A program made the translations under genes and the position numbers. Shown here in pieces: positions 1-35,022 of a DNA stretch of 35,022 nucleotides. The DNA comes from a virus. The DNA lies in the IMG/VR virus record IMGVR_UViG_3300035695_000235, positions 1-35,022 of that record. One strand, written 5' to 3'. Every line of letters begins with the position of its first letter. The stretch's first letter is position 1. The notes beneath the pieces were generated by a model. It searched no databases, was not told the DNA's origin, and worked only from the letters and a program-made list of their open reading frames with translations.

Positions 1-927
1 ATGAGCATCGATGAGCTTATCGACGAGTATTTAGCCTCCAAGAGCCTGGAATGTGCTCAAAAAACCATGAGGTGGTACACCTACCACCTGAACACCCTGG
101 GCCGCTGGTGCAGCACTAACGCGGTCTCGGAGGCTCGGGTGTTGGTGACACCCCAGGTGCTGGCCCGGGTCTATCGGGAGGTCCACCTCACCAATGAGAA
201 CAGCCTCCACGGATACATGCAGGTAGTGAGGGGTTTCCTCCGCTGGTGCGCGGGGGATGAAGAACTCCGCATCAAAGACGCGCACATCAGGCGCATACGA
301 CTCAAACAGCCCAAAGAAGAGGATATCCAGATCCTGTCCCCACAAGAAATAAAAAATCTGCTCAAGACATGTGAGCAGAACCCCTATCCGCTTCGGGATG
401 CAGCCCTGTTCAGGGTCATGCTGGATACCGGTGTGCGCCTCTCAGAGCTAGTGTACGACTCCTCCGCTGAATACGCCTCTGGACTCAGGACGGGCAACCT
501 CCACCTCAGTAGACGGGGGAGGAGGGGAGAAGGGTTTATCGTGGTGAGGGGCAAGGGGAACAAGGAGCGGTCGGTCAATCTGGGGATGCAATCAGAGGTG
601 TGTCTTCGGGGGTATCTCAACCGGGGTCGAGGGAGGGATGAGAGCGACTACGTATTCCTCTCCCGTACTGGTGCTCCGCTCGGGGCTCGCATGGTGGAGC
701 AACTCTGCTCTGATCTCGGGGGGAAAATAGGACGCCCCGACCTTCACCCGCACCTCTTCAGGCACACCTTCGCCGTGAACGCACTGCTGAGTGGGACTCC
801 GGAGCTTTTGCTGTGTCGCATCCTGGGGCATGAGAGCCTGGCCGCGACGAGGAAATATGTGCGTGCAGTGAGCATGCTTCAGGCCCGTGGGGCGGTGAGA
901 AGCCTGGTAGACCGCACCAATAGTTGA
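1..927 (+). CDS. int: Tyrosine recombinase / phage integrase (XerC/D-like)
   Basis: A 308-residue site-specific recombinase that would integrate and excise the phage. The N-terminal third (about 1-110) looks like the SAM-like core-binding domain. The catalytic domain carries the full active-site set: R146 in TGVRLSEL, K185 in RGKGNK, H251 and R254 in HLFRH, H277 in LGHES, and nucleophile Y286 in RKYVR. The ATG is the first base of the window, so the upstream region and any attachment site are not visible. It is followed after 34 bases by a small HTH-like gene on the same strand. Length and motif order are normal for XerC/D-type phage integrases. The family call is secure; the target site is unknown. 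Confidence 0.93.
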   Translation: MSIDELIDEYLASKSLECAQKTMRWYTYHLNTLGRWCSTNAVSEARVLVTPQVLARVYREVHLTNENSLHGYMQVVRGFLRWCAGDEELRIKDAHIRRIRLKQPKEEDIQILSPQEIKNLLKTCEQNPYPLRDAALFRVMLDTGVRLSELVYDSSAEYASGLRTGNLHLSRRGRRGEGFIVVRGKGNKERSVNLGMQSEVCLRGYLNRGRGRDESDYVFLSRTGAPLGARMVEQLCSDLGGKIGRPDLHPHLFRHTFAVNALLSGTPELLLCRILGHESLAATRKYVRAVSMLQARGAVRSLVDRTNS

Positions 928-961
928 CTTTTTAGGGTATACTGGCCCATAAGGAGGTCAG

Positions 962-1204
962 ATGGACGATATAGAAATGGGGGAGCGGGGCGCACGCCTG
1001 ATACGGGGCGCCCTGGAGCAGAAGATGCTAGAGGCTGGTTCAGCCTCTCTCCTGGAATACTGTGGTGCTCAAGGGCTGAGCTACGGTGCGGTACGGTTGT
1101 GGAAGGAAGGGAAGTGGGTATCGGCCCAGGCCCTCCCTTTCCTAAAATTCCTGGTACACCTGGGGATTGACCCGGCCCTGTTCATACGTGAAATAGGTCT
1201 ATAA
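962..1204 (+). CDS. Small HTH-like protein next to the integrase
   Basis: An 80-residue protein with a good ribosome site (AAGGAGG, 5 bases before the ATG). Residues about 28-74 have the spacing of an XRE-type helix-turn-helix: a small-residue turn, S40, a Trp in LWKEGKW, then a leucine-rich helix ending in LGIDPALF. The usual Gln and Ser positions are not clearly conserved, so the fold call is tentative. Its place directly after the integrase suggests a repressor, Cro-like protein or excision factor. A strong terminator follows at once, so these two genes probably form one transcription unit. Confidence 0.6.
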   Translation: MDDIEMGERGARLIRGALEQKMLEAGSASLLEYCGAQGLSYGAVRLWKEGKWVSAQALPFLKFLVHLGIDPALFIREIGL

Positions 1205-1208
1205 AACA

Positions 1209-1252
1209 AAACACCCCCTTCGGTATAAACCGTTGGAGGTGTTTTTTTTTTT
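1209..1252. terminator. Bidirectional rho-independent terminator
   Basis: Nearly perfect stem (AACACCCCC against GGAGGTGTT, one mismatch) with an inner CGGT/ACCG stem and an ATAA loop, followed by a run of 11 T. On the other strand the flanking AAAACAAAA gives a U-rich tail. It lies between the rightward integrase unit and the end of the leftward late operon and can stop both. Confidence 0.9.
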
Positions 1253-1272
1253 GCCTCTGTTTTGAAGGATTT

Positions 1273-1623
1273 CTAAGACCTAACTACAGGGACCGATTGC
1301 GTGACCTGCGGGTCGGGAAGGTTCGCGTTGATCGCGTAGACCGCCTGTTCGATCAGGGCATCAACCAGTGTTGGAGAGGCGGTAATCCCGGCCTCCTTGA
1401 GCAGAAGATTGATGAGGCGTACTGCCTCAGCCTTCTTGTTGGGGCCGGTCAGGGCGCTGCATGTTTGCTCTACTCCCTGCGCGACGGTGCGTGCCAGGCT
1501 CTTTGCGTGGTCGAGTTGCGCCTGTCTCGACGGAGGGACGAGTCTCTTGTAGAGATAGGCGCACAGAGAGACAAGCATCGGGAAGAGGAGAGAGGCAAGG
1601 GAGATGATTTGAGCGTCGCTCAT
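1273..1623 (-). CDS. Phage holin, LL-H family type
   Basis: A 116-residue protein with one N-terminal membrane helix (about residues 3-25, rich in Leu, Phe, Ala). A helical cytoplasmic part follows with the pattern LARTVAQGVEQ, NKKAEAVRLINLLLKEAGI and VDALIEQAVYAIN. This arrangement is typical of the superfamily 6 LL-H holins, which form the membrane lesion that releases the lysin. The ATG at 1623 has GAGGAA six bases upstream. A TTG 12 bases further out is also in frame but less likely. It is the last gene of the late operon and follows the structural protein and peptidase genes. Confidence 0.8.
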   Translation of the reverse strand: MSDAQIISLASLLFPMLVSLCAYLYKRLVPPSRQAQLDHAKSLARTVAQGVEQTCSALTGPNKKAEAVRLINLLLKEAGITASPTLVDALIEQAVYAINANLPDPQVTQSVPVVRS

Positions 1624-1631
1624 GAAATTCC

Positions 1632-1985
1632 TCAATTCTGATAGACCAGGACGGAGACCTGTGTGAAGGTCGGGCTACCGGTCCCGCCGATGGTGTAACT
1701 CACGCGGGCCAGAGGAGCCATGGCGTTCGTGTTGGAGAGGGTGGTCAGCCCTGCGGCATTCAGGTTGCTGGTAGCCGACCCAAAGTTCTCCCAGGTAGTC
1801 GCGCCGTCCAGGCTTACCTGAAGCTGGAAGGCAAGCGTGGGGCTGGTCCCAGTCGGGGCCGCGCCAATCTGGATTTCAGCGACCACGTTCGAGAAGGTGG
1901 AGAGCAGAGGAAATGCGGCGCTCTGGCCGGAGGCGGTGATCGTGGCGTCCACCATGCAGGACGCGACAAGCTGCGACACGCTCAT
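1632..1985 (-). CDS. Small beta-rich structural protein, unknown role
   Basis: 117 residues, rich in Thr, Ser, Ala and Gly, with alternating hydrophobic strands (VVAEIQIG, LAFQLQVSLDG, RVSYTIGG, FTQVSVLVYQ). This looks like a single jelly-roll or Ig-like virion domain. The phrase SLDGATTWENFGS resembles the N-terminal parts of tail-fiber or decoration proteins. Its ATG overlaps the stop of the upstream peptidase gene (ATGA), so translation is coupled. No catalytic motif is visible. It may be a capsid or tail decoration protein that happens to lie in the lysis cluster. Confidence 0.6.
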   Translation of the reverse strand: MSVSQLVASCMVDATITASGQSAAFPLLSTFSNVVAEIQIGAAPTGTSPTLAFQLQVSLDGATTWENFGSATSNLNAAGLTTLSNTNAMAPLARVSYTIGGTGSPTFTQVSVLVYQN

Positions 1986-2887
1986 GAGAGTTTTCCTATC
2001 TGGCCTTGAATGGCCTGTATGAGGCTATTGAGGAAGGTCTTCTCCTCCTCAGTAGTCGTGGGGTTGGGGGTTGCCTGGAGGGTTTTTATCTGCGCCTGAA
2101 GGGCCTGGTTCTCTGAGACGGCCCGGAGGTATTCCTGGCCGTAGGGATGAGAAGAAATCACATTGCTCTGTTTATCCCACAGAAGGAATTCATAGAGGAA
2201 GTCTTGTCTTGACCCAGTATCGGTACCATACTCGTTCCCCAGGGGAACATCGTCCCCTCTCCAGTCGTGGGCCAAGATCCACTTCCTAAATCCCAGGACG
2301 ACGGCCTTCCCGTTGGGAGCAACGAGCGCCTCCCCTGAGTCCTTCCACCCTTGTGGAACACCCATACTTGCTCCTTTCTCCATAATCCAGACCTGGCCGT
2401 AGCACATGCGTGCAGACCACCAGGCATCAGAATTGGCCTGGCTGAACGCCTGCCACGGATTCATCGCGGCTAACATATTGGGCTGGTCTTTGTAGAACAC
2501 CACGCAGTGCGAAGACCCGGGGTTAAATGGGTCTGCGGGCGGGGCGTAGCTTGAGGGAATGGTGCAGACCACCGGATGCCCTAGTGCGAGGTGCACATGA
2601 GCCTGTTCAACCAGATATTTGGTGTCGTGGGAGGATAGAGCGTATAGCCGCACTCCCTGAGCCGCCTCGTACGAGACATACTCAACAGCCGCCGTCCCTC
2701 CGTAGTAGTTTCGACCGTACACCACATGCTCAATCTCTGAGCCGGTGTATTGCTTCCCGATAAGGAACTGTGTCCCACAGGCTAAGCAGGTAGGGAGGCA
2801 GTTCATTCCCGCGTTCTGGTCGGGCATGCCATCAATGTTTGGTTCGTTGAGTTGGTTCTTAAAAGGAAAGTTCTTGAGTTCGGACAT
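1982..2887 (-). CDS. C39-like cysteine peptidase, candidate lysin
   Basis: 301 residues. The N-terminal half resembles C39/papain-like peptidases: Q24, then Cys30 or Cys34 in NCLPTCLACG as nucleophile, His127 in GSSHCVVFY, and Asn143 in AMNPW as third residue. There is no signal peptide, so it would need the holin for release. The C-terminal 50 residues form a probable helix or coiled coil. A copy of the dispersed repeat encodes the PNPTTTEEE linker just before the end. No muramidase or amidase gene is visible elsewhere, so this is the best lysin candidate. It could instead process a virion protein. Start: ATG at 2887 with AAGGGGG nine bases upstream. Confidence 0.65.
   Translation of the reverse strand: MSELKNFPFKNQLNEPNIDGMPDQNAGMNCLPTCLACGTQFLIGKQYTGSEIEHVVYGRNYYGGTAAVEYVSYEAAQGVRLYALSSHDTKYLVEQAHVHLALGHPVVCTIPSSYAPPADPFNPGSSHCVVFYKDQPNMLAAMNPWQAFSQANSDAWWSARMCYGQVWIMEKGASMGVPQGWKDSGEALVAPNGKAVVLGFRKWILAHDWRGDDVPLGNEYGTDTGSRQDFLYEFLLWDKQSNVISSHPYGQEYLRAVSENQALQAQIKTLQATPNPTTTEEEKTFLNSLIQAIQGQIGKLS
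2047..2057 (-). repeat. Dispersed repeat copy, GACTACTGAGG
   Basis: Sense inside the peptidase gene, encodes PTTTEEE. A one-mismatch copy faces it at 2023-2033 (+); together they can form a hairpin. Confidence 0.8.
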
Positions 2888-2909
2888 GTGTAACCCCCTT
2901 CCCGAACCC

Positions 2910-2920
2910 GACTATTGAGG
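2910..2920 (+). repeat. Dispersed repeat copy, GACTATTGAGG
   Basis: Intergenic, antisense to the leftward genes, ahead of the peptidase gene; flanked by CCCGAACCC. Confidence 0.85.
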
Positions 2921-2923
2921 GGA

Positions 2924-3235
2924 TTAGTGCAGGAAGCCATGAATGAGGGCGAAGAGACCGGAGAGGATACCAACGGTGATGCCCGCATTCTGAAGGGTCC
3001 GCTGTAGAGAGGTTTGTAGGTGGTTTTCGTGCGCCTCGATGCGCTCCTCCTGATCTCGGTCCACACTCTCCAGTTCCTTTATCTTGAGGTCAAACACCTC
3101 TCGTAGCACGTATGCCTGGAGGTCTGCTCGCGTGGGCTGTGCGGCCTGTCCTGCTCGGATTTCAGATACATCACGCCGAAGCTCGCGTACCTGCTGCATA
3201 AGCTCAATGGTCGGGTTGAATTCTTCTAAAGGCAC
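2924..3235 (-). CDS. Coiled-coil protein with C-terminal membrane anchor (XhlA-like)
   Basis: 103 residues with a GTG start. Residues 8-80 are highly charged and predicted coiled coil (heptads through IELMQQVRELRRDVSEI and LKIKELESVDRDQEERIEAHENHL). Residues about 84-103 form a hydrophobic helix (AGITVGILSGLFALIHGFL). This matches XhlA-type lysis accessory proteins, which sit beside holins in many Gram-positive phages. Its ribosome site is the GAGGAGG end of a dispersed repeat. Position between tail fiber and lysin supports a lysis role, but function is inferred from topology only. Confidence 0.6.
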   Translation of the reverse strand: MPLEEFNPTIELMQQVRELRRDVSEIRAGQAAQPTRADLQAYVLREVFDLKIKELESVDRDQEERIEAHENHLQTSLQRTLQNAGITVGILSGLFALIHGFLH

Positions 3236-3247
3236 TTGTCCCTCCCT

Positions 3248-3258
3248 CCTCGGTAGTC
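3248..3258 (-). repeat. Dispersed repeat copy, GACTACCGAGG
   Basis: Intergenic, sense; its GAGGAGG is the ribosome site of the coiled-coil gene at 3235. Confidence 0.85.
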
Positions 3259-3271
3259 GCGGGGTTGGGCA

Positions 3272-4537
3272 TCAAACCACCACCCCGAAAACAGCCTTCA
3301 AAACAATGCCTACCTGAGCGCCCTCCGAGCGATTGAGAGTATATCCCAGGCAGTGCGCCTGCTCACCTGGGGCTGCGGCCCGCACACCCCCTCTCCCGTC
3401 CGACACTACGAAGGTACGCGGAGGCAGAACAAACGCCGTCTTCACGTTCACCCGCCCCGAAATCGCTATCGCCTGCTGTGTGGCCCGGGAGTCGTCGTAG
3501 TCTGCACGCCACGTCTCTCCTGGATCGTTGGGTGATCCAAGACATAGGCCGGGATTGGGAGAGACAACCATCGCACAGGGGCAGTTATCGTGTGTACAGC
3601 GTGTGAGCAACCCGGAGCCGTCGCTTTTCGGGCAGACCACGGTCCCTTGTGTGTATGCCTTATCCGTGGGATACACCTCAGCTACGTCGAATGCATCGAA
3701 CGTTTGACCCGAAGCTGTGCTCACCGATCCGCTGGTGGTCTGGAACTGTGTTCCAGACACAACGAAGTTTCCGTTATTGCGTATCTCAGCCTTCTTGGTA
3801 GCCGCAACCATAAAGCCAATACCACCGCTGGAATTGGTCCAGTTGATGTAGCCGGTCGAATTCCCCGCCTGCCTTCCAAGCTGGAAGGCGTTTGAGGTTC
3901 CGCTGAAAGGGGCGTGTGTGAACGAATACCCCTCAGCGGTCCAGTTCCCCGCGCCGTCCGAGCCGATGTTCCCCGACTCGAACGAGACGGAGCCGTCGTT
4001 ATAGATCTCGGCTACCACTGTCCCGGCTGCGTTCCGCACCTGAAGGTAGCCTCCGAAACTATCATGGGCAGGAGCCGACGCTCCCAGTCCGGCGTCTGCG
4101 GTAGTGTCGCTATAGGTGGTAGTGGTGTTGTCGCTCAGCGTGTGAAGCAACAACAGGGGGGTAGTGGTTCCCGCCGCGCTGCGGTAGATATTCCGAGCCG
4201 TGGTACCAGTTGGCCCCGTGGGAATGACCGTGAGGTTCACGGTCTTGTTCGTGCTGGTGGTAGTCGCTGCGGAGGTTGTTCCTGCAATGGTCTCACCGTT
4301 CCCCATGGTGAACGTCACGGCGTACGTATGCGCCCCGACATCCACCGAACCCCCAGAGACCACGGCGAGTGTGGGAGCGGTCGGGGTGGTGTATGTCACG
4401 GCCTGTACCGTCATGCCATTTTTAAGTGTAACCGGCTGGTCGCTCATTGTACCGGTGAGAAGGTCGAAGTAATCGTTCCACCATCCAGAAGAAACCAGAC
4501 CTCCCCCGATGCCATCAGTTCTATGTGTGAGAGCCAT
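3272..4537 (-). CDS. Tail fiber / receptor-binding protein
   Basis: 421 residues. The N-terminus (LTHRTDGIGGG, GWWNDYFDLLTGTMSDQPVTLKNG) resembles the phage-proximal part of tail fibers. Residues about 55-155 form a fibronectin-III-like beta domain (TAPTLAVVSGG to NIYRS). A Gly/Asn/Ser-rich shaft follows. The last 130 residues begin with FDVAEVYPTD and end in ISGRVNVKT and VGIVLKAVFG, a head domain seen at fiber tips. CTHDNCPC supplies Cys residues that might bind metal. It is the most distal tail gene before the lysis cluster, the usual place for a host-recognition gene. Confidence 0.7.
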   Translation of the reverse strand: MALTHRTDGIGGGLVSSGWWNDYFDLLTGTMSDQPVTLKNGMTVQAVTYTTPTAPTLAVVSGGSVDVGAHTYAVTFTMGNGETIAGTTSAATTTSTNKTVNLTVIPTGPTGTTARNIYRSAAGTTTPLLLLHTLSDNTTTTYSDTTADAGLGASAPAHDSFGGYLQVRNAAGTVVAEIYNDGSVSFESGNIGSDGAGNWTAEGYSFTHAPFSGTSNAFQLGRQAGNSTGYINWTNSSGGIGFMVAATKKAEIRNNGNFVVSGTQFQTTSGSVSTASGQTFDAFDVAEVYPTDKAYTQGTVVCPKSDGSGLLTRCTHDNCPCAMVVSPNPGLCLGSPNDPGETWRADYDDSRATQQAIAISGRVNVKTAFVLPPRTFVVSDGRGGVRAAAPGEQAHCLGYTLNRSEGAQVGIVLKAVFGVVV

Positions 4538-4546
4538 TTCTCGCTC

Positions 4547-5281
4547 CTATACGTTGGAGAGCGTCAAGCTCCCGTCTATCTCCAAGTCATTGTTGGGGTT
4601 CGAGTGGACCAGGCCGAGAACAAAATGGTTGAGTAAGTTGCCCGCCCCGATAGTGGGCGAGTCGCACATTCCCACACTCACCAGGGTTGTCTGGAGCGTT
4701 GGTCCAGCGAAGAAAAACTGGTAGACCCATTGTCCCGTCCCGGGGGAGTACCCACCGGCCAGGTTCATGCGCTGGTTGGGGAAATTCGTGTGATCATACT
4801 CCTGCTCGCTCATCAGCGAAGCAACCGTATCCCCTTGTAGGGGCTCCCTGCACGCGATATCCCCCGCAGTGTGGGGTTGGGTGGTGGTGCTGCTCAGGGT
4901 GTAGGTGTATGTCCCGTCCCCGTTCGCTGTAGCTGAGCTGAAGGTAACCACCTCCTGGTTAGAGAGTCCCACGGAGACCACTAGCTGTGTGTCTCCCGAC
5001 TGGTGAGCCTGCGCGGAGAGCGTTATGGAGGAGACACCAGAAGACACTGTAGAGGATACCGTGATACCCGGGTTCTCTACCGCTAAATAGAGGGTAGAGG
5101 GCATCGTATCCGAAGCCTTCGCGGTAAGCCCGTAGCTGGTCCAGGTGTTTTTTGCGCACACCTGTGCAACCACCAAACCTGTACGACGGTCCCGCTCTCT
5201 TACCCTCCACCAGCACCCTACCCCTACCCGACTATTGAGTGGATCAAGATGAAATGCTGAATAGTCCACTGTATGCATCAT
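4547..5281 (-). CDS. Minor tail / baseplate protein
   Basis: 244 residues, beta-rich with long Ser/Thr tracts (VSSTVSSGVSSITLSAQ). The C-terminal half (QRMNLAGGYSPGTGQWVYQFFFAGPTL) looks like a virion surface domain. Two start ATGs lie side by side, and AGGAGA upstream favours the first. The gene overlaps the end of the upstream tail hub gene by 38 bases. A repeat copy in reverse orientation encodes LNSRVGVG near the N-terminus. It lies between hub and fiber genes, so an adaptor or baseplate role is likely. The family is not recognised. Confidence 0.6.
   Translation of the reverse strand: MMHTVDYSAFHLDPLNSRVGVGCWWRVRERDRRTGLVVAQVCAKNTWTSYGLTAKASDTMPSTLYLAVENPGITVSSTVSSGVSSITLSAQAHQSGDTQLVVSVGLSNQEVVTFSSATANGDGTYTYTLSSTTTQPHTAGDIACREPLQGDTVASLMSEQEYDHTNFPNQRMNLAGGYSPGTGQWVYQFFFAGPTLQTTLVSVGMCDSPTIGAGNLLNHFVLGLVHSNPNNDLEIDGSLTLSNV
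5230..5240 (+). repeat. Dispersed repeat copy, one mismatch (GAGT end)
   Basis: Antisense within the start region of the 4547-5281 gene, over LNSRVGVG. Confidence 0.65.
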
Positions 5282-6815
5282 GTCCGTCTCCTACTGCTGA
5301 GGTTCGAGCATAGTACCCTCCCCATTGCCTTGTGCTGGTGCTCAGCGTCATAGCGGCGCTGATACTCTCGTCCCCGCCCTCCACCTGAATTGCATTGGCC
5401 GATACACCATTCGCGTTATCGTTCACCGGGGCCAGGCCCGCATTGAAGGCTGCATTGGTGGCATTTATGAGAACGTCCACAAGGTTCCAGGACCAGGCCC
5501 CGAGTGTCACGTCATACGCGAAGTTCCCCGCACCCAGGGGAACCAGGTCTACCTCCTGGATCAAGTACGATTTATTAATTCCTCGAACGGAGTTGAAGAC
5601 CCCGAGCGTCTGCCCGCTCTGAAGACCAGCCTTCCAGCATCGGACCTTGAGAGCGGTGAGGCCCATACTCTGCTCAGCGAGCAAAGCCCTGCACCGAGCT
5701 ACCGCTGTAGCGGTATCAAACACAGTGTCGTCGCTTATCACACCGTCGAAGTAGCGCCCATAGAACGCGAGGCTGCTCTTATCCACCACCTGGACTACCA
5801 TTGGGTAATCGTACCGGTACTCAGCTAACACGCTGTTCGGACCGGAGTTTGTGGGGGCTGCATTAAACAGGATGGTACGGGCGTCGGTGTTCAGGAGAAC
5901 GTCACAGACGCCTCCCTGAGATTTTAGGGTGTTGACTGCACCACTCCCCGATACATACCCAATGACCAAATCGCCCGAACCGTTCGCACGGATATGATAC
6001 TTCCCGTCCGTACAGGCATGCGGGTAATAGGCGAGAACAAACAGCGTATTGGAGCCATTCGCCTGTGTGCTCAAGTCCTGGGTGAAATTGTTGGAGAGCT
6101 TCTTCCCTCCATAGAACATCACCCGGTTTATCGCGCTAGTATCATCGATCTCCAGGCTGTTGAATCCATAATTGAACCGAGTGATGAAGTCGGGCGAGTC
6201 GCTGAGAGAGAACGGCGCGCTTTGCGTGTTCGCGGGGCTCACATAGTGGGCTTTCTGGTCGGGGCCAATCCAGAATATCCACCCGGTGATGTCCGTTACA
6301 GCATTTATGGCCTTCTGAAGCGATGTGGCTTTGAACACCTTCGCAGTGAACTGGTAGTTCCCCGCCGCAGGGAGTAGGCTTCGATCTACCCATGGTGCGT
6401 ATGTCTTGAGCAGATCATCAATCATGAAGGAGTCTGAAACCCCCGAGTAGAACGTCTGGACCTGAACCCTATCAAGCTCCTGGTACCAGTCGTATGCATA
6501 AACCGTACTATAGACCTGCTTCTTGGTGGATATATCGTCGATCTTCCCGATATACCCCCCGAAGATACACACGTTTGAGGCGTTGTAGAGGAGGATAGGG
6601 GCTCCTCTGAGAAGTTGCGGGCTGGATATCACGGTACCCGCACCAGAGGCCGATGAGACAGGCCCGAGGGTGGTGTTGATTTGAAGTGTTGCGCTTCTAC
6701 CTGCGCTCACGCTGCTGGTACCCGGACCCTGCCCCAACACGTCCGTCGCCTGGATACTCATCTCGTCGAAGTATGCGGTGCAGTCTATTCCAGATATGGT
6801 GATTTTAAACCCCAT
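5244..6815 (-). CDS. Distal tail / baseplate hub protein
   Basis: 523 residues directly downstream of the tape measure gene, the normal place of Dit/Tal-type tail-tip proteins. The N-terminus (KITISGIDCTAYFDEMSIQ) resembles tail proteins with a gp27-like hub. The middle holds KAINAVTDITGWIFWIGPDQKAHYV, a pattern common in baseplate hub proteins that open the tail tube. The C-terminal part has LRCWKAGLQ-like strands and a short helix LINATNAAFNAG. The ribosome site GAGGCAGG is supplied by a dispersed repeat. No peptidoglycan hydrolase motif is visible. Confidence 0.7.
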   Translation of the reverse strand: MGFKITISGIDCTAYFDEMSIQATDVLGQGPGTSSVSAGRSATLQINTTLGPVSSASGAGTVISSPQLLRGAPILLYNASNVCIFGGYIGKIDDISTKKQVYSTVYAYDWYQELDRVQVQTFYSGVSDSFMIDDLLKTYAPWVDRSLLPAAGNYQFTAKVFKATSLQKAINAVTDITGWIFWIGPDQKAHYVSPANTQSAPFSLSDSPDFITRFNYGFNSLEIDDTSAINRVMFYGGKKLSNNFTQDLSTQANGSNTLFVLAYYPHACTDGKYHIRANGSGDLVIGYVSGSGAVNTLKSQGGVCDVLLNTDARTILFNAAPTNSGPNSVLAEYRYDYPMVVQVVDKSSLAFYGRYFDGVISDDTVFDTATAVARCRALLAEQSMGLTALKVRCWKAGLQSGQTLGVFNSVRGINKSYLIQEVDLVPLGAGNFAYDVTLGAWSWNLVDVLINATNAAFNAGLAPVNDNANGVSANAIQVEGGDESISAAMTLSTSTRQWGGYYARTSAVGDGHDAYSGLFSISS

Positions 6816-6820
6816 GCCTG

Positions 6821-6831
6821 CCTCGATAGTC
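6821..6831 (-). repeat. Dispersed repeat copy, GACTATCGAGG
   Basis: Intergenic, sense; GAGG lies five bases before the ATG at 6815 and is the likely ribosome site. Confidence 0.85.
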
Positions 6832-6853
6832 GGGTGGTGTGTGGGTGTGGGGC

Positions 6854-9643
6854 CTACTTGAAGGTACGCCCCATACCATTCATTTTGAGGGTATTGGTGG
6901 TATGGTCCAGAACACAGGACGCAACCACCTTACCGTCCAGGTTCAAGTTGATGGTGGATGTATTACCCCCACCACCAGAACCCGGCCCGGCGAATGAGGA
7001 GGAGGGATGCCCAAAGGTCTGCGGGGAGAGGATGTTCCCCATACGTACCACAGCCGACCCAAGCACACCCACATTGGAGTGAATGCCAAGCGCGATCTGA
7101 TTAGGTATTTCTGCCCCTTGTTGGTGGAGCTGAGTGAGTGGGCCGCGCTTCGCGGGGGAATGGGGAAGGTGATCCTTGATGAAGTTCCCCACGGCGTTCA
7201 TCGCGCCTCCGAGGAAATTTCCTATCCCGTTGATGATTCCCTCGGCCAGGTTTTTAATGATATTTCCCCCCAACTCCACCAGGGACCCTAGAAGGCCGTG
7301 GAGTTTATCGAGGAGCGGCTGTATTACATGATCGTGGAAGAATCCTCCCAGGCTCTTTGCCCCGTCGATGATTGCTCCCACAAAGTTCTTGATGAGTTCT
7401 CCCGCCTTACCAGGCAGTGATCCGATCCAGGAGAGGATAGACTTCACCAGGTCCGGGATGATCGAGTGTCCTACCAGCGTATCAAAAAGATGCTGAAAGA
7501 ACGAAATGATACCCCGCACAAACCCCATCACAAACCCCGCAATGGCCCCAAACACTGCCTGAAACAGCCCTAGTATTGCGTGTAGTAGACCCTGGATGAT
7601 CTGCCACACCCCCTGGAGGGCCTGACCTATGCCCGCCATGGCGCCCTGTAGAGCTTTTTGTGCCTCCTTCGGCTTCCCGGTCAGGAGGTCAAAAAATGTA
7701 ACAAGCAGGCCCCAAATGAACTTCACCACGCCTACAACGACATTTATCGCCCCGGCGACTATGAGCATCGCTCCGGCCAGTATGTGTCCTAGCCCGTTGG
7801 CTAGTGGCCCTATTACACTCATCAGGCCGGTAATAGCTCCAACAAGGACTCCGCCTATTATAGCTCCTATAAAACCTAAGAGGGGCATCAGAGGCTTTAC
7901 GGCTTCCTGGAGCTGCCTCCAGGCATCCTTCAGGGCTCCGATTGCAGGGCTGAATAATTGGTCTATTGCCTGCCCTGTCGTGGTAATAATCCGGTGGAGT
8001 GAGTCCAACAGGAAGTTGAGAGGTGATCCTTGTTTATTTGCTGAGACAAACAGGGACACCACCACAGCTATCGCCCCGGATAGGAGGATGACACCTCCCG
8101 CCACGGCCAGTACAACACCAACGATCGGGGCCAGCGCCCCACCAAACAAGAGAAACACTCCCGCAGCTATCAGGCCTATAAGGGCAATACCAGAGAGCAC
8201 AGTACCCACGACGAGGAACGAAGACCCGAAGGTAGAAACCTTGCTCCCTCCCCCCGATACGCTACTAAAGAGGTTGTTCAGGGTATTCAGAAACCCTGTG
8301 AGTGGGGCCAGTAGCGGAGTACCAATCTGGGCCGCGAAGGAGCCGACGGTGGTCTGGAATTTCTTCAGGGCGCCGTCGAAGTCTCCTACCCTCTTCGCCG
8401 CGTCCGTTGCGGCCCCGTTGCTCCCCGCGAATGCATTGAACTTCCCGGAGAGCTGGTCGAGTTTGCGCATCGTATCATCGATGTTCTGAAGGAGCAAGTC
8501 CGCTCCTTTACCCGACCGCACGTTGAAGAGGTTCCCGAGCGCCTGAGCCCTCTGCTCAGGGTTGAGGCGATCCAGTGCACCCCCCAGATTTTGAAGAATC
8601 TGGTAGAAATCCTTAAAATTACCTTTCCCGTCGAACAGCTTGTTATTGAGCATCCCTAACTTCTCAGCCCACTGCTGGAAGGACTCATCCGTGTGGAGCG
8701 TACCCATGCGTTTTGCCTCATTGTAGAGGCCCTGAAGTCCGGTAATCGTTCCATCAAAGTTTGAGACCAGCTCCAGGCCACGCTTCCCGGTGGAGGCGAG
8801 TTCTGCCTCAAATGTTCTGAATGCCGGGGTAGCGTTGTTGAGCGCCTGCATTCCGAGTGCGGCCAGCTCCTGGTTTGCCTTCGCGGTCGGATCAACAAGG
8901 GTCTGGAGGATGTACCGAAGACTAGTAGCCGCATCGGATGCAGAGAGCCCCTTCTTGTTCAGAAGGTCCAGGGTAGGAATGAGTTCATTCAGTGGGACGT
9001 TTAGTTCCGCCGCCATACCCCCTACCTGGTCGATTGAGGAGGCAAGCTCTGAGGCCGAAGGAATTCCATTGTAGAAGGCGAACGTAAGGGCGCTCGCATA
9101 GTACTCAGCTTGCCCCGCCTTCGCACCAAATACCTCCATCGTGCGTCCTAACAAATCAGCAGCCGGTACCGTCTCCGAGTGGATGGCCTCAGCCAGGTTC
9201 ACACTAGCTTGTCCCACTCCGCTAAGGATCTGCTGGACAGTGAAGCTCCGCTCCCCTAGGCGCTCGAACTCCTGTGCTACCTCTGTGGTAGAGAAGACGG
9301 AGTTATCCGCTATCTGGGTTACCGACTGACCGACCTCGCCCATTTGGGTATCAGTCGCACTCAGGGATATCTGGACGCCTACGAGGGCGTCCTGAAGGGA
9401 AGAGGCTTCCCGTACTGCATCCTCTAAGCCTCCGGAGAACAGGGCGAAGTCCGCGCCTGCTCCAGCCACCGCAGCAAAGAGCGGGAGGAGTGGAGCCAGG
9501 GAGGAATTCGCCTGTTGAGCGAAGGACACTAGATTGATGAGCCCGACCCCGAAGCGCCCGATGTTCACATTGAGCATCCCAAGCCCGTTGCTCAGGGCAT
9601 CATCCAGGAATACCCTGAGCCCTACGCTCGCATTACCGGCCAT
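6854..9643 (-). CDS. Tail tape measure protein
   Basis: 929 residues, the longest gene of the window. It sets tail length and is ejected during infection. Residues about 75-400 match the TP901-type core (DALVGVQISLSATDTQM, FSTTEVAQEFERLG, then the PASELASSIDQVGGMAAELNVP region). A hydrophobic block at about 475-545 and a second around 590-680 contain several membrane-spanning segments. The C-terminus has amphipathic helices and LPHSPAKRGPL, a motif frequent near the end of tape measure proteins. It follows the chaperone frameshift pair, the conserved siphovirus order. A GSGGGG linker near the C-terminus coincides with a decayed repeat copy. Confidence 0.92.
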   Translation of the reverse strand: MAGNASVGLRVFLDDALSNGLGMLNVNIGRFGVGLINLVSFAQQANSSLAPLLPLFAAVAGAGADFALFSGGLEDAVREASSLQDALVGVQISLSATDTQMGEVGQSVTQIADNSVFSTTEVAQEFERLGERSFTVQQILSGVGQASVNLAEAIHSETVPAADLLGRTMEVFGAKAGQAEYYASALTFAFYNGIPSASELASSIDQVGGMAAELNVPLNELIPTLDLLNKKGLSASDAATSLRYILQTLVDPTAKANQELAALGMQALNNATPAFRTFEAELASTGKRGLELVSNFDGTITGLQGLYNEAKRMGTLHTDESFQQWAEKLGMLNNKLFDGKGNFKDFYQILQNLGGALDRLNPEQRAQALGNLFNVRSGKGADLLLQNIDDTMRKLDQLSGKFNAFAGSNGAATDAAKRVGDFDGALKKFQTTVGSFAAQIGTPLLAPLTGFLNTLNNLFSSVSGGGSKVSTFGSSFLVVGTVLSGIALIGLIAAGVFLLFGGALAPIVGVVLAVAGGVILLSGAIAVVVSLFVSANKQGSPLNFLLDSLHRIITTTGQAIDQLFSPAIGALKDAWRQLQEAVKPLMPLLGFIGAIIGGVLVGAITGLMSVIGPLANGLGHILAGAMLIVAGAINVVVGVVKFIWGLLVTFFDLLTGKPKEAQKALQGAMAGIGQALQGVWQIIQGLLHAILGLFQAVFGAIAGFVMGFVRGIISFFQHLFDTLVGHSIIPDLVKSILSWIGSLPGKAGELIKNFVGAIIDGAKSLGGFFHDHVIQPLLDKLHGLLGSLVELGGNIIKNLAEGIINGIGNFLGGAMNAVGNFIKDHLPHSPAKRGPLTQLHQQGAEIPNQIALGIHSNVGVLGSAVVRMGNILSPQTFGHPSSSFAGPGSGGGGNTSTINLNLDGKVVASCVLDHTTNTLKMNGMGRTFK

Positions 9644-9646
9644 TGG

Positions 9647-9931
9647 TTACTCCTCTATAAAATCGTCGTCGGGGATGTATACTTCGGCTTCTTGATCCTC
9701 GAACACGCGTTCGGTTACTTCTGTGGGGGAGGATGAGGAACTGTACTTCCTGGACTGTTGATACTCGTACGCGCCGACTTCCTCGAAGTAGACGGCCAGG
9801 CGATCAGCCTCCCACCCGCGCTGCATGATTTCATCCACCTGCGAGGCGGACCAGCCGAATTCCCGGTAGCAGGTCACACGCCACGCGAAGGAGCCTGCGG
9901 GTATTTGGGGGTGTGCGCTCCCCCCGCTCAA
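9647..9931 (-). CDS. Tail assembly chaperone, frameshifted C-terminal part (gpT-like)
   Basis: The reading frame lies -1 relative to the upstream chaperone gene and stays open across that gene's stop codon. The only start near its beginning is a TTG without ribosome site, so it is probably made as an extension. A -1 slip at 9955-9961 would give a product of about 238 residues (136 from the first gene, 102 here). The sequence is acidic at the end (VFEDQEAEVYIPDDDFIEE) and contains FGWSASQVDEIMQRGW, as in other gpGT-type extensions. The tape measure gene starts 4 bases after its stop. Confidence 0.8.
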   Translation of the reverse strand: MSGGSAHPQIPAGSFAWRVTCYREFGWSASQVDEIMQRGWEADRLAVYFEEVGAYEYQQSRKYSSSSSPTEVTERVFEDQEAEVYIPDDDFIEE

Positions 9932-9932
9932 A

Positions 9933-9961
9933 AAGCCCCTTCTCAGGGCTTCCCGAAAGGG
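9933..9961 (-). promoter_or_regulatory. Programmed -1 frameshift site
   Basis: The heptamer C CCT TTC (9961 to 9955) is in the correct phase of the chaperone gene. Three bases later comes a perfect 6-bp hairpin, AAGCCC/GGGCTT, with a 7-base loop that contains the zero-frame stop. After slipping, translation continues into the 9647-9931 frame. Confidence 0.75.
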
Positions 9962-10362
9962 CCTTGTATGCCCTCCTGCTGAGACTGGATGGTCTTCTGA
10001 GCGAATTCAGAGACACGCTGGAGAAGCGCGGCCATTACATCGGGGTGCATTTCGTCCAGGTGTTGCTGGTTGATCTCCAACATGGACCCGTCCGGGTTCC
10101 TGAAGGGCCACTCTTTGAGGCAGGCCAGGACCATCTCCGTATTTCCGTCCCTATCTGGGTTCTGTACCATCTCGATCTGAGGCTTTCCTGCCTCATCCAG
10201 AGTGACCCGGACGTTGTTGGACATCAGCGCGCGGACCTCCCCGAAGTTCATGATGCGGAGCCGGATCGGGAGGCTCCTTCCCCTCACCTCAATAGTCGAG
10301 GGGATGCCGGGTGCATCTTTGGGGGAGAAGAAGTCATCAATTAAAAATTCCTGGTCGGGCAT
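9943..10362 (-). CDS. Tail assembly chaperone, N-terminal protein (gpG-like)
   Basis: 139 residues. Its place just before the tape measure gene, an extension ORF in the -1 frame, and the slippery heptamer at its end identify it as the short tail assembly chaperone. The protein has a strand-rich N-terminal half (IEVRGRSLPIRLRIMNFGEV) and a helical C-terminal half (DEMHPDVMAALLQRVSEFAQKTI). A sense copy of the dispersed repeat encodes PSTIEVRG. Start: ATG at 10362 with AAAGGAG nine bases upstream. Most ribosomes should stop at 9943; a fraction should shift. Confidence 0.8.
   Translation of the reverse strand: MPDQEFLIDDFFSPKDAPGIPSTIEVRGRSLPIRLRIMNFGEVRALMSNNVRVTLDEAGKPQIEMVQNPDRDGNTEMVLACLKEWPFRNPDGSMLEINQQHLDEMHPDVMAALLQRVSEFAQKTIQSQQEGIQGPFGKP
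10287..10297 (-). repeat. Dispersed repeat copy, GACTATTGAGG
   Basis: Sense inside the tail chaperone gene (PSTIEVRG). Confidence 0.8.
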
Positions 10363-10414
10363 GGTGGTCTGCTCCTTTGTTTGAAGTATGCCTCCCCCAA
10401 CAGCCGAACCACCC

Positions 10415-10425
10415 GACTGTTGAGG
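10415..10425 (+). repeat. Dispersed repeat copy, GACTGTTGAGG
   Basis: Intergenic, antisense, between tail tube and chaperone genes; opposite in orientation to the copy 118 bases away. Confidence 0.85.
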
Positions 10426-10446
10426 AGGCTGATAGTGCAGAGGGAG

Positions 10447-11415
10447 TTAGGAGGCGTAGGAGGTGACGGTATTAACCGCGAAGAGTTTGATTAGGTTGTT
10501 CCCCGCGCCGGCCCCTGTGGCCTTCACGGTACCCTTCGCTTTGATGAGCACGTTGTCTTTCCCTAAATCATGGTCCATCTCGTCGTAGTGGACCACTGGA
10601 AGTTGAATATTCAACTCCTGGTGCACACTTCCCCCGATGAGGGCGCCAACGAAGTCAATGGTGCAGGTATCGTCCGTACCGCCCATATAGTAGGTGTTGT
10701 AGAGGGCGTCTGCGTCAAATCGGGCGGTGAAGCTCAGCGAAGCTTTTCGCTCCCCGTAGTAGGCTGTTACCCAATCCGGCTGCCCATTAGCCGGATTCCA
10801 AAGGGTAATCTTCTGCTCGAAGCTCACCTCGAATTCATCGATATCTGTGGTTGCGCCGGATGTAAGGGTAATGGTCGGCGCATAACCCGCGAAGGGCTTC
10901 ACGGTCGAGAATGAGGGAGTAAGGGTGGACCCGGTGTATTTCGTGGGCCAGAGGCTCTTTCCTGAGCAATCAAACTCAAGCAACTTCCCATCCGAGGTGA
11001 ACTTAAAGGAGAACTTCTCGACTACGCTGTAGGGATGGTAATAGAGAGCCGCATCGTAATTCTTAAACAGCGTCAGGGCCGGGGGGATATCAGCCAGGCC
11101 GACGGTGTGCTTCCAGGCGGTAGGTGCTCCTCCTGCGTCTGGTTGGGACGCAGTATCTCCCCCCATGGCCGCGATGAGGAAGTAGAGCATACTATCGTGG
11201 TAGAAATTGCCCTTCATATCCCATTCGCCCCACCGGATCGTATCTACTGAGTCATAGTTTGCGTTCCGATCCCCGCGCTCCTCATCGAGATATTCCACCT
11301 TCTTCTTCGCCTTAGTGGTGGATTTGGTCGGGACGTAGAGGGTTGGGGCGGTTGCAGCCGTTCCCGGGGTAGCCTCTCGGGCTACGCCCATAAAAGATTT
11401 CTTGGAGATAGCCAT
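10447..11415 (-). CDS. Major tail (tube) protein
   Basis: 322 residues from the ATG at 11415, which has AAGGAG at a good distance. A longer frame to 11490 lacks a ribosome site. The N-terminus (KKSFMGVAREATPGTAATAPTLYVP) and ERGDRNANYDSVDTIRWGEWDMKG are typical of tail tube proteins of long-tailed phages: the protein adapts a threshold of strands and ends with a beta-sandwich. It lies between the tail terminator and the chaperone genes, the conserved position. An intergenic repeat copy in reverse orientation lies just downstream (10415-10425). Confidence 0.8.
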   Translation of the reverse strand: MAISKKSFMGVAREATPGTAATAPTLYVPTKSTTKAKKKVEYLDEERGDRNANYDSVDTIRWGEWDMKGNFYHDSMLYFLIAAMGGDTASQPDAGGAPTAWKHTVGLADIPPALTLFKNYDAALYYHPYSVVEKFSFKFTSDGKLLEFDCSGKSLWPTKYTGSTLTPSFSTVKPFAGYAPTITLTSGATTDIDEFEVSFEQKITLWNPANGQPDWVTAYYGERKASLSFTARFDADALYNTYYMGGTDDTCTIDFVGALIGGSVHQELNIQLPVVHYDEMDHDLGKDNVLIKAKGTVKATGAGAGNNLIKLFAVNTVTSYAS

Positions 11416-11434
11416 TCTAGAGGCTCCTTGAGGG

Positions 11435-11866
11435 TTATTGGAGGATGTTGAATTCTGTGAGGACTTCTGTGTTGAGGATGAGGACCACAAATGCCTGCAT
11501 AGCCTGTCCGAACTGGCCCACAGACCCGTCTTTGGGGGTGACGGTGATAGAGAGGTTCCCCAGGTCTTGATTCTGGAGAGAGGATAGGATTTTAGAGAAG
11601 GAACTGAACATCAGGTAGCATTGCTGGATGTTATCCGGGAATTTCGAGCGCCGGACTACATATGTGATTCTAAATCCCAGGCGGACGTAGATCTTCCCGT
11701 TTGTGTCGCCCTCGAATTTGAAGTGTGAGAGCGGGAAGAGAACGCTATTATCCTCCGGAGGTCCGTCGGGCGGCTCCAAATACATTCTCCCAAGACCAGA
11801 TATTGAGGAGAGTTCGGAGGCCAGGGCCTCAATAACCGGACCAATAATATCATCTACAGGCGTCAT
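11435..11866 (-). CDS. Tail terminator / tail completion protein
   Basis: 143 residues. It occupies the position of gpU-like tail terminators between the head-tail connector genes and the tail tube gene. It shows the expected alpha-beta pattern: an N-terminal helix (DDIIGPVIEALASEL), then strands (KIYVRLGFRITYVVRR, LSITVTPK, AFVVLILNTEVLTEF). The identification rests on order and size more than on motifs. Its ATG lies directly at the stop of the upstream connector gene. A decayed antisense repeat-like sequence encodes SSISGLGR. Confidence 0.6.
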   Translation of the reverse strand: MTPVDDIIGPVIEALASELSSISGLGRMYLEPPDGPPEDNSVLFPLSHFKFEGDTNGKIYVRLGFRITYVVRRSKFPDNIQQCYLMFSSFSKILSSLQNQDLGNLSITVTPKDGSVGQFGQAMQAFVVLILNTEVLTEFNILQ

Positions 11867-12303
11867 TACGGCCCTCCTATGAGCCTACTTAGCCCATCCT
11901 CTATACTGAGGTAAGCCCACCCCTCAATCGTATCTAAGTCTTCTTCCTCTGCGCGCCCGTACATGTGGGATATGCGGATAGGCCAAATGGAGAGGTCTGT
12001 GGGGAGGATGCCCTCCACGTACGGGGCGTAAATGCGGCCCCGGCCCAATTCGTCCATTTGCTCCTGGTCCGCAGGGAAAAACTCTACTAGTGTGGGGTTG
12101 CTGCGGTTCGTGTTGGGGATGAACTTCTCAGATAGTCGCAGGTTCCCCATGTACTCAGGGGTTCTATCTTGTATTTTCGGGTTTAGTTCCGCACCCAACT
12201 CCGGGGTCGAGGCATACAGAGACTCGATAATGGTCTCCTCCCAGTCCTCCTTAAGAATCCCCCGTGGGGCGGCGTCCACATCAATACGGATAATCTCGCT
12301 CAT
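11866..12303 (-). CDS. Head-tail connector (HK97 gp10-like position)
   Basis: 145 residues. The gene overlaps the preceding connector gene by 4 bases and abuts the tail terminator gene. The sequence contains a helix (DWEETIIESLYASTPELGAEL), then PNTNRSNPTLVEFFP and RIYAPYVEGILPTDL. A Tyr-Ala-Pro-Tyr-Val-Glu segment of this kind is common in gp10-type minor capsid/completion proteins. Function is inferred from order, size and this segment. Confidence 0.55.
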   Translation of the reverse strand: MSEIIRIDVDAAPRGILKEDWEETIIESLYASTPELGAELNPKIQDRTPEYMGNLRLSEKFIPNTNRSNPTLVEFFPADQEQMDELGRGRIYAPYVEGILPTDLSIWPIRISHMYGRAEEEDLDTIEGWAYLSIEDGLSRLIGGP

Positions 12304-12935
12304 GCTCTGAATATCCTGGGCTTGTACTTATCCAAGAGTTCCTTCACGTCGGAGGGAAGAACCCTCTCGTAGTGCTGTCTCACCATACCTTCAATGAGGA
12401 AGTCCGAATAGTTGGTGTCTCTCATTTTGTACCAAGAGACCACGACTCTCACACAGGCGCGAGAGATATCCCCCGGGACAAACGGGCGCCCAAAGACGCC
12501 TTTCACGGTGTAGTTCTGTTCACCCTCGCTGAATGGGAGTCCAGACTTCCGTTTAAGGTAGAGCGCCGGTATCGTGTTATCCGGCTTCAAGGCGCAATCA
12601 GCGGTGATGTCCACCTGTGAGGTCTGGACATAGGTAAATCCGCTGGAGGACTGAGATATGAGGTATTGGGTCTCTAAGACCTGGGAGAGGAAGACCAGGC
12701 GGTCTATCATGTAGAGCCTGGTCTCATCCCTCCCGCCATACAGGCGTGTAGCGGGGGATGCCTGAGAACCGTCCGTCTGGAACGAAAATCCCAGGTAGGC
12801 GTCGATCGCGGCCTGGGCCTCTGGGATAAGTTCCCCCTCGGTCCAGGCCTGGTCCTTCGTTTGGGCGCTGGTGGAGAGGTCCAGCGCGCTCACCACCTGC
12901 GGGAAGGTGCAATACGGAATACTCGTATAGGACAC
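12300..12935 (-). CDS. Head-tail connector / adaptor (gp6-like)
   Basis: 211 residues with a GTG start that has AAGGAGGT five bases upstream. It directly follows the major capsid gene, the place of the gp6-type ring protein that joins portal to tail. N-terminal helices (EGELIPEAQAAIDAYLGFSF), a strand-rich middle and a C-terminal helix (SDFLIEGMVRQHYERVLPSDVKELLDKY) fit this fold. It overlaps the next gene by 4 bases. The call is by synteny and predicted fold. Confidence 0.6.
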   Translation of the reverse strand: MSYTSIPYCTFPQVVSALDLSTSAQTKDQAWTEGELIPEAQAAIDAYLGFSFQTDGSQASPATRLYGGRDETRLYMIDRLVFLSQVLETQYLISQSSSGFTYVQTSQVDITADCALKPDNTIPALYLKRKSGLPFSEGEQNYTVKGVFGRPFVPGDISRACVRVVVSWYKMRDTNYSDFLIEGMVRQHYERVLPSDVKELLDKYKPRIFRA

Positions 12936-12950
12936 GCCGGACCTCCTTTC

Positions 12951-13892
12951 TTATGCGGTAGTGATACAGACTGCTCTCTCGTAATGGAGCAGTTCTACGT
13001 CGAAGTCGGCGACGATACCGAACCTCCGGCGCCGGCCCATATCGTACACGGTCGGATCAACCACAACCCCAGGCCGGCGCTTCCAGGCGCGGCCAGCCCA
13101 ACGAGGAGCAACCATCAGGGCCTTGCTTGTGGTGACGCCATTCTCGACGGGCTGAGCAAGCCAGTTCGTCACGAACAACTTGCACCCATAGAGCCGGCCA
13201 ATCTCGCCGGTCAATATATCCCCCGGGGCCGCGTAGTGGATATCTCTTCGCACCGCGTCGATCTGCCACAGGTCGCTCCACTGCTTCGGGGTGATAAACA
13301 GCATCCAGTAGGAGTCATCAAATGGGCTGTTATTCGCCTGGAGCAGGGTTTTGATTGCCGCGAACATCAGTGAATCAGAGAATGTATCGGTACTGATGAC
13401 ATTGGTCGAGTTATGGCCGTTTGGATACAACTGCGACATGGCGCTACTGGTCCCAGGGACATCAGCGTTGTAGAGGTTCGCTACTCCCGATTCAAGGGTC
13501 TGGAGCATGGAGTACGAAAGGCGGTCTATCATCTCAGCCGCGCCGTCGTATTTAATTCGGTCCAGGGCCTTCCTGGTGATCTCCAGTGTAACCCCGTACT
13601 CTGTTGGGGTATAGGCCACTGAGGATGCGGTGCTGAAGGACGTGATACTCATGTCCGTGCCTTCGGTCAGCGATCCGGCGGCCCCCAGGTCGGGCAGGAT
13701 CGGGACGTAGAGGGTGTCTCCTGCGTTTGGGGCCAGAAGGTCGGTGAACTGGAGGATGCTCTGTTCTAAGACCTGTCTTTTCCGCAGGTTCTTCTCGATG
13801 CGTGCGGCCCATACTTTGGGGATTAGTGCGGAGAGCGTGGAGGTGGTTGCATCTCCAGCCGCTTTTTTGATGAGTTCATCAGTAGGGAGCAT
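12951..13892 (-). CDS. Major capsid protein (HK97 fold)
   Basis: 313 residues. Sequence features match phage major capsid proteins: VWAARIEKNLRKRQVLEQ near the N-terminus, then GDTLYVPILPDLGAAGSLTEGTDM, LEITRKALDRIKYD, and a C-terminal LMVAPRWAGRAWKRRPGVVV with YDMGRRRRFGIVADFDVELLHYERAV. The SLTEGTD and YGVTLEITR parts recall the N4-gp56/HK97-like group. It lies after scaffold-like and protease genes. Start: ATG at 13892 with AAAGGA upstream. An 84-base gap before it contains a reverse repeat copy. Confidence 0.88.
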   Translation of the reverse strand: MLPTDELIKKAAGDATTSTLSALIPKVWAARIEKNLRKRQVLEQSILQFTDLLAPNAGDTLYVPILPDLGAAGSLTEGTDMSITSFSTASSVAYTPTEYGVTLEITRKALDRIKYDGAAEMIDRLSYSMLQTLESGVANLYNADVPGTSSAMSQLYPNGHNSTNVISTDTFSDSLMFAAIKTLLQANNSPFDDSYWMLFITPKQWSDLWQIDAVRRDIHYAAPGDILTGEIGRLYGCKLFVTNWLAQPVENGVTTSKALMVAPRWAGRAWKRRPGVVVDPTVYDMGRRRRFGIVADFDVELLHYERAVCITTA

Positions 13893-13949
13893 GTGGGGTT
13901 TCCTTTGGAGGTGTGGTGTGGGGAAGGGGAGCCAGGGACGGCCCCGCCC

Positions 13950-13960
13950 GACTAGTGAGG
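13950..13960 (+). repeat. Dispersed repeat copy, GACTAGTGAGG
   Basis: Intergenic, antisense, between scaffold-like and capsid genes. Confidence 0.85.
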
Positions 13961-13976
13961 GGGAAGGGGTGTGTTA

Positions 13977-14372
13977 CTACTCGTAGTCTGGGGATGATGG
14001 CCTCAAGCCCTCGCCCATGACACGCTGGAAGAGACCGGAAATCAGTTCGCGCTCGCGCACGTCCCACTCCTCCCCGGCCTGAGACTTCTGTACCAGCCAC
14101 TCGATGGGATTCGAGTCCAGGGACACCTTCTCAGGAGAAGCGACGGTACCCTTTTGACCTACGCCCTGCCCTCGATAGTCGGGGTTGGGTTGTGGGGCTG
14201 CGGGCATCGCTTTCTTCACAGCCTCCTCGATCTCACCCATAAGGCCGGATTTGAACTCCTGGAGGATACCCCCCAGGTCGGCTTTCGTGATGTTCTGTTC
14301 CTGCTGTGCGGCTACTTCGGCCTCTTTCGCCGCCACGGCTGCGGCAAGGATTTCCTCTAAAGTCTTGGGCAT
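13977..14372 (-). CDS. Scaffold-like capsid assembly protein
   Basis: 131 residues. The N-terminal 70 are strongly helical and charged (LEEILAAAVAAKEAEVAAQQEQ, LGGILQEFKSGLMGEIEEAVKKAM), then a Pro-rich linker (APQPNPDYRGQG) and a second helical region. This small helical protein between protease and capsid genes fits a scaffolding protein, which shapes the procapsid and is then removed. The linker is encoded by a sense repeat copy. AGGAG stands six bases before the ATG. Confidence 0.6.
   Translation of the reverse strand: MPKTLEEILAAAVAAKEAEVAAQQEQNITKADLGGILQEFKSGLMGEIEEAVKKAMPAAPQPNPDYRGQGVGQKGTVASPEKVSLDSNPIEWLVQKSQAGEEWDVRERELISGLFQRVMGEGLRPSSPDYE
14170..14180 (-). repeat. Dispersed repeat copy, GACTATCGAGG
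   Basis: Sense inside the scaffold-like gene, encodes the PNPDYRG linker. Confidence 0.8.
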
Positions 14373-14375
14373 TAG

Positions 14376-15380
14376 TTACTCCTGTGATATGAAGCCTCGC
14401 GCCTTCACGACGGCAATCACGGCTTCTGGGTTGATCGGATAGGCCGCGATGGTAGACTCTACCCAGATATCGAAATTGGTGTAGCGGTACCGCCCGCCTG
14501 GAAGTTTCTCTTTGTGGGAAGCCTGAGCAATATAGGACATACCCCCAACATTCCCTTTTCGGATCGCTGATACCCCCGGCTCCTCGTTCACCACCCCACG
14601 GACCCACACTCCGGTACCTGATCCGGGGAAGTGCTCAAACTCAGCCGGGTCGGTCGGGTGAGAGAAGGACTGTATAATCTTTCCGTCCCGTACCATAGCC
14701 GCTTTTTGAAGATGTCCGACCGGGAGGTAGTCGGTACCGTGCTTAACACTGAGCGGGGCGCGTCGGCTAAAGTAGGATGCGGCAGGGGTAATGAAAGCCT
14801 CTGGCTCCGTCACATCCCTCTCCCTGTCCTTCATCGGGGTAGCGAGCCACCCCTCAAAGTGAGCGTCTGCCCCATCAGCGGGAAACCATGATTTGAAGAT
14901 CTCCCCGGTGAAACCCGCCTTCACCACTTCGTGGGAGTGATAACCCTCCGTATCATTCTCTACACCATCGTGGTTATGAGGAACATGCATATCATGCATC
15001 ATGCCATGCGCCTCTTCGGGCAGGAGGTGTGCGAGCTGGTGTGCCTCAGCGAACCTAACCAGGCGCCGCTTCTCGCTTGTATCTCCCTCCATGCTCTCAT
15101 GGTTCCAGGCCATGGAGAATAGTTCCTGAAGGTCTCCCTGCTTGGCCTTCATCACCTTCCCTGAATGATAGCTTTTCGCGCTCTCGGGTAGACGATCCAT
15201 CAAGCCATGCTCATGTGCGAAGGCCAAGATTTTATGCCTCATCGCGTCTGGATTAGATGCATGGCCGGACAGATCCCAAGCGGCGCGGAGATGTTCACCT
15301 ACCGCATTCACTGGGAAGGATTTATGAGGGCCAAGATAGGTGTCATGTTCCTTCTTCGCCTGCTTTTGTGATACGCTCAC
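14376..15380 (-). CDS. Prohead (capsid maturation) protease with extra N-terminal domain
   Basis: 334 residues, GTG start overlapping the portal stop. The C-terminal half (about 160-334) looks like a prohead serine protease: FEGWLATPMKDRERDV, then His in SVKHGTDYLPVGHL and Ser in VGGMSYIAQA as likely catalytic pair, with the strand IWVESTIAAYPINPEAV. The N-terminal 150 residues contain two similar helical units (HLRAAWDLSGHASNPD and the AFAHEHGLMDRLPESA segment, then LFSMAWNHESMEGDTS and the FAEAHQLAHLLPEEA segment) and a His-rich part. The N-terminal domain is not part of standard proteases. Confidence 0.75.
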   Translation of the reverse strand: MSVSQKQAKKEHDTYLGPHKSFPVNAVGEHLRAAWDLSGHASNPDAMRHKILAFAHEHGLMDRLPESAKSYHSGKVMKAKQGDLQELFSMAWNHESMEGDTSEKRRLVRFAEAHQLAHLLPEEAHGMMHDMHVPHNHDGVENDTEGYHSHEVVKAGFTGEIFKSWFPADGADAHFEGWLATPMKDRERDVTEPEAFITPAASYFSRRAPLSVKHGTDYLPVGHLQKAAMVRDGKIIQSFSHPTDPAEFEHFPGSGTGVWVRGVVNEEPGVSAIRKGNVGGMSYIAQASHKEKLPGGRYRYTNFDIWVESTIAAYPINPEAVIAVVKARGFISQE

Positions 15381-16891
15381 ATGTCCTCTTTTCTGAGACC
15401 CTGGTTTCGGTTCATTTGTGTGGGGCCGCGTGGTAGTTGGGGGAGAGAAACCTGCTTCGGGTACCGGACCTTCACGTTACTTGACCCTGACCCGTCGATG
15501 GTCGAAAACCCTTCGGGCATCTTGGGAGGCCGGATGAGTGGAGGAGAGACGTTAGGGTTGTCCTCCCCTGTTGGGGCTTGCACCACGGCGAGGATAGCGG
15601 CAAGCTGAGCCTCGGCGAAGGCAGAAATGAGACGAACCGGGATAAGTGCTGATCCTGTGGAGACATAGTTCTCATCTCCACCAGGGACAGAGGGCAGGCC
15701 CTTTTTATTCCGTATGTGGTTGATCGAGTATATACCGCTCTTCAAGAAGATATCATCTATCTGTCCCTGGAGAAGTTCGTCTCGGGAGTCGATTTCATCA
15801 AAGTAGGCTTCCAGGTCATAGAAGCCTAGCTCATCATGAAACAGCCTTCGGGTAATAACATCGCATTCGACCCGAAGCACTGTCTCAATGGCCCGCTTTT
15901 TGAAGGTGTAGGAGAGGTTATAGCCGTTGCTTTTGTTTACGTCCTGGGACTCACCCAGTTCGTTCTCTGTTACTCCCACGATCCCCATGATACGGCTCTG
16001 GACTGTACTCATGAGGCCGTTTGCCTCTAACTCTTTGAGGGCATAGGCGAATGGGTACCACTTGGAGCCACCTTTGGACCCCGTGAGTATGATTTTGTGC
16101 TGCTTTTGGCTCTGGGAATTCCACATATCCACCGCCGCCTCTAACTCCGTCTCCGTGATGTCTCCCAGGTCAAGTAACCCGTACGGGACGTTGGAGTCAG
16201 TAAAGCGGGAGGATATAAAAGCAATCATCATATCCTCAAGCACCGCGAGGGTGAAGAGCTGGCTTATGCGGCTGGTGGAGTAGATGCTGTAGGAATTTGG
16301 GTCTCGGGGGAAGAAGAGAATGTCCTGTGGAAGCCAGCCGTGTACTCCGTCCTCGCCCTTGACTGGCATTCCTCGGATATCCAGCATATCGTATCCCAGG
16401 ATCGTTCCGTGCTCATCGTAGTCGATCCGGAGCCTTGCTGCATCCAGAGTCCAGAGGTTGACCGGCGCTCCCTCCGCATCTCGCTCAATCTCAGCCGCAC
16501 CATACCCTATCACGGCCATGTCCCGCTCAATCTTATAGCGGAACTGGCCCCATGTGTCCCGGGGATTGGGCCGGCGCATGAAACTCTTTGCCCTCGCTAG
16601 TCGGGCGGGGTCTGCGGGTAGGGCAGGATTAACGTTTCGTACCTGGATCTCTACCCCCGATGTGTAATCCAGTATCGTATTGATACAGGCTGCGGGGGTT
16701 GGAGCGCGCATCACGATCTCACGCATACGCTCGGGCGTGATGAGGCCCTGCACAGAGGCCGGGCTGAGTATCTCCGGGGGCTGTCCGTACTGAGCGGGGG
16801 CGCCCATTACATAGGAGGTAAGCGTTCCACGCGAGGCTTTAGATATGAGGTCTACGCCGGCCCGAAATGCCTTCTGTATAAGCGTAGTCAT
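15377..16891 (-). CDS. Portal protein
   Basis: 504 residues between large terminase and prohead protease. Portal features are visible: TPERMREIVMRAPTPAACINTILDYTSG, DTWGQFRYKIERDMAVIGYGAAEIER, then VNLWTLDAARLRIDYDEHG, and LNQL-like DPNSYSIYSTSRISQLFTLAVLEDMMIAF. The dodecameric ring forms the DNA entry point of the capsid. ATG at 16891 overlaps the terminase stop (ATGA) and has AAGGAGGT upstream. A sense repeat copy encodes DPARLARAK. The C-terminus is Pro/Gly-rich. Confidence 0.88.
   Translation of the reverse strand: MTTLIQKAFRAGVDLISKASRGTLTSYVMGAPAQYGQPPEILSPASVQGLITPERMREIVMRAPTPAACINTILDYTSGVEIQVRNVNPALPADPARLARAKSFMRRPNPRDTWGQFRYKIERDMAVIGYGAAEIERDAEGAPVNLWTLDAARLRIDYDEHGTILGYDMLDIRGMPVKGEDGVHGWLPQDILFFPRDPNSYSIYSTSRISQLFTLAVLEDMMIAFISSRFTDSNVPYGLLDLGDITETELEAAVDMWNSQSQKQHKIILTGSKGGSKWYPFAYALKELEANGLMSTVQSRIMGIVGVTENELGESQDVNKSNGYNLSYTFKKRAIETVLRVECDVITRRLFHDELGFYDLEAYFDEIDSRDELLQGQIDDIFLKSGIYSINHIRNKKGLPSVPGGDENYVSTGSALIPVRLISAFAEAQLAAILAVVQAPTGEDNPNVSPPLIRPPKMPEGFSTIDGSGSSNVKVRYPKQVSLPQLPRGPTQMNRNQGLRKEDM
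16592..16602 (-). repeat. Dispersed repeat copy, GACTAGCGAGG
   Basis: Sense inside the portal gene (DPARLAR). Confidence 0.75.
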
Positions 16892-18306
16892 TCAGCGAAG
16901 ACCTCCTTAAAGGGATCATAGTATTTTTGAGGTTTAATCGGCTTTTTCTTTGGAGGGTCTATTGGGCCACCTACACCCCGGAACCGCCCGACTGATGAGG
17001 GGAGACAGGACAGGTGAGCAGATAGTGCCAGGCTCATCACGATATCATCGTGGCCTCGACTGGCTTCCATGCGGAGCGTCTTGGAGGGGGTGATCTCATA
17101 GGTGAAGTATCTGAGTTCGTCTATCACGGTGCGGTCATTGGGGAGGGTGAGACGGTGTTCACTAAGCATACGAGATAGTTCCTGAACCACCTCATATTTA
17201 GACTGGTTGCTCAGCTTATACCCTTCTGCACTAATGTCGCGCAAATCCTCAGCGACGGACTCCCCCAGGCTGGTAGCATCTACCAGTGTGCGGGCTCCGT
17301 TGTATGATTTATGATTGTTGCGTATGAGGGATTTGTACGCCGCGTATCCTTTTTTCTGAAGCCGGTCGAGACGTACCAGGGGTACAAGGCCGGGGTTGGT
17401 GATGTCGAGTACGGAGCAGACCGTGTAATCTCGAACATTAGCCAGGTCCACCCCCTGCACGTATCGGTGCTTTTCTTCGGGAGCGGTTGCGTGGTATGGA
17501 CCGTCGTATGGGTGGTGTTCTACTGCCCACTTGATGTTACTCCAGGGGAAGACCGCTAAATCCCCGTCCACGAATTCAGCCATGTACTCGGATCTCCACA
17601 GGAGACTATCTTCCCCATACGTGGCTTTCACCTCATCGAGATAGGCCCGGTCTGCATAGGGGTTGTCGTATGAGGTGTAGTGGAAGTAAGCCGCGTCTTT
17701 GCCCTCGGAGGCCATCCGCTGAGCCTTCACCACATACTCATAGAAGTCTCCCGTCCCGAACGGGGTAGAGATCATGATGAGCGCCGCGCCTTCGGTCTGG
17801 CCGGTTACGGTGAACATCGGCTCAATGACCGTAGGGATAACCTGATCCTTGAAGAACGCTGCTTCATCGAGGACGGCGAGATGTACCCGCTTACCTCGGA
17901 TGAATTGCGGGTTATTAGCGCCCCGGCCATGGATCATTGACCCGTTCACCAGGCTTATCTCGGGGAAAGGGTATTCCTTGATCTTCTTGTTTAGAAGTGT
18001 AGAGAGTACGCTTGGGGAGCGGAACTGGCGCGCTACCTCATTAAATATGATTCGACTCTGGTCTACTGAGGGTGCAATGATGTAGGCTTCCCGGTTGGGG
18101 TGCGTGCAGGCGAACCAGGCGATGTACCACCCCAACCATGTGCTCTTCCCTAACTGCCTCCCGCACGGCGCCGCTGTGAGTCGTTTCACCCCCCTCATCA
18201 TCTCGGCCTGGGCCGGATGTGGGTCTGCACGCTCTCCCATGGGGTTCAACAAAAACGTGCGCGCAAACTCCACCGGGTCGGTCTTTAGGTAGGAGGAAAG
18301 TTTCAT
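16888..18306 (-). CDS. terL: Terminase large subunit
   Basis: 472 residues from the ATG at 18306, which has AGGAG six bases upstream. A longer frame to 18354 begins with GTG, lacks a ribosome site and overlaps a divergent gene. The ATPase part has Walker A CGRQLGKS (48-55) and Walker B LAVLDEAAF with D147/E148, then coupling motif ISTPFG at 179-184. The RNase-H-like nuclease has D287 in QGVDLA, D343 in LVDAT and D420/D421 in GHDDIV. The protein cuts and pumps DNA into the capsid through the portal encoded next. An antisense repeat copy lies near the C-terminus. Confidence 0.95.
   Translation of the reverse strand: MKLSSYLKTDPVEFARTFLLNPMGERADPHPAQAEMMRGVKRLTAAPCGRQLGKSTWLGWYIAWFACTHPNREAYIIAPSVDQSRIIFNEVARQFRSPSVLSTLLNKKIKEYPFPEISLVNGSMIHGRGANNPQFIRGKRVHLAVLDEAAFFKDQVIPTVIEPMFTVTGQTEGAALIMISTPFGTGDFYEYVVKAQRMASEGKDAAYFHYTSYDNPYADRAYLDEVKATYGEDSLLWRSEYMAEFVDGDLAVFPWSNIKWAVEHHPYDGPYHATAPEEKHRYVQGVDLANVRDYTVCSVLDITNPGLVPLVRLDRLQKKGYAAYKSLIRNNHKSYNGARTLVDATSLGESVAEDLRDISAEGYKLSNQSKYEVVQELSRMLSEHRLTLPNDRTVIDELRYFTYEITPSKTLRMEASRGHDDIVMSLALSAHLSCLPSSVGRFRGVGGPIDPPKKKPIKPQKYYDPFKEVFAE
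16990..17000 (+). repeat. Dispersed repeat copy, GACTGATGAGG
   Basis: Antisense near the 3' end of terL (PSSVGRFRG). Confidence 0.8.
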
Positions 18307-18331
18307 TGACTCCTGTGCTACACTGTGTGGT

Positions 18332-18565
18332 ATGGAAGAAGAAGCATACACCACTGTTTATCTAAAATTTGGACCTCCCCTTCCCTGCGCATCGTGCGGA
18401 AAGGGTGCAACGGTTGCGCCCTACTGGCCGGTAGACCAGCACAAGGAGCACGTCATGGGAGCTATAGGCATAGGGGATTGGGTGTTGACCCCTATATGTA
18501 GGGAATGTTCAGAGGGCATGGCTCGTAGGTATGGGGTAACTAGTAGCTTACCGGAACCAGATTAA
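18332..18565 (+). CDS. Small zinc-ribbon-like protein, divergent inside late operon
   Basis: 77 residues on the strand opposite to its neighbours. Two Cys pairs, CASC and CREC, lie 43 residues apart and could bind one zinc. The rest is short and polar with a VYLKFGPPL strand. The start region (TGTGTGGTATGG) lacks a good ribosome site; an upstream TTGACT overlaps the terminase start region. Its end overlaps the facing structural gene by 26 bases. Such a lone gene inside the late block looks like a moron. It fills a real gap between two genes, which supports it, but expression is unproven. Confidence 0.5.
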   Translation: MEEEAYTTVYLKFGPPLPCASCGKGATVAPYWPVDQHKEHVMGAIGIGDWVLTPICRECSEGMARRYGVTSSLPEPD

Positions 18566-19763
18566 CATAGTCTGCCTTCGTCGTTCCATCTGAGGCCAGG
18601 ACGCTCCACTCCTCTCTTATTAATCCAGGCATCTTTGTGATGTACTGGATTTTATATTCCCCTGAACCCAGGTTCACCACCTCGCCCGACCCGAACCCGA
18701 CTATTGAGGAGGAGGAACCATCAGGAAACGTGATAATCACGCTCACACTGCTCAAGTTGGAGAGTAGCGTCCCGGAGGCGTCCTTCACCGTCGCGGTGGA
18801 TGTAATAGTGGAATTGGGCTGTGGCATGGTGCTCCCAAAGGCCAGCGTGATGGCCTGGACGGTAGATAATGACGCCATGAGCGACTGAAATGTAGAGAAT
18901 GCCTCTGTTATGTCCTGGGACAGAGAGAAGGCCAGGGAAAGTGGGGCCAGTACTACCTGGGGCAGGCTAATAATAAATCGCGCCCTGGTCTGCTCTCCCG
19001 CAGGGCCGCGTACCTTAAACACCGAGCGAGACGGTGATAGCCCGGTGGAACGTATGGGGTATCTCGACTGTGCCTCACTAGTCGCGGGGGTGCGGGTGGA
19101 GAACACCACGCGCGCCCGGGTAGTACCAGGGGCCTGTATTTTAAACTGCACTCTGGTCTGCGTGTCGGCCTGTAGGAGCGCGTCTGTTGCGCTGAATGTA
19201 TCGAACGAGGTTGTGTGTGTGGTGGTAGACGGCCCACCCGCCACTCCCATGAAGCCGGATGATAGAGAACTGTCCGTGCAAGTAATCATCCAGTCCGGCT
19301 CAGTTCCCCCTGCTACCCACACCTTCCCCTTGAGGGTACTCCCCACTAACCGAAACCTGAAGGTGTACTTCGTATTCGCCGCGTAGGTAAACGCCGCACT
19401 TCCCAGAGTGGTGAACACCCCCGCAACGTTCTTCCTGATCTCCAGGGTATTCAGTGTGTTACCCAACTCAAGTTGATAGTAGTGTGTGGAGTCTCCTATG
19501 CGGGCCGCAATACCGATAATATCGCTGGTTGCACTCCCCTGCGCGTTGAGCGTGATGTCCTGGTTCGCTACGGAAGTGCTCCCCAGGTAAAGAATGCCGG
19601 TGGTATTGGATGAGGTGTATGTGAGTATGAGTAGGCTGGAGGCGAAGGAAAGAGACTGGTTTCCTCTAACCTGCGTCCAGTTATGGCCGTTCGACGCGGG
19701 ACTCCACGCGTTCGGAGTGCCGCGCCCTCCCGTTAGCGCGGTATCCTGTTCGAGTACGGTCAT
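18540..19763 (-). CDS. Large beta-rich virion protein (lectin-like and Ig-like domains)
   Basis: 407 residues. Residues about 1-190 resemble a concanavalin/LamG-like sandwich (AARIGDSTHYYQLELG, TLEIRKNVAGVFTTLG, KYTFRFRLVGSTLKGKVWVAG, GFMGVAGG). The middle is Arg/Thr-rich with TRTPATSEAQ from a sense repeat copy. The last 100 residues look like an Ig-like domain (TITSTATVKDASGTLLSNLSSVSVIITFPDGSS), and a reverse repeat copy encodes SSSIVGFG. It precedes terL in the operon, an unusual place for a fiber, so a capsid decoration or surface adhesin is possible. Confidence 0.6.
   Translation of the reverse strand: MTVLEQDTALTGGRGTPNAWSPASNGHNWTQVRGNQSLSFASSLLILTYTSSNTTGILYLGSTSVANQDITLNAQGSATSDIIGIAARIGDSTHYYQLELGNTLNTLEIRKNVAGVFTTLGSAAFTYAANTKYTFRFRLVGSTLKGKVWVAGGTEPDWMITCTDSSLSSGFMGVAGGPSTTTHTTSFDTFSATDALLQADTQTRVQFKIQAPGTTRARVVFSTRTPATSEAQSRYPIRSTGLSPSRSVFKVRGPAGEQTRARFIISLPQVVLAPLSLAFSLSQDITEAFSTFQSLMASLSTVQAITLAFGSTMPQPNSTITSTATVKDASGTLLSNLSSVSVIITFPDGSSSSIVGFGSGEVVNLGSGEYKIQYITKMPGLIREEWSVLASDGTTKADYVNLVPVSY
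18699..18709 (+). repeat. Dispersed repeat copy, GACTATTGAGG
   Basis: Antisense inside the large virion protein gene (SSSIVGFG); full flank CCCGAACCC. Confidence 0.85.
19073..19083 (-). repeat. Dispersed repeat copy, GACTAGTGAGG
   Basis: Sense inside the same virion gene (TPATSEAQ), opposite to the copy at 18699. Confidence 0.8.
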
Positions 19764-19767
19764 TCAA

Positions 19768-20400
19768 TCACACCGTTTGGTAGCTGAGGTTTATGACGCA
19801 GACCTGGGGATTTCCTACAATGCTCTGGCCCGATGGTACGAGAGCCGCAACCCACACCTGTTGTTGGCTTCCAGCAGTGATAGGAGACGGGGAGACGGAT
19901 GCAGCAAACCCAGAGGAGGATGAGGTAATGCTAATTTCGGCATCACTAAAGCCGATGGGTGTAGAGGGGGAAGCATTAGAGGTGGAAAACACTGGACTTT
20001 GGGCAGTCTGATCTCCGGCGTTGTAGACGTACCATGTCCCTGTATTAGACGCCACAGGAGTAGAAGCTGATCCATCGTTTAAAATCCCACTCGTTTGATC
20101 CCCAACCGCTAAGGAATAGTACCACTGATTTATTGTTGTCCCGTTTGGGTGGTTGTGTGCGAGCGCGGACAGGAGGATGAGGGTATTCCCCGAGATGCTG
20201 GAATAGGCCAGCGTCTCATTCCCATTCGTCCCGTCGATGATATCGATGGTTCCCTGAGCAGGCATCCCCGTAGCAGAGGCTACCACGATTTGAGAGGCGC
20301 CCGCAGTAACTGCACCGTTGAGGGTAGTCGTGTTCGCTGTGGTGTGGACTACCTCGTTGGTATGTCCAGCATCGGTATACACCTTAAGGAATGCGCTCAT
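19768..20400 (-). CDS. Beta-rich virion protein, first gene of the late operon
   Basis: 210 residues rich in Ser, Thr, Ala and Gly. The N-terminal part holds TLNGAVTAGASQIVVASATGMPAQGTIDI, a repeat-like strand pattern of phage decoration or fiber proteins, followed by WYYSLAVGDQTSG. ATG at 20400 with AGGAG six bases upstream. The gene ends 4 bases before the next structural gene. It is the first gene after the proposed late promoter, with a 190-base leader. No enzyme motif is visible. Confidence 0.6.
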   Translation of the reverse strand: MSAFLKVYTDAGHTNEVVHTTANTTTLNGAVTAGASQIVVASATGMPAQGTIDIIDGTNGNETLAYSSISGNTLILLSALAHNHPNGTTINQWYYSLAVGDQTSGILNDGSASTPVASNTGTWYVYNAGDQTAQSPVFSTSNASPSTPIGFSDAEISITSSSSGFAASVSPSPITAGSQQQVWVAALVPSGQSIVGNPQVCVINLSYQTV

Positions 20401-20626
20401 GAGGAACTCCTGGGGAGAAATACCCGGCTCCAGGGTACCTATTACCCTACAGGGACTCCCGATCAGGGGTTGCCTGCTGAGAACCTGGACTTGGCCCGTA
20501 GAGTACCTACAAGGCCGGGAAGCACGCGTGGGCCGGGGGTGGAGGGGAACACGCCCCGGCCAGGATCAGAGAGGAGGGATACATCTATTATACCACAAAT
20601 GGGCCTGAATTTTTAGGGAATTTAAA
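20401..20626 (-). promoter_or_regulatory. Late operon leader, no gene seen
   Basis: 226 bases upstream of the first late gene. I see no gene in it. It contains the proposed late promoter near 20587 and GC-rich segments (GCCCCGGCC, GGCCGGGGGTGG) that could fold in the leader RNA. Confidence 0.45.
20584..20595 (-). promoter_or_regulatory. Putative late promoter (extended -10)
   Basis: On the minus strand the 12 bases read TGGTATAATAGA, a perfect TATAAT with an extended TGG. No convincing -35 is visible, as expected for extended -10 or activator-dependent promoters. It points into the structural operon. The same 12 bases form the promoter of the small-terminase candidate at 28463-28474. Confidence 0.55.
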
Positions 20627-20905
20627 CTACTTTTTTATCTTCCTCAAAATTGGTCCATCTACCTCGATCAGCTTTTCTGATAAGGCCCAATTCAAGAAGT
20701 CCCGACGCCTCTCCACCGGCCAATCCATACCCACCCCGACGACTGAGGCGGCGAAGTGAAAGAACTCATCGTGTGTCGCCTCCCTAGCGTCCGGCCCGTC
20801 TCCTAAATGGAATGACCGCAGGTCCACCAGCGTGAGCTTTACTGGCTGCTCCTCCGTCTCTACGCTCTGATCGGAACTCTGCCCTCCACTGTTTGAATTC
20901 TCCAT
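20627..20905 (-). CDS. Hypothetical protein
   Basis: 92 residues with an acidic, low-complexity N-terminus (SNSGGQSSDQSVETEEQP) and a compact C-terminal half (THDEFFHFAASVVGVGMDWPVERRRDFLNWALSEKLIEVDG). No family is recognised. ATG at 20905 with AAGGAAGGCGG upstream. The gene overlaps a -1 extension frame of the upstream membrane protein by about 120 bases. A variant repeat copy lies in reverse orientation at AASVVGVG. Confidence 0.55.
   Translation of the reverse strand: MENSNSGGQSSDQSVETEEQPVKLTLVDLRSFHLGDGPDAREATHDEFFHFAASVVGVGMDWPVERRRDFLNWALSEKLIEVDGPILRKIKK
20738..20748 (+). repeat. Dispersed repeat copy, variant GACGACTGAGG
   Basis: Antisense inside the 20627-20905 gene (AASVVGVG); one base off in the GACT word. 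Confidence 0.55.
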
Positions 20906-21197
20906 GGGACTTTCCGCCTTCCTTTATGTAGTTCCTTGTGTAGTATTCCCGCATGTCCTCAGACAAGTCCCTCCTAAAAAATTCAGAGAAACTTTTGCGC
21001 GGGGATTCAGTCCACCACAGGAAGAACAACTCCTTTACCCGGTCCTTGCTTCTCTGCCTCCCCCGGCCTGTGGAGTAGATCCGAGGCGGGGAAAAATTCA
21101 GCGCCGGGGGAATTTTATCTTCACCTCCGGCGGAATTTTCCTCTGAAATTTTAGGCCCTCCAGGTGGATCTATTTGCTTGCCCTGTGAGCCGGTACG
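20784..21197 (-). CDS. Possible -1 frameshift extension of the membrane protein
   Basis: An open frame of 137 codons without ATG or a usable start in its first 55 codons. It fills an otherwise empty 264-base gap and reads like protein: a Pro-rich linker (QIDPPGGPKISEENSAGG), then a charged helical part (KDRVKELFFLWWTESP, FSEFFRRDLSEDMREYYTRN). It is in the -1 frame of the upstream membrane protein gene, which carries the slippery heptamer C CCT TTC eight codons before its stop. A slip would join 222 residues of that protein to these 137. The last 40 residues overlap the next gene and may not be conserved. An unrecognised rare start is the alternative. Confidence 0.45.
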   Translation of the reverse strand, partial: RTGSQGKQIDPPGGPKISEENSAGGEDKIPPALNFSPPRIYSTGRGRQRSKDRVKELFFLWWTESPRKSFSEFFRRDLSEDMREYYTRNYIKEGGKSHGEFKQWRAEFRSERRDGGAASKAHAGGPAVIPFRRRAGR

Positions 21198-21862
21198 AAA
21201 GGGGAGGGCTGTGCGGCTAACATGCGCCGGCTCAACGGACCGATGGTCCGGTTGGGTATACGCGGGGCTTCTATATTCTCTACTGCCTCATCAAGCGCTT
21301 CGTCCATTCCCGCACTAAGCGCCTTGACTCTGCGCTGTGTGGGGAGACGGTCAGCCGCATTCCACGCATCGGAGATAGTTCTACGGCTAAAGTGGTTCAT
21401 TCTCTCTTCCTCAAGTACCTCTACAGCCGGGTTCTGGAGGGGATGCATCACAATCCCAAATACCGGAGTAGAAATCTCCAGGACGCATCCTATCACCACC
21501 AGGAACCCAACCCCGCGACTATTGAGGAAGGAAAGGCGATAGAGAAGGCCGGAGATACCCAGTGCCACGAATCCAGCATTCAACACCACCAGGGATATAC
21601 CGCGAATCAGTCGCTCCGGGTCGGGAAGGCGAAGAATTGTCTTGAGGGCTTTCTCTGAGTGGATGAAGAGGCCGTACGCCCCGAGTCCTACCAGTAGACC
21701 GGAGGCTACCGCGACCGCCGCACCCACCCCAGAACCGTATCCAAAGACGGGAGCAAACCACTGGTCCACGATAAAACCAATATTCACCCCACTCCCGAGT
21801 AAAACGGCGAAGACAATACAATGTCCGCAGAACACGAACAGATTGAATTTCAGGGATTTCAT
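21170..21862 (-). CDS. Four-helix membrane protein, unknown function
   Basis: 230 residues. Four hydrophobic segments are visible: about 7-28, 40-67, 87-107 and 114-142, followed by a soluble tail of 85 residues. The N-terminus (KFNLFVFCGHCIVFAVLL) could be a signal anchor. The tail is helical and basic/acidic (ERMNHFSRRTISDAWNAADRLPTQRRVKAL). No family is recognised. ATG at 21862 has GGAG eight bases upstream. The gene may be extended by a -1 frameshift near its end. An antisense repeat copy encodes LNSRGVGF. Superinfection exclusion or a lysogen surface function is possible but not shown. Confidence 0.65.
   Translation of the reverse strand: MKSLKFNLFVFCGHCIVFAVLLGSGVNIGFIVDQWFAPVFGYGSGVGAAVAVASGLLVGLGAYGLFIHSEKALKTILRLPDPERLIRGISLVVLNAGFVALGISGLLYRLSFLNSRGVGFLVVIGCVLEISTPVFGIVMHPLQNPAVEVLEEERMNHFSRRTISDAWNAADRLPTQRRVKALSAGMDEALDEAVENIEAPRIPNRTIGPLSRRMLAAQPSPFVPAHRASK
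21197..21203 (-). promoter_or_regulatory. Putative -1 slippery heptamer
   Basis: C CCT TTC in the correct phase of the membrane protein gene, identical to the heptamer in the tail chaperone gene. No strong hairpin is visible directly downstream, so the case is weaker than the chaperone site. Confidence 0.4.
21517..21527 (+). repeat. Dispersed repeat copy, GACTATTGAGG
   Basis: Antisense inside the membrane protein gene (LNSRGVGF); flank CCCAACCCCGC. Confidence 0.85.
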
Positions 21863-21906
21863 TCTTTTCTCCTACTACCTTGATCTGTAGGAGTCGCAGG
21901 CGTATA

Positions 21907-22074
21907 CTACATACGGGCGGCTCCTGGTACGAACAGGTCTCGCTCTGGCCGGAGGGTGTTCGCGCATCCCCGGCCCTTCGCATAGTATACCTCCCTTAAC
22001 CAGGGGAGACAACTCCACAGACGAAAGTACTCCTCCGAATAATTCAGCCGCACCCGAATTAAAAATTCAGGCAT
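21907..22074 (-). CDS. Small hypothetical protein
   Basis: 55 residues, below usual ORF cutoffs. It reads like a real protein, with aromatic and charged residues (PEFLIRVRLNYSEEYFRLWS, WLREVYYAKGRG). A dispersed repeat upstream supplies GGAGGGG, 13 bases from the ATG, and that sequence sits in a possible 7-bp hairpin. It lies 44 bases before the membrane protein gene on the same strand, so the two may be co-transcribed. No family is recognised. Confidence 0.5.
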   Translation of the reverse strand: MPEFLIRVRLNYSEEYFRLWSCLPWLREVYYAKGRGCANTLRPERDLFVPGAARM

Positions 22075-23323
22075 ACCAGGTATATTACCCCTCCTCACTA
22101 GTCTGGTTTGGAGGGGCAATTAATTCAGGAAAAACTACAGAAAATTCAGGAAAATTCGGATAAAACCCCCGGAAAACTCACACCCTCCAAGCGTAAAATT
22201 GGGGAATTTTGTGAGACAACTACCCCACGCCCAATCTCAACAATTCGAGCGCCGGCGCAGCGTCCGAGCAACAAGCATGCAGCGTCCAGCAGAGCACGCT
22301 CACGCTCATCAGCACACGCACACGCACCAGCCCGGGCGATGCTCCACGCACACACACACACCAGCTACGGTGCGGGACCACCTGCGCACCACAGACGAGC
22401 GATGAACGCCGGACACGCGAGAACCAGGGACAGGCCGATGCTGCTGTTTGTGGGAGGGTACTATAGGGAATATAACAATCTGCTATATTTTAGGGTATTC
22501 GACCAGCACTCGACGCTACCCATGCATACACATAAGCTCATCCATACGTATATGTGCGTTATAGGAACAGCAGATGTGTATCAATGTGTGTCTCTATACC
22601 AATCTATGTGCAAGCGTGTGCCTGCACAGGGAGTCAACCCCGTATTAGAACAAATATCCACACGCAATAACACATAATGGTACAAGATATTGAGGATTCT
22701 CCACCAAACCAGTACCACTGTACTACCATAAATTAGTACTTTTTACTCTCTTCTCAGCGGGTCTGGTCTCATGTATCATCCTAGTGTGATCGAAACGCGA
22801 ACAAACGAAATGCGAGAGAGCACAAAGCGAACCTGAACAACCAAATATGGTAGCGTTCAACGAGTAACAAGTCCGGTCTCTCAGGAGATGCACGCCGCGC
22901 TGTGATGTACAAAAAGAAGACGGCCCTAAAGCGTGTGTATTGGCCCTCAGCGGATAGTAAGTCTGGGGGTAGGGAATGGGAGTGACCCGGGTACTCCATA
23001 CGCCTGTTGTGTGCAACGCGCACAACGAAATGCCTTGCATGTGAGCTATGATCGCATGCAGCCTGGATATGCTTCTTATCTATCCCGCGTTGAATGGTGC
23101 GTCATTGATGCCCGGCCTATGGGCCAGAGCAGAAAACACGGTGGTCATGCTGTACCGACTAGAACAGCACGAATAACAGTTGCCTCTCTGAGCCAACTAG
23201 ATCAGAGTAAGCGTTTGTGGAAGCGTGAATATCCACCGTAGGCCAGTGTGCGCCGACTAGAGCACAGTTTCCCCTACCCCTGGCTTCTATCCCCGGCCCC
23301 TTCCGCACTCCCCTAGCGGCCTG
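22075..23323. other. Long region without convincing genes
   Basis: About 1.25 kb between divergent transcription units. The open frames here have odd composition (poly His/Ala/Thr) and lack ribosome sites. The stretch holds a repeat copy at 22093, a CA-rich tract (22310-22365), a 9-bp hairpin at 23006-23026 (GTTGTGTGC/GCGCACAAC with one G-U pair), a GCATG/CATGC inverted repeat near 23037-23059, and three CRACTAGA words (23156, 23194, 23253). It may hold a packaging site, non-coding RNAs or remnants of lost genes. Confidence 0.5.
22093..22103 (-). repeat. Dispersed repeat copy, GACTAGTGAGG
   Basis: Upstream of the 55-residue gene, sense. GGAGGGG pairs with CCCCTCC (22088-22094 with 22110-22116) in a possible 7-bp hairpin. 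Confidence 0.85.
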
Positions 23324-23353
23324 ATGACTCGACTGAGCAGGAACGAGTATAAA
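23324..23353 (+). promoter_or_regulatory. Putative early rightward promoter
   Basis: ATGACT (four of six -35 matches) and TATAAA (23348-23353) with an 18-base spacer. It lies directly ahead of the first early gene and points rightward. A palindrome covers the -10. Confidence 0.5.
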
Positions 23354-23363
23354 TTTCCTGCTC
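23335..23363. promoter_or_regulatory. Palindromic operator over the early -10
   Basis: Perfect 9-bp inverted repeat GAGCAGGAA / TTCCTGCTC with an 11-base centre that contains the TATAAA. Its position suits a repressor that blocks the early promoter. As RNA it could also form a hairpin. Confidence 0.55.
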
Positions 23364-23370
23364 ATGTTCA

Positions 23371-23414
23371 CGTAGGGTAGCCTCACGCAGGCTGTTCTAC
23401 GCGAGCATTTGCTC
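23371..23414 (+). ncRNA. Structured leader of the early operon
   Basis: Two consecutive stem-loops. The first has CGTAG/CTACG outside, a symmetric 3x3 internal loop, AGCCT/AGGCT inside and the loop CACGC. The second is GAGCA/TGCTC with a 2-base loop. They stand right before a dispersed repeat that supplies the first ribosome site. No U-run follows, so this is not a terminator. Antitermination (put-like) or translational control are possible roles. Confidence 0.5.
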
Positions 23415-23415
23415 A

Positions 23416-23426
23416 GACTATTGAGG
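23416..23426 (+). repeat. Dispersed repeat copy, GACTATTGAGG
   Basis: Sense, supplies the ribosome site of the first early gene; lacks the C-rich flank and instead follows the leader hairpins. Confidence 0.85.
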
Positions 23427-23437
23427 AGAAACACAGC

Positions 23438-23662
23438 ATGCTTGATTTTGAACTCACACTCTACCAGGAGTTGCTCCGTGCGGAAACCGTGCAGGCGCGA
23501 AAAGCCCTTGAGTGGGTTTATAGAGCGCCCTCGGCCATTGAGGCAATGGGGCGTGTACATGCAATCAATGAGCGGGCATGGGACGCGTTCATGCGCTCCC
23601 CAAAGAGCCTGCCCGGCATTGATGAGATTATCGACGTTTGTTCTGTGCTAATGAGTTTTTAG
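23438..23662 (+). CDS. Early small protein, hypothetical
   Basis: 74 residues, mostly helical (MLDFELTLYQELLRAETVQ, KALEWVYRAPSAIEAMGRV). First gene of the rightward early operon. Its ribosome site GAGGAG is the end of a dispersed repeat copy. No family is recognised. Early operons of this type often start with small host-takeover proteins; that is inference from position. Confidence 0.6.
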   Translation: MLDFELTLYQELLRAETVQARKALEWVYRAPSAIEAMGRVHAINERAWDAFMRSPKSLPGIDEIIDVCSVLMSF

Positions 23663-23671
23663 GAGAGAGAC

Positions 23672-23908
23672 ATGACTTCTGTGCAAGACTACCTGGCTTT
23701 TGATACTGAGGTGGGGTACCTCTGTGGTGAGTGCGCGTGCGAGCACTACGGAGGGGAAGCGGAAGTGCTGAGGCTGCTGGACTCGGGAAGCGTCGGCTGC
23801 ATCCATGAGGATACCTTCCAGTTTGAGCAGTACCTGGGCGAGATCATACCACTTGAAGGCGTGTATTGCGCACACTGTGACGCAGAGTGCTACGCACCGT
23901 TTGAGTAG
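23672..23908 (+). CDS. Early small protein with two Cys pairs
   Basis: 78 residues, acidic. CGEC near the N-terminus (followed by ACEHYG) and CAHC near the C-terminus (followed by DAECY) suggest a zinc-binding fold. GGAGAG stands five bases before the ATG, and the gene follows the first early gene by 9 bases. No family is recognised. The Cys pairs are the only functional hint. Confidence 0.6.
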   Translation: MTSVQDYLAFDTEVGYLCGECACEHYGGEAEVLRLLDSGSVGCIHEDTFQFEQYLGEIIPLEGVYCAHCDAECYAPFE

Positions 23909-23919
23909 GTACCTCGATA

Positions 23920-23967
23920 TAGCCGCTCGCTATACATCCGGCCATGCGGATGTGCGGGGAGCGGCTA
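23920..23967 (+). ncRNA. Strong two-tier stem-loop between early genes
   Basis: Outer stem TAGCCGCTC / GAGCGGCTA (9 bp), a symmetric 5x5 internal loop, inner stem ACATCCG / CGGATGT (7 bp) and a six-base loop. It fills the 97-base gap between two early genes. There is no U-run, so it is not a simple terminator. It could be a processing site, antiterminator or protein-binding RNA. Confidence 0.6.
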
Positions 23968-24005
23968 CGATGGGGGTATCCCAAATAATACAACAGGAGA
24001 AAGGT

Positions 24006-24251
24006 ATGTTCAAATATAAGATGAGCCACTTGTTGAAGCAGACTGACCTGAGTGCAGTGAGAGAGGTTATGGAGGAGGAACGCAGCCACCTGCCGCTCTG
24101 GGCATGTGCGAATAGGGTTGTACGCCGTGCGGGCAACCTCAAGGTGCTCATGGGTTTTATGAAAGATGTTCCGCGTGCATACAGGGGTGAGGTTCTTCGC
24201 CTGATACTCCTGGCTGCTAGGCTTGCAGCGTGTGAAGTGGGGAGGTTATAG
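24006..24251 (+). CDS. Early small helical protein
   Basis: 81 residues from the ATG at 24006, which has AGGAGAAAGG upstream. A longer frame to 23805 would overlap the preceding gene and hairpin. The protein is basic and helical (FKYKMSHLLKQTDLSAVREV, CANRVVRRAGNLKVLMGFMK). No family is recognised. It abuts the next gene (stop 24251, start 24252). Confidence 0.55.
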   Translation: MFKYKMSHLLKQTDLSAVREVMEEERSHLPLWACANRVVRRAGNLKVLMGFMKDVPRAYRGEVLRLILLAARLAACEVGRL

Positions 24252-25079
24252 ATGATATTCATGATCGGAGAATGCACCGTCCTGTGCGAGAACTGCGTGC
24301 GGGAAGAAACAACACCAGTAGAGATGGAGTACCTCTGCAGTGGAAATAAATTCGATATCACTACGTGGCCCGTGCGAGACAAGCAAACCGGTGCAACACT
24401 GCGGGATGAAGAGACGGGAGAGGTGCTATACCGGGAAATCACGGAATGGGCCAGGTTCAACCCACAGCCCCGGACATTCGACGGGGAGGCAATCGAGGCA
24501 TACTCAGACTACGGCTATGAAGATGAGGGAGACGGTCTGTGCTGTGAGGGGTGCTCGGCTGAAATCATTGAGCCACACAAGGCGGAGTGCAAGGTGTGCG
24601 GAGAGGAGATAGTGGGCAGGCTTGCACAGAGCTTGGATAATGCCGCGCGATGGGTGTTCTGCCCGGATTGTATTGAGAGGCTGGAACAGGCACAGAGGAT
24701 TAAGGAAAAGCTCCAGGAGTTGTACGCGGCCCTGGTCCCGGTACGCGTGGGAAGGAGGCCGCTTCTCGACCTGGGACCAGACTATCAGGCGTACAATGAT
24801 GCATACTTTCACGTCGAAGGGCTGCTCAAACAGCATGAGGAGTCGTTTGGTCCCTACGACTTCCATGACCTTGTTGCATCAGAGATGGATAAATATGAAT
24901 ACCTGGCCTCAAGGGGCGGTGCAGAGCCGGCCCAGACCCTGTTTAACCTCTTTGAGCACATAAACGCCTTCACCCATGTGCTAGAGGGAGTAGACGAAGG
25001 AGTGGGATGGGAGGATTTAGAAAACAACCTGCCCTCGCTCAGGAGGGCACTGGATGAATACAACCGCTACTACAGCTAA
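24252..25079 (+). CDS. Multi-Cys early protein, unknown function
   Basis: 275 residues. Several Cys pairs: CENC near residue 12, CCEGC around 97, CKVC around 112 and CPDC around 137; the last three likely form one or two zinc ribbons. The C-terminal half is helical and acidic (QAYNDAYFHVEGLLKQHEES, HDLVASEMDKYEYLASRG, TLFNLFEHINAFTHVLEG). No family is recognised. Neighbouring early genes also encode small Cys-pair proteins. Confidence 0.6.
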   Translation: MIFMIGECTVLCENCVREETTPVEMEYLCSGNKFDITTWPVRDKQTGATLRDEETGEVLYREITEWARFNPQPRTFDGEAIEAYSDYGYEDEGDGLCCEGCSAEIIEPHKAECKVCGEEIVGRLAQSLDNAARWVFCPDCIERLEQAQRIKEKLQELYAALVPVRVGRRPLLDLGPDYQAYNDAYFHVEGLLKQHEESFGPYDFHDLVASEMDKYEYLASRGGAEPAQTLFNLFEHINAFTHVLEGVDEGVGWEDLENNLPSLRRALDEYNRYYS

Positions 25080-25138
25080 TAGCCCGTCTGCACAACCGGA
25101 GGGGCGTTCAACAGACTGCGGAGGGTCTACGCACGCTG

Positions 25139-25480
25139 ATGCGCTCCATGTCCCTGGTAGACTCCTCCATGCTTAACACAATGGGGGAACACTTCAAGCG
25201 CAACGAATACGCCCCACCACCTCCGGCCCCTGAGCAGGACCTCACACCGCGTGTTCCCTCTGTGGTCTACCCGCGCTTCAACAGTGGAGAACTTGCCTCC
25301 CGACTGAGGGCCGTATTATCCAAATCGGGACGCTTCTGCTCTCCTGGGAGGTGTGGGGTGGGCATACACAGTATTGCGTGTACGCACCATCCGGGAAGCT
25401 TATCTACCAATCTGAACGGGTGCGAAACGGTCGGCTACGACGGTTCAAAGACCCGATCAAGAGACACACGAAGGCCATAG
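25139..25480 (+). CDS. Hypothetical protein, possibly frameshifted
   Basis: 113 codons. The first 60 residues look real (SSMLNTMGEHFKRNEYAPPP, then QDLTPRVPSVVYPRFNSGEL), but the last 40 are less convincing. The frame that makes sense after about 25340 is one base back (25351-25599). Either two overlapping genes exist, or one gene is broken or shifted. I found no standard slippery heptamer in the overlap. A shortened repeat-like sequence (CCCGACTGAGGG) lies at about 25299. Confidence 0.4.
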   Translation: MRSMSLVDSSMLNTMGEHFKRNEYAPPPPAPEQDLTPRVPSVVYPRFNSGELASRLRAVLSKSGRFCSPGRCGVGIHSIACTHHPGSLSTNLNGCETVGYDGSKTRSRDTRRP

Positions 25481-25599
25481 AGCAGGTACAGCACCTGGCT
25501 CAAATGACCAACTGGAGGCGGGCAGAGAAGATGCTCAACAAGCAGATGCGCAGCCTGCGTAGGGATGTCCTTCAGGTATTTGGGGGAGAGTGGACATGA
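25351..25599 (+). CDS. Hypothetical protein, -1 frame partner of the previous ORF
   Basis: 82 codons from a GTG; the frame is open back to 25234. The sequence WGGHTQYCVYAPSGKLIYQS followed by RRFKDPIKRHTKAIEQVQHLAQ and a basic helical tail looks like genuine protein. The GTG has GGGAGG almost touching it, so its own start is poor. It may be the C-terminal part of the 25139 gene. Its stop overlaps the next gene's ATG (ATGA). Confidence 0.45.
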   Translation: MWGGHTQYCVYAPSGKLIYQSERVRNGRLRRFKDPIKRHTKAIEQVQHLAQMTNWRRAEKMLNKQMRSLRRDVLQVFGGEWT

Positions 25600-25760
25600 G
25601 AGGAGAAGAGCGGGCGAAAGCCTGGCTGGCTCAGGGGAGAAGCTTCCAGGATATCCTGGTGGAGCTATCTAAGATACAAGAGATATTTGAGATGTTCGGG
25701 GCAGACTACGCCGTGGCGTATGTCGTCGCCCTGGTAGAGGCGCTGAAGGAGAGGATATGA
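25596..25760 (+). CDS. Very small early protein
   Basis: 54 residues (start MRGEERAKAWLAQGRSFQ), helical. Both ends use ATGA overlaps with neighbours, a sign of translational coupling that supports a real gene despite its size. The segment LVELSKIQEIFEMFGADYAV suggests two amphipathic helices. No family is recognised. Confidence 0.6.
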   Translation: MRGEERAKAWLAQGRSFQDILVELSKIQEIFEMFGADYAVAYVVALVEALKERI

Positions 25761-25984
25761 GATACTACACACCGCCTAAAAACACGCCCCACTACAGCAG
25801 GGAGACACACGTGCAGATAAACACGCGTGGGATAGTAGAGGATGTGGATAACCACACCGGGCGCGTGGCAGAATACGACGGAGAGCACGTATTGGTGCGC
25901 CTTGACCGCCCCACGAACGTTCATGGAGAGATGAAGTCAAAGGTATGGCTGTGGGAGTATGAGATCTCCCCCATAGGAGGGTGA
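25757..25984 (+). CDS. Small beta-type early protein
   Basis: 75 residues with strand-like segments (GIVEDVDNHTGRVAEYDGEH, VLVRLDRP, SKVWLWEYEISPIG), possibly an SH3-like barrel. Start overlaps the previous stop (ATGA). No family is recognised. Confidence 0.6.
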   Translation: MRYYTPPKNTPHYSRETHVQINTRGIVEDVDNHTGRVAEYDGEHVLVRLDRPTNVHGEMKSKVWLWEYEISPIGG

Positions 25985-25985
25985 C

Positions 25986-26192
25986 GTGTGTGGATGCTCG
26001 GTGCGCGGGCCGGTGTGCAGGAGGGGTCTGCTTCTCCAATACCGGGTGAAGTATGCGTACGCGCGGGTTATGGACGCATACGCAATCACCGGAAAGCTGG
26101 ATACACATCTTGATAGGTTGTGGGTACGGGCGGTCAACCTGTACCACAAGCACTTGAGAGGAGGGGAACATGCGCCGGAGGCAAAAAATTAA
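25986..26192 (+). CDS. Small basic early protein
   Basis: 68 residues with a GTG start and GGAGG five bases before it. N-terminal CGCSVRGPVC has three Cys. The rest is helical and rich in Tyr (YRVKYAYARVMDAYAITG). It overlaps the next gene by 23 bases. No family is recognised. Confidence 0.5.
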   Translation: MCGCSVRGPVCRRGLLLQYRVKYAYARVMDAYAITGKLDTHLDRLWVRAVNLYHKHLRGGEHAPEAKN

Positions 26193-26379
26193 GCCGTTTA
26201 AGAAGGTTTTGTGGAAGGTGCGGGCTTTTGATACGAGCGGGGGAGAGGTGGGGGTTGAACACGTGGAGGCGTACAACACGAAGCATGCCGTCGCGCTAGG
26301 GACGGCGGTGTTTATGAACCGGGGGTTGTTGTTGTTGTTCGCGCGCGTAACGGCGCACAGATTCAGAAAGGGCGGGTGA
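26170..26379 (+). CDS. Small basic early protein
   Basis: 69 residues, strongly basic (MRRRQKIKPFKKVLWKVRAF), with a good ribosome site (GGAGGGG, four bases before the ATG). The middle, GGEVGVEHVEAYNTKHAVAL, suggests a small alpha/beta fold. No family is recognised. Confidence 0.55.
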   Translation: MRRRQKIKPFKKVLWKVRAFDTSGGEVGVEHVEAYNTKHAVALGTAVFMNRGLLLLFARVTAHRFRKGG

Positions 26380-26380
26380 C

Positions 26381-26707
26381 ATGAAGCTCAGTGAGGCTAT
26401 CCGCAGAGGGTCCAGGAAGAGGCCCCAGGCGTTCGGAGAGTATTTTGAGGAATGCGAGATAGAGGGATACCAGATTCTTTGTTCGTGCACTCTAGGGGCG
26501 GCATGTGAGGCGCTCCTGGGTACAGAAGAGGCGCGAAAAGCCTGTATTGAGGACATAGAGGGCACGCTTAGGGAGGCGTTCCCCTGCCTCTCCTCCACAC
26601 TGGAGGGAGAACGGCACGACTACTGCTCCTGGATAATCCGCCTGAACGACGCGAAGAAGATGACCCGCGAAGAAATCGCTGACCTGTTAGAGGCACGCGG
26701 CCTGTAG
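26381..26707 (+). CDS. Hypothetical early protein with conserved-looking core
   Basis: 108 residues: KLSEAIRRGSRKRPQAFGEY at the start, CSCTLGAACEALLG in the middle, and MTREEIADLLEARGL at the end, which looks like a small helical EF-hand-unrelated C-terminal module. Similar short proteins starting with KLSEAIR occur in other phages, as far as I recall, without known function. It begins two bases after the previous stop. Confidence 0.6.
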   Translation: MKLSEAIRRGSRKRPQAFGEYFEECEIEGYQILCSCTLGAACEALLGTEEARKACIEDIEGTLREAFPCLSSTLEGERHDYCSWIIRLNDAKKMTREEIADLLEARGL

Positions 26708-26737
26708 TTGAGTAGCGCCGGGAGGACACCCCTCCCG

Positions 26738-26748
26738 GACTAATGAGG
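26738..26748 (+). repeat. Dispersed repeat copy, GACTAATGAGG
   Basis: Sense, supplies the ribosome site of the DUF2786-type gene. Confidence 0.85.
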
Positions 26749-26756
26749 AGAGAGAC

Positions 26757-27443
26757 ATGCAGAAAGAAACTATTGTTCAGAAAATTCAAAAGCTCCTGGC
26801 CCTGAGCACATCAGACAACCCCAACGAGGCGGCGCTCGCGCTCAGCAAAGCACAAAAGCTCCTCGCGGAGCACAACCTGAGCATGCTGGATGTGAAGCAG
26901 GAGAAGCAGGGCAAGCGGAGTGATGCATATGGCATGAGAGGCATCGACCTTCAAAGCAAAAACCACTGGATGCGTGCACTTCTGTGTTCGGTGGCACGAA
27001 ATAATTTCTGTGACGTGGTATACCACCCCAAACAGACGGTGGTACACCTGATCGGGGAGACGGAGAACGTGGAGGCGGTCATCTGGTTGTTCAATCACGT
27101 GTTGGTCCAGCTTGAGCGTATGGCCGCCCGGGAGTTGCGGGTGTACCGCTTGGCCGGTGGAACGGTGCACACGCGAACATGGAAGAACAGCTTCTTCACC
27201 GGAGCCATGCAGATCATTCATCAACGCCTGGTTCAGGAGCGGGCCGAGTTCGAGGCCGCGCAAAACAAGAACCGGGCGCTTATCGTCCTGAAGGATACTG
27301 ATCTGGAGGAGGCGAAGGTGCGCCTGTTCCCTGGACTCAAGAAGGGGAAACTCCACACCACACTCCGCTCCCCGGACGGGTACGCGCAGGGACAGCGTGC
27401 GGGGAGCCAGGTTGGGTTCAGGCGGGAGGTGGGAGCATGCTGA
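26757..27443 (+). CDS. DUF2786-type protein
   Basis: 228 residues. The first 45 residues fit the DUF2786 pattern: VQKIQKLLALSTSDNPNEAA, then KAQKLLAEHNLS. A second domain of about 150 residues (NHWMRALLCSVARNNFCDVV, GETENVEAVIWLFNHVLVQL, WKNSFFTGAMQIIHQRL) follows, as usual in this family. Function is unknown; the family is common in phages and plasmids. Its ribosome site is the GAGGAG end of a dispersed repeat eight bases before the ATG. Confidence 0.75.
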   Translation: MQKETIVQKIQKLLALSTSDNPNEAALALSKAQKLLAEHNLSMLDVKQEKQGKRSDAYGMRGIDLQSKNHWMRALLCSVARNNFCDVVYHPKQTVVHLIGETENVEAVIWLFNHVLVQLERMAARELRVYRLAGGTVHTRTWKNSFFTGAMQIIHQRLVQERAEFEAAQNKNRALIVLKDTDLEEAKVRLFPGLKKGKLHTTLRSPDGYAQGQRAGSQVGFRREVGAC

Positions 27444-27832
27444 GGGCGTTTGAGATCCTGGAAGTCATGGCCCGAGAGGCAGAAGCGGTAGATCAGCGTC
27501 TACTGGCTGCTGAACTCCGCACACTGGCCGATGCGTTGCGGGAGGGCAGGAGAGAAGAAGCGAACGCTGCGGAGCTTATACAAGGGATGGTTGAGGAGGC
27601 AAGGAATGTGGGGGAACACGTCACAGCCGGGGAACTCTCCGCAGTAGCCGGGGCCTTGAGGATCGGGGATACCAGCAGGGCAATACTCACCCTCTCTACC
27701 CACATCGCTCACATGGACCATCTCTACCAGCAGGAGAGCAGCCACTACACCAAGAAGCGGGCGGGTAGCCTGCTTCTCGCCTACCGCGCCGCACTACTCA
27801 TCATTAAGGGGGTGAGGCATGATGAGGTCTAG
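27437..27832 (+). CDS. Helical hypothetical protein with an internal repeat
   Basis: 131 residues, almost all helical. Two similar segments, LLAAELRTLADALREG and VTAGELSAVAGALRIG, suggest an internal duplication. It overlaps the previous gene by 7 bases and the next by 14, so it is part of a tightly coupled group. No family is recognised. Confidence 0.6.
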   Translation: MLRAFEILEVMAREAEAVDQRLLAAELRTLADALREGRREEANAAELIQGMVEEARNVGEHVTAGELSAVAGALRIGDTSRAILTLSTHIAHMDHLYQQESSHYTKKRAGSLLLAYRAALLIIKGVRHDEV

Positions 27833-27980
27833 ATTCATCGCGTCTCAGTGGCTCTTCATCTACCGCGTTGTGCAACTCGAGATGGTTCGTGCGCTCTCGG
27901 GCTCCCTGAGCCCAGAGAAAGCTGGCCTGGTGGAAGAGGTCCTGCGCGCGTATGCGGTGGTAGAAAAGTGGTACGCCTAG
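27819..27980 (+). CDS. Very small early protein at the end of the first early block
   Basis: 53 residues (MMRSRFIASQWLFIYRVVQL at the start), helical and partly hydrophobic, perhaps membrane-associated. Two ATGs in a row follow GGGGGTGAGG. The stop lies in a CTAG shared with the stop of the leftward small-terminase gene, so the two genes end tail to tail with a 4-base overlap. Confidence 0.5.
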   Translation: MMRSRFIASQWLFIYRVVQLEMVRALSGSLSPEKAGLVEEVLRAYAVVEKWYA

Positions 27981-28429
27981 CTAAGAAGCCGCATTAGCTC
28001 ATCTCGGGTCTGGGAGGAGGGGTCATCCCCTTCTCCGGCCCGCTTTCTCTGCTTACGTGTGACGCTCAGGGAGTCGAGTAAACCCCGCATCTGAGTATAC
28101 GGGTGTTGTCGTGCCATGGATATGACCTGCCCTGACTCCAACTCCTGGGCGGCTACGCGGTGATATTTTAAAAATTCGATCCCGGCCAGTTGAAGGAGCA
28201 TCTTATCCGACTGCGTGAGGTCGGGATTCTCCTCCAGTTGGGCGGCTATAAAAGCGTCGTACATCTGCTGTTCGAGGGGGGAAACCTCCAGTCTCGGCAT
28301 GGGAGGCATGTCCGACTTCTTCGGGCGCCCTGGTTTCCGTCCGACCGCCTCCGGGGCGGCCTGGATGAGTGGGACAACACTGAGGGTTGCAGGCTTGTCC
28401 TGCGGGGTGCGGGTAGGTCGGGGTGGCAT
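27977..28429 (-). CDS. terS: Terminase small subunit candidate
   Basis: 150 residues from the ATG at 28429 (AGGAG six bases upstream); a longer frame to 28546 overlaps the switch region. The N-terminus has GRKPGRPKK, a likely DNA-contact segment. The core (EQQMYDAFIAAQLEENPDLT, SDKMLLQLAGIEFLKYHRVA, AQELESGQVI, ARQHPYTQMRGLLDSLSVT) follows the small-terminase pattern of helices with a conserved HP before the last helix. Partner of terL, which lies 9.7 kb away. It is the only leftward gene in the early region and shares its promoter region with an XRE repressor. Confidence 0.6.
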   Translation of the reverse strand: MPPRPTRTPQDKPATLSVVPLIQAAPEAVGRKPGRPKKSDMPPMPRLEVSPLEQQMYDAFIAAQLEENPDLTQSDKMLLQLAGIEFLKYHRVAAQELESGQVISMARQHPYTQMRGLLDSLSVTRKQRKRAGEGDDPSSQTRDELMRLLS

Positions 28430-28443
28430 GAGGATCTCCTGTG

Positions 28444-28474
28444 TGGTAGAATATAGTACCATTCTATTATACCA
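28444..28474. promoter_or_regulatory. Switch region: near-palindrome with divergent promoters
   Basis: A 31-base imperfect inverted repeat, TGGTA at one end and TACCA at the other, with AATA/TATT inside. On the minus strand it contains TGGTATAAT, an extended -10 for the small-terminase gene. On the plus strand TATTAT (28465-28470) could serve the repressor gene. It is a likely operator for the adjacent repressor. Confidence 0.55.
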
Positions 28475-28487
28475 TGGAGAAGTATGT

Positions 28488-28703
28488 ATGAATTCGATAC
28501 GAGGAGGGAAGTTCCTCCAGTCGAAGAGACTTGAGAGGAACATCACTCAGGAGAAATTTGCCCCGATGGTAGGACTATCCCGCCTGGCCCTGACCCGGAT
28601 AGAGTCCGGTTCGATACAGCGCCCCTCGTTGGAGGACGTGGTGCGCATATGCCGCGCACTAGGGATACCCCTGGAGGGTGTCATCGAGGCATACGAAATA
28701 TAG
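28488..28703 (+). CDS. XRE-family repressor or Cro-like regulator
   Basis: 71 residues, a bare helix-turn-helix of the XRE/Cro-CI type: LQSKRLERNITQEKFAPMVG, LSRLALTRIESGSIQRPSLE, DVVRICRALGIPLEGVIEAY. Gln21, Ser31 and the IESG segment are at the usual positions. No C-terminal oligomerisation or protease domain. ATG at 28488 with GGAGA upstream. It is divergent from the small-terminase gene, with an operator-like palindrome between them. It could control lysogeny or the early-to-late change. Confidence 0.85.
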   Translation: MNSIRGGKFLQSKRLERNITQEKFAPMVGLSRLALTRIESGSIQRPSLEDVVRICRALGIPLEGVIEAYEI

Positions 28704-28709
28704 CCCGGC

Positions 28710-28741
28710 CCGGCCCAGGTGCTTGCACCAGCCGGCTTTTT
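28710..28741 (+). terminator. Rho-independent terminator after the repressor
   Basis: Stem CCGGC/GCCGG with inner GGTG/CACC, followed by CTTTTT. The -35 of the next promoter (TTGCAC) lies inside its loop and inner stem. Confidence 0.7.
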
Positions 28742-28751
28742 GTTGTATAAT
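28723..28751 (+). promoter_or_regulatory. Sigma-70-type promoter for the recombination/replication block
   Basis: TTGCAC (28723-28728), a 17-base spacer, then a perfect TATAAT (28746-28751). It reads into the Rad52-like gene and overlaps the repressor terminator. Confidence 0.75.
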
Positions 28752-28754
28752 GAT

Positions 28755-28769
28755 GATCGAAACGCGATC
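28755..28769. promoter_or_regulatory. Operator-like inverted repeat at the promoter start
   Basis: GATCG AAACG CGATC, directly after the -10 and over the expected transcription start. A regulator bound here would block the promoter. The following CGATCGATCG adds further symmetry. Confidence 0.45.
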
Positions 28770-28792
28770 GATCGAATTAAGAAGGAGAAATC

Positions 28793-29512
28793 ATGCGCAA
28801 ACTTTCTGAGGTTTTAGAGGCCCTGAGCGTTCGTTGGGATGCGCCGCTCGAAGAAATCAATGGGTTCAGCTATGTACCGTGGGAAGAGACGGCATACCAC
28901 CTGGACGAGGTGTTTGGTCCTTTGGGGTGGTCAGACCGGACCACCGTTCCCCGCCTGGATACTGCGGAGGTCAGGGTGAACGCCGGGAGTAGAGACAATC
29001 CCCGCTACGAAACCCGGGACTTCCAGGGGTACACCTGCGTCGTGGACATTGAAGTTCAAGTGCTCGATGATGTGAATGGTACCGGAGTCATGAGAGTCAC
29101 AAAATCTGGACCCGGGTTCGGCGCAATCCAAGCTCAAGGGGAAAAAAACCCCCTGAATACTGCTGTGAAGGCGGCTGGATCGGACGGGCTGAGCAAGGCC
29201 GCGAAAAAACTTGGTGATGCGTTCGCGCTCTACCTGTACCGGAAAGGCACAACAGGAGCGCAGCCGGCGCGATCCGCAGGCGCCCCTGCACGTTCGAGTG
29301 GAGGAAAGCCAACCGCAAAGCAGATGGAGTGGTTGATTAAGAAGGGTATCCCCAAGGATGTCGCCGGTCTCATGAGTGGCGCGCAGGCGAAGACAGCCCT
29401 GGACGGATTATTCGGGGGAGATGGTCCTGAAGCGGTAATGCAGGCCCTGGGATTCGACGCCCCGACTGCTACCATGAAGAGAAACGGTCTTCCCACACCC
29501 GCAGGAAGGTAG
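28793..29512 (+). CDS. Rad52/22-type single-strand annealing protein
   Basis: 239 residues. The N-terminal 150 match the Rad52 family: LSVRWDAPLEEINGFSYVPW, HLDEVFGPLGWSDRTT, then a strand QGYTCVVDIEVQV and the conserved KNPLNTAVKAAGSDGLSKAA and KKLGDAFALYLY region. The protein anneals complementary strands during recombination-dependent replication. The last 80 residues form a linker (Ala/Pro/Ser-rich) and a small helical unit (TAKQMEWLIKKGIPKDVAGL). AAGGAG stands before the ATG. No partner exonuclease is visible in the window. Confidence 0.85.
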   Translation: MRKLSEVLEALSVRWDAPLEEINGFSYVPWEETAYHLDEVFGPLGWSDRTTVPRLDTAEVRVNAGSRDNPRYETRDFQGYTCVVDIEVQVLDDVNGTGVMRVTKSGPGFGAIQAQGEKNPLNTAVKAAGSDGLSKAAKKLGDAFALYLYRKGTTGAQPARSAGAPARSSGGKPTAKQMEWLIKKGIPKDVAGLMSGAQAKTALDGLFGGDGPEAVMQALGFDAPTATMKRNGLPTPAGR

Positions 29513-29528
29513 ACCAGTTTACCCCCGG

Positions 29529-29587
29529 GAGAGGGCATAGTTGAGAGGGTGGTATCAGTACACCACAGCATGTACTTATGCCCTCTC
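29529..29587 (+). ncRNA. Strong two-tier stem-loop after the Rad52-like gene
   Basis: Perfect 11-bp outer stem GAGAGGGCATA / TATGCCCTCTC, an internal loop, then GTGGT/ACCAC with an eight-base loop. No U-run follows. It fills the 118-base gap before the next gene and resembles the other two-tier stems at 23371 and 23920. Confidence 0.6.
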
Positions 29588-29630
29588 TTGCTCTCTCCCA
29601 GACCCTAAAAACACCGTTGGAGGACAAGTC

Positions 29631-29858
29631 ATGAAATGCACATGTACGGCCTGTGGGGAAGCATTCAGTTCAACCACACCCTTTGATATGCACCGCGCGG
29701 GAGAGTACTCCCAGGGGCGTGTCTCATCCAGCCGCAGGTGCTTGGACGCAGACCAGATGAGAGAGAAAGGGATGATTCAACGTGAGGGCGTCTGGATCAG
29801 CGAAGATCGGCCCTGGACCTCCCGACCCCAGACTGTTGAGGAGGTGACGTGTGGGTAG
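29631..29858 (+). CDS. FDXHR-type putative zinc-binding protein
   Basis: 75 residues. CTACGEAFSSTTPFDMHRAG matches the small FDXHR-type zinc-binding family: a CxxC pair followed by FDxHR, later RRCL as the fourth ligand, and a GVWI strand. ATG at 29631 has GGAGGA upstream. Its last codons (SRPQTVEEVT) come from a dispersed repeat that also supplies the ribosome site of the next gene. The role of this family is unknown. Confidence 0.75.
   Translation: MKCTCTACGEAFSSTTPFDMHRAGEYSQGRVSSSRRCLDADQMREKGMIQREGVWISEDRPWTSRPQTVEEVTCG
29831..29841 (+). repeat. Dispersed repeat copy, GACTGTTGAGG
   Basis: Sense, in the last codons of the FDXHR gene and ribosome site of the methyltransferase. ACCTCC/GGAGGT (29817-29822 with 29840-29845) can pair. 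Confidence 0.85.
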
Positions 29859-30555
29859 TTTGTGGCTCCTGGGGCCGCATAGGCTCCTGTGCGGGGATGC
29901 AACCAACCCCGAGGATGTCTCTCGCCTTGTGCAGGGGGAGACCGCACAACTCGGGCTCCACGATCCTCCATACGGCCTCCGGGCGAAGGGCATCTCCTGG
30001 GGATTCGGGGACGGAAAGCGCGGGACGCTGGCCCTGCGGGGTACGTTCTCCCCGGTGGCGGGGGATGATAGCCCCTTCGATCCCACGCACCTCCTCACAT
30101 CGGGTCAAACGGTTATCCTGTGGGGGGCGAATCACTACGCAGACAAGCTTCCTCCCTCGCCCGCCTGGCTGCTGTGGGATAAGAGGGTGGACCTCTCCCC
30201 TAATGACCAGTCGGACGGAGAGTCTGCGTGGGTGAGCAGAGGAAATACGCTCCGCATCTTCAGGCATCGATGGAGCGGCTTCATTCGAGACAGCGAGCGG
30301 GGAGTAAAGAGAGTTCACCCGACGCAGAAGCCGATCAAGCTGTTTGAGTGGTGCATCGAGCGTTACAGCCAGCCCGGGGATATCATCACAGACTGGTACG
30401 CCGGCTCAGGGACCACACTCATAGCCGCGCATAACACCGGGCGCAGGGCATACCTGATGGAGATCTCCCCGGAGTACTGCGAGATCATCGTCCAGCGCTG
30501 GGAGGCCCTCACTGGCCTCAAGGCGCGGGTATCTGAGGAGGTTTCCTGTGGGTGA
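29851..30555 (+). CDS. DNA methyltransferase, N6-adenine / N4-cytosine type (beta class)
   Basis: 234 residues with a GTG start and GAGGAGG seven bases before it. Catalytic motif DPPY is at 38-41; the SAM-binding AGSGTT is at 184-189, so the order is catalytic motif first, the beta class. HPTQKPIKLFEWCI precedes motif I, as in this class, and GRRAYLMEISPEYCEII follows. No restriction enzyme is visible beside it, so it is an orphan enzyme, probably for protection or regulation. The target sequence cannot be read from the protein. Confidence 0.88.
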   Translation: MGSLWLLGPHRLLCGDATNPEDVSRLVQGETAQLGLHDPPYGLRAKGISWGFGDGKRGTLALRGTFSPVAGDDSPFDPTHLLTSGQTVILWGANHYADKLPPSPAWLLWDKRVDLSPNDQSDGESAWVSRGNTLRIFRHRWSGFIRDSERGVKRVHPTQKPIKLFEWCIERYSQPGDIITDWYAGSGTTLIAAHNTGRRAYLMEISPEYCEIIVQRWEALTGLKARVSEEVSCG

Positions 30556-30670
30556 GATACTTTTGTTCCTGCTGTGTTTGTGCGTTGCATCTGTCCTGGT
30601 TGGGTTGTTGGTATTCTTGGTCGGGTGTGTACTCATCATTTATAGAGAAATTCAAAAACAGCTCAAATAA
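30548..30670 (+). CDS. 40-residue single-span membrane protein
   Basis: Very small ORF with a GTG start and GAGGAGG five bases before it. Start MGEILLFLLCLCVASVLVGL continues hydrophobic to about residue 32, followed by a polar tail (YREIQKQLK). It overlaps the methyltransferase stop and ends 12 bases before the initiator gene. The strong ribosome site and clean membrane helix support it. Function unknown. Confidence 0.6.
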   Translation: MGEILLFLLCLCVASVLVGLLVFLVGCVLIIYREIQKQLK

Positions 30671-30682
30671 TGGGAGGAGCTT

Positions 30683-31723
30683 ATGGAGGGTCTGAGCAGG
30701 GGTGCTATCGCGCTCCTGTGGTTGTATCTCAGCGAAGGACCACCCCCCTCCCCCCGGACTGCTGAGGAAGAGATGCAGGCGTCTGGATTCGGGAATCGTT
30801 CGTGGTTCTTCAAGGCCCGCGCTGAGCTGGAGGCGGAGGGGCTCATCACGTACCGGCGCGACGGCAAGCGCGGAGTGCTGATGCTGAGTCCACAGCTACT
30901 CCGTACCCTCTCTGCCTCAATAGTCGGGTGGTGGGGAAGGGTGGAGGGGGTGGTGGTTGGGGATGGTACCCCTGATGTAGGTAATATATATATTAATATA
31001 TTAGAGGGTAGTCAACCCCGCCTCCTGAGCGGCCCCAATGGATCAGCTAATCCCGAAGTACCAGTTACTGGTACAGCAGAAGTACCACTTAGTGGTACAG
31101 CAGAAGTACCAGTTACTGATACTTCACTTCGGGAAGTACCAGTTAGTGGTACAGCAGCCCGGCCCCATGAAGTACCAGTTACTGATACATCACCCGATGA
31201 AGTACCACTTAGTGGTACATCGCCGATCGGAGAAGTACCAGTTAGTGGTACTTCGCTCGTAGGGCGTCTGATCCAGGCCGATGAGATGGACGACGCCGGC
31301 CCGGAAACCTCCCGATCCAGTCCGTTCCAGCAGCGCCGCGCCATGCAGATAGCCCTCCTTCAAGAGGCGTGGCCTACTGTATTCCCCCAGGACAGATACG
31401 CACTCACCTCCTCGAACGCGAAGTCGTTCCTGGGGTGGTGCGAGAACAGCGCCGCACTGGTCTACGAGGAGATCGGTGATATCGCGCGGAGGAAGCCCGA
31501 CCTGGAAGCCCCGGTGAGTTATGTGCGCGCCGTGCTGAAGCGGAAGTGTGAAGAGGGCCGGCTTGTGGTGCGTCCCGAGAGTGCGCGACAACGACAAGTG
31601 ACTTCCGCCACCTCAGAAGTCGGGAGGGGTTGGGATGGGGAACTCGTCGAACCGTCCGCTGAGTGGCGGGAGAAGCAGAGGAGAGTAGCCGAATACGCGA
31701 ATTCAATAGGATGGAGTGAATAG
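30683..31723 (+). CDS. Replication initiator (lambda O-like organisation)
   Basis: 346 residues. N-terminal winged-helix-like domain (about 1-75: SRGAIALLWLYLSE, NRSWFFKARAELEAEGLITY). A middle segment consists of seven EVP[VL][TS][GD]T repeats (about 125-190), the translation of DNA iterons. The C-terminal part (about 205-300) is helical (RAMQIALLQEAWPTVFPQDR, SYVRAVLKRKCEEGRLV). Directly followed by a DnaB-type helicase gene without spacing. Two reverse and one sense repeat copies lie in the gene. The organisation, with the origin inside the initiator gene and the helicase next, is that of lambda O-P. Confidence 0.75.
   Translation: MEGLSRGAIALLWLYLSEGPPPSPRTAEEEMQASGFGNRSWFFKARAELEAEGLITYRRDGKRGVLMLSPQLLRTLSASIVGWWGRVEGVVVGDGTPDVGNIYINILEGSQPRLLSGPNGSANPEVPVTGTAEVPLSGTAEVPVTDTSLREVPVSGTAARPHEVPVTDTSPDEVPLSGTSPIGEVPVSGTSLVGRLIQADEMDDAGPETSRSSPFQQRRAMQIALLQEAWPTVFPQDRYALTSSNAKSFLGWCENSAALVYEEIGDIARRKPDLEAPVSYVRAVLKRKCEEGRLVVRPESARQRQVTSATSEVGRGWDGELVEPSAEWREKQRRVAEYANSIGWSE
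30757..30767 (+). repeat. Dispersed repeat copy, GACTGCTGAGG
   Basis: Sense inside the initiator gene (SPRTAEEE). Confidence 0.8.
30915..30925 (-). repeat. Dispersed repeat copy, GACTATTGAGG
   Basis: Antisense inside the initiator gene (SASIVGWW), opposite to the copy at 30757. Confidence 0.85.
30980..31011. promoter_or_regulatory. AT-rich putative unwinding element
   Basis: About 25 bases of nearly pure A/T (alternating TA runs and ATTAATATATTA) in an otherwise GC-rich gene, 47 bases before the first iteron. It is the likely site of strand opening at the origin. Confidence 0.6.
31058..31251. repeat. Seven 17-bp palindromic iterons, probable replication origin
   Basis: Copies start at 31058, 31082, 31106, 31136, 31172, 31202 and 31235. 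The unit is GTACCASTTASTGRTAC, centred on a T; the first, second and sixth copies are perfect palindromes around it. Start intervals are 24, 24, 30, 36, 30 and 33 bases, all multiples of three, so the initiator frame is kept. This is the expected form of binding sites for the initiator N-terminal domain. Confidence 0.75.
31611..31621 (-). repeat. Dispersed repeat copy, GACTTCTGAGG
   Basis: Antisense near the 3' end of the initiator gene (TSEVGRGW); flank CCCAACCCCTCCC. Confidence 0.8.
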
Positions 31724-32641
31724 ATGATTAAAGAGGAGGGGAGGCGAGTTCAGATAGTTTCGTCCCGGAGGGCTGCACAATCCCTCAAGGATACCGTACG
31801 TGCGCGCATGCTGGACCCCACGTACGTTTGGGGCATTCCCTGGGGATTCCCCACGCTGGACCGCATGACGGGCGGTATTCAGAAGGAGGAGATGTGCGTC
31901 CTCATCGCGCGGCCCGGCGTCGGGAAGTCGGCTTTCCTAGGGCAAGTGTCGCTCAACGTGGCGCGATACTTCAAGCGCGAGGGGATAAAAAAATGCGTGC
32001 GGATTATTACCCTGGAGATGTCTGCTGAGTCATACCAGAAGCGCATTGCATGCTATCTGGCCGATGTGAGTATATCAAAAGTCAATTCTGGCTTCCTCTT
32101 ACCCGAAGAGGCGTCCAGGTTTGAGCGCGCATTGGATGAGATGTCTGATTTGGATATTCAATACATAGATCAAGTCCTGGACCCTGAGACTATCCGACGC
32201 TTCATATCCGATACGAGGCGCGGGGAGTGCGGCTTTTGGGGCCTGGATCATATGCAGATCATATCCAACATGCAGACCGATAACACGCACAGCTTTCTCA
32301 CGCAGACCGCTCACATCATCAGGGAGTTATCCCGCTCGGTTGCACCAAGCCTGATCCTCTCTCAGATGAACAGAAAGGCAGAGGAGAGGCAGGACAAGCG
32401 CCCGCAACTCAGCGACATTTTCGGATCAGATGGGATAGGGCAGGACGCGCGCAGGGTGATTGGCTTGTACCGGGAAGACATCTACGCGAAGCTCACCGAT
32501 GAGGAGAGGAAAAAGCCACAACCGGCTGAGGTTATCGTGCTTAAAGCCAACAACGGTCAGCTCGGGACCGTTGATTTCATCTTCCATCCGACCCGTACCG
32601 AGTGGCGGGAAATTCCAGCGAAAAGTAAGGATGAGTTATGA
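31724..32641 (+). CDS. DnaB-type replicative helicase (RecA core only)
   Basis: 305 residues, shorter than cellular DnaB (about 450-470), lacking the N-terminal primase-binding domain. Walker A RPGVGKSAF starts at 63; E98 in ITLEMS is the likely catalytic Glu; Walker B GFWGLDHMQII has D175. SQMNRKAEERQDKRPQLSDI and GSDGIGQDARRVIGLYRED are the DnaB motifs 3 and 4. It unwinds DNA at the fork as a hexamer. Starts directly at the initiator stop. No helicase loader or primase is recognisable in the window. Confidence 0.9.
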   Translation: MIKEEGRRVQIVSSRRAAQSLKDTVRARMLDPTYVWGIPWGFPTLDRMTGGIQKEEMCVLIARPGVGKSAFLGQVSLNVARYFKREGIKKCVRIITLEMSAESYQKRIACYLADVSISKVNSGFLLPEEASRFERALDEMSDLDIQYIDQVLDPETIRRFISDTRRGECGFWGLDHMQIISNMQTDNTHSFLTQTAHIIRELSRSVAPSLILSQMNRKAEERQDKRPQLSDIFGSDGIGQDARRVIGLYREDIYAKLTDEERKKPQPAEVIVLKANNGQLGTVDFIFHPTRTEWREIPAKSKDEL

Positions 32642-32928
32642 ACAAAAGAAAGGGGGGCTACGATCCGATGTGTGCGAGTGTCGATACCGGCCTTCGGGCT
32701 GTCTGGTTGCTTCATTCCCGGGGCAAGTGGAGCCTGCTGGAGGAACTCGGGCTCTCACGTTCCGAGCATCAGGAGGGCTTTGAGGGGTTTGGGGATACGA
32801 TCAGCGGGCGAGTACCGAACAAAAAAGAGGTGGTGCGTTTTGGCCTTTCTGTTCCCGGGGCGCTGCGGGCTGCGGAAGCCCTGACCTCCCGGTATAAAAC
32901 CCTCTATGGAATTCAGGAGAGTATATGA
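32638..32928 (+). CDS. Hypothetical protein of the replication block
   Basis: 96 residues. Starts within the helicase stop (ATGA). Features: MCASVDTGLRAVWLLHSRGK, LGLSRSEHQEGFEGFGDTIS, and a C-terminal helix ALRAAEALTSRYKTLYGIQE. No family is recognised. It overlaps the next gene by 4 bases. Confidence 0.55.
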   Translation: MNKRKGGYDPMCASVDTGLRAVWLLHSRGKWSLLEELGLSRSEHQEGFEGFGDTISGRVPNKKEVVRFGLSVPGALRAAEALTSRYKTLYGIQESI

Positions 32929-33146
32929 AGACATTTCACTCAACCGACTCGGAACTGACCGATGGGTCGGCGCAACAATTCATGAAGCGCAACCAGCGGA
33001 CGGTGCAGGACGCCGGAGGAACACTGAGCGTGTCCCGATCGTTCTACCACGGCCCCGCCCGCCTGGTCTTGTCCCTGCCTGATGATGTGTCTCCGGAGAG
33101 TGTTCTGCCCGGAGTCGAGTTTGAGGAGGTGGAGAATGGGGCGTAG
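32925..33146 (+). CDS. Hypothetical protein of the replication block
   Basis: 73 residues with strand-like segments (TLSVSRSFYHGPARLVLSLP, GVEFEEVENG). GGAG lies nine bases upstream of the ATG. Overlaps both neighbours by a few bases. No family is recognised. Confidence 0.55.
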   Translation: MKTFHSTDSELTDGSAQQFMKRNQRTVQDAGGTLSVSRSFYHGPARLVLSLPDDVSPESVLPGVEFEEVENGA

Positions 33147-33408
33147 AAGCCGTTTCGTCGCAACCCGCCGCACTATCCTTAAGGACCTGTACTACCAGTG
33201 GGACCATGCGGAGCCCATCTGTACATGGAGCGAGTACCGGCGTGAGCATCTGGACGGGATAAACGGTACGGCCCGCCTGATCCTCCCGCCCTCCTCAATG
33301 TGGGTCAAGCAGGCTGCGACACAGAAGCCCAACAATTGCGGAGGTCTCAACCGCGCTACCCGGCGCCGGCTGAAGAAGCACCAGGGGGAGAAGCGTGCAG
33401 CACACTGA
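33136..33408 (+). CDS. Small basic protein, hypothetical
   Basis: 90 residues from the ATG at 33136, with GAGGAGG six bases upstream; a longer frame to 33082 lies inside the preceding gene. Basic at both ends (GRRSRFVATRRTILKDLYYQ and NRATRRRLKKHQGEKRAAH). A DNA- or RNA-binding role is possible from charge alone. Confidence 0.55.
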   Translation: MGRRSRFVATRRTILKDLYYQWDHAEPICTWSEYRREHLDGINGTARLILPPSSMWVKQAATQKPNNCGGLNRATRRRLKKHQGEKRAAH

Positions 33409-33598
33409 CTCTCATCCGACCCTGGTCCAGTGGGACAGGCTGATCTGCTTGCATCCTGGATGCGGTGATGTGTCGCCCCGGGAATATACGGATGCTGAGA
33501 TAGAGATTGTCTCCCCCGAAGACCCGACCGTTCCCCTCCCGACTGTTGAGGAGGGGAAGAAGACTGCTCAACCGGTAAGGAGGAGGAGAGGAAAATGA
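33395..33598 (+). CDS. Small protein, hypothetical
   Basis: 67 residues with a GTG start and GGGGGAG upstream. N-terminal LICLHPGCG has a Cys/His group that could bind metal. The C-terminal third (TVPLPTVEEGKKTAQP) is partly encoded by a sense repeat copy, then RRRRGK. It overlaps the endonuclease gene by 4 bases. Confidence 0.5.
   Translation: MQHTDSHPTLVQWDRLICLHPGCGDVSPREYTDAEIEIVSPEDPTVPLPTVEEGKKTAQPVRRRRGK
33541..33551 (+). repeat. Dispersed repeat copy, GACTGTTGAGG
   Basis: Sense inside the 33395-33598 gene (PLPTVEEG). CCCCTCC (33533-33539) pairs perfectly with GGAGGGG (33550-33556). Confidence 0.85.
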
Positions 33599-34023
33599 AG
33601 CACTGCCCTAAGTGCGGGGAGGAGAAAGAGGGGACGGCCTTCAGCAGAAGCCGGGCAGAGAAGGACGGCCTCCAGAGGTGGTGCAAGGCGTGTCTCTCGT
33701 CTGCTGTGCGGGAATGGAGGGCCGCAGATCCTGGCCGCGCCGCACGCAGTAGTAGGAGATCAACCTGGAAGTCTCAGGGCATCCCCCTGGACTACCTGGG
33801 ATATGAGAGCCTCCTGCACGCCCAGGGAGGGGCGTGCGCGATATGCGGGACGAGATCCCCAGGAGCTAAGAGTTTCAGCGCGGACCACGATCACACAACG
33901 GGGCAGGTACGGGGCCTGCTCTGTTTGAAGTGTAACACCGGTATTGGCCTCCTCCAGGACTCTCCCGCTATCCTGGAGGCGGCCCTGGAGTATCTCGGGG
34001 GTTCACATGTCCAATCAGCGTAA
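33595..34023 (+). CDS. Endonuclease VII-like HNH nuclease
   Basis: 142 residues. N-terminal zinc ribbon (CPKCGEE and CKAC) and a C-terminal endonuclease VII core: CAICGTRSPGAKSFSADHDH, then TGQVRGLLCLKCNTGIGLLQ. The Cys pairs CAIC and CLKC hold the structural zinc, and DHDH is the active site. T4 endonuclease VII resolves branched DNA before packaging. In this family many members also act as plain HNH enzymes. GGAGGAG precedes the ATG. Confidence 0.88.
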   Translation: MKHCPKCGEEKEGTAFSRSRAEKDGLQRWCKACLSSAVREWRAADPGRAARSSRRSTWKSQGIPLDYLGYESLLHAQGGACAICGTRSPGAKSFSADHDHTTGQVRGLLCLKCNTGIGLLQDSPAILEAALEYLGGSHVQSA

Positions 34024-34378
34024 GGCCCTGGGGAGTGCACTTGAGTCCAGGGTAGTTGAGCGCGCCCAGGCTGCGGGCCTCTGTGCTTCGAGGCAACCAG
34101 GGAGCGGCGTGTTTAAAGACTTCCCCTCAGATGTCCGGGTGGAGGGGGGACTGGTAGAGTGCAAGGTTCGATCTGCGGGGGTGGACGCGAAAGGCCAGCG
34201 GTACCTCCGCATTGATCTCGACTGGTTAAGAAAAGTTAAGGAGGAGGCGGGGCGGTCTGGCCTTGAGTGGGCCGCCGTGGTGGTGAACCCGAAGGGCTCC
34301 AGGAGTCCTATGGTCCTCCTGGACCTGGAGTTCTTCCTCTCACTGTTGGTGGAGAAATCTCCACAGGAGGTGAAGTAA
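34007..34378 (+). CDS. Hjc-like PD-(D/E)XK nuclease (Holliday junction resolvase type)
   Basis: 123 residues from the ATG at 34007 inside the end of the preceding gene. Motifs: RKALGSALESRVVERAQAAG (with the catalytic-type Glu14), RQPGSGVFKDFPSDVRVEGG, then LVECKVRSA, which give the D and ExK residues of the fold. Related to Hjc-type resolvases and to small phage nucleases. It overlaps the endonuclease VII-like gene, so two unlike junction nucleases are translated together. Confidence 0.75.
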   Translation: MSNQRKALGSALESRVVERAQAAGLCASRQPGSGVFKDFPSDVRVEGGLVECKVRSAGVDAKGQRYLRIDLDWLRKVKEEAGRSGLEWAAVVVNPKGSRSPMVLLDLEFFLSLLVEKSPQEVK

Positions 34379-34461
34379 TTATAGAATTGGTTGAGTTTTC
34401 TGAACACATCGTATGTAGTATTGTTTTTCTCTAGTGTGTGTGCTATACAAAAGGAGGAATC

Positions 34462-35022
34462 ATGAGAGTCGCCCTTACCGGAGATATGTATGCCGGTAAA
34501 TCTGAATTGGCCCGTGCTCTGGGGCGGCGAGGGTACCACGTTGTTGATTTTTCGGATCTCCTGAAGCAATACGCCGTGTGCGCCTTGAATGCCTGTGGCA
34601 TCCCTGTACGGTTGGAGGACGTGAAGCGGGATAAGGCCTGCTTTCGTCCGTTTCTTCAGGAGTTGGGAGGGCGTATCGGGTTCAACTCCGACCAGAAGTA
34701 CATTGATGAATCTCTATCTACCTGGGACGGGGAGAGTAAGGTGGTGTTCGATAATGTGAGGACGGAGGCGCAGTGGAGTTCCTTGAGGGAGAAGGGCTTC
34801 GTCCTGGTGGAAGTCCGGGCCAGAAAGGGGGTGCGCGAGGAGAGGAGTTCTAGGGCCGGGGTCAGCCCCGGTTGTCTGGAGGGGGTGATGCGTCACCCGG
34901 TTGAGGGAAGGTTGCGTGGTTGTGGGAGTGTGGTTCTGGACGGGGCGGATAGCCCGGAGGAAAATGCGAGCTATATAGAGAGGATGCATTATGGAGATTG
35001 TACCCAGAGGTCGGCTACATAG
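34462..35022 (+). CDS. P-loop kinase, deoxynucleotide monophosphate kinase-like
   Basis: 186 residues from the ATG at 34462 with AAGGAGG five bases upstream; a longer frame begins in the leader. The N-terminus MRVALTGDMYAGKSELARAL is a Walker A of the nucleotide-kinase type (GDMYAGKS), followed by FSDLLKQYAVCALNACG and LQELGGRIGF, as in phage dNMP kinases. The middle (VVFDNVRTEAQWSSLREKGF) fits the family. The stop is the last codon of the window. A role in the nucleotide supply for replication is likely. Confidence 0.7.
   Translation: MRVALTGDMYAGKSELARALGRRGYHVVDFSDLLKQYAVCALNACGIPVRLEDVKRDKACFRPFLQELGGRIGFNSDQKYIDESLSTWDGESKVVFDNVRTEAQWSSLREKGFVLVEVRARKGVREERSSRAGVSPGCLEGVMRHPVEGRLRGCGSVVLDGADSPEENASYIERMHYGDCTQRSAT
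34991..35022 (+). CDS. Start of the next gene (partial)
   Basis: ATG at 34991 with AGAGGA seven bases upstream, open to the end of the window (ten codons: MEIVPRGRLH). It overlaps the kinase gene and shows that the operon continues. Confidence 0.45.
   Translation, partial: MEIVPRGRLH

Follow-up and report, generated by a model that had tools for sequence, protein, structure and literature searches.

Siphoviruses use a −1 frameshift of the lambda type in their G/GT tail chaperone. Outside the tail chaperone, phage frameshifts have been described in the major head or tail proteins of Lactobacillus phage A2 and of Listeria phages A118, A500 and PSA, and in gene 10 of T7 and T3 (PMC5009743). A published list for E. 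coli places the heptamer C_CC.U_UU.C with those that shift at a high level and reports that it is not under-represented in genes (PMC4066793). AUU start codons with a strong Shine-Dalgarno sequence (SD) are documented for infC of E. coli (PMC5472188) and, with an extended SD, for cvfC1 of S. aureus (PMC13009471).

The sequence-only reading of the phage DNA analyzed here had proposed a second programmed −1 frameshift, in a membrane protein gene. We found that this reading is possible but unproven, and that a slightly better rival exists, in which the −1 frame would be entered at a start codon of its own.

Genome setting of the membrane protein gene

The window is the whole stretch of DNA that was analyzed, a single metagenomic virus record of 35,022 bases (IMGVR_UViG_3300035695_000235). 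Judged from its sequence, it is a temperate siphovirus, with PHROG family matches to integrase, portal, terL, major capsid and DnaB-like helicase. Relatives in the phage family were located via terL, portal and capsid, and the structural gene order is common to the window and these relatives. The membrane protein gene lies upstream of terL, together with the following features:

21170..21862, minus strand: membrane protein gene, 230 aa, four hydrophobic segments by hydropathy; ATG start, SD AGGAG, TAG stop at 21172-21170; based on the open reading frame (ORF) and codon usage
21197..21203, minus strand: heptamer C_CCT_TTC in slip phase (TC|C CCT TTC), with 8 codons between the TTC and the TAG stop
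20784..21197, minus strand: −1 frame, 137 codons plus stop, entered from the membrane protein gene on a −1 slip; the open stretch begins at 21287; weak coding signal
20627..20905, minus strand: 92-aa ORF with ATG start, in the frame of the membrane protein gene; favourable codon usage; overlaps the last 40 codons of the −1 frame

Elsewhere in the window, about 1.4 kb between the divergent arms (21900-23400) carries no coding signal in any frame and shows promoter-like matches on both strands. Searches for tRNA genes and Rfam families found no tRNA, and no Rfam match carried weight. Two long genes of one relative (L002:140-3121 and L002:4328-6913) each have matches in parts of a 407-aa protein of the window (18540-19763), and this pair suggests that tail-fibre-like genes were duplicated or shuffled.

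A CCCTTT heptamer at the tail chaperone of the phage family

The tail assembly chaperone of the window is encoded at 10362-9647, before a 929-aa tape measure gene, and provides the comparison site:

9955..9961, minus strand: tail assembly chaperone heptamer CCCTTTC in slip phase, within gene 9943-10362

The T part has homologs in nine distinct relatives (loci L081, L094/L110, L104, L106, L116, L119, L123, L125 and L129). All nine carry CCCTTT in slip phase before the T part, as CCCTTTC in seven and as CCCTTTA in two, at a distance from the stop similar to that of the membrane gene copy. At the window's own chaperone site, an SD-like GGAGGG precedes the heptamer and a strong stem (z −2.48) follows it immediately, while the chaperone sites of the relatives show no consistent downstream stem and lack strong folds. 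Comparison across these genomes indicates that the CCCTTT heptamer is very probably a genuine slippery site at the tail chaperone of this phage family. Since the heptamer is slippery in the phage family and a high-level shifter in E. coli, a shift at the membrane protein gene is also possible.

The heptamer within the membrane protein gene

Much of what had been described at this locus was confirmed. CCCTTTC stands in slip phase at 21203-21197 on the minus strand, eight codons ahead of the membrane gene's stop, and is the same heptamer as that in slip phase at 9961-9955 in the tail chaperone. The −1 frame is open for 137 codons, from 21197 to 20787, with its stop at 20786-20784, and the arithmetic behind a shifted product of about 359 residues is right (222 + 137 = 359). 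The site thus has the X_XXY_YYZ form of a frameshift site, in slip phase before a stop, and the −1 frame stays open for 127 codons past the zero-frame stop. The membrane protein gene is not itself a tail chaperone, as it does not lie just before the tape measure gene and has no chaperone match.

According to the frameshift explanation, a few percent of ribosomes would slip at C_CCU_UUC and the gene would yield a 230-aa and a 359-aa product at a fixed ratio; in the longer one, the C-terminal tail would be extended by a 137-residue domain, basic and probably helical. The position of the heptamer and the open frame beyond it, its conservation at a similar stop distance in the chaperones of nine relatives, and its efficiency in E. 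coli all favour such a shift, which we nonetheless regard as possible rather than probable. Unlike the phage's own chaperone site, the membrane gene site has no SD-like stimulator upstream. Folding downstream of the heptamer was no better than in dinucleotide shuffles (z −0.01 and 0.98, vs −2.48 at the chaperone), though strong folds are also missing from the relatives' chaperone sites. A hairpin does start 5 nt downstream of the heptamer, between it and the ATT at 21149. Either reading could accommodate this hairpin: it could weakly stimulate frameshifting, or it could cover the SD until translation of the membrane gene opens it.

We then asked how often such a site would arise by chance. Slip-phase heptamers of any kind number 35 in the 8,164 codons of the window's genes, in line with the 37.9 given by synonymous shuffles. 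Slip-phase CCCTTTC occurs four times, against 0.72 expected from the same kind of shuffle (P 0.013), and one of these four is the chaperone; even without the chaperone, the count is above the shuffle mean. Nine of the ten CCCTTTC copies in the window are on the minus strand. Two further slip-phase copies, in terL (17971) and at 3911, are without evident use, which speaks against the frameshift explanation. Within the 39 codons of the membrane gene that have an open −1 frame, CCCTTTC would arise by chance with a probability of 0.3% if codons are random, a figure that favours frameshifting, but of 5.5% given the encoded protein tail. Over all such junctions in the window, that is, 12 genes whose −1 frame runs at least 60 codons past the stop, the chance is about 2%, by simple arithmetic from the random-codon rate and 232 codons of open overlap. 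Among genes open for at least 60 codons, a CCCTTT heptamer was found only in the tail chaperones and the membrane gene. The membrane gene heptamer is notable, yet not compelling.

The open frame itself is commonplace. In the window and its relatives, the −1 frame stays open for at least 100 codons past the stop in 52 of 261 genes, counted over loci some of which overlap, as is expected wherever the next gene uses that frame.

Coding signal in the −1 frame

The frame had been described as running through a gap that holds no other gene. The 92-codon ATG ORF at 20905-20627 contradicts this: it is favoured by the codon model and covers the last 40 codons of the −1 frame, an overlap of 119 nt, so that the true gap is about 88 codons.

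The view that the frame looks like protein held only in part. We used a composition classifier for genes versus spurious frames of the phage family (cross-validated AUC 0.91), in which the stretch 21149-20907 scored 0.78, above 94% of spurious fragments but above only 31% of true ones. Counting from just behind the heptamer lowered the score to 0.53; the segment upstream of ATT 21149 scored 0.30, and the segment shared with the 92-aa gene 0.19. Between heptamer and ATT the sequence is not protein-like, a further point against frameshifting. A third-order coding model saw 21180-20940 as mostly non-coding, and near 20900-20870 the coding signal leaves the −1 frame for that of the 92-aa ORF. Coding sense, if any, weakly spans about 21149 to about 20870.

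Homologs were sought in viral contigs, phages, plasmids, PHROGs, Pfam, NCBIfam and PDB, with part of the possible protein-collection combinations covered and with scans from which near-identical records may be left out; none was convincing for the membrane protein, the −1 frame or the 92-aa protein. The regions before terL in the relatives hold other genes where they are readable, and the remainder is cut off; they neither support nor refute any reading. A scan of genomes for prophages with the terL profile returned only terL matches of 24-34%. A recognisable small terminase gene is absent before terL (18354-20905), where the −1 frame and the 92-aa gene are putative candidates only. AlphaFold2 gave low-confidence models (mean pLDDT 54 for the −1 frame and 58 for the 92-aa protein). 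The −1 frame product was modeled with four helices, and this weak model suggests at most a small helical cytoplasmic protein.

The third-order model, the lack of homologs and family matches in the collections searched, and the low-confidence fold would all suit a −1 frame that is open by chance and has no useful translation, beside a heptamer and SD-like sequences that are coincidental. We consider this unlikely, as 88 codons are open outside other genes, their composition exceeds that of most spurious fragments, and an untranslated gap of 264 nt would be unusual in a packed late operon.

A natural or assembly indel or substitution may instead have removed the start of the middle gene, or divided what was one longer gene, leaving the middle frame and the 92-aa ORF as its parts. 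The DNA is known from one metagenomic virus record, the coding signal moves into the frame of the 92-aa ORF within the overlap, and this overlap is unusually long. However, the training genes of the window are intact and the 92-aa ORF has its own ATG, and we judge a broken or mis-assembled gene to be quite improbable.

Candidate start codons in the −1 frame

The claim that the frame has no usable start proved too strong. Two ATT codons stand in frame behind strong SDs:

21156..21161, minus strand: SD-like GGAGGG before ATT 21149, −9.8 kcal/mol
21147..21149, minus strand: candidate start ATT 21149; the product would begin (M)SEENSAGGEDK
21121..21128, minus strand: SD-like GGAGGTGA before ATT 21113, −13.8 kcal/mol
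21111..21113, minus strand: second candidate start ATT 21113; the product would begin (M)PPALNFSPP

ATT 21149 lies 20 nt past the membrane gene's stop and 7 nt behind GGAGG, and both ATT codons have the normal spacing from a strong SD that an AUU start would show. The GGAGGTGA before ATT 21113 beats the SDs of all but two among the 27 genes examined. In composition-preserving shuffles of the stretch, which allow for the purine-rich sequence that favours SD-like motifs, a near-cognate start with an equally strong SD appeared in 0.3%, and two near-cognate starts at −9.8 kcal/mol or better in 0.8%, the near-cognate starts having been picked after inspection. These codons, SDs and spacings are directly visible, so frameshifting is not the sole route into the −1 frame, and the presence of a rival start counts against it.

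Other in-frame starts (TTG 21029, TTG 20966 and ATG 20954) have poor SD spacing. TTG 21029 is unlikely, since AAGGAG abuts the codon and the start would fall within the first predicted helix. ATG 20954 would leave only 56 codons, with AGGAGG 15 nt off.

Separate initiation as the favoured reading

Taken together, we tentatively favour the reading that the −1 frame is an ordinary gene started separately at ATT, with a probability of roughly 0.36. A small phage gene of about 110-120 codons, directly after the membrane protein gene, would fill the −1 frame. Its initiation at the rare ATT (21149 or 21113) would be directed by the strong SD, and ribosomes ending the membrane gene 20 nt upstream of ATT 21149 would probably assist. 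The in-phase CCCTTTC of the membrane gene would then be a coincidence or a minor leak. Since the following gene would be in the −1 frame and no stop intervenes, the frame would seem to run on out of the membrane gene.

The protein-likeness, which peaks when counted from ATT 21149, supports this start; the reading also fits the phage family, where the following gene often lies in the −1 frame. We lean slightly toward separate initiation on three grounds: the composition boundary, gene spacing of the ordinary kind and the missing upstream stimulator. This reading is weakened in turn because AUU start codons are very rare, because the coding evidence is weak, and because the shared heptamer is left as a coincidence. 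In our judgement, the priors of frameshifting and of separate initiation are about equally low, and the sequence marks of the two are comparably striking. We place separate initiation slightly above frameshifting, followed by the absence of any gene and then by a broken gene or an assembly error. That the phage would use one slippery heptamer at two places, the tail chaperone and a four-helix membrane protein whose minority form gains a 137-residue C-terminal domain, is somewhat doubtful. We infer translation of the −1 frame and its ATT start.

Comparison with known systems

What this analysis firmly adds is the conservation of the chaperone heptamer CCCTTT[C/A] across this siphovirus family. 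A real frameshift in the membrane gene would carry siphovirus recoding beyond virion and tail-assembly proteins, into a membrane protein. If the −1 frame is an AUU-started gene, it would illustrate how automated searches can be misled: start lists limited to ATG, GTG and TTG produce fusions that look like frameshifts.

The membrane gene site shares with the G/GT chaperone, including the phage's own at 9961-9955, the heptamer, the slip phase, a short distance to the stop and a long open −1 frame. It differs from the G/GT chaperone in that the gene is not beside the tape measure gene, encodes a membrane protein, lacks an upstream SD-like stimulator and had no homologs in the collections searched. 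With A2, A118, A500, PSA and gene 10 of T7 and T3, the shared feature would be a minority C-terminal extension made by slippage close to the stop; in those phages the proteins concerned are abundant in the virion and their products have been demonstrated, whereas the membrane protein is known from sequence alone. With infC and cvfC1, the shared feature is an ATT behind a strong SD at normal spacing; those starts are conserved and experimentally supported, whereas the candidate ATT start is read from the DNA of a single phage.
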